25,118 nucleotides of DNA from a virus, in the IMG/VR virus record IMGVR_UViG_3300022848_000063, positions 1 through 25,118 of that record. One strand, 5' to 3'. The position numbers were made by a program, and so were the translations under genes. Under the pieces are notes generated by a model. The model did not search any database, was not told where the DNA came from, and saw only the letters and a program-made list of their open reading frames with translations. Shown in pieces: positions 1 through 25,118 of this stretch (positions within the stretch are counted from its first letter, which is position 1; the number at the start of each line of letters is the position of its first letter).

Positions 1-304
1 GAACACCACCTGTATAAGAGCCAGGTAATCCACCTCCTGTTCGTGCTGCCTGTGTTGCACTTATATTAGCTTGCGGTCTAGCATTTTGTAAAGTTTGTGC
101 ATCAGTAAAATAAGTTAAATCTAATTGTGGTTGTTTAGGTTCCCACTCTGAAGTATGAACAAACATTCCTGTCCATTCAAATACCATTTCTTGATAAGGA
201 AAAGACATACCTGATCTATCAGAAATTGCTAATGCATATTTACCTCCCGCAAATTTATTTGAAGGTGCTCTATGAGGTCTAGTACTAGCTGGAACCTTAG
301 CCAT
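1..304 (-). CDS. Conserved virion-region protein, C-terminus outside window
   Basis: An open frame starts at ATG 304-302 (begins MAKVPASTRPHRAPSNKFAG) and runs off the left edge after about 101 codons. The segment ALAISDRSGMSFPYQEM, followed by EWTGMFVHTSEWEPKQPQL, is a pattern I recognise from a small protein conserved beside head-tail genes of many marine phages. Its biochemical role is unknown to me. It follows the gp4-like gene by 2 nt, so it is probably translated with it and may be a structural or head-completion protein. That role is inferred from position. The true C-terminus cannot be seen. Confidence 0.8.
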   Translation of the reverse strand, partial: MAKVPASTRPHRAPSNKFAGGKYALAISDRSGMSFPYQEMVFEWTGMFVHTSEWEPKQPQLDLTYFTDAQTLQNARPQANISATQAARTGGGLPGSYTGGV

Positions 305-306
305 TA

Positions 307-993
307 TTAATAAAAGCTGTTGTTAATCACTGGTATAATTCTAGTAGAAGGAGTACCATCACCTGCGACTAATCGTTGATAAGCTTCTTCATAATCTACT
401 TTTAACATTTGTTGTTGTGTTGGAGCAATTCCTACTCTTTTTTTAGAAAGGTAATAAGCAAGTCCTGCGCACATGCACTCGAAAGCTCTAAAAGGTACAT
501 CTATATTTTGTTCTACACCACTTACAGTAGAAGCTGTAATATCTTCTATTTTTCTCATACGATAATATGTAATAGTATAATTTTGATCAGGTGCTGGATA
601 AATTTTAAGTACAGGAGTATTTAATCTTTGTAAATAATATTGTGTAGGTCTAGATTGAGTAGTTTTATTTGAAATAGCAGCATAGTCATTAAGACCTAAA
701 GCTGTCATTGCATATTCGCTTCCATCACTTATTTGAAGATTTGCATTAATGATATCTACTGTATCATAATCTAAAGTATATTCTGTAGTTCCTGTAGTAA
801 CTGCTAAAGTTTTATATTCTACAGTCCATTGGTTATAACCTCTGTTAGCCCAATCACTAAACATAATATTCATACTACGTCTAGCTGACCTTACATCATA
901 ACCTAAAATAGGATCACCGCCTATTCTGTCATAAGCTTCTTGTATTACATCATTTACTGTTAGAGTAAATGTAGAAGTTCCCGATAAAGCCAT
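307..993 (-). CDS. Head-tail adaptor, P22 gp4-like tail accessory factor
   Basis: A 228-aa protein. The N-terminal helical part (VNDVIQEAYDRIGGDP, then VRSARRSMNIMFSDWANRGY) and the following beta-rich part with KIYPAPDQNYTITYYRMRKI are typical of P22 gp4-type tail accessory factors in marine podovirus-like phages. In that family the protein binds below the portal after DNA packaging, closes the head and forms the platform for the tail. The C-terminal region (residues about 160-200, FRAFECMCAGLAYYLSKKR) is helical and fits the usual length of about 200 residues. Context agrees: it lies downstream of the portal, scaffold and capsid genes. Family assignment is from recalled patterns, not a search. 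Confidence 0.75.
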   Translation of the reverse strand: MALSGTSTFTLTVNDVIQEAYDRIGGDPILGYDVRSARRSMNIMFSDWANRGYNQWTVEYKTLAVTTGTTEYTLDYDTVDIINANLQISDGSEYAMTALGLNDYAAISNKTTQSRPTQYYLQRLNTPVLKIYPAPDQNYTITYYRMRKIEDITASTVSGVEQNIDVPFRAFECMCAGLAYYLSKKRVGIAPTQQQMLKVDYEEAYQRLVAGDGTPSTRIIPVINNSFY

Positions 994-1002
994 AGTTCTC
1001 CA

Positions 1003-1341
1003 TTATGCAAAAAATGCTGTTAGACTTTTAGTAGTTGATACATTAGCTCCTGCTATAGTAGTTGAAACTTGTAAACTTGTTTTAAATTTTATACCTTCTG
1101 CTGGAAGATTTAATTGTACCGTTGAAGAACCAGCATCAACATTACCTGTTGTGGTTTGAAATTTTACTACTCCATCATCTTTCCAAGAAAGAGTACCTAT
1201 TTCTGCACTAGGTTCTACAATAAAACCTTTTAATCTTGTTGGTCCTGCAAATAAAGTAATTGTTTCAGATGCACTAGATGATGCATTAGCATGTAATACT
1301 GCTGCATTAGCACTAGTTACATTTAGATCTGATCCTGCCAT
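1003..1341 (-). CDS. Small virion structural protein, beta-rich
   Basis: A 112-aa protein rich in Ala, Ser, Thr and Val with almost no charged clusters, typical of small beta-sandwich decoration or neck proteins. The N-terminus (MAGSDLNVTSANAAVLHANA) and the central TRLKGFIVEPSAEIGTLSWKD resemble small proteins found between capsid and tail-adaptor genes in marine phages. There are no Cys residues, signal peptide or membrane segments. ATG 1341 is preceded by GGAG in the minus sense. It shares style, not clear sequence, with the 108-aa protein at 22330-22656. Function as a virion component is inferred from composition and position. Confidence 0.65.
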   Translation of the reverse strand: MAGSDLNVTSANAAVLHANASSSASETITLFAGPTRLKGFIVEPSAEIGTLSWKDDGVVKFQTTTGNVDAGSSTVQLNLPAEGIKFKTSLQVSTTIAGANVSTTKSLTAFFA

Positions 1342-1350
1342 TTTTTTCTC

Positions 1351-1845
1351 CTAAATTAGGTTATATTTTTTTAAGTCTTCATATAGTAAAGCAATTCTGT
1401 CATTAGGTACAGTAGAAGGTTTTAAATATTCAGCTTGTGCTGCTTTAGCTTGAACTTGTCCCATATCTAAAGGTTGTTGATTTATATTGTCATTAATATT
1501 ACTACCTGGTAATTGTCCAGGAGGAATAACTGTAGGACTTCCACCAAATTTATCTATAACTTTTTCTATATTAGCTAATTTTTTTTCTAAACTATCTTCT
1601 TTATCTTCTTTTTTTTCTTTTTCTTCTTTACCTAAAACATCTTTAACTGATTCAGTAACTGATGTATCATCTATTCCTGCTACAGCTTTTTGATCTGCAG
1701 TTTGACCTGCTTCCATAACTTCTGTAGTTTTTAAAAAGTCATCATACTTTTCTACAGATGTTCTTTCATCTGTATCTATTTCTTTTTTACCAAAAGAAGA
1801 AAGAGCTTCACCTGCTTGTTTTAAAAAGTCTAAATTAAATTCCAT
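1351..1845 (-). CDS. Lys/Glu-rich phage protein of unknown function
   Basis: A 164-aa protein in three parts: residues 1-65 mixed helical, residues about 66-95 a dense Lys/Glu/Asp segment predicted to be helical or coiled, and a Gly/Pro/Asn-rich linker (SPTVIPPGQLPGSNIND) leading to a helical tail ending in LLYEDLKKYNLI. I do not recognise a family. It sits between a beta-rich virion protein and a decoration-like protein, so a virion or assembly role is plausible. The start lacks an obvious Shine-Dalgarno: the 20 nt upstream are occupied by a UUCG hairpin and its T-rich tail, so translation may depend on readthrough or reinitiation. Confidence 0.6.
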   Translation of the reverse strand: MEFNLDFLKQAGEALSSFGKKEIDTDERTSVEKYDDFLKTTEVMEAGQTADQKAVAGIDDTSVTESVKDVLGKEEKEKKEDKEDSLEKKLANIEKVIDKFGGSPTVIPPGQLPGSNINDNINQQPLDMGQVQAKAAQAEYLKPSTVPNDRIALLYEDLKKYNLI

Positions 1846-1854
1846 ATTTTAAAG

Positions 1855-1872
1855 GAGGGCCCGAAGGCCCTC
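1855..1872 (-). terminator. UUCG-loop hairpin, probable intrinsic terminator
   Basis: In minus-strand RNA the sequence is GAGGGCC, loop UUCG, GGCCCUC, then CUUUAAAAU. A 7-bp GC-rich stem closed by a C(UUCG)G loop is a classic stable terminator hairpin. The U-run is short, so termination may be partial. It lies 11 nt after the stop of the 150-aa virion protein and directly before the next start. Confidence 0.6.
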
Positions 1873-1882
1873 AAATTAATTA

Positions 1883-2335
1883 TTAACTTAAATTATTATT
1901 TTGAACATAAGTAACAGTTATAAATCCAGTACCAGAGCCAGTATTTACACTTGTAACTAAAATTCTTTTGTCAGTAGTTCCAACATCTGCCCAGTTGTTT
2001 ACTCTTGTTGCATTAGCACCAGCTGTTGCTGAAATAATACCAAGAGTACCACCAGCAACTGCTGTTGTATCTGTTAATGCTGCTGCTGTTCCAGTCCAAC
2101 CAATACCTAATGTACTAGCTGCTCCATCCCAAGCTACATTTACCGATAAAGCAATGCTTAAAATTTGTGAATTTGCAGGTATCACCATAGTAGTTGTACC
2201 AACAGCTTGAGTTATAGCTTGTGATTGAGACATCACAACTTGTCCTGTGTTTTTTACATCTGAACCTAAAGTAGTTCCAGTTGTTTCTTTAATTACTCCA
2301 GCCTTAATTGGGCCAGAAAATGTAGTAGTTCCCAT
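1883..2335 (-). CDS. Virion structural/decoration-like protein
   Basis: A 150-aa protein rich in Gly, Thr, Ala and Val. The start MGTTTFSGPIKAGVIKETTG is a recognisable opening of small structural proteins encoded just after the major capsid gene in several marine phages. The body (QAVGTTTMVIPANSQILSIALSV) looks like alternating beta strands of a capsid-surface or tail-tube-like sandwich. There are no Cys residues or membrane segments. A good GGAG-type ribosome site precedes ATG 2335. It is flanked by hairpins on both sides, suggesting its own mRNA dosage. The exact role (decoration or fibre-like) is unresolved. Confidence 0.65.
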   Translation of the reverse strand: MGTTTFSGPIKAGVIKETTGTTLGSDVKNTGQVVMSQSQAITQAVGTTTMVIPANSQILSIALSVNVAWDGAASTLGIGWTGTAAALTDTTAVAGGTLGIISATAGANATRVNNWADVGTTDKRILVTSVNTGSGTGFITVTYVQNNNLS

Positions 2336-2390
2336 AGTCTATCTCCTTATAATAGTCTGCTTTTGCAGTCGTTTGGGTTAGTTTAAAACT

Positions 2391-2414
2391 ACTAGGCGTA
2401 TTGCTACGCCTAGT
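2391..2414 (-). terminator. Hairpin after capsid gene, weak terminator or processing site
   Basis: A perfect 10-bp stem (ACTAGGCGTA with TACGCCTAGT) and 4-nt loop lie 13 nt after the capsid stop codon. The trailing sequence in minus sense is AGTTTTAAAC, a poor U-tract. The structure is seen directly. It may attenuate transcription or protect the 3' end of the abundant capsid mRNA. Confidence 0.5.
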
Positions 2415-2427
2415 ATCAATTAGTTAT

Positions 2428-3336
2428 TTATGCTACGCCTTCAGATCCGAATACACCTCTCCAGTCTGTAAAACCGAAGCTGTATCTTTCTCTGCACTTG
2501 TATCTTAAATTACCAGTTTCAAAATCGCCTTCAACAGCTTTTTTGATTGGTGATCTAATGAAGTGTTTCATTCCATCTGGACAATCAGTTAGAATAAAAT
2601 ACTGATCAGGGTTAGTAAATCTTTGATTTACTACTACACCTTCAGGTATCATACCCATGTTTCTCATTGCATTGATATCGTTGTCAGCAGTACCAGGTCT
2701 TAAATTAGACTTGATAATTCTTTCAGCAACGAACACCAATTGAGGTGGAACTGCAAGTTTTCTTCCTGATAAAGCAACTGGTATACTTCTATCATCTACA
2801 GCAGTTGAGATTTGAACTAAAAGTGTCTCTAAAGACGTTTCAGATAAATCCGCAGGTGTGCTTAGGATGTTAGATGCAGTACCACCGCCTCCAAGAGGGT
2901 GAGCAGCATCAAGTAAAGCTTGACCGTCTCCTCCTAATGAAGTAGTTGTTGCATTATTAAAGATATTTGCACCTTTTATCTCTTTAGTTTGTTGCATTGA
3001 TCTTGCTAGTGCTCTTGCGTATTTAGCGCCTAGAGAACCATACAAGCCATCTTCTTCAGCTTCTTCTGTAATCGCAAAAGCTAAAGCGACAGTTTCATGC
3101 ACGTACCTTGAGACAAAGCCTTCTCTGCCAGAATCATAATTGATCATGGCACCTTCAGCTTTTGTTGGTGCAGCACCGAATCCGATCATTTGTACATCTT
3201 CTTCGAATGCTTTCATTGATTGCTCTGTAGAATATAGTGATCTCCACTGTTCTGGATATCTATCATATTCCATACCAAACACGGTGTTTAAACCTAAGTT
3301 GAGCTGTTTGGTAAAAAGTGCTCTGTTTAAAGCCAT
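2428..3336 (-). CDS. Major capsid protein, Mu gpT-like
   Basis: A 302-aa protein resembling Mu gpT-type major head subunits. It has an N-terminal helical arm (LFTKQLNLGLNTVFGMEYDRYPEQW), the conserved GREGFVSRYVHETVALAFAITEE block at residues about 70-95, a long spine helix region (GSLGAKYARALARSMQQTKE), and a C-terminal block NLRYKCRERYSFGFTDWRGVFGS that is a hallmark ending of this group. It forms the icosahedral shell. Its length matches the roughly 300-residue family norm without an N-terminal scaffolding domain, consistent with a separate scaffold gene upstream. It is followed by a hairpin and preceded by a decoration-like gene. Confidence 0.85.
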   Translation of the reverse strand: MALNRALFTKQLNLGLNTVFGMEYDRYPEQWRSLYSTEQSMKAFEEDVQMIGFGAAPTKAEGAMINYDSGREGFVSRYVHETVALAFAITEEAEEDGLYGSLGAKYARALARSMQQTKEIKGANIFNNATTTSLGGDGQALLDAAHPLGGGGTASNILSTPADLSETSLETLLVQISTAVDDRSIPVALSGRKLAVPPQLVFVAERIIKSNLRPGTADNDINAMRNMGMIPEGVVVNQRFTNPDQYFILTDCPDGMKHFIRSPIKKAVEGDFETGNLRYKCRERYSFGFTDWRGVFGSEGVA

Positions 3337-3358
3337 TTTTTAACTCCTATTGTTAAGG

Positions 3359-3922
3359 TTAAACGCCAGCATTCTGAGTACCATATAGAGCTAAGTTTAT
3401 TACAACTTCTATATCAGCATCAGCGCCCGCCGCATTATTAGGATAATCAATTAATCTTAGTATTCTCAAAACTTTTGCAGTTGTTGCAAGAGTTGCAATA
3501 TCTAATTCATCAGTTGAATGTCCGTATGTTGAATTATAAGTTCCAATAGTTACATTTGCAAGTTCGCCAACATTGGCTGCTGCAAAAGTTCCATTACATT
3601 GAACCCTATATGTTATATTTGGATCATCGTACACATAAGCTTTAGCATTTGCTGAAGCATTTGTTACTGTACCATTATTCCAAACTTTCTCAAATTTAAC
3701 AGAACCGTCTGTCGCTATATACTCAACGCCATAAAAAACACCGAGAGCTGTTCCGCCCGCTGTGCCTCTTATTATTGTACCATCGGTATGCAATGTTACA
3801 AGATCACCAGATGCAATATTTGCCGCATAGGCACTTGCAATTGGATATTCGTTGGGTCTAATAACGCCGCCTGTTAAATGTCTTAATGGTGTAAAACCAT
3901 TAGCTGCATTTACGTTTGCCAT
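3359..3922 (-). CDS. Capsid-associated structural protein (decoration-like)
   Basis: A 187-aa protein opening MANVNAANGFTPLRHLTGG, followed by NEYPIASAYAANIASGDLV and later NAKAYVYDDPNITYRVQCNG. This motif order is recognisable from proteins encoded immediately upstream of the capsid gene in many marine phages, often annotated as structural or decoration proteins. It is beta-rich, weakly acidic and lacks signal peptide or membrane segments. It is transcribed directly before the capsid gene (22 nt gap). Virion location is inferred from family context; the exact position on the head is unknown. Confidence 0.7.
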   Translation of the reverse strand: MANVNAANGFTPLRHLTGGVIRPNEYPIASAYAANIASGDLVTLHTDGTIIRGTAGGTALGVFYGVEYIATDGSVKFEKVWNNGTVTNASANAKAYVYDDPNITYRVQCNGTFAAANVGELANVTIGTYNSTYGHSTDELDIATLATTAKVLRILRLIDYPNNAAGADADIEVVINLALYGTQNAGV

Positions 3923-3946
3923 TTTTAGTTTCCTTTTGTTAGTTTG

Positions 3947-4396
3947 TTAACTGCCGTCCGAACTAACTCTAGATTTAAAAGACCTTTGGATAGGTTGTCC
4001 TGGTGTTTCAGCTCTGTTCATGTCCTGCTCAACTGACTGCATTAAATTGTTAGTCATTTGTGCATAGTAATCATTTCTTTGATTAACCATTTCTTCAGGC
4101 ATTTCGCAAAGTACCATTCCTTCTATTCCAATATGCCCAGTGAATTTGCCATGTTCTATCGTTGGAAAATGTTGACCATCTTTGACTGTTTTAATGTCTC
4201 GAGGCTGCCAACCTTCTCTCAACCGTTTAGCTACATTCGTAGGCGTTTCCTGTCCTAACACCATAGTTGCTACCCATCTCTGAGCATAACCAGGTCTTGG
4301 TTCAGGCGCTTCTAATAAGTTACTCGGTCGCCATTTTGAAACCATTGTAGATTTTTCTACTCTAGTTTCATTGTTTATTTTATTATCTTTATTCAT
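3947..4396 (-). CDS. Conserved phage protein between scaffold and decoration genes
   Basis: A 149-aa protein, charged at both ends, with a central region (SNLLEAPEPRPGYAQRWVAT, then ETPTNVAKRLREGWQPRD) and the motif GHIGIEGMVLCEMPEEMVNQRNDYY. I recognise the WQPR and CEMP-EE-QRN pattern from small proteins in marine phage head modules, function unknown. There is one Cys and no membrane segment. The C-terminus is helical and polar. Its place between scaffold-like and capsid-surface genes suggests a head-assembly accessory role, which is inference only. Confidence 0.65.
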   Translation of the reverse strand: MNKDNKINNETRVEKSTMVSKWRPSNLLEAPEPRPGYAQRWVATMVLGQETPTNVAKRLREGWQPRDIKTVKDGQHFPTIEHGKFTGHIGIEGMVLCEMPEEMVNQRNDYYAQMTNNLMQSVEQDMNRAETPGQPIQRSFKSRVSSDGS

Positions 4397-4412
4397 AATG
4401 TCAGGCTCCTTT

Positions 4413-5345
4413 CTATTGTCCTGTGTCGCTAAAGCTTTTTACTTCTTTAGCAAATCGTTTTAGTGCCACTTCGTCATTGATATCTATACCAAAAGTTTTA
4501 GCTGTTGATAAGTCATCAGAGGTTAGTTTAACTCTATTACTAGATATTCCTTTTTTACGAGAAACTCCAGCAACTGGAGATTGCACTCTATTGTTTTTTT
4601 GTACTACATTTTCATCAGTTTTGGAAGTGTTTTCTTCTGATTTACTAAAATAATTTAGACCACTTATTTTTAGTCTTTTACTCATTTCATCATAGTATCC
4701 AGGATCGTGCACATCCCAACCTTCTTCTGTTAATTCAGCATCAATTCCATAAGCCATAGCTGTTTCTTTTCTATAACCAGGTTTATTAAACCATGTTGAA
4801 TTTTCTTTTACCCACTCGGTTGCCAAAGGCGGAGCTTTTTTTTCAGTTTTTTCTTTTTGAGGAATTCTTGCAGCATAATCTTCTGTTTTAGTGATTTGAC
4901 TACGAATTTCTGCCATACTTTCGTACAATTTTACTTGTTCGTCAGTATTACCTTCTTCAATTGCTGATTTAAGTCGAGAAGAAACACTAGAAAGTTGATT
5001 ACTAAGTGACTTATTAGCTATATCATAAGTTCTCTTTTCCATCATTGCTAATTTTTCTTCTAAATCAACACTTCTTTGTTCAGCTTCTGCTCTTTTGGCT
5101 ACTTCTTTCTGTATTCTTTTACGAACTTTAACAGAGTAAGGCATATCATCTGAATAAGCTGGAGCTTTATCAAGTCTAATTTGTCTTTCATTTTCGTAAG
5201 ACTTATCTTCATCTTTAGAAGGTTCTTCTTGCATTTGTTGAAGTTTTTCTAACGGATTTAAAGGTACCTCTACCTCTTTCTCTGTTTCAAGTTCATCAAG
5301 ATTAACTTCTAATTCTTCATTCTTCTTTTCATCATCGTCTATCAT
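4413..5345 (-). CDS. Putative scaffolding protein
   Basis: A 310-aa acidic protein. Residues 1-60 are highly acidic, residues about 70-165 are a long predicted coiled coil (YSVKVRKRIQKEVAKRAEAE onward), and residues about 180-235 form a compact WVKENSTWF-KPGYR / WDVHDPGYYDEMSKRLK module. The tail is Lys/Ser-rich and basic. An acidic N-terminus, central coiled coil and basic C-terminus are the layout of phage scaffolds. The gene is just upstream of the decoration and capsid genes, the standard position. No protease is seen nearby, so scaffold release rather than cleavage is possible. Assignment rests on architecture and order. Confidence 0.65.
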   Translation of the reverse strand: MIDDDEKKNEELEVNLDELETEKEVEVPLNPLEKLQQMQEEPSKDEDKSYENERQIRLDKAPAYSDDMPYSVKVRKRIQKEVAKRAEAEQRSVDLEEKLAMMEKRTYDIANKSLSNQLSSVSSRLKSAIEEGNTDEQVKLYESMAEIRSQITKTEDYAARIPQKEKTEKKAPPLATEWVKENSTWFNKPGYRKETAMAYGIDAELTEEGWDVHDPGYYDEMSKRLKISGLNYFSKSEENTSKTDENVVQKNNRVQSPVAGVSRKKGISSNRVKLTSDDLSTAKTFGIDINDEVALKRFAKEVKSFSDTGQ

Positions 5346-5362
5346 AGTTTCTCCTATGTTGG

Positions 5363-5382
5363 CATTAACTTTTTAGTTAATG
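5363..5382 (-). other. Intercistronic hairpin between GroES and scaffold genes
   Basis: An 8-bp perfect inverted repeat (CATTAACT and AGTTAATG) with a 4-nt loop starts 4 nt after the GroES stop. There is no U-run, so it is not a standard terminator. It may stabilise or separate the GroES mRNA from the scaffold mRNA. Confidence 0.4.
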
Positions 5383-5386
5383 TATG

Positions 5387-5755
5387 TTACAGTTGTTGAG
5401 TTATTACTTCTGGATTTTCCATAGTTGCAATAATCTCATCATCATTTAATAGCACCATTTTTACGTTTTGTACAGAAACTCTTGCTCCTGCATATCTACC
5501 AAAAATAACCCAATCTCCTACTTTACACCAAGGACTTTTTCTATCACTATAACATTCTGTTCCCATAGCTATTATTTGTCCTACACTATTTAAATAAGAT
5601 TGACTATCTTTGTTAGTTTCTGTTAAAATTATTCCACCTTTAGTTTTTTCTACTACTCCTCTAGGTCTAAGTAATATTCTATAACCTACAGGTTGAGGTA
5701 CTTTTTCAGGTGTTGGGATTTCATTATCTGTTGCCCATGTTTCATTACTATTCAT
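5387..5755 (-). CDS. groES: GroES-like co-chaperonin (cpn10)
   Basis: A 122-aa protein with the cpn10 beta-barrel signature: VPQPVGYRILLRPRGVVEKT at residues about 19-38, the mobile-loop segment KGGIILTET, then VGQIIAMGTECY, VGDWVIFGRYAGARV and the C-terminal DDEIIATMENP (cellular GroES has an EDDILAIVE equivalent). It would cap a GroEL ring, presumably the host's, and help fold the phage capsid protein, as T4 gp31 does. The roughly 18-residue N-terminal extension is unusual relative to the family's ~97 residues. It overlaps the upstream gene by 8 nt, with a GGAG ribosome site inside that gene. Confidence 0.88.
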   Translation of the reverse strand: MNSNETWATDNEIPTPEKVPQPVGYRILLRPRGVVEKTKGGIILTETNKDSQSYLNSVGQIIAMGTECYSDRKSPWCKVGDWVIFGRYAGARVSVQNVKMVLLNDDEIIATMENPEVITQQL

Positions 5756-5948
5756 CTTCTATATCTCCTTTTTTATATTTTTCGATTGTTTCATTTATTA
5801 TTTCAAATGCTTTATCTAAGCCTTGTCCATATCCATAGATACGTTTGAATTCAGATAAATTTTCTACACCTTTACTTAATAAATTTTGTGATAATTCTTG
5901 TTTGTGATCTTTAATCTTTTTTTTGATCGCTTGAAGCAGCCGTTCCAT
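5748..5948 (-). CDS. Small conserved head-module protein
   Basis: A 66-aa helical protein (IKKKIKDHKQELSQNLLS, then SEFKRIYGYGQGLDKAFEII). The pattern of a basic helix followed by an F/Y-KR-xG-x-GL helix is common in tiny genes next to portal and GroES-like genes of marine phages. No function is known to me. It overlaps its upstream neighbour by 38 nt and GroES by 8 nt, suggesting coupled translation. Confidence 0.6.
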   Translation of the reverse strand: MERLLQAIKKKIKDHKQELSQNLLSKGVENLSEFKRIYGYGQGLDKAFEIINETIEKYKKGDIEDE

Positions 5949-6105
5949 TTAATACTTTCGTTATTGTATCTGTTAATTGAGAAAAACTTACTTCTAAATC
6001 TTTAGAAACAGAAGCAAGTAAAATAGGTTTAACTTTTTTTATAGAAATTTTTTTATTTTCTAAAAACTTTTTAGCTTGTCTTATTTCTTCAGGTTTAATT
6101 GCCAT
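5911..6105 (-). CDS. Small helical protein, unknown function
   Basis: A 64-aa Lys-rich protein (IKPEEIRQAKKFLENKKISI, then VSFSQLTDTITKVLNG). I recognise no family. The 38-nt overlap with the next gene and 11-nt overlap with the previous one argue for a real, coupled cistron, but the last residues could be incidental readthrough. There is no membrane segment or Cys. Confidence 0.5.
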   Translation of the reverse strand: MAIKPEEIRQAKKFLENKKISIKKVKPILLASVSKDLEVSFSQLTDTITKVLNGTAASSDQKKD

Positions 6106-6277
6106 TTATATTTTTTGTAGCTATCTTATCTTTGTTAATACCTTTTTTTATTACATAAGATTGAGTTCCATTAGCACCTGTTTCAACTTCTTTTTTTAAG
6201 TTTCTAAACAAATTCATTTCTTTTATCTTTCTATAATGTTTTTTTAAAAAGGTTTCAATATCTTTGGTATCTCTCAT
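6095..6277 (-). CDS. Small basic protein after portal
   Basis: A 60-aa Lys-rich protein with no recognised domain. Its ATG shares the final A of the portal stop (TAATG), a strong translational-coupling arrangement. The N-terminal half is helical (DIETFLKKHYRKIKEMNLF). The role is unknown; position suggests a head-assembly accessory. Confidence 0.5.
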   Translation of the reverse strand: MRDTKDIETFLKKHYRKIKEMNLFRNLKKEVETGANGTQSYVIKKGINKDKIATKNINGN

Positions 6278-8595
6278 TAATCTCTCTTTTTATCTTCCCT
6301 TGCAACTTTACTTGCAATCTCTACTACCTTAGCTTTTGTCTCTGTATCTTTTCTAGCATTTTGTTTTTCACTTTCTTTAACACCTTGCATAAATCTAGCT
6401 TTTCTTATTTGTAGTTCTTCACCTTTTAATTGAAGTTGAGCTTGATCTTTAGCAGCTTCTCTTGATTCTTTTTGTTGTTCTTCAGAAGGTGGCATAGATC
6501 CCATTAATTGTTGAGCAGCCTGTGCTGCAGCTGCTGCTATTCTATTTTCTTCTTCTATACTTATCTCTTTAGATGGTTCATCATTTAGTTCTCTATTAAA
6601 ATCTCCAGAAGAAATAGGATTACCTTCAGGAACAGAAGCTTGCATTTGTTGCTGATATAAATAAGCCATGTGTTGACCCATGTGTGCTAACATTTGTGGA
6701 TATAATCTTTCTTTAGCTTCAGGATTTCCACCAAATCTAGGATCATTCATAAATTGAGAATGAACTTGCATATGAGCTTGATGATCTTGATTTTCAAATA
6801 CTTGAATTGGTTTAGTATTAAGTACAGCCATATTTTCTGATACTGGATCACGTCTAGGTGTATCTTCATCTTCTATCATCAAATCCATATAGTCAGGTAT
6901 ATTAAGAGCTTGTAAAAATCTTCTTGTTGCTTCTTTAACATTTATAATATCAGGTGAAGCTTGAGCTAGTTGTAAACCTGTTTGAGCTAAAGCTATTCTT
7001 TGAGCTTGAGAAAAAATATTAGGATCAGATACCGGAACTACACTAATAGATGCAGTAAAATCTTTTCTTCTAATCTTTTTATTTTCTCCAATTACTTCGA
7101 AAGAATATTCGTCATCTAAATATTCTCCATTTAATTCATAAATTAATTTAAATTCTCTACCTTGAGCTTGATGTATTCTTTTATGAATAGCAGAATATAC
7201 TTTAGATCCTTGTTCTATTAAAGCAATAGTTGTTCCAACTGGACCTGATCCAGCTGAATCACCAATCATTGCATCTGCAATAGAAGCAAAACGTCTCCCT
7301 GACTCAGTTAATACTCCAAGTAATTGAAGTAATGTCGGTGAAGGTTCCTTAAAAGGAAGAGGGATAAAACTTTTTCTAAGATCATCACCATATGCTTCAA
7401 CTTCAACCCACTGACCAGGAGAGACAGTAATATCTCCACCTTCTATTCTTGCTCCTTTGGCTCTAAAGCCTCCATTGAGGTTAGCAAAGGCAGCAGAATC
7501 AAGTAGTGCTCTTAGAGCACCGGTACTTGCGTGTTGTAGTCCTCCGATCATTTGAATAAGACCAAAGCCATAAAAGCCTAAGCCAGGAAGATATTTATAA
7601 TGTATAAAATAAGTTCTTTTTCTTTTTAATGAATCATCTTCTTTCCAATTTCTTCTAATAGATAAAACTTTTTGTGAATCTAAATCTATTGTAACAATAT
7701 ATGGTAAAGCTACTTCGTTCTTATCTTCACCTATGTCTAAATTAGTATGAACTTCTAATACAGTATGTATTTTATCAGCCATACTTGGAGACATTCCTTC
7801 TAATCTTTGTAAAGTTTGTTCAACCATATCTCCATCATTAGCACCTGGAGTTGACTGTGCTTTATTTAAAGGAATATCTTTATAAACACCTGATACTTGA
7901 TATTTTCTAATATCATTTCTAGTTAGTTTCATTACTTGAGTATATCTTTCTGAAGTTTCTAAATCTGAATTTTCCATAGAAATTACAAATTCTTCTGCTG
8001 GTACAAATTTAGAACAAATTCTATCTAAAGTATTATCAAAATAAACTTTTTTAAAAGCACTTCCTGCAAGAGCTAAATAAAATAACATTTGATCTAGTTC
8101 ATTAAAGTAATCAGGTATTTCTTGTGTAAGTTGAAAGTTCATAAAGTCTTGAACTCTTTGAGACTGTTCTAATTTTTTATCTGTAATTTTTCCAATGATT
8201 TGTGTTTTAACAGGACCTCCTGGAGGAAAAACTTCTGCAATAGCTCTAGCTTGAAACTGTGTTGCTGCTTCTGCAAGTAAAGGGTGGTGAACACCTGAAG
8301 CTCCCGGAAAAGGATCTTGTCTATCTTCGACAACTACACCTAACATTTTTAAACCTTTTGAATATTGATCTTCCCAATTTTTTCTAGAGCTTTTATCATC
8401 TTCATAAGCTCTTACTAAATCTTTACCAATTAAAGCAATTTCTTTATCTTCTAGTTCTTCTGCTAAATTAGAATAATGATTACTTTCAAAAACTTCTTCA
8501 TCTTTTTCAGTTTCATCTTGATCTATATCAACATTAACTTTTTCACCATTATCATTAGTGAATTGTAATTTTTTTTTATCTAGTTCAACTTCCAT
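6277..8595 (-). CDS. Portal protein, P22-type
   Basis: A 772-aa protein matching the large P22-type portal family (P22 gp1 is 725 aa). Visible landmarks are an acidic N-terminal arm, the region DRQDPFPGASGVHHPLLAEA, RAIAEVFPPGGPVKT (wing entry), LALAGSAFKKVYFD, the stem/clip region around HASTGALRALLDSAAFANLN, and a Gln-rich C-terminal helical barrel-like tail (residues about 610-770, QQLMGSMPPSEEQQKESREA). The ring of 12 subunits forms the DNA entry vertex, binds the TerL motor and later the gp4-like adaptor. Clear family-level similarity; the long acidic N-terminus is the main variable part. Confidence 0.88.
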   Translation of the reverse strand: MEVELDKKKLQFTNDNGEKVNVDIDQDETEKDEEVFESNHYSNLAEELEDKEIALIGKDLVRAYEDDKSSRKNWEDQYSKGLKMLGVVVEDRQDPFPGASGVHHPLLAEAATQFQARAIAEVFPPGGPVKTQIIGKITDKKLEQSQRVQDFMNFQLTQEIPDYFNELDQMLFYLALAGSAFKKVYFDNTLDRICSKFVPAEEFVISMENSDLETSERYTQVMKLTRNDIRKYQVSGVYKDIPLNKAQSTPGANDGDMVEQTLQRLEGMSPSMADKIHTVLEVHTNLDIGEDKNEVALPYIVTIDLDSQKVLSIRRNWKEDDSLKRKRTYFIHYKYLPGLGFYGFGLIQMIGGLQHASTGALRALLDSAAFANLNGGFRAKGARIEGGDITVSPGQWVEVEAYGDDLRKSFIPLPFKEPSPTLLQLLGVLTESGRRFASIADAMIGDSAGSGPVGTTIALIEQGSKVYSAIHKRIHQAQGREFKLIYELNGEYLDDEYSFEVIGENKKIRRKDFTASISVVPVSDPNIFSQAQRIALAQTGLQLAQASPDIINVKEATRRFLQALNIPDYMDLMIEDEDTPRRDPVSENMAVLNTKPIQVFENQDHQAHMQVHSQFMNDPRFGGNPEAKERLYPQMLAHMGQHMAYLYQQQMQASVPEGNPISSGDFNRELNDEPSKEISIEEENRIAAAAAQAAQQLMGSMPPSEEQQKESREAAKDQAQLQLKGEELQIRKARFMQGVKESEKQNARKDTETKAKVVEIASKVAREDKKRD

Positions 8596-8597
8596 TA

Positions 8598-8780
8598 TTA
8601 TTTTTTCTTTTTAGGAAAACCTTTCTTCATATTAGAGTAAGCTTTAGTAGTAATTGTTGACTTAGATTTTGGTCTAGAAATTCCTTTTTTCTTACGTGCG
8701 TTTATGTTAGCCCAAAGTCCAGGTTTTTTATTTTTATTTGGAGTAGTCATTTGTTTACTAAAGCTTTCCCTATTTAACAT
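8598..8780 (-). CDS. Small basic phage protein with KPGLWANINARKKKG motif
   Basis: A 60-aa very basic protein. The core KKPGLWANINARKKKGISRP matches the G-L-W-A-N-I-x-A-K/R-R/K-K motif of tiny proteins that recur near structural genes in cyanophages and other marine phages. The function is unknown to me. High Lys/Arg content suggests nucleic-acid contact or packaging inside the head. It lies 2 nt upstream of the portal start. Confidence 0.6.
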   Translation of the reverse strand: MLNRESFSKQMTTPNKNKKPGLWANINARKKKGISRPKSKSTITTKAYSNMKKGFPKKKK

Positions 8781-8795
8781 TTACTTTTTAAAACC

Positions 8796-8918
8796 TTAAG
8801 TACTTTTTCTTTTTATAGTTTTAGTTACTTTTTTTTTATCAATCATAGACATTTTTTTAGAGGGTTCTTTTCCACTTTTCATATCCATTGACTTATTTTT
8901 TTTCATAGTTTTTAACAT
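8796..8918 (-). CDS. Small Lys/Met-rich basic protein
   Basis: A 40-aa open frame (starts MLKTMKKNKSMDMKSG, ends TIKRKST) preceded by a strong GGAGG nine nt upstream of ATG 8918. Composition (about one third Lys) is like its basic neighbours. No family is recognised. The good ribosome site and position among other tiny basic genes make it likely real. Confidence 0.5.
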   Translation of the reverse strand: MLKTMKKNKSMDMKSGKEPSKKMSMIDKKKVTKTIKRKST

Positions 8919-8994
8919 ATCATAATACCTCCTGGTTCATACCATACTTTCCTAATAGTAGATATAAAACAAAAATATTGATTTTGAAAGTCTT

Positions 8995-9180
8995 TTATTT
9001 GGCTAATCTATCCATATGATGATAGATCCTACCAATAACTTTATCTAAATCCATCAATTCTTGTTGGAGCATCATTACTATTACTTGAATCTCTACTAAA
9101 GTTATAACTACCCAAGTTGCTAATCCCATCATAGTGGTACTTAATAATCCTATTAATATTGTATTAGTTTTTCTATTCAT
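8995..9180 (-). CDS. Small membrane protein with C-terminal helix
   Basis: A 61-aa protein with a basic start (MNRKTNT), a hydrophobic span at residues about 8-37 (ILIGLLSTTMMGLATWVVIT onward) and an amphipathic helix LQQELMDLDKVIGRIYHHMD. The layout, N-in membrane helix plus short cytoplasmic or periplasmic coil, resembles small phage membrane proteins such as holin accessory or haemolysin XhlA-like proteins, but sequence evidence is only architectural. It follows the secreted-like 70-aa protein with no gap, which could make this trio a lysis or envelope module. Confidence 0.5.
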   Translation of the reverse strand: MNRKTNTILIGLLSTTMMGLATWVVITLVEIQVIVMMLQQELMDLDKVIGRIYHHMDRLAK

Positions 9181-9393
9181 TTAAATAGTATCTATCTCTT
9201 TACATACAAATTTAGTTGCTACTTTGTTTTTATTAACAAATTCTTCTTCTTGTAAAAGCATTATTTCTTTAGATATTTCTAATGCTGCAAGTGTACATTC
9301 TTTCCATGAATTATATTCATGTTTTATCTCTTGTGGAGGTAGGCATTGATTATCTATAAAAGAACATAAAAATATTACTAATATAAATTTCAT
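9181..9393 (-). CDS. Small exported Cys-containing protein
   Basis: A 70-aa protein with a signal-peptide-like start (MKFILVIFLCSFIDNQ) and Cys at positions 10, 17, 33 and 64 (the last in KFVCKEI). At least two Cys would lie in the exported part and could form a disulphide. The spacing W-K-E-C...C resembles small exported proteins frequent in marine phages. Function unknown. Its ATG overlaps the TGA of the upstream 24-aa gene (ATGA), indicating coupled translation. Confidence 0.5.
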   Translation of the reverse strand: MKFILVIFLCSFIDNQCLPPQEIKHEYNSWKECTLAALEISKEIMLLQEEEFVNKNKVATKFVCKEIDTI

Positions 9394-9464
9394 TGTGCGG
9401 GTCCACCTAATAAAGCTAAGGCCACCATCAACACAATTAATATAGCTGTAAATCTGTAATCCAT
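9390..9464 (-). CDS. 24-aa single-span membrane peptide
   Basis: A micro-gene starting MDYRFTAILIVLMVALALL and ending GGPAQ. It is almost entirely one hydrophobic helix. It has GAGG upstream of the ATG and ends in an ATGA overlap with the exported 70-aa gene. The tight coupling and the neighbouring membrane proteins support expression. It could be a holin-like or lysis-timing peptide, but this is inference. Confidence 0.5.
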   Translation of the reverse strand: MDYRFTAILIVLMVALALLGGPAQ

Positions 9465-9520
9465 CCTAAAAACCTCTTTAACATTTTTTTAAGAGAAACA
9501 GTATATAACAAAAATTAAGT

Positions 9521-10171
9521 TTATTTAAGTTTTTTTTCTTCTATTTCATAAAAGAAATTATCAGTATCTTCTGTTTTCCAAGCTCCTATATCTTCTACAT
9601 TCCATTCATTTGTTTGTACTTTCCAATCTGGAATATTATCTTTTACAGTAAATGAAGGTAAATCCCATATACATCTATTATTAGGTTGTGCTGCATAGTT
9701 GCCATCATCTAAAGCAATAATATGTGCGCACTTATGTTCATGTGGAATTTCAGAGTGATCAGTATCTAATATGTTACTTTCAGGGTGAGCCCAATCAATA
9801 GTAAATAAATATTTTCCATGATGCCACTTTTTATCTTTACCAATATACTTTCCTGAAGCTGCATTTAAAATAGACCAGCTAGTAACAGTAGGATAATAAC
9901 TAAAAGAATTCCAAAGCTCAAGTTCATCAAGTCGTCTGATTGGTACTTCTTCTGCTTTAAAGCCGCGTTGAATAAATGCACTAATAGGCAAGCGATAAAA
10001 TATTGCACCGTTCTCCATAAGAGCATGCCATAGTATTGCACGCCCACCCAGGCTGGATATACCAAAGATAATACAGTCTTCAACTTCGCCGTGATGTTTT
10101 TTACAGTCATATAAATATTCCCTTTTTATTTGTGCATATGTTGCTGGTATGTTTGCATTAAGATATGACAA
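9521..10171 (-). CDS. Conserved phage protein, Trp-rich, unknown function
   Basis: A 216-aa protein, soluble, rich in Trp, Tyr, His and Asp. Landmarks are YLYDCKKHHGEVEDCIIFG at residues about 20-38, IFYRLPISAFIQRGF, the block LWNSFSYYPTVTSW, and KCAHIIALDDGNYAAQPNNR near residue 157. I believe related proteins occur in other phages near structural genes, with no assigned activity. There is no signal peptide or membrane helix. The start MSYLNANIPATYAQIKREYL is the only good ATG. It could be an internal or tail-associated virion protein, or a host-interaction protein. Confidence 0.6.
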   Translation of the reverse strand: MSYLNANIPATYAQIKREYLYDCKKHHGEVEDCIIFGISSLGGRAILWHALMENGAIFYRLPISAFIQRGFKAEEVPIRRLDELELWNSFSYYPTVTSWSILNAASGKYIGKDKKWHHGKYLFTIDWAHPESNILDTDHSEIPHEHKCAHIIALDDGNYAAQPNNRCIWDLPSFTVKDNIPDWKVQTNEWNVEDIGAWKTEDTDNFFYEIEEKKLK

Positions 10172-10462
10172 TTAACACTTCCATCTTCTTCTAGCTTGTC
10201 TTATTCTAGAGTTAGGATCATTTCTTGTTTCAGCAGAACTTTTTTTTAGTTGACCTGATGATCTTGCACAATAACTTTTTCTACGTTTAGCTGCTTTACT
10301 TCCAGGCTTTACTTTACCAGTAACTGCTGTAGATAATTTAGAACCTGGGTTAGCTCGTCTATAAGCAGCAACACCTTTCTGTGTCATGCCTGCTCCTGAT
10401 TTAGTTGATCTAAAGTTTCCAGATTTTACTGAAGTCTTTATAGCTCTTTCTTTTCTAGCCAT
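10172..10462 (-). CDS. Strongly basic conserved phage protein (KRRKSYCAR motif)
   Basis: A 96-aa protein with Arg/Lys throughout and the motifs GVAAYRRANPGSKLSTAV, KPGSKAAKRRKSYCARSSGQ and a terminal RQARRRWKC. The YRR-NPGSKL ... KGSKAAKRRKSFCAR ... KRW-C pattern recurs in small proteins of marine podo- and myoviruses. The two conserved Cys and the basic charge suggest nucleic-acid or metal binding, possibly inside the virion. I know no demonstrated function. It abuts the next upstream gene, sharing one base. Confidence 0.65.
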   Translation of the reverse strand: MARKERAIKTSVKSGNFRSTKSGAGMTQKGVAAYRRANPGSKLSTAVTGKVKPGSKAAKRRKSYCARSSGQLKKSSAETRNDPNSRIRQARRRWKC

Positions 10463-11043
10463 TAGAAACTACCCATTGCATCTGAACCACCGGGTCCCAT
10501 TGATCCTGGAGAAGCTCCACCACGTCCCGCTGATCCTGTTCCACTATTACCACTATTATCATATCTATCACTATGAATATTAAATCCAGGATCACCTGCT
10601 GTAGGAATACCATAAGTTGCCATGTCAATTGTATTATTACTACCTTGAGTATCTTGATTAGTTATATTTGTAATTCTTTCATTTTCTTTTTTCTGTTTAG
10701 CATTAAGAGCACCACCAGCCATAAATGGAATTGCAAAAGGAACTAATGCTCCTAAAGCACCATAAGCTCCTACACCTTGAACAACACTTCCAGCTCTTAA
10801 AGTATTTGAAACACCTTTAGGTATTCCCAAATTATCTTGTATATAATTATCATAAGTATTTATATTATCTTTCATCATAGTTCCAAAATCTTGTACTTTA
10901 TTTCCTACTTTATCAAAGTCCCATTGAAAATTAGATTTAACATCTTTAGAATAATCTTTTGTTATATTATTATTACCTTGATTAGGTATAGAACACATAC
11001 CATTAACAGACATTCTTCCATCAGCACATACGTATTCTTGCAT
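10462..11043 (-). CDS. Putative internal virion or ejection-type protein
   Basis: A 193-aa protein: a short Cys-containing start (YVCADGRMSVNGMCSIP), a polar helical region, a hydrophobic Gly/Ala-rich span at residues about 94-115 (VVQGVGAYGALGALVPFAIP), then a Gly/Ser/Asn-rich disordered tail. A glycine-zipper-like hydrophobic stretch followed by a flexible tail is reminiscent of membrane-inserting ejection or holin-like proteins, but no family is recognised. It lies among tiny basic genes between terminase and portal. Confidence 0.45.
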   Translation of the reverse strand: MQEYVCADGRMSVNGMCSIPNQGNNNITKDYSKDVKSNFQWDFDKVGNKVQDFGTMMKDNINTYDNYIQDNLGIPKGVSNTLRAGSVVQGVGAYGALGALVPFAIPFMAGGALNAKQKKENERITNITNQDTQGSNNTIDMATYGIPTAGDPGFNIHSDRYDNSGNSGTGSAGRGGASPGSMGPGGSDAMGSF

Positions 11044-11044
11044 A

Positions 11045-11179
11045 CTATTTACCTCCGCCTTTATATCTGCTTTGTTTTTGTTGTCTTTTTTCAGATTTGT
11101 TTTTAGATTTCTTATGAACGCCTGGTCTTTTTTTAGGATTATCTCTTTTAGTATAAAAGCCGAAGTTTTGCTTGGCCAT
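11045..11179 (-). CDS. Tiny basic conserved phage protein (KKRPGVHKK)
   Basis: A 44-aa protein beginning MAKQNFGFYTKRDNPKKRPG, continuing VHKKSKNKSEKRQQ and ending RYKGGGK. The K-K-R-P-G-x-H-x-K core with a C-terminal Y-x-G-G-G/R-G-x ending is familiar from short proteins of T7-like and related marine phages. The function is unknown. ATG 11179 is followed by an uninterrupted frame to TAG 11047-11045, two nt before the next gene. Confidence 0.6.
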   Translation of the reverse strand: MAKQNFGFYTKRDNPKKRPGVHKKSKNKSEKRQQKQSRYKGGGK

Positions 11180-11183
11180 TAAT

Positions 11184-11423
11184 TTAACCTTGTTTAGGTT
11201 TTAATTCAATAACCTTAGCTGGTTTTTGTTTACCATCTAATAATTCTTTAGTAGTAGGAAAATTTTTATCTCCAGCTTTATTACCGATTTGTCTAATTAC
11301 ATTTAAATTTTTTTTATTAGGACTTGGTATATCAGCATCAGCTACAATAGTGTTACCTTCATCATCAAAAGATTTCTCTACTTTAGTATCTTCGTAATCA
11401 TCATCTTTATTTCTTCTTGACAT
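11184..11423 (-). CDS. Small charged phage protein, unknown function
   Basis: A 79-aa polar protein: an Arg/Asp-rich start (MSRRNKDDDYEDTKVEKSFD) and the acidic segment NTIVADADIPSP, then a basic half ending KPAKVIELKPKQG. It is probably disordered. No family is recognised. It overlaps the preceding 38-aa gene by 17 nt. Confidence 0.55.
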   Translation of the reverse strand: MSRRNKDDDYEDTKVEKSFDDEGNTIVADADIPSPNKKNLNVIRQIGNKAGDKNFPTTKELLDGKQKPAKVIELKPKQG

Positions 11424-11523
11424 ATTTTTTAACCTTTGTTTTCTTTTTAATTTTTTTAGGAGCTGCTGCTCTAGAGTTCTGTAATCTTCCTAGTCCGCCG
11501 CCTGCTCCTCCTGTTAGTTTCAT
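11407..11523 (-). CDS. Tiny Gly-rich/Lys-rich protein (MKLTGG start)
   Basis: A 38-aa frame starting MKLTGGAGGGLGRLQNSRAA and ending in a Lys-rich tail (KKIKKKTKVKKY...). The MKLTGG-x-x-G-L-G-R-L opening matches very short proteins that recur between terminase and portal genes of marine phages. It lies directly after the 69-aa gene and overlaps the next one. The function is unknown; its high positive charge suggests DNA or RNA contact. A run of seven A residues in the reading direction precedes the Lys tail, so slippage there would change the C-terminus. Confidence 0.55.
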   Translation of the reverse strand: MKLTGGAGGGLGRLQNSRAAAPKKIKKKTKVKKYVKKK

Positions 11524-11733
11524 TTAAGCTTTTAATTTTTTAATTGTTGCTTGATTGTCTTTAGCATAAGAATTAGTACCAGCTTCTTTAGATGGTTTAG
11601 GCTTAGGCTTTACTTTATCAATAACAGGAGATTGTAAATAAGCTGAATCATCTTTATTAGAGGGTTTAAATATTTCTTTAATTTTTTTTATAACTATATC
11701 TTTATGTTTTAAAGGACCTGATTCTATACCCAT
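11524..11733 (-). CDS. Small Lys-rich protein, possible paralogue of neighbour
   Basis: A 69-aa basic protein with the C-terminal segment NSYAKDNQATIKKLKA. The upstream neighbour (11736-11930) ends NSDFNADNKAFISKIKRG. The shared N-S-x-x-x-x-D-N-x-A-x-I-x-K-x-K pattern suggests related C-terminal modules. Otherwise no family is recognised. The rest is Pro/Lys-rich and probably unstructured. Confidence 0.5.
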   Translation of the reverse strand: MGIESGPLKHKDIVIKKIKEIFKPSNKDDSAYLQSPVIDKVKPKPKPSKEAGTNSYAKDNQATIKKLKA

Positions 11734-11735
11734 AA

Positions 11736-11930
11736 TTAACCTCTTTTAATTTTAGAAATAAAAGCTTTGTTATCTGCATTAAAATCAGAGTTGCCTTTTA
11801 CTTTGTCTTGAATAGTTTTAGCAGCAGATGGATCTTGTTTTGGTGGATGTGCTTCAGGTCCGAAACCAGCGGCAGCTCCACTTGAATTATACTGAACAGG
11901 TGTTCTAGTAGTCATTTTTGTTTTAGTCAT
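11736..11930 (-). CDS. Small Pro/Lys-rich protein
   Basis: A 64-aa protein beginning MTKTKMTTRTPVQYNSSGAA, with GFGPEAHPPKQDPSAAKTIQ and the C-terminal module shared with the next gene. It is likely disordered with one short C-terminal helix. It overlaps the end of the preceding gene by one base. No function is assigned. Confidence 0.5.
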   Translation of the reverse strand: MTKTKMTTRTPVQYNSSGAAAGFGPEAHPPKQDPSAAKTIQDKVKGNSDFNADNKAFISKIKRG

Positions 11931-12172
11931 TAATATATACTCCCAGTTATATTTAGTTTTCCAATAAAATTTTCCATTTCATTTTCTTTTCTTGTTTGTT
12001 GTAATACTACTTCATCGTCAGAATTCTGCATAGCTTTTTTAATCATTGCTGCAGGCTCGATAGCTCCAGGATTTTTTTCATAAAATCTTGCATTAGATTT
12101 TTTAACATCTTCTACCGAATAGTTTTTAGTATTATGATTACTAATACTCTGTCTTGTAAATGGGTTACTCAT
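11930..12172 (-). CDS. Small protein, unknown function
   Basis: An 80-aa protein: a polar start (MSNPFTRQSISNHNTKNYSV), KSNARFYEKNPGAIEPAAMI, then an amphipathic helix with DDEVVLQQTRKENEMENFIG. A strong GGAGG precedes the ATG inside the end of the upstream gene. No family is recognised, and no membrane segment or Cys is seen. Confidence 0.55.
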   Translation of the reverse strand: MSNPFTRQSISNHNTKNYSVEDVKKSNARFYEKNPGAIEPAAMIKKAMQNSDDEVVLQQTRKENEMENFIGKLNITGSIY

Positions 12173-12506
12173 TTTTTAAATCCTCCGTTGTGCTTAATTT
12201 TTTATTTAATATACTCTGAAAACATGACTGTGTAAAGGTAGGAAGTAACATTTCGCTAATAGGCGATTTATTATGGCTACAAGACCACGAAATACAAGGA
12301 ACTCCTTTAGCATCCCAGGCTATTAGAGCATATCCTTTTAGATCCATTTTTTCTATAATCTGGAGACATGCATCATTTAGACCTAAAACAACTTCATCAT
12401 CTTGTCTTTGTTCTACTTCTAAAGTAGTAGGTGGCTTATCTTTAAAAGGTCTATACCTATTAAGAGTAATAATGTTTGTCTTTTTTATTATATTTTTTTT
12501 GTTCAT
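12165..12506 (-). CDS. Conserved phage protein after large terminase, start uncertain
   Basis: The frame extends to ATG 12527, deep in the terminase C-terminus. The ATG at 12506 (MNKKNIIKKTN) gives a shorter 113-aa product and less overlap, so it is chosen here. The conserved-looking core is DDEVVLGLNDACLQIIEKMD then KGYALIAWDAKGVPCISWSC, an alpha/beta pattern with Cys residues. I know no function. No start has a good Shine-Dalgarno, so coupling to terminase translation is likely. Confidence 0.55.
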   Translation of the reverse strand: MNKKNIIKKTNIITLNRYRPFKDKPPTTLEVEQRQDDEVVLGLNDACLQIIEKMDLKGYALIAWDAKGVPCISWSCSHNKSPISEMLLPTFTQSCFQSILNKKLSTTEDLKNE

Positions 12507-13962
12507 AATCTTCATCGTCAGGATCATCAGGGTGTGTTACTAAAAAGCCATCACGAATACGCATCAAAGCTTGAACACAGGTATCGTGTATGTCATCATG
12601 CTTTCCATAAGGGAAAGATCCCGATTCATCTAATACACTTTTAGTCCAATCCTCGTCCATTGTAAAGACTAACCCACCTTCGAACATGGGAGCTATCGAG
12701 TGAGTTCTCGAAACTTTATCTCTATCTGGATTAAAGGTAACTACAGGAACTCCTGATCTTCTCATATCTTGTATAAGAGATTGACCAGAGGCACGTTGTT
12801 CTATAAGGACTTGATCGGGTTTCCATTCTTCGTAGCTTTCTTGTGCTCTCTTTCTTAAATCAGGATATTCTAATCTTTCTTTCCATGCGTCTAATAATAT
12901 AGCAGCAGCATAAGGTTGATTACTTTCATCACGAGCATTAAAAACTCCCCAAGTCGTGCACGCTGAAAAGTCAGCAGAACTTTTTGTAGAGAACGCAGTA
13001 TCATAAGATTGAAGCACATAAGATAGCGAAGGAATTTTTTCACTTTCATAAATATTCCACCACTCTCTTTTGATAATGGATCCTTCATCATTACTTGGCT
13101 GTTGTTGATAAAGAGCTTGCCATACACGTTGACCTACTGTATCTTTAATTTTTTCTAAATCTTTTTTTGAATAAGCCTCTGGCCATAAAGCATTTCCTTT
13201 ATCATCTATCGCTGGTAAATCTAAAACTTTCCAATCTTCTTTACTCTCTGCTAAAATGTGTCCTGCTAAATCATCTTGATGCCATCTTGTTTGAACTATA
13301 ATAATTTTACCACCTGGTTGAAGTCGAGTGTAAGCGACTGACTTATACCACTCTACTAGATTACGTCTTTGTGTCTCGGACTCAGCGTCCTCTCTTCCCT
13401 TTATTGGATCATCGATAATAAGTAAATGAGCACCTCTACCTGTAATCGCTCCTCCTGCGCCTACCGCAGAGTACGTTCCACCTTGCATAGTATGAAATCG
13501 TTTAGCAGAACTTGAATCAGCACGTAAGCCAACTTGTGGAAAAACATTATTAAAATCAGGAGAGGCTATCTGATTACGGACCTTACGTCCAAAGTCATCA
13601 GCAAGTTCCTGAGCATAAGTAGATTGAATGACAAATTCGTTTGGATTATTTCCTAAATACCATGCTGGAAAAAACTCTGAGCATAACATTGACTTTCCAT
13701 GCCTTGGTGGCATAAAGACTGCTAATCTATTTATCTCGTTTTTTTCTAGAGCTTCTAAATTTTTTGCAATTAATTTTATATGAGCTGGATCCTTGTATCC
13801 AGGATATACATGCTTTGCATAATCTAATAAACTATTCCTTGCTTTAGAAGTTGATAGTATCTTAGTAAGGTGTTCTATAACTTCGCCAGCTCTTTTATCT
13901 TTAGTCTTTTTGTATAATTCTATAGCTGTCTTTAGCTTTTCTTTGATCTGAGGTTCTCGCAT
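12460..13962 (-). CDS. terL: Terminase large subunit (ATPase/nuclease)
   Basis: A 500-aa packaging motor. The ATPase domain shows FMPPRHGKSMLCSEF (Walker A-like, residues about 82-96), LLIIDDPIKG (Walker B, about 180) and the coupling motif QTRWHQDDLAG (about 224). The nuclease domain shows SYDTAFSTKSSADFSACTTWG (first Asp), VLIEQRASGQSLIQDM and the C-terminal PYGKHDDIHDTCVQAL with catalytic acidic residues. It docks on the portal, cuts concatemers and pumps DNA. The first 62 nt overlap the end of the glycosyltransferase. All key residues appear present, so it looks functional. Confidence 0.93.
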   Translation of the reverse strand: MREPQIKEKLKTAIELYKKTKDKRAGEVIEHLTKILSTSKARNSLLDYAKHVYPGYKDPAHIKLIAKNLEALEKNEINRLAVFMPPRHGKSMLCSEFFPAWYLGNNPNEFVIQSTYAQELADDFGRKVRNQIASPDFNNVFPQVGLRADSSSAKRFHTMQGGTYSAVGAGGAITGRGAHLLIIDDPIKGREDAESETQRRNLVEWYKSVAYTRLQPGGKIIIVQTRWHQDDLAGHILAESKEDWKVLDLPAIDDKGNALWPEAYSKKDLEKIKDTVGQRVWQALYQQQPSNDEGSIIKREWWNIYESEKIPSLSYVLQSYDTAFSTKSSADFSACTTWGVFNARDESNQPYAAAILLDAWKERLEYPDLRKRAQESYEEWKPDQVLIEQRASGQSLIQDMRRSGVPVVTFNPDRDKVSRTHSIAPMFEGGLVFTMDEDWTKSVLDESGSFPYGKHDDIHDTCVQALMRIRDGFLVTHPDDPDDEDYEQKKYNKKDKHYYS

Positions 13963-14752
13963 CTTGTTTTCCCGCTCCTATCGAGCCACTTTTTTGATAC
14001 TCTAAAAATTTTTCTTCTAATTTAATAAATGGTTTAATTTCTTTTTTTGTAATTTTTTTCCAATGTAAAGATGGTTGTCCAATTTTTTCTAAAAACCAAG
14101 ATAGCTTACTTGCATCTGCAAATCTAGAATTTATCATTTTTTGATGATGAAGATCACCTTCTTGATCAGGGTTCCCTTCTTTATAAATCCTTTCTTTAAA
14201 AGTATCATCATTATTGTTACCCGTGATGTCAGCTCTATCATGAAAAACATTTATATCAACTTCTTGCATTATATCTAACATGTAAGCAACCTCAGAGACC
14301 CATGCATCATTTTGACCATGCAAACTTAAATGATCTAAACATCTAAACCAATCGTAGGGAACTATAGGAAAGATACTATAAGGATGTCCAGTTTGTTCTT
14401 TGACTTTAAGAAGCTTGAATTGTCCATCAAATTTATTGATTTCTAAATCCCAATTTTTTGTTTGCATAATCGCATCATCATTAAAGAACATTATCCAATT
14501 GCCTTGGGCATAGGCTCCTAGAGCATTATTATACAAATGTAGATTTTCATAACCTTGTCTTGGAAATTTTATTACAGACCTAGCTGGATGTTTATCATCT
14601 TTTAAGAAATCTATTGTATCTTGATCGTCATCATCTACTCCATAAAGTAGTTGAATTTTTGAAGGATCAGAAGCATTATCTAATAATGATTCTACACATT
14701 TTTTTAATAAGGGTACCCTTTTCCTTGTAGGAAGCAAAATCGAAATAGACAT
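13901..14752 (-). CDS. Glycosyltransferase, GT-A family 2-like
   Basis: A 283-aa protein. The start MSISILLPTRKRVPLLKKCV (beta1 and nucleotide-binding loop), a DDDDQDT segment at residues about 40-46, and GNWIMFFNDDAIM at about 84-96 (DxD-like NDD metal motif) are typical of family 2 GT-A enzymes. It would transfer a sugar from a nucleotide donor. The acceptor cannot be read from sequence; host surface, virion protein or phage DNA are possible. It sits between the dinucleotide-purged island and terL, an unusual place for a sugar transferase, and overlaps terL by 62 nt. Confidence 0.75.
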   Translation of the reverse strand: MSISILLPTRKRVPLLKKCVESLLDNASDPSKIQLLYGVDDDDQDTIDFLKDDKHPARSVIKFPRQGYENLHLYNNALGAYAQGNWIMFFNDDAIMQTKNWDLEINKFDGQFKLLKVKEQTGHPYSIFPIVPYDWFRCLDHLSLHGQNDAWVSEVAYMLDIMQEVDINVFHDRADITGNNNDDTFKERIYKEGNPDQEGDLHHQKMINSRFADASKLSWFLEKIGQPSLHWKKITKKEIKPFIKLEEKFLEYQKSGSIGAGKQDARTSDQRKAKDSYRIIQKD

Positions 14753-14956
14753 ACCTATATTTAAGTCGTTTTAGATACTATAGAAACAAAAAAGTTTGCC
14801 CACCATCACCCCTATTCAGGTAAGTCTCCCTACATTGAATATCACCTAGTTCTTTTTTTATAAACTTATATAAAATTTTTTTTTTTTTTACACAAAAATT
14901 TATACACATTTAAGCCATTAATCACTATCTCTCTCTCTTTCTCTACTAAGAGTACA
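14753..14956. other. Intergenic stretch upstream of glycosyltransferase, no gene seen
   Basis: About 200 bp with ordinary CA/TG and CC/GG content, in contrast to the adjacent island. It holds a 14-T run (14876-14889), a CT-repeat tract near 14927-14943, and a G/C-rich patch near 14798-14831. No open frame or convincing promoter was found. Confidence 0.5.
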
Positions 14957-14977
14957 ATTCGCTTTTTAAACTTAATA

Positions 14978-14991
14978 TAATTAAAGTAAAT
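14978..14991 (-). repeat. Third, partial copy of island leader repeat
   Basis: In minus sense this is ATTTACTTTAATTA, identical to 14 bases of the 37-bp repeat at 15579-15615 and 15911-15947. It lies beyond the terminator near the island's left edge and might be a regulator site or remnant of a further leader. Confidence 0.5.
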
Positions 14992-15066
14992 TAAACTTAA
15001 TACGTTTTTTAAATCGCTTAGATTATTAGAGTAAGAAAAATTTTAGAGAAAAAAAGAATAAAAAAA

Positions 15067-15096
15067 AAGCGTCTATTAAATTAATAATAGACGCTT
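15067..15096 (-). terminator. Perfect intrinsic terminator of the island
   Basis: A 12-bp perfect stem (AAGCGTCTATTA with TAATAGACGCTT), a 6-nt loop, and in minus sense an immediate run of eight T (15061-15068). It starts 16 nt after the stop of the 126-aa gene. Its GC pairs are made only of GC, CG, GT and AC steps, so it obeys the island's rule. This is the most convincing terminator in the window. Confidence 0.88.
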
Positions 15097-15112
15097 AATT
15101 CTTTTAGTTAGA

Positions 15113-15493
15113 TTATAACGCTAATATTTTAGCTTCGAAGTATTTATTTAATTCGATAATCTCGTTAGATACTTTATTAGTTTTAAAAAAGATTTTATTA
15201 GAATTAGTAATATCTAATAATTCGTTTTTTAATTCTTTAGTTAAATAACTAGCTTTATCGATTATTAAATTAGCTTTTTTAAATCTTTTATTAGCTAAAG
15301 TATCGTAATCGATATCGATTTTTCTATAATCGTTATTAAACGCTTCTAGAATAGTAGTACTAAATTTAGCGTTCTCGTAAATATCGAACGATTTAGTATT
15401 ATTTCTTTTAGTATTAAATAAACGATATAATACTTTCGTATCTAAATCTTCTCGAAACGATAACGCTACTTTATTTTCTATTATTTTTTTCAT
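15113..15493 (-). CDS. 126-aa protein with 13-letter amino-acid alphabet, function unknown
   Basis: Starts MKKIIENKVALSFREDLDTK and ends NKYFEAKILAL. It contains no Gly, Pro, Trp, Cys, His or Gln, and Met only at position 1, exactly the residues whose codons need CA, TG, CC or GG. It is basic, soluble and predicted mostly helical with polar stretches (TKRNNTKSFDIYENAKFSTT). No family is recognised. TAA stop; no Shine-Dalgarno is possible, but AAGAAAG lies 12 nt before the ATG. It has its own promoter/hairpin leader and terminator. Conserved open frame despite the constraint implies selection. It could be the effector partner of the adjacent ribbon-helix-helix-like protein. Confidence 0.75.
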   Translation of the reverse strand: MKKIIENKVALSFREDLDTKVLYRLFNTKRNNTKSFDIYENAKFSTTILEAFNNDYRKIDIDYDTLANKRFKKANLIIDKASYLTKELKNELLDITNSNKIFFKTNKVSNEIIELNKYFEAKILAL

Positions 15494-15615
15494 CTTTTAT
15501 TCTCGCTTTCTTTTATTCTTTTAAAAACTCTTTTATTAATTAAAAGATTAATTTTTAAAAGATAATTATATTAAATACTATTTTTTAATTAAAGTAAATA
15601 GATAAAATTAAAATA
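15494..15615 (-). promoter_or_regulatory. Island leader 1: promoter plus 5' hairpin
   Basis: A 37-bp segment (15579-15615) is identical to 15911-15947. In minus sense it carries TTTACT (15598-15593), then 17 bp, then TTTAAT (15575-15570), a plausible sigma-70-like pair without TG or CA. Seven nt after the -10 begins an inverted repeat, TCTTTTAAAAA (15562-15552) with TTTTTAAAAGA (15527-15517), 24-nt loop, with a smaller nested palindrome. The layout is repeated in leader 2, so it is likely functional; the RNA would start with a hairpin. Confidence 0.65.
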
Positions 15616-15645
15616 ATTTATCTAGTTTAGAATAATTATAAACTA

Positions 15646-15828
15646 TTATTCTTCTATATTTTTAATAATTAAATCTAATAATTTAGATTTTTTTAAGTTA
15701 TTTTTAAAAGCTATTTTATCTAATTTAATATAACTTTCTTTAGATATATTTAGATTATAATATTTTCTAGTATAATCGTTAATAGTAGTATTTTTTAATT
15801 CTACTAAAAATTTTTCGTTTATTTTCAT
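15646..15828 (-). CDS. 60-aa ribbon-helix-helix-like protein, Gly-free
   Basis: Residues about 24-59 read YNLNISKESYIKLDKIAF then KNNLKKSKLLDLIIKNIEE, the spacing of a CopG/Arc-type ribbon-helix-helix domain: a short strand, helix A (ESYIKLDKIAF), a turn, and helix B (KSKLLDLIIKNI). The turn normally has Gly-x-Ser/Thr; here it is NNLKKS, consistent with the island's lack of Gly. Such proteins dimerise and bind short DNA repeats, often autoregulating. The repeated leader is the obvious candidate operator. The protein uses the same 13 residues as its neighbour. AAGAAAG is 10 nt before the ATG. DNA binding is inferred. Confidence 0.65.
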   Translation of the reverse strand: MKINEKFLVELKNTTINDYTRKYYNLNISKESYIKLDKIAFKNNLKKSKLLDLIIKNIEE

Positions 15829-15947
15829 CTTATTTCTTCTTTCTTATTTCTTTTAAAAACTCTCTTAATTATAAAAGATTTTATTTTTAAAAGATAATAG
15901 AATTATCTATTATTTTTTAATTAAAGTAAATAGATAAAATTAAAATA
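15829..15947 (-). promoter_or_regulatory. Island leader 2: promoter plus 5' hairpin
   Basis: Second copy of the leader. The 37-bp identical segment is 15911-15947. In minus sense it has TTTACT (15930-15925), 17 bp, GATAAT (15907-15902), then 7 nt, then TCTTTTAAAAA (15894-15884) pairing with TTTTTAAAAGA (15859-15849) across a 24-nt loop. Distances match leader 1 exactly. An extra AGATAAT/ATTATCT inverted repeat overlaps the -10. The 37-bp segment overlaps the end of the 24-aa gene. Confidence 0.65.
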
Positions 15948-16014
15948 TAATATAACTATAAATAAATAATAATAATAGAGTAAATAATAATTTTCTAAAA
16001 TAGTATATAAGCAT
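15940..16014 (-). CDS. 24-aa membrane peptide of the island
   Basis: ATG 16014-16012 is the third and last TG/CA in the island, which itself argues that this start is used. The peptide begins MLIYYFRKLLFTLLLLFI and ends YSYIIF: a short aromatic N-end, a basic RK pair, then a membrane span. It has the same length as the peptide at 22188-22262 and shares M1, L2, F6, R7, K8, F11, L15, Y19 and I22 with it. Trp4 and Met13 of the other copy are Tyr and Leu here, as the rule demands. AAGAAAG lies 9 nt upstream. It could be a toxin-like, holin-like or membrane-anchor peptide. Confidence 0.6.
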   Translation of the reverse strand: MLIYYFRKLLFTLLLLFIYSYIIF

Positions 16015-16110
16015 AATTTCTAACTTTCTTTTTAATTAATAAAATTAATTAATAATTTATTTTAAAAAAAAAAAAACGTTTTAATTCTTATTTTTAAATT
16101 TTAACGTACG

Positions 16111-16308
16111 GAATTGTTTAGAGCTTTTTCTAACAATTTTTTTATTATATTCTTGATCCTCGTTGCTCAATCTTGCGCCCTTGATCCACACTGATCCACT
16201 AGGCTCAAGCACACTTCAACAAGCCTCTTGACACAAGCAACTAGCATCAAGCCACACTTCAACAAGGCCGGCGGCGGCGTGTTATTGTATGTTGCGGATT
16301 ATATTATA
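16111..16308 (-). repeat. GC-richer direct-repeat region after terS, candidate packaging site
   Basis: Between the island and terS there is no convincing gene. Positions 16199-16225 and 16241-16269 are near-identical direct repeats (minus-sense core CTTGTTGAAGTGTG followed by CTTGA and ending CTAG), 42 bp apart. TGATCC occurs at 16154, 16182 and 16192, and GGCCGGCGGCGGCG at 16266-16279 is the most GC-rich run of the window. TGTATGTTG also occurs twice (16286, 16314). Location next to terS and unusual composition fit a pac/cos or structured RNA element. A 26-codon frame inside is considered incidental. Confidence 0.5.
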
Positions 16309-16758
16309 TTACTGTATGTTGTGTTCTTCTTCTATCTTGTCTAAGTATGTTTTCATCTCATCATCGTTCATCGCATCAAGTGTACTATGTTGTACTTCTT
16401 TCTTCTCAATCAAAAACCCTAACAACTGAGATTTTAATCTTATCGCATTGACCGCTGCAGAGTATTGTTTCTTGGCACAAGCATCTTTGTACACAACGTC
16501 AAGCTTAGCGACCTCTTGTGACACACTTTCTGATGTCAAGCGTCTAGCATCAACCCTTAATCTATCGATGAACTGGATAATCTTATCTTTCTTTAAGTTT
16601 CTGGCAGCTTGTACATGAGCAGAAGTTTCAGAGTAACCTGCGTCAACAGCACTGGTTCTTTTACCTTTTCCTTGTGCTATACCCTCACAAAACTTCCTTT
16701 CCATTGAGGTTAAGGTTGCTTCGTTAGTCTGATGGAGTTGGTCTATAGTTATCGCCAT
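16309..16758 (-). CDS. terS: Terminase small subunit
   Basis: A 149-aa protein with LTSMERKFCEGIAQGKGKRTSAVDAGYSE (shown in two parts here: LTSMERKFCEGIAQG and GKRTSAVDAGYSE) at residues about 16-46, a helix-turn-helix of the Terminase_2/terS type in which A-x-x-AGYS is the recognition-helix signature. A coiled-coil oligomerisation region follows (SESVSQEVAKLDVVYKDACA), then an acidic tail. It recognises the packaging start and recruits TerL. Separation from terL by the island and a glycosyltransferase is unusual. ATG 16758 has AGGAT upstream. Confidence 0.85.
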   Translation of the reverse strand: MAITIDQLHQTNEATLTSMERKFCEGIAQGKGKRTSAVDAGYSETSAHVQAARNLKKDKIIQFIDRLRVDARRLTSESVSQEVAKLDVVYKDACAKKQYSAAVNAIRLKSQLLGFLIEKKEVQHSTLDAMNDDEMKTYLDKIEEEHNIQ

Positions 16759-16767
16759 AATTATCCT

Positions 16768-16795
16768 ACTATAACGATTATTTTATGATTGTAAA
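16768..16795 (-). promoter_or_regulatory. Possible promoter of terS
   Basis: Minus sense TTTACA (16795-16790), 16 bp, TATAGT (16773-16768). The match is good, but the predicted RNA start would fall inside the ribosome site, so transcription may begin elsewhere. Confidence 0.3.
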
Positions 16796-17017
16796 TTAAA
16801 GATTATTCTCTTGAATGATCTTTTCTTCTATAAAATAATGGTCGTGATATTGTTTCCCATTATCAATAGTATATAGATAATAACTTCCTAAGGCGCTATC
16901 GTGTTCTAATTCGAATACACCTACCTTTTTATTATTATAGAAGATGTTTCCATCTTGTTCATCATATCCACACTTTTCTATTACTTTACCTTTTTTATTT
17001 TTAAGAATTAAACTCAT
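16796..17017 (-). CDS. Small phage protein, unknown function
   Basis: A 73-aa beta-rich protein (MSLILKNKKGKVIEKCGYDE, then GNIFYNNKKVGVFELEHDSA and YYLYTIDNGKQYHDHYF). It looks like a compact small barrel or meander with alternating hydrophobics. No family is recognised. It follows the 86-aa gene by 9 nt with a GGAG-type site (AGGAGACAACC before ATG), so it shares that promoter. Confidence 0.6.
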   Translation of the reverse strand: MSLILKNKKGKVIEKCGYDEQDGNIFYNNKKVGVFELEHDSALGSYYLYTIDNGKQYHDHYFIEEKIIQENNL

Positions 17018-17026
17018 GGTTGTCTC

Positions 17027-17287
17027 CTATATTATATTAATTTCTACTTCTTTGATTACGCATGTCTCACCAGTATTACTCTCTACGAAATCTCTGTGTT
17101 CTTCTGCTGATGCTTTATCTAAGAAAATAGAGATTGATTCATAACTCGAATTTACTCTGTTGAAATCTAAATTAAATCTACTAGGAAATGCCATGTAGGT
17201 TACTGGATCTTGACTGATTTTATCTTTAGGTCTAAAGTCTAAATTATTAACTATGTAGCCCCATACTTTCTTTTTAGAAATGTCCAT
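17027..17287 (-). CDS. Small phage protein, GYIV family member
   Basis: An 86-aa protein with a WGYIVNNLDF start and ends FLDKASAEEHRDFVE then ETCVIKEVEINI. The gene at 17674-18048 has the same frame: GYIVLKF near the N-terminus and SHKEAEGDAEWFSG then YGTIRKVTIKI. A strand, a helix with A-E-x-x-x-x-F and a final strand K-V/E-V-x-I suggest two paralogues. Function unknown. It is preceded by a full copy of the repeated promoter and leader. Confidence 0.6.
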   Translation of the reverse strand: MDISKKKVWGYIVNNLDFRPKDKISQDPVTYMAFPSRFNLDFNRVNSSYESISIFLDKASAEEHRDFVESNTGETCVIKEVEINII

Positions 17288-17324
17288 ACTTTCTCCTTTT
17301 TAGTTAGTTTTTAATTAATTTAAA

Positions 17325-17353
17325 AATATAGAATATTAACTTTTATTAAACAA
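17325..17353 (-). promoter_or_regulatory. Repeated promoter, copy at 17.3 kb
   Basis: Minus sense TTGTTT (17353-17348), 17 bp, TATATT (17330-17325), followed by the shared leader TTAATTAAAAACTAACTAAA and AAGGAG. Near-identical copies precede the genes at 17.6, 18.0 and 18.7 kb, which supports function. Confidence 0.7.
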
Positions 17354-17364
17354 TATTAATTATC

Positions 17365-17625
17365 TTAATTATTTTTAACTGTATGGTAAAAATGATAATA
17401 TATTATTTCATTGGCGTCTTGTTTACCTTTGAAAGCTATACTCGTTAAATATCTACCATCATAAAAATCTAAAATAGTAATATTTTCTGTTGAATCGTAG
17501 AAAATTTTACCAGAGGAATCTTCTTCTGAATTGGTAAATTTAGCTATTGGACTTTCTTTATCTATGTTGCTAGAATAAGTTTCTCCTAAACAAACATTTT
17601 TTAATTTTTCTATTAACTTTTTCAT
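17365..17625 (-). CDS. Small phage protein, unknown function
   Basis: An 86-aa protein starting MKKLIEKLKNVCLGETYSSN with a beta-rich second half (GKIFYDSTENITILDFYDGR, then YLTSIAFKGKQDANEIIYYH). No family is recognised. It has its own copy of the repeated promoter and leader and a strong AAGGAG site. The gap to the next gene holds another copy. Confidence 0.55.
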   Translation of the reverse strand: MKKLIEKLKNVCLGETYSSNIDKESPIAKFTNSEEDSSGKIFYDSTENITILDFYDGRYLTSIAFKGKQDANEIIYYHFYHTVKNN

Positions 17626-17662
17626 TTTAGTCTCCTTTTTAGTTATTTTTAATTAATTTAAA

Positions 17663-17691
17663 AATATAGATTATTAATCTTTGTTATACCA
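17663..17691 (-). promoter_or_regulatory. Repeated promoter, copy at 17.7 kb
   Basis: Minus sense -10 TATATT (17668-17663) with the shared leader downstream. The -35 is weaker (TGGTAT at 17 bp or TTGGTA at 18 bp) and lies in the last codons of the upstream gene. Confidence 0.55.
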
Positions 17692-18048
17692 AGATATTTC
17701 TTTTAATGTATCTTTATAAGCTTGATTATCCTCTGGATATTTACTTATTAAATTATTAAGTGTTTTTCTTTCGGACTCAATAGTGTTGTAAGTTTCTTCT
17801 TCTATTTTAATAGTGACTTTTCTAATAGTTCCGTAATCTTCGTTAGTGCGTCCAGAAAACCATTCTGCGTCACCTTCTGCTTCTTTATGTGAAGTGTATA
17901 TAGGAAGAATTTCTGGTCTTAAATTTTCTTTTTGATTGATATCCATTTCTGGTTTTAAGAAAATAGTTTCGTATAGTCTTTTAGGACTGTCAACTTTTTC
18001 CATATCTTTATCGTTAAATTTTAATACTATGTATCCAGTATATTCCAT
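17674..18048 (-). CDS. Phage protein, GYIV family member
   Basis: A 124-aa acidic protein. Residues 1-10 (MEYTGYIVLKF) and residues about 54-83 (SHKEAEGDAEWFSG, then YGTIRKVTIKI) parallel the 86-aa protein at 17027. A C-terminal helical extension (ESERKTLNNLISKYPEDNQA) is not in the paralogue. Function unknown; possibly a small modulator of host processes expressed early, inferred from the promoter-per-gene layout. Confidence 0.6.
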   Translation of the reverse strand: MEYTGYIVLKFNDKDMEKVDSPKRLYETIFLKPEMDINQKENLRPEILPIYTSHKEAEGDAEWFSGRTNEDYGTIRKVTIKIEEETYNTIESERKTLNNLISKYPEDNQAYKDTLKEISWYNKD

Positions 18049-18086
18049 TGTGCTCTCCTTTTTAGTTAGTTTTTAATTAATTTAAA

Positions 18087-18115
18087 AATATAGAATATTA
18101 ATTTTTGTTAAACAA
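18087..18115 (-). promoter_or_regulatory. Repeated promoter, copy at 18.1 kb
   Basis: Minus sense TTGTTT (18115-18110), 17 bp, TATATT (18092-18087), then the shared leader and AAGGAG before ATG 18048. It is almost identical over about 60 bp to the 17.3 kb copy. Confidence 0.7.
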
Positions 18116-18123
18116 TATAATTT

Positions 18124-18399
18124 TTAACTATAACTAGGAGGGTATTTAGGAAACGATTCAGGTGTTCCTCGATAATAAACATCTGCCATTAACCCGTACT
18201 CAAAAGAAGTAATTTTCTTACCAAACCTTTTATTAAACATTCTACAAGCCCTCAAAGCTTTTTTAATATCTTTAAATAGAGTTTTACCTTCCTTTACTCT
18301 ATCTCCAGCAGTAAAATACCAACCACCTTCTTCAGATCCTCCCTCTAATCTGTCTGTATAATAAACAGCTACTTTCCAGAACTTAACTTTTTTGGTCAT
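18124..18399 (-). CDS. Small conserved phage protein, unknown function
   Basis: A 91-aa basic protein: FWKVAVYYTDRLEGG, GWYFTAGDRVKEGKTLFKDI, and KALRACRMFNKRFGKKITSF. The alternation of strand, helix and strand with a small glycine hairpin resembles other small proteins in this cluster. No family name is known to me. An AAGGAG site is present, but its leader lacks the TATATT promoter, so it may be read from the genes upstream. Confidence 0.6.
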   Translation of the reverse strand: MTKKVKFWKVAVYYTDRLEGGSEEGGWYFTAGDRVKEGKTLFKDIKKALRACRMFNKRFGKKITSFEYGLMADVYYRGTPESFPKYPPSYS

Positions 18400-18417
18400 T
18401 TTCTTTCTCCTTTTTAG

Positions 18418-18585
18418 TTATATATTTTTTTTTAAATGATTTACTATTTTTGTAGTAAATTTAACTCCAAGATTTTTTAATCTTTTTTCTTCCGATTCTT
18501 CTTCTAAAGGAGTGCACAAGCAATACTCTACTTCTTTATCTTCATATGTTGTTTTATATAAGTTTTTTATCATTTTTTTTATCAT
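18418..18585 (-). CDS. 55-aa small phage protein
   Basis: Starts MIKKMIKNLYKTTYEDKEVE and continues YCLCTPLEEESEEKRLKNLG, ending HLKKNI. It contains a Cys-x-Cys pair. A second ATG at 18573 gives 51 aa. It begins 22 nt after the zinc-ribbon-like gene's stop, without a strong ribosome site. No family is recognised. Confidence 0.5.
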   Translation of the reverse strand: MIKKMIKNLYKTTYEDKEVEYCLCTPLEEESEEKRLKNLGVKFTTKIVNHLKKNI

Positions 18586-18607
18586 TATCTTGCTTTTTTT
18601 TAATTGT

Positions 18608-18772
18608 TTAATCTACACATTTTAAACATTCCGTTCCGTGCTCTGTATGTATTGCGTAAAAGTCTTTTGCCTCGGTAGTTTCTTCTGTGTATTCCTCACC
18701 GCAAGTAACACAAGTCCAACCGTCGGGATAAGCTTCTATTGCTTGATTTGCTTTTAGTTTTTCCAGTATCAT
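18608..18772 (-). CDS. 54-aa zinc-ribbon-like protein
   Basis: Begins MILEKLKANQAIEAYPDGWT, then CVTCGEEY and, 25 residues later, ECLKCVD. Two CxxC knuckles at residues 21-24 and 49-52 are the pattern of a small zinc ribbon, so DNA, RNA or protein binding is likely. It has a clear GGAG site and one of the best copies of the repeated promoter. Partner and role unknown. Confidence 0.65.
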   Translation of the reverse strand: MILEKLKANQAIEAYPDGWTCVTCGEEYTEETTEAKDFYAIHTEHGTECLKCVD

Positions 18773-18810
18773 TATGTTCTCCTTTTTAGTTAGTTTTTAA
18801 TTAATCTAAA

Positions 18811-18839
18811 AATATAGAATAGAAAATAAGGTTATACAA
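18811..18839 (-). promoter_or_regulatory. Repeated promoter, copy at 18.8 kb
   Basis: Minus sense TTGTAT (18839-18834), 17 bp, TATATT (18816-18811), followed by the shared leader with AAGGAG before ATG 18772. The -35 overlaps the region just before the stop of the upstream gene. Confidence 0.68.
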
Positions 18840-18845
18840 TATTTT

Positions 18846-19130
18846 TTACTTATTTTTCCATTCTGGATAATCTTTGTATATTTGAGGCATGTTTTTCTTT
18901 ATCATTCTTGAAACATCTACTTTTGATATATTATAATATTTCTGTCCATCAACAGGATATCTCCCTGCTTCGTCCATTGTAGGATCTATTATATATTGTC
19001 CATCAAATTCGAACCCTAACATACCATCTGATATTTCACTGATTCTTGGAGATTTTTGAATTTTATTCATTTTAAAATCTTTAGGTAATACAGTTTTGTT
19101 GTGTGATTTTACGTCTATAAATTTACTCAT
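18846..19130 (-). CDS. Small phage protein, unknown function
   Basis: A 94-aa protein with SRISEISDG-like central strands (RISEISDGMLGFEFDGQYII) and a C-terminal helical part (NISKVDVSRMIKKNMPQIYK). Its ATG overlaps the stop of the gene at 19127 by 4 nt, so both are one translational unit. No family is recognised, and no membrane segment or Cys is seen. Confidence 0.55.
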   Translation of the reverse strand: MSKFIDVKSHNKTVLPKDFKMNKIQKSPRISEISDGMLGFEFDGQYIIDPTMDEAGRYPVDGQKYYNISKVDVSRMIKKNMPQIYKDYPEWKNK

Positions 19131-19363
19131 ACTCCTCCATCTCTTGTTGCTTTTACTTGTGCGTCAACTCTTTGAATGTTTCTTTCTCTTTCGTGATAGT
19201 CCTCACGTTTGATACGATCAATCTCATTCATACAACTTGCTTTTCCATCTTCATTAAGTATCTTATTAAAGGTTGTTATTTCTTTACCTTCTAACTCTAT
19301 CTTCCACACTTTATCTTTTTCGAAGATATCATATCCTCGGTATATTCCATCTAATCTTTTCAT
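19127..19363 (-). CDS. Small phage protein, unknown function
   Basis: A 78-aa protein: GIYRGYDIFEKDKVWKIELE, then a Lys/Arg/Asp-rich helix DRIKREDYHERERNIQRVDA. The first half looks like a three-stranded sheet of the kind seen in small phage KTSC- or WYL-like fragments, but no family can be named. A TTGTAT/TATTAT promoter lies 40 nt upstream. Confidence 0.55.
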   Translation of the reverse strand: MKRLDGIYRGYDIFEKDKVWKIELEGKEITTFNKILNEDGKASCMNEIDRIKREDYHERERNIQRVDAQVKATRDGGV

Positions 19364-19402
19364 ATCGCTCCTTTATTAATTAAATTAAACTTATTAAATA
19401 AG

Positions 19403-19430
19403 ATAATAAAATTAAAACAGTAATATACAA
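19403..19430 (-). promoter_or_regulatory. Promoter of the 19.1-19.4 kb gene pair
   Basis: Minus sense TTGTAT (19430-19425), 16 bp, TATTAT (19408-19403), with AAAGGAG before ATG 19363. Related to, but not a copy of, the repeated leader. Confidence 0.5.
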
Positions 19431-19441
19431 TATAATAAACA

Positions 19442-19669
19442 TTAACCTATAGTTTGACTACTATACTGCAATGTAGCTGGATCACATTTATTAGGATCAA
19501 CATCTGATATTATTCTATTACTTGTATCATCTAACCTTCTGCTAAGCAGACTAATAGTGTAATGTAATAAAGTAAATTGTTCTTTAGTTAATACTTTGTT
19601 AAAATCTTTCAACACTTTTTCTTGTTCTTCATCAAGATAAACTGTCAATTTTTTATATTTTTCGGCCAT
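19442..19669 (-). CDS. Small helical protein, possibly ribbon-helix-helix-like
   Basis: A 75-aa protein: KKLTVYLDEEQEKVLKDFNK resembles a short strand and helix A of a ribbon-helix-helix fold, followed by LTKEQFTLLHYTISLLSRRL as helix B, then a polar tail. The match is weak, since the turn motif is not canonical. It overlaps the upstream zinc-binding gene by 17 nt. It could be a small regulator. Confidence 0.5.
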   Translation of the reverse strand: MAEKYKKLTVYLDEEQEKVLKDFNKVLTKEQFTLLHYTISLLSRRLDDTSNRIISDVDPNKCDPATLQYSSQTIG

Positions 19670-19889
19670 TATTATGCTCCTCTATTCGTTTAGGTATTAC
19701 TTTATCCATATCGCATTGATCGCAACACACGCCTTCTTTTGCTAGTGGATCAGGATTATTTCCCCAACCAACAAAACTTTCATTACATAAAACACATACA
19801 AAACTTACACGTGAATTATATTTACCACTTTCCATAGCTTTCGCTTCTTCAGAGTCCATAGGATCTCTCATTATTGGTTTATCAGCCAT
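19653..19889 (-). CDS. Small zinc-finger-like protein
   Basis: A 78-aa protein with VSFVCVLCNESFVGWGNNPD and GVCCDQCDMDKVIPKR: CxxC at residues about 32-35 and CCxxC at about 54-58, a plausible zinc site. An acidic N-terminus (MRDPMDSEEAKAMESG region) precedes it. Overlaps of 8 and 17 nt with neighbours tie it to the operon. The target is unknown. Confidence 0.6.
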   Translation of the reverse strand: MADKPIMRDPMDSEEAKAMESGKYNSRVSFVCVLCNESFVGWGNNPDPLAKEGVCCDQCDMDKVIPKRIEEHNNGRKI

Positions 19890-20097
19890 TTATTCTCGCC
19901 TCCTCTATGTTTATTATTTTTATTCCATATGGTAATTTTTCTACTGGATCATTTTTAGATTTCCATGTAGCTTTATAGACAATAGTGCTTGCTTTAAAGT
20001 CTTTCACATATTGAGCATAATCTTCTTTAGACATTTGCTCTTTGTATTTAGTAAACCAAGTTTTTGCTACGAAGTCTGCAATAAATCTTTTAGACAT
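19882..20097 (-). CDS. Small phage protein, unknown function
   Basis: A 71-aa protein beginning MSKRFIADFVAKTWFTKYKE, with KEDYAQYVKDFKASTIVYKA and a final strand KLPYGIKIINIEEA. It overlaps both neighbours by 8 nt. No family is recognised. Confidence 0.55.
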   Translation of the reverse strand: MSKRFIADFVAKTWFTKYKEQMSKEDYAQYVKDFKASTIVYKATWKSKNDPVEKLPYGIKIINIEEARING

Positions 20098-20512
20098 TAA
20101 CTACCTCCACAATATCATATTTATCTCTCATATTTTTAGAAGGACCTGGCTTTAAACTTATTTGTTTAAAACTAGGCGCAGTATCATGTTCGATAGGTGT
20201 AAACATTACATCAAAACCATAATAACATTCTAAATACCAATCCTGGATATTGCCATGCATTTTATAACTACTAGGTTTAGATCCTAAAGAATATTCTACT
20301 CCCCAATCATGTGGACCTGCTTCAAAACTAACAACAATAATTTTATCACTATTAGAATCACTATTATAATCTTTGTAAAGTGAGATATTAGTTTCCCAAT
20401 CTGGATCCATACCCATTGCTTTACAGTTTTTATCTATTGCAGCTTTAAAACTTCTTGCTGCTGTTAACATATCGACTTTTTGAGTAACAAAGTCTGGTAA
20501 TTTAGATAACAT
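20090..20512 (-). CDS. Conserved-looking phage protein, unknown function
   Basis: A 140-aa protein with a helical N-terminus (MLSKLPDFVTQKVDMLTAAR) and a globular aromatic core: IIVVSFEAGPHDWGVEYSLG and GNIQDWYLECYYGFDVMFTP. The alternating strands and the EAGPHDWG turn suggest a compact alpha/beta domain. I cannot name a family. It lies in an operon with the genes at 19.4-20.9 kb. Confidence 0.55.
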   Translation of the reverse strand: MLSKLPDFVTQKVDMLTAARSFKAAIDKNCKAMGMDPDWETNISLYKDYNSDSNSDKIIVVSFEAGPHDWGVEYSLGSKPSSYKMHGNIQDWYLECYYGFDVMFTPIEHDTAPSFKQISLKPGPSKNMRDKYDIVEVVNV

Positions 20513-20513
20513 A

Positions 20514-20855
20514 TTATTCTCCTTCTTTCATAGGTCTTTCAAGAACTACATTACCTCTTATTGATCTATTTTCTAAAGTAGTTCTGTCAATAGGACCTTG
20601 TCTTTGTTCTAATTTATCAAAACGATTATTCCACCATCTTCTATATCCAGCAGTTGCTCTTTCGTTTATAGGAGATTTTAATGAAATAGCATTTTCGCTA
20701 CATAACATTTCGTAATTATATTGTTGAATAGTCGAATTACTAATTTCAACAGTATCATCTTTAATTAGACCACGAACTATATCCCAATCTAATTTTTCTG
20801 TGCTTGTTCTACTAAATATCTCACCAGTGGTAAGAATTAAGAGTTGTTTATACAT
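20514..20855 (-). CDS. Phage protein, unknown function
   Basis: A 113-aa protein: MYKQLLILTTGEIFSRTSTE at the start, LDWDIVRGLIKDDTVEISNS, and a basic middle AGYRRWWNNRFDKLEQRQGP. No family is recognised. It is the first gene of a run of six overlapping or abutting genes down to 19442. The region upstream has a weak TTGTTT-17-TTTATT pair. Confidence 0.55.
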   Translation of the reverse strand: MYKQLLILTTGEIFSRTSTEKLDWDIVRGLIKDDTVEISNSTIQQYNYEMLCSENAISLKSPINERATAGYRRWWNNRFDKLEQRQGPIDRTTLENRSIRGNVVLERPMKEGE

Positions 20856-20890
20856 ATTCTACCTTTCTATTAATTTATCTTAAAATTAAG

Positions 20891-20919
20891 AATAAAATAA
20901 TTTATATCAATTTAAACAA
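20891..20919 (-). promoter_or_regulatory. Weak promoter candidate at 20.9 kb
   Basis: Minus sense TTGTTT (20919-20914), 17 bp, TTTATT (20896-20891). The -35 matches the repeated series, but the -10 is poor. It would drive the 19.4-20.9 kb operon. Confidence 0.35.
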
Positions 20920-20921
20920 AA

Positions 20922-20987
20922 TTATTTATCACTCCATAATCTTAATAAAACTATTGATATAATGATTGCTAATAAAAAATATTCCAT
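20922..20987 (-). CDS. 21-aa membrane peptide
   Basis: Reads MEYFLLAIIISIVLL then RLWSDK: one hydrophobic span and a charged end. GAGGG lies about 11 nt upstream within the end of the preceding gene, 2 nt from its stop. The size is like other single-span micro-proteins of this genome, but chance cannot be excluded. Confidence 0.4.
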   Translation of the reverse strand: MEYFLLAIIISIVLLRLWSDK

Positions 20988-20989
20988 AT

Positions 20990-21316
20990 TTACATATCCC
21001 TCGATATAGAAATACTAAGATCAGTTTTATTAATAAATGTAAGCAAATACCATACAAAAATATCATATAAACATTGATTAGTTTTACAAAAATGAAGAGA
21101 GGGATCTTGACCCTCATAAGGTGGTTTTGTTTTAGCATATCTTGAAAAAACAAAAGGTTCATAATCACCATCAAAACTAATAGTATCTTCTGTAGAACTA
21201 TCAACAATTTTATCGCCTGCTATTTTTTGAACATAATTATGATATTCATTTTTAATTAATTTCCAATCCTCATTAGAAATATCATTATGTTGATGCCAAA
21301 AATTTGTATATCCCAT
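20990..21316 (-). CDS. Conserved small phage protein (MGYTNFWHQ start)
   Basis: A 108-aa protein whose opening MGYTNFWHQHNDISNEDWKL matches the G-Y-T-x-Y/F-W/F-x-Q start of a small protein family widespread in phages. The function is unknown to me. Later DYEPFVFSRYAKTKPPYEGQ and a Cys-containing stretch HFCKTNQCLYDIFVWYLL follow. An AAAAGGAG site and a promoter with a 5' hairpin leader lie upstream. Another frame overlaps it antisense to this logic and is rejected. Confidence 0.65.
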   Translation of the reverse strand: MGYTNFWHQHNDISNEDWKLIKNEYHNYVQKIAGDKIVDSSTEDTISFDGDYEPFVFSRYAKTKPPYEGQDPSLHFCKTNQCLYDIFVWYLLTFINKTDLSISISRDM

Positions 21317-21343
21317 TTTATTCTCCTTTTTAAGTTAATTAGC

Positions 21344-21418
21344 AACGAGTAGGGAAATATAACTAATACAAAAACTACTCGTTACCAATCTTATAAGTAT
21401 AATTTAACGATTAATCAA
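21344..21418 (-). promoter_or_regulatory. Promoter with hairpin at predicted RNA 5' end
   Basis: Minus sense TTGATT (21418-21413), 17 bp, TATAAG (21395-21390). Six nt later begins a 9-bp perfect inverted repeat, AACGAGTAG (21383-21375) with CTACTCGTT (21352-21344), with a 22-nt loop. The transcript would start with a hairpin, as in the island leaders. It could alternatively be an operator. Confidence 0.55.
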
Positions 21419-21432
21419 ACTATACAATATAA

Positions 21433-21795
21433 TTACTTTTTAAGAGTAAATGTTGCTTTCTCAGATTTGCCAGCTCTGCCGACTTCATCTATAACTTCTA
21501 CAGCAACAAAACCTCTTTCTCTATCCCAATCAAGGTCGATTGTTTTACCACCAGCTGCTAAAAAATCTCTAATCTTCATAGCGTTATTATAAAGATTAAA
21601 TCTTTTCCAGCCACCGCAGCCTTCTCTTTTAGGGTTTTTATCTACACAAACCTGAATTCGAGAATCCTTATCATATTTATAAGTTCCCTTGTAGTCTTTT
21701 GGATCCATAGCTTTAACTTTAGCTTTTGGTTTAACTACCTCAGATTTTGTCTTTTCAGTTACTTTAGGCTTTACAGCCAGATTTATAGTACTCAT
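21433..21795 (-). CDS. Small basic phage protein, unknown function
   Basis: A 120-aa protein: residues 1-35 are Lys/Pro/Val-rich and disordered (VKPKVTEKTKSEVVKPKAKV), followed by a folded part RIQVCVDKNPKREGCGGWKR, FNLYNNAMKIRDFLAAGGKT and LDWDRERGFVAVEVIDEVGR. Lys-tail plus globular domain suggests a nucleic-acid-associated protein. No family is named. It has the TTGTTT/TATAAA promoter upstream and stands directly beside the TATTGG repeat region. Confidence 0.55.
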   Translation of the reverse strand: MSTINLAVKPKVTEKTKSEVVKPKAKVKAMDPKDYKGTYKYDKDSRIQVCVDKNPKREGCGGWKRFNLYNNAMKIRDFLAAGGKTIDLDWDRERGFVAVEVIDEVGRAGKSEKATFTLKK

Positions 21796-21833
21796 ATTCT
21801 ACCTTTCTAGTTAGTTATTATTAATTATTTTAC

Positions 21834-21862
21834 TTTATATATATTAAAATTTAATTAAACAA
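21834..21862 (-). promoter_or_regulatory. Promoter at 21.8 kb
   Basis: Minus sense TTGTTT (21862-21857), 17 bp, TATAAA (21839-21834), with an AAAGG site before ATG 21795. It is the first promoter downstream of the TATTGG repeat region. Confidence 0.6.
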
Positions 21863-21973
21863 TAAAATAAAACAACAAAGAAAACTAAAGTTCCTTTCTA
21901 CTATACGATATTATAAATAAATAAAAATAAAAACAGAAAAAAGTCCTCACGGCAGCCTCGGGATAGAAGTAAA

Positions 21974-22118
21974 GGTATTGGCACTATCTGTCACACCCCC
22001 TACTAGAATCCTTTGATACCAATACAAGGTATTGGCGGTATTGGCACTAGAGAAGTGCCAATACCAGTATTATCCTTTAGTACCAATGATAATAGTCTAA
22101 AAGTATTGGTATTGGCTT
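21974..22118. repeat. TATTGG iteron-like cluster with 12-bp hairpin
   Basis: GGTATTGGCACT occurs at 21974-21985 and 22037-22048, GGTATTGGC at 22028-22036 (tandem with the latter), and TACCAATAC, TACCAATG and a double GTATTGG-TATTGG at 22017, 22081 and 22103-22116. A perfect 12-bp inverted repeat with a 5-nt loop spans 22037-22065. The region between genes is 21796-22187. Such direct and inverted repeats fit a replication origin, operator cluster or attachment site. No gene is seen here apart from the flanking ones; a 15-T run ends near 22153. Confidence 0.6.
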
Positions 22119-22187
22119 CAAAAAGATTTTAGAAAATATTTTTTTTTTTTTTTGAAATCCACTATAGTAAGAATGGCAAGTAACTTT

Positions 22188-22262
22188 TTATATAGTAATA
22201 ATCAAATATAAAATTATTAAAAACATTATAAACACTGCTTTCCTGAAAAACCATAATAACAT
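22188..22262 (-). CDS. 24-aa membrane peptide, homologue of island peptide
   Basis: Starts MLLWFFRKAVFIMFLIIL and ends YLIITI. AAGGGA lies 8-9 nt upstream. Length, the F-R-K at residues 6-8, F11, L15, Y19 and I22 agree with the island peptide at 15940-16014, but this copy uses Trp, Met, Val and Ala. It has normal base composition, including TGG and AGG codons. Relationship is suggestive; short hydrophobic peptides can converge. Confidence 0.5.
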   Translation of the reverse strand: MLLWFFRKAVFIMFLIILYLIITI

Positions 22263-22329
22263 TGTAATATCCCTTAAATTAGTTAAAAACTCTTTATATA
22301 TTAGATTAATTAATTGAGAACAAGTATAA

Positions 22330-22656
22330 TTACTGTTCGTTCCTATTTATTTCAAGAACGGATAATACTCCTGAAACAACGTTATTTGCTTCAGCTGTAA
22401 TTGACAAACTTTCAGCTTCCTGTAGGATCAACGGCCCTTTCAACAAGTTTGTTGAAGTATTACTCAAGATAGTTTCCACAGCAGTATTATAACTTGTAAC
22501 AAGATTATTAGCAGTAACAGTAACTTGTACATTAGCTCCAATATTAACAGCTTGAATAGTTTTAATAATAGCCCGAGTATCAGAGGGTACCGTGTAAAGT
22601 AAATTGGCTGTATTATTAGCTAAAGCAAACATTTGATTTTTATATATATTTGCCAT
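22330..22656 (-). CDS. Small virion-like beta-sandwich protein
   Basis: A 108-aa protein rich in Asn, Thr, Val and Leu with regular beta alternation (QAVNIGANVQVTVTANNLVT, then LILQEAESLSITAEANNVVS and GVLSVLEINRNEQ). The TVPSDTRAIIKTI segment resembles small phage proteins of neck or fibre-network type. It has no Cys, signal peptide or membrane helix. Start ATG directly follows the stop of the 56-aa gene (TAAATG), with GGAGG just inside that gene. Virion role inferred. Confidence 0.6.
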   Translation of the reverse strand: MANIYKNQMFALANNTANLLYTVPSDTRAIIKTIQAVNIGANVQVTVTANNLVTSYNTAVETILSNTSTNLLKGPLILQEAESLSITAEANNVVSGVLSVLEINRNEQ

Positions 22657-22827
22657 TTATCCTCCTAATAACCATACTTGTCTTTCTCTCTCATCATTTA
22701 CGTCTTTTGGATAAGTAGAGTTTAAAATTTTTACCATGTCTTGTAAGTCTTCAATTAATTGATTAAATTCATTTTGTTGATACTTTTCAGGTGCAGAATT
22801 TAAACGTGAAATAGGTATCTTAGCCAT
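22657..22827 (-). CDS. 56-aa small conserved phage protein
   Basis: Begins MAKIPISRLNSAPEKYQQNE and ends ERERQVWLLGG. A short N-terminal linker, a helix (EFNQLIEDLQDMVKILN) and a terminal W-L/F-L-G motif are typical of tiny proteins next to small virion or tail proteins in marine phages. It abuts the downstream gene at TAAATG. Function unknown. Confidence 0.6.
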   Translation of the reverse strand: MAKIPISRLNSAPEKYQQNEFNQLIEDLQDMVKILNSTYPKDVNDERERQVWLLGG

Positions 22828-22868
22828 ATTGCTATGGTATTTTAAATTTTATAACTTGTACAGCAGAA

Positions 22869-23033
22869 CTATTTTTGTTCGCTGACTTCTTTTATTTCTC
22901 GTTCAACAGTTTTTATCCCTTTAGAGATATTAACCATTTCAACTGTTACTGCTCCATTAGCAAGTAATTCGCTAGCCCATTGTGCTTCTAGCTTCATCTT
23001 GTGGTTCAGTCTTTCCATCAGAGCTTCGCTCAT
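22869..23033 (-). CDS. 54-aa small helical protein
   Basis: Begins MSEALMERLNHKMKLEAQWA, continues SELLANGAVTVEMVNISKGI and ends EVSEQK. Two amphipathic helices around an N-G turn. The AQWASELLANGA pattern looks familiar from marine phages, but no function is known to me. It overlaps the end of the 80-aa gene by 62 nt in another frame; both frames look protein-like. Confidence 0.55.
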   Translation of the reverse strand: MSEALMERLNHKMKLEAQWASELLANGAVTVEMVNISKGIKTVEREIKEVSEQK

Positions 23034-23214
23034 ATTTGTACTCCTCTATAGTTAGATAGTTGGCTTCCTCTGGTTGATCTTTCGTTTGATCTTCCCATTT
23101 AAAGGTACCAACGTGCTCAGCCCACAGAGCTTTTGATGCTGAATCTAAATTGTCAGATTCAACAAGCCCTTTGGCGTAATAACCACAACGCCAAAACTGA
23201 AAATATACTAACAT
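22972..23214 (-). CDS. 80-aa phage protein, C-terminus overlaps next gene
   Basis: Begins MLVYFQFWRCGYYAKGLVES, continues DNLDSASKALWAEHVGTFKW and ends EARSTMG. The aromatic start and acidic helix look genuine; the last 20 residues overlap the 54-aa gene and may be incidental. No clear ribosome site is visible. No family is recognised. Confidence 0.45.
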   Translation of the reverse strand: MLVYFQFWRCGYYAKGLVESDNLDSASKALWAEHVGTFKWEDQTKDQPEEANYLTIEEYKYERSSDGKTEPQDEARSTMG

Positions 23215-23253
23215 TATATGAAACTGTTAGCATGTTTATAGTGTTTTGTAAAG

Positions 23254-23793
23254 CTAATTAAACCACACAGGTATATCATTTTTCCAGGTTGCAAACTCAC
23301 GTTTGTGAGCCCTGTAGAAACTTCGATAAGCAGTAACAGGATCATCGTCCCTCTGGCAATCTTCAGGCATACACTGTGGAAACTTTAATAGATTAATTCC
23401 ATTATCAATATTTTTAGGAATATTGCAAAGAGCACTGCTTAATTTCGTATAAGTCAAATGAGTTTTTTTATATCTTTTACTGTATTCAGAACATAGATGA
23501 ATCCATAATTCGTATAACCAAACATAGTTATCTCTGTGATTCCTGACCCATTTATTACTAGGATGATTTACATGAGTTGCTTTATATAAGACGTTTTCGA
23601 GGCCATTGTCTAAAGTCCATACTCGTACTTGCGTCTTACCACTCTTGCTTGATCCACGGCCCTCTATGCCATCTAAAAGCCGGTGTGCTGTCGATAGTAG
23701 CTGCGCATACTCTATAATCATTTTAAGAACGTGCTTATCACAATGATAAGAAGCACATATCTTAGGGTCTTTATCTAAATAAAAAATGTTCAT
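23254..23793 (-). CDS. Conserved phage protein (DPK-CDKHVLKM family)
   Basis: A 179-aa protein with the strongly conserved-looking start MNIFYLDKDPKICASYHCDK, HVLKMIIEYAQLLSTAHRLL, then THVNHPSNKWVRNHRDNYVW and a C-terminal DDPVTAYRSFYRAHKREFAT. Members with the same D-x-D-P...HCDKHVVKMI-E-x-AQ-x-LSTAHR pattern occur in many cyanophages and T4-like phages. Several His, Cys, Asp and Arg residues are positioned as if catalytic or metal-binding. I cannot state its reaction; an activity on nucleic acid is a guess. It abuts the upstream gene. Confidence 0.7.
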   Translation of the reverse strand: MNIFYLDKDPKICASYHCDKHVLKMIIEYAQLLSTAHRLLDGIEGRGSSKSGKTQVRVWTLDNGLENVLYKATHVNHPSNKWVRNHRDNYVWLYELWIHLCSEYSKRYKKTHLTYTKLSSALCNIPKNIDNGINLLKFPQCMPEDCQRDDDPVTAYRSFYRAHKREFATWKNDIPVWFN

Positions 23794-24051
23794 TTAATAC
23801 CACACATTTTTTCCATCGATGACTAAGTTCTCTACTTTATGAACTTCTCTATTAGGACTATCTTCATAGAAACTATCCTCAATTTCTTCTAATCCATAAA
23901 TTCTTTCGTCAGAAAAAATTTCTTGGCAATCTTCAGATTTAGCTAATTCTTTAAATCTATCTTTTCCAAAATCCCATAACTCTTGATCAACGATATTATA
24001 TTCTTTTTCGCAAGGTGTAATTACTGAAAACTTAATCTTTACTTTTGTCAT
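23794..24051 (-). CDS. Small acidic phage protein, unknown function
   Basis: An 85-aa protein: strands KVKIKFSVITPCEKEYNIVD, an acidic helix FKELAKSEDCQEIFSDERIY and a last strand VENLVIDGKNVWY. Its stop is adjacent to the next ATG with no gap. AAAGGAT precedes its ATG. No family is recognised. Confidence 0.55.
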   Translation of the reverse strand: MTKVKIKFSVITPCEKEYNIVDQELWDFGKDRFKELAKSEDCQEIFSDERIYGLEEIEDSFYEDSPNREVHKVENLVIDGKNVWY

Positions 24052-24055
24052 AATA

Positions 24056-24322
24056 TTATCCTTTTATTAAATTAACTTGAGTATTTTCATATTGATTATT
24101 ATTTTTATCAAAATAAAACATAGCTTTGTTTTCATATTCACCTTGAAACTCTTTTACTGGATAATCCATTTTTATTTCTACTAAATGTTTATCATTTTTT
24201 TTAGAGTTAGTGACACAAGTTCCTGTCATATAAGATAAATTAACATCTTTACCATCAGCTACTTCGTGATAATGTGTATCAAAACGATATTTATTTTTAA
24301 CAACACAATCTTTTATATTCAT
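24056..24322 (-). CDS. Small phage protein, unknown function (start revised)
   Basis: The frame extends to ATG 24364, but a strong AGGAG lies 6-7 nt before the ATG at 24322 (MNIKDCVVKNKYRFDTHYHE), giving 88 aa and removing the overlap with the upstream gene. The body is beta-rich (GKDVNLSYMTGTCVTNSKKN, then HLVEIKMDYPVKEFQGEYEN). Two Cys. No family is recognised. Confidence 0.6.
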   Translation of the reverse strand: MNIKDCVVKNKYRFDTHYHEVADGKDVNLSYMTGTCVTNSKKNDKHLVEIKMDYPVKEFQGEYENKAMFYFDKNNNQYENTQVNLIKG

Positions 24323-24323
24323 T

Positions 24324-24521
24324 TTATTCTCCTTTCTGATATTGACATATATATCCATTAACATATAAGTCGTTGTATTTATTACTATTATTATTTCTAA
24401 ATTCTATATTTTTTTCGTACCAATTAAAACAAGATAACTCTTTATAAGAAATTATTTTGCGTAACTCATAATCATTTCCGTTATTGAGAATTACTATCAG
24501 GTACAGTATAACTGTTTTCAT
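24324..24521 (-). CDS. Small exported Cys-pair protein
   Basis: A 65-aa protein with a hydrophobic start (MKTVILYLIVILNN) and two Cys far apart (KELSCFNWYEKN and NGYICQYQKGE). This is the same general layout as the exported protein at 9181-9393 and may form one disulphide outside the cytoplasm. Its start overlaps the end of the lipoprotein gene by 41 nt. Function unknown. Confidence 0.5.
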   Translation of the reverse strand: MKTVILYLIVILNNGNDYELRKIISYKELSCFNWYEKNIEFRNNNSNKYNDLYVNGYICQYQKGE

Positions 24522-24615
24522 GTTTTATCAATTGTTTAAGAACAGTCGTGTAAGGGTTAAAATCGTAATCCTTGACACAACCTACTAACAATATAAATAC
24601 TATAATTAACTTCAT
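24481..24615 (-). CDS. 44-aa putative lipoprotein
   Basis: Begins MKLIIVFILLVGCVKDYDFN; LLVGC at residues 9-13 is a lipobox, so lipid attachment at Cys13 is predicted. The mature part is about 32 residues (DYDFNPYTTVLKQLIKHENS). Its ATG overlaps the TGA of the upstream gene (ATGA). A lipoprotein followed by an overlapping exported protein recalls Rz/Rz1 spanins or superinfection-exclusion lipoproteins, but no homology is claimed. Confidence 0.55.
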   Translation of the reverse strand: MKLIIVFILLVGCVKDYDFNPYTTVLKQLIKHENSYTVPDSNSQ

Positions 24616-24986
24616 TTTAATAATTCATCTATCTCTGATCTTATATTTCTTAATTTTTGTATAGTCTTATATTCTAATTGAGAATAATAAGCAGCATTGT
24701 GTTCGTCCATTATTTTCTGATCTATATATACTGAGTAATGTTCAGCGTGTGGTAAAGGTATAAAACTTTGATTACCATGTTCTTTCCTTGATCCACGACC
24801 CTTTAGTCTTATATCGTATCTACCTCGATGTAGATACTTTTTCATAAGATTAATAAATGCCCAACCCTCTTTAGAGTTAGGCACGTTAGTTAAGAAGTGT
24901 ACACAAGCTTTTGCTTTAGCCTTTCGAATAACTTCTTTTCTTTTACGATTAACTTCTGCAAGTACTTTCTTATTTACATCATTCAT
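24612..24986 (-). CDS. Basic phage protein, unknown function
   Basis: A 124-aa protein: a basic helix (NRKRKEVIRKAKAKACVHFL), a central RRYDIRLKGRGSRKEHGNQS-like loop (written YDIRLKGRGSRKEHGNQ) and SFIPLPHAEHYSVYIDQKIM, then a C-terminal helix. The RGRYDIRLKGRG and LPHAEHYSVYI segments look conserved and suited to nucleic-acid binding. No family is recognised. An AGGAG site is 7 nt upstream. Confidence 0.6.
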   Translation of the reverse strand: MNDVNKKVLAEVNRKRKEVIRKAKAKACVHFLTNVPNSKEGWAFINLMKKYLHRGRYDIRLKGRGSRKEHGNQSFIPLPHAEHYSVYIDQKIMDEHNAAYYSQLEYKTIQKLRNIRSEIDELLK

Positions 24987-25024
24987 AAAGCTCCTATCAG
25001 TATTAATATTATTAAAAACTCCAT
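24983..25024 (-). CDS. Possible 13-aa hydrophobic peptide
   Basis: MEFLIILILIGAL, with a TAATG junction to the gene upstream and an ATGA junction to the gene downstream. Either a very short membrane peptide or a fortuitous frame that keeps ribosomes coupled. Confidence 0.3.
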   Translation of the reverse strand: MEFLIILILIGAL

Positions 25025-25118
25025 TATTTATTCCTTTCCATTGTTAGTATAATAGTTTTTTGATTTTCATTTCCTCCAGGTATATACTTTTCAACAAATT
25101 CAACTGGACACTTTTCTA
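25024..25118 (-). CDS. C-terminus of a protein, N-terminus outside window
   Basis: The frame enters from the right edge as EKCPVEFVEKYIPGGNENQK and ends TIILTMERNK before TAA. About 30 residues only. No identification is possible. Confidence 0.5.
   Translation of the reverse strand, partial: EKCPVEFVEKYIPGGNENQKTIILTMERNK

Follow-up and report, generated by a model that had tools for sequence, protein, structure and literature searches.

A conserved once-per-genome array of short direct and inverted words in uncultivated aquatic phages, possibly an iteron-type replication origin

The IMG/VR fragment IMGVR_UViG_3300022848_000063, a 25,118-bp piece of an uncultivated aquatic phage that was analysed over its full length (hereafter the window), contains a dense cluster of the word TATTGG and its complement CCAATA, and the question raised by this locus is what function such a cluster could serve. 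Genes of the window include those for a large terminase (phrog_38), an SU10-like portal (PF23899) and a pyrimidine-dimer glycosylase-like protein (PF03013), and the closest matches of its large terminase (TerL) among annotated phages include the pelagiphages HTVC027P and HTVC023P, at about 43–44% identity. The cluster lies in the gap between listed ORFs at 21796–22329, and the genes adjoining this gap are on the minus strand. The first-pass annotation had described the gap as free of genes, which is correct for the listed ORFs, but a 24-codon ORF (22188–22262) is located inside it.

Exact copies of TATTGG or CCAATA are found at positions 21976, 22019, 22030, 22039, 22058, 22104 and 22110, so that 7 of the 17 copies in the window fall within 140 bp (21976–22115). 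The total number of copies in the window is ordinary (17, compared to a shuffle mean of 15), and only their clustering is unusual. The densest 145-bp stretch holds seven exact copies, whereas the densest such stretch in each of 300 dinucleotide shuffles held one to three, which bears out the earlier count of at least seven within 145 bp. When all 6-mers with at least two G/C were considered, the window maximum was 7, reached by TATTGG/CCAATA, versus 5 or fewer in 60 shuffles. The tandem words and the perfect 12-bp hairpin reported at first pass were both located as well, the former as two tandem word pairs at 22103–22116 and 22028–22045 and the latter at 22037–22065, with arms at 22037–22048 and 22054–22065 and a 5-nt loop.

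Comparison with relatives showed that the conserved element extends beyond the 21974–22118 interval originally marked and spans about 21898–22170. Of the 51 distinct elements of the main group (group A), 33 were aligned (alignment A2, from which the window is absent), the exclusions being 11 long elements and 7 judged to be close to retained ones. The element is a single-copy unit of about 150–270 bp that reads on the minus strand and is bounded by TACTATA/TATAGTA flanks. Its order on that strand is a TTACTATA flank, an A/T-rich tract, the direct words D1-D2, a stretch of about 46 bp, the inverted word GGTATTGG, a spacer, the direct word D3 (CCAATACC), D4, the block CCCGAGGCTGC and a TATAGTA flank. 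The features of the window, in the order in which the minus strand reads them, are as follows.

22188–22262, minus strand: 24-codon ORF inside the gap, upstream of the element.
22161–22170, minus strand: left flank TTACTATAGT (TTACTATATAGG in relatives), inverted relative to the right flank.
22117–22153, minus strand: A/T-rich tract adjoining the first words, a candidate DNA unwinding element by the duplex stability of 40-mers.
22103–22116, minus strand: direct words D1-D2, GCCAATACCAATAC, 6 bp apart; invariant in 33 of 33 aligned relatives.
22080–22088, minus strand: half-word region CATTGGTAC, with ATACCAAT at this place in most relatives, so the orientation in the window differs.
22057–22065, minus strand: inverted word GGTATTGGC, forming the left hairpin arm, which in full spans 22054–22065; core GTATTG invariant in 33 of 33.
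22037–22045, minus strand: direct word D3, GCCAATACC, forming the right hairpin arm, which in full spans 22037–22048, read from the sequence.
22028–22036, minus strand: direct word D4, GCCAATACC, 9 bp after D3; CCAATA invariant in 33 of 33.
21974–22027, minus strand: extra partial module TGTATTGGTAT ... ATTCTAG ... AGTGCCAATACC, missing from most relatives.
21952–21962, minus strand: conserved closing block CCCGAGGCTGC; CCCGAG and TGC invariant in 33 of 33.
21898–21906, minus strand: right flank GTATAGTAG (TATATAGTA in relatives), from comparison with relatives.
21433–21795, minus strand: 120-aa basic protein, candidate binder, directly downstream of the element and closely linked to it.
16309–16758, minus strand: terminase small subunit (TerS; phrog_641, E 4.7e-12), syntenic and downstream of the element.

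The inverted word and D3, which together form the hairpin, are 21 bp apart from start to start and are separated by a spacer of 13 bp (14 bp in some relatives), with D4 following 9 bp past D3. In most relatives, an ACCAAT half-word is located within the stretch of about 46 bp between D2 and the inverted word. Among the 51 distinct elements of group A, 11 are comparably long to that of the window. In groups A, B and C, a tiny hydrophobic ORF of some 20–25 codons may lie to one side of the element or to the other, as seen in the window (22188–22262, minus strand) and in relatives L060 and L275–L279, the translations of the relatives having been judged by eye.

Viral relatives were recovered through the protein encoded by the downstream gene (21433–21795), which yielded 80 loci, 74 of them usable; in the remaining six (L024, L034, L062, L066, L071 and L076) the contig starts too near the gene. 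The repeats are kept in these related phages. The array was present with near-constant spacing in 66 of the 74 usable loci, and the other eight consisted of one array cut by a contig end (L069), one locus that is too short (L042) and six in which the word has changed (L075 and L077–L081). D1 precedes the gene for the 120-aa protein by a distance that varies from about 177 to 480 bp, so the element stands as a unit in its own right, as opposed to a leader with a fixed position relative to the start codon. A search with the core pattern alone returned 70 viral contigs, comprising 67 with the whole element, two in which it is cut by a contig end, and L360, which matched by chance. The element was thus present in 69 of the 70, in one copy per contig, and a motif of the downstream gene lay within 900 bp in 65. 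The 17 matches to the core pattern in bacterial genomes, none of which was accompanied by the rest of the element, were taken as chance. No viral contig besides the window had an exact match to the perfect 12-bp hairpin, because the relatives pair only over the 8–9 bp word. With the element DNA as query, all matches in phage records were short and weak (11 records, with a best E of 0.06), a megablast search with 10 kb found nothing, and no description of this element was found in the literature searched. By these sequence comparisons, the array is conserved, occurs once per genome and has no convincing match in the annotated phage collection.

The words themselves differ between groups of relatives. 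The GSCAATACC of the main group becomes GGCAATCC or GTAATCCC in distant relatives, in direct and inverted copies alike. Group B, which comprises 12 loci among 23 matches (the other 11 were unrelated hairpins and were dropped), follows the pattern GGCAATCCC-TAATCCC ... GGGATTAC ... GTAATCCC-TCTAATC, followed mostly by CCCGAGGCT or CCCGAGACC; L284 and L293 of this group were omitted from the alignment, their first word being GTAATCCC and not GGCAATCCC. Group C (6 loci) follows the pattern GGCAATCCC-TAATCC ... GGGATTAG ... GGCAATCCA-GGCAATCCA. Both groups retain the geometry of two direct words, an inverted/direct pair and a 9-bp tandem. The identity of TerS to that of the window is 68–95% in group A records, 51% in two of group B and 43% in two of group C, and that of the 120-aa protein is 56–66% in five group B loci and 56–57% in six group C loci. 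A joint change of the word across all copies fits sites that follow a changing binding protein.

The hairpin could also belong to a structured noncoding RNA made from the minus strand. A 231-nt region folds better than its shuffles (z −4.3), but so, to the same degree, does the opposite strand (z −4.4), as any inverted repeat would. The consensus fold of the 33 group A elements consists of the 7-bp word dyad only, with none of its seven pairs compensatory, and the eighth and ninth hairpin pairs still pair in 28 and 29 of the 33. Within group A, the words are invariant while the loop and the stem-proximal bases vary, and the direct words outside the hairpin are conserved as strongly as the paired ones; in Rfam, no family matched at its gathering score. 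The joint word change among groups A, B and C would also preserve pairing. Since compensatory changes are absent from the main group and the words change jointly, a protein-binding DNA array fits these data better than an RNA, which we consider very improbable. The element is very likely a protein-binding, cis-acting DNA site, as judged from its pattern of conservation.

As to what such a site would do, the best single function that can be proposed is that of a putative iteron-type replication origin, a reading that we favour tentatively. A sequence-specific phage protein would bind cooperatively to the GSCAATACC words in their tandem and inverted copies. Two helical turns of DNA correspond to 21 bp, so that the spacing of the inverted/direct pair would place the bound protomers on the same side of the helix. 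The occupied array may then strain or open the adjoining A/T-rich tract, and the opened tract would let the phage helicase, primase and PolA begin DNA synthesis. Multiple copies of one word are present at a single locus per genome, as in an iteron-type origin. In G001, G002 and G014, the A/T-rich tract is among the 0.3–1.2% least stable positions (40-mers), and it is weaker in the window, where 6.5% of positions are as unstable, and in G012 (about 6%). Among the genes of relative G014 are those for an AEP primase, a UvrD-like helicase, a cytosine methylase and PolA, with an SNF2-type helicase on the opposite strand, and its primase, helicases and PolA make a self-run start of replication plausible. 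The proposal of an origin with iterons made at first pass agrees with the anatomy and conservation of the element, but gains no support from strand composition, a change in which would support an origin without defining it. The GC skew tracks gene orientation and shows no change at the element, and the skew at fourfold sites does not change there either; in the longer relatives (pieces of 48–64 kb), almost all genes are on one strand.

No initiator was recognisable among the proteins scanned, and the upstream gene gave a weak and partial DnaA-like PHROG match (E 0.0077). The best-linked candidate for the binder would be the adjacent 120-aa basic protein, which is highly conserved, with 43 invariant columns over 16 members. 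It matched nothing in Pfam or the PDB and nothing in phage records by tblastn, and gave one insignificant PHROG match; none of 67 candidate stretches in bacterial genomes encodes a relative. An AlphaFold2 model built with 16 relatives had a mean pLDDT of 47. A more far-reaching proposal, which we regard as improbable, is that the element and the 120-aa protein form a new initiator–origin (or recognition) pair, in which a family without a detectable Pfam, PDB or phage-record relative would read the array and in which the word would have been replaced at least once, and probably twice, while the geometry remained fixed.

The same array could instead be an operator or enhancer hub, at which a phage regulator bound to the words would control the downstream block of small genes and the TACTATA/TATAGTA flanks would be parts of promoters. 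The element does head a co-oriented small-gene block, and in groups B and C its right flank lies directly upstream of a small ORF. The first-pass annotation had placed it ahead of a promoter series for small genes, but since the adjoining genes are on the minus strand, the genes that it precedes are the leftward ones, from 21795 downwards. Promoter-like matches to the left of the element are somewhat more numerous than in shuffles (11, compared to a mean of 6.2 and an s.d. of 2.7), although they are not evidence of promoters. Against an operator, the distance to the next gene is highly variable, with extra sequence or a tiny ORF intervening in some relatives, and no regulator was found among the proteins scanned. 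In G001, the flank TACTATATAG is confined to the element, with one copy per side; the remaining records checked have diverged flanks, with shorter versions present at other places too. The full flank motif was absent elsewhere in the genomes checked, which argues against a general phage promoter, and a search for a T7-like RNA polymerase that could use the flanks as phage promoters gave no match in a search that also failed to detect its control. We consider a regulatory role of this kind doubtful.

Packaging, in which the terminase small subunit would bind the words as a pac or cos site, is in our view unlikely. TerS is encoded downstream in 20 of 20 relatives searched, sets of direct repeats occur in the pac site of SPP1 (PMC4737164), and the cultured phage HTVC023P has an array of TAGGAAA words directly upstream of TerS. 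However, TerS lies 1.5–5.2 kb away in the relatives measured and not adjacent to the element, as it would be for a pac or cos site, and the DNA-binding domain of SF6 TerS is reported to have little specificity for pac repeats (PMC4737164). Nor was a fixed terminus seen, since among 52 whole contigs of the 70 matches and three downstream values from long contigs no two ends fell together within the core of the element or close by, a comparison in which IMG/VR selection biases the ends; short contigs seem to have been kept when they reach terminase genes. An attachment site (attP), as had also been suggested, would be in keeping with a noncoding gap that holds repeats in both orientations, but tyrosine and serine recombinases (PF00589 and PF00239) were unmatched in 7 of 7 records, which are fragments, with positive controls, and the window has no tRNA. 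With no integrase found in these fragments, we regard this function as extremely unlikely.

Known systems offer partial parallels to the putative origin. In ori-lambda and RK2 oriV, several copies of a short word lie beside an A/T-rich tract at one place in the genome (PMC7466680, PMC4980987), and the element resembles the lambdoid-phage and iteron-plasmid origins in this respect. It differs from them in that its words are 8–9 bp long and mix direct and inverted orientations, in that it occupies a noncoding gap instead of the initiator gene, and in that its initiator is only a candidate. In the PLE satellite, whose host phage is ICP1, the origin consists of noncoding repeats with inverted sub-repeats (PMC7145576); the PLE repeat is bound by a RepA_N protein, whereas no RepA_N protein was identified for the present element. 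The pac sites of SPP1 and SF6 likewise gather sets of direct repeats in one region, but they span the start of the TerS gene (PMC4737164), whereas the element is kilobases from TerS. HTVC023P, a distant relative by TerL (43% identity), also has a short-word array in a noncoding region; its word is unrelated and, unlike the element, its array adjoins TerS, the layouts having been compared only roughly. That array (11681–11771; L202:3682–3772) has five copies of TAGGAAA in 90 bp, in the noncoding gap directly upstream of TerS.

If the element is an origin, its word and geometry would provide a sequence handle for origins in a widespread group of uncultivated aquatic phages, and its groups would constitute a natural word-switch series for studying the joint change of a DNA-binding protein and its multiple sites.

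Several minor observations were made in the course of the analysis. The long contigs G014 and G013 (52 and 38 kb) stop 129 and 388 bp, respectively, past the core on its downstream side, and among 55 downstream ends no others lie less than 1.7 kb away. At 9521–10171 (minus strand), the window strongly matches phrog_3704, annotated as a ferredoxin (E 5e-72), in a phage genome. Positions 15000–16150 of the window form a compositional island with a GC content of about 0.17, which contains two intact minus-strand ORFs (15113–15493 and 15646–15828); tblastn of the larger island protein against phage records gave no match. In the 15001–15600 part of the island, CA/TG was observed once compared to 47 expected, with CC at 0 and GG at 1, and over 15113–16150 CpG is 4-fold above expectation.
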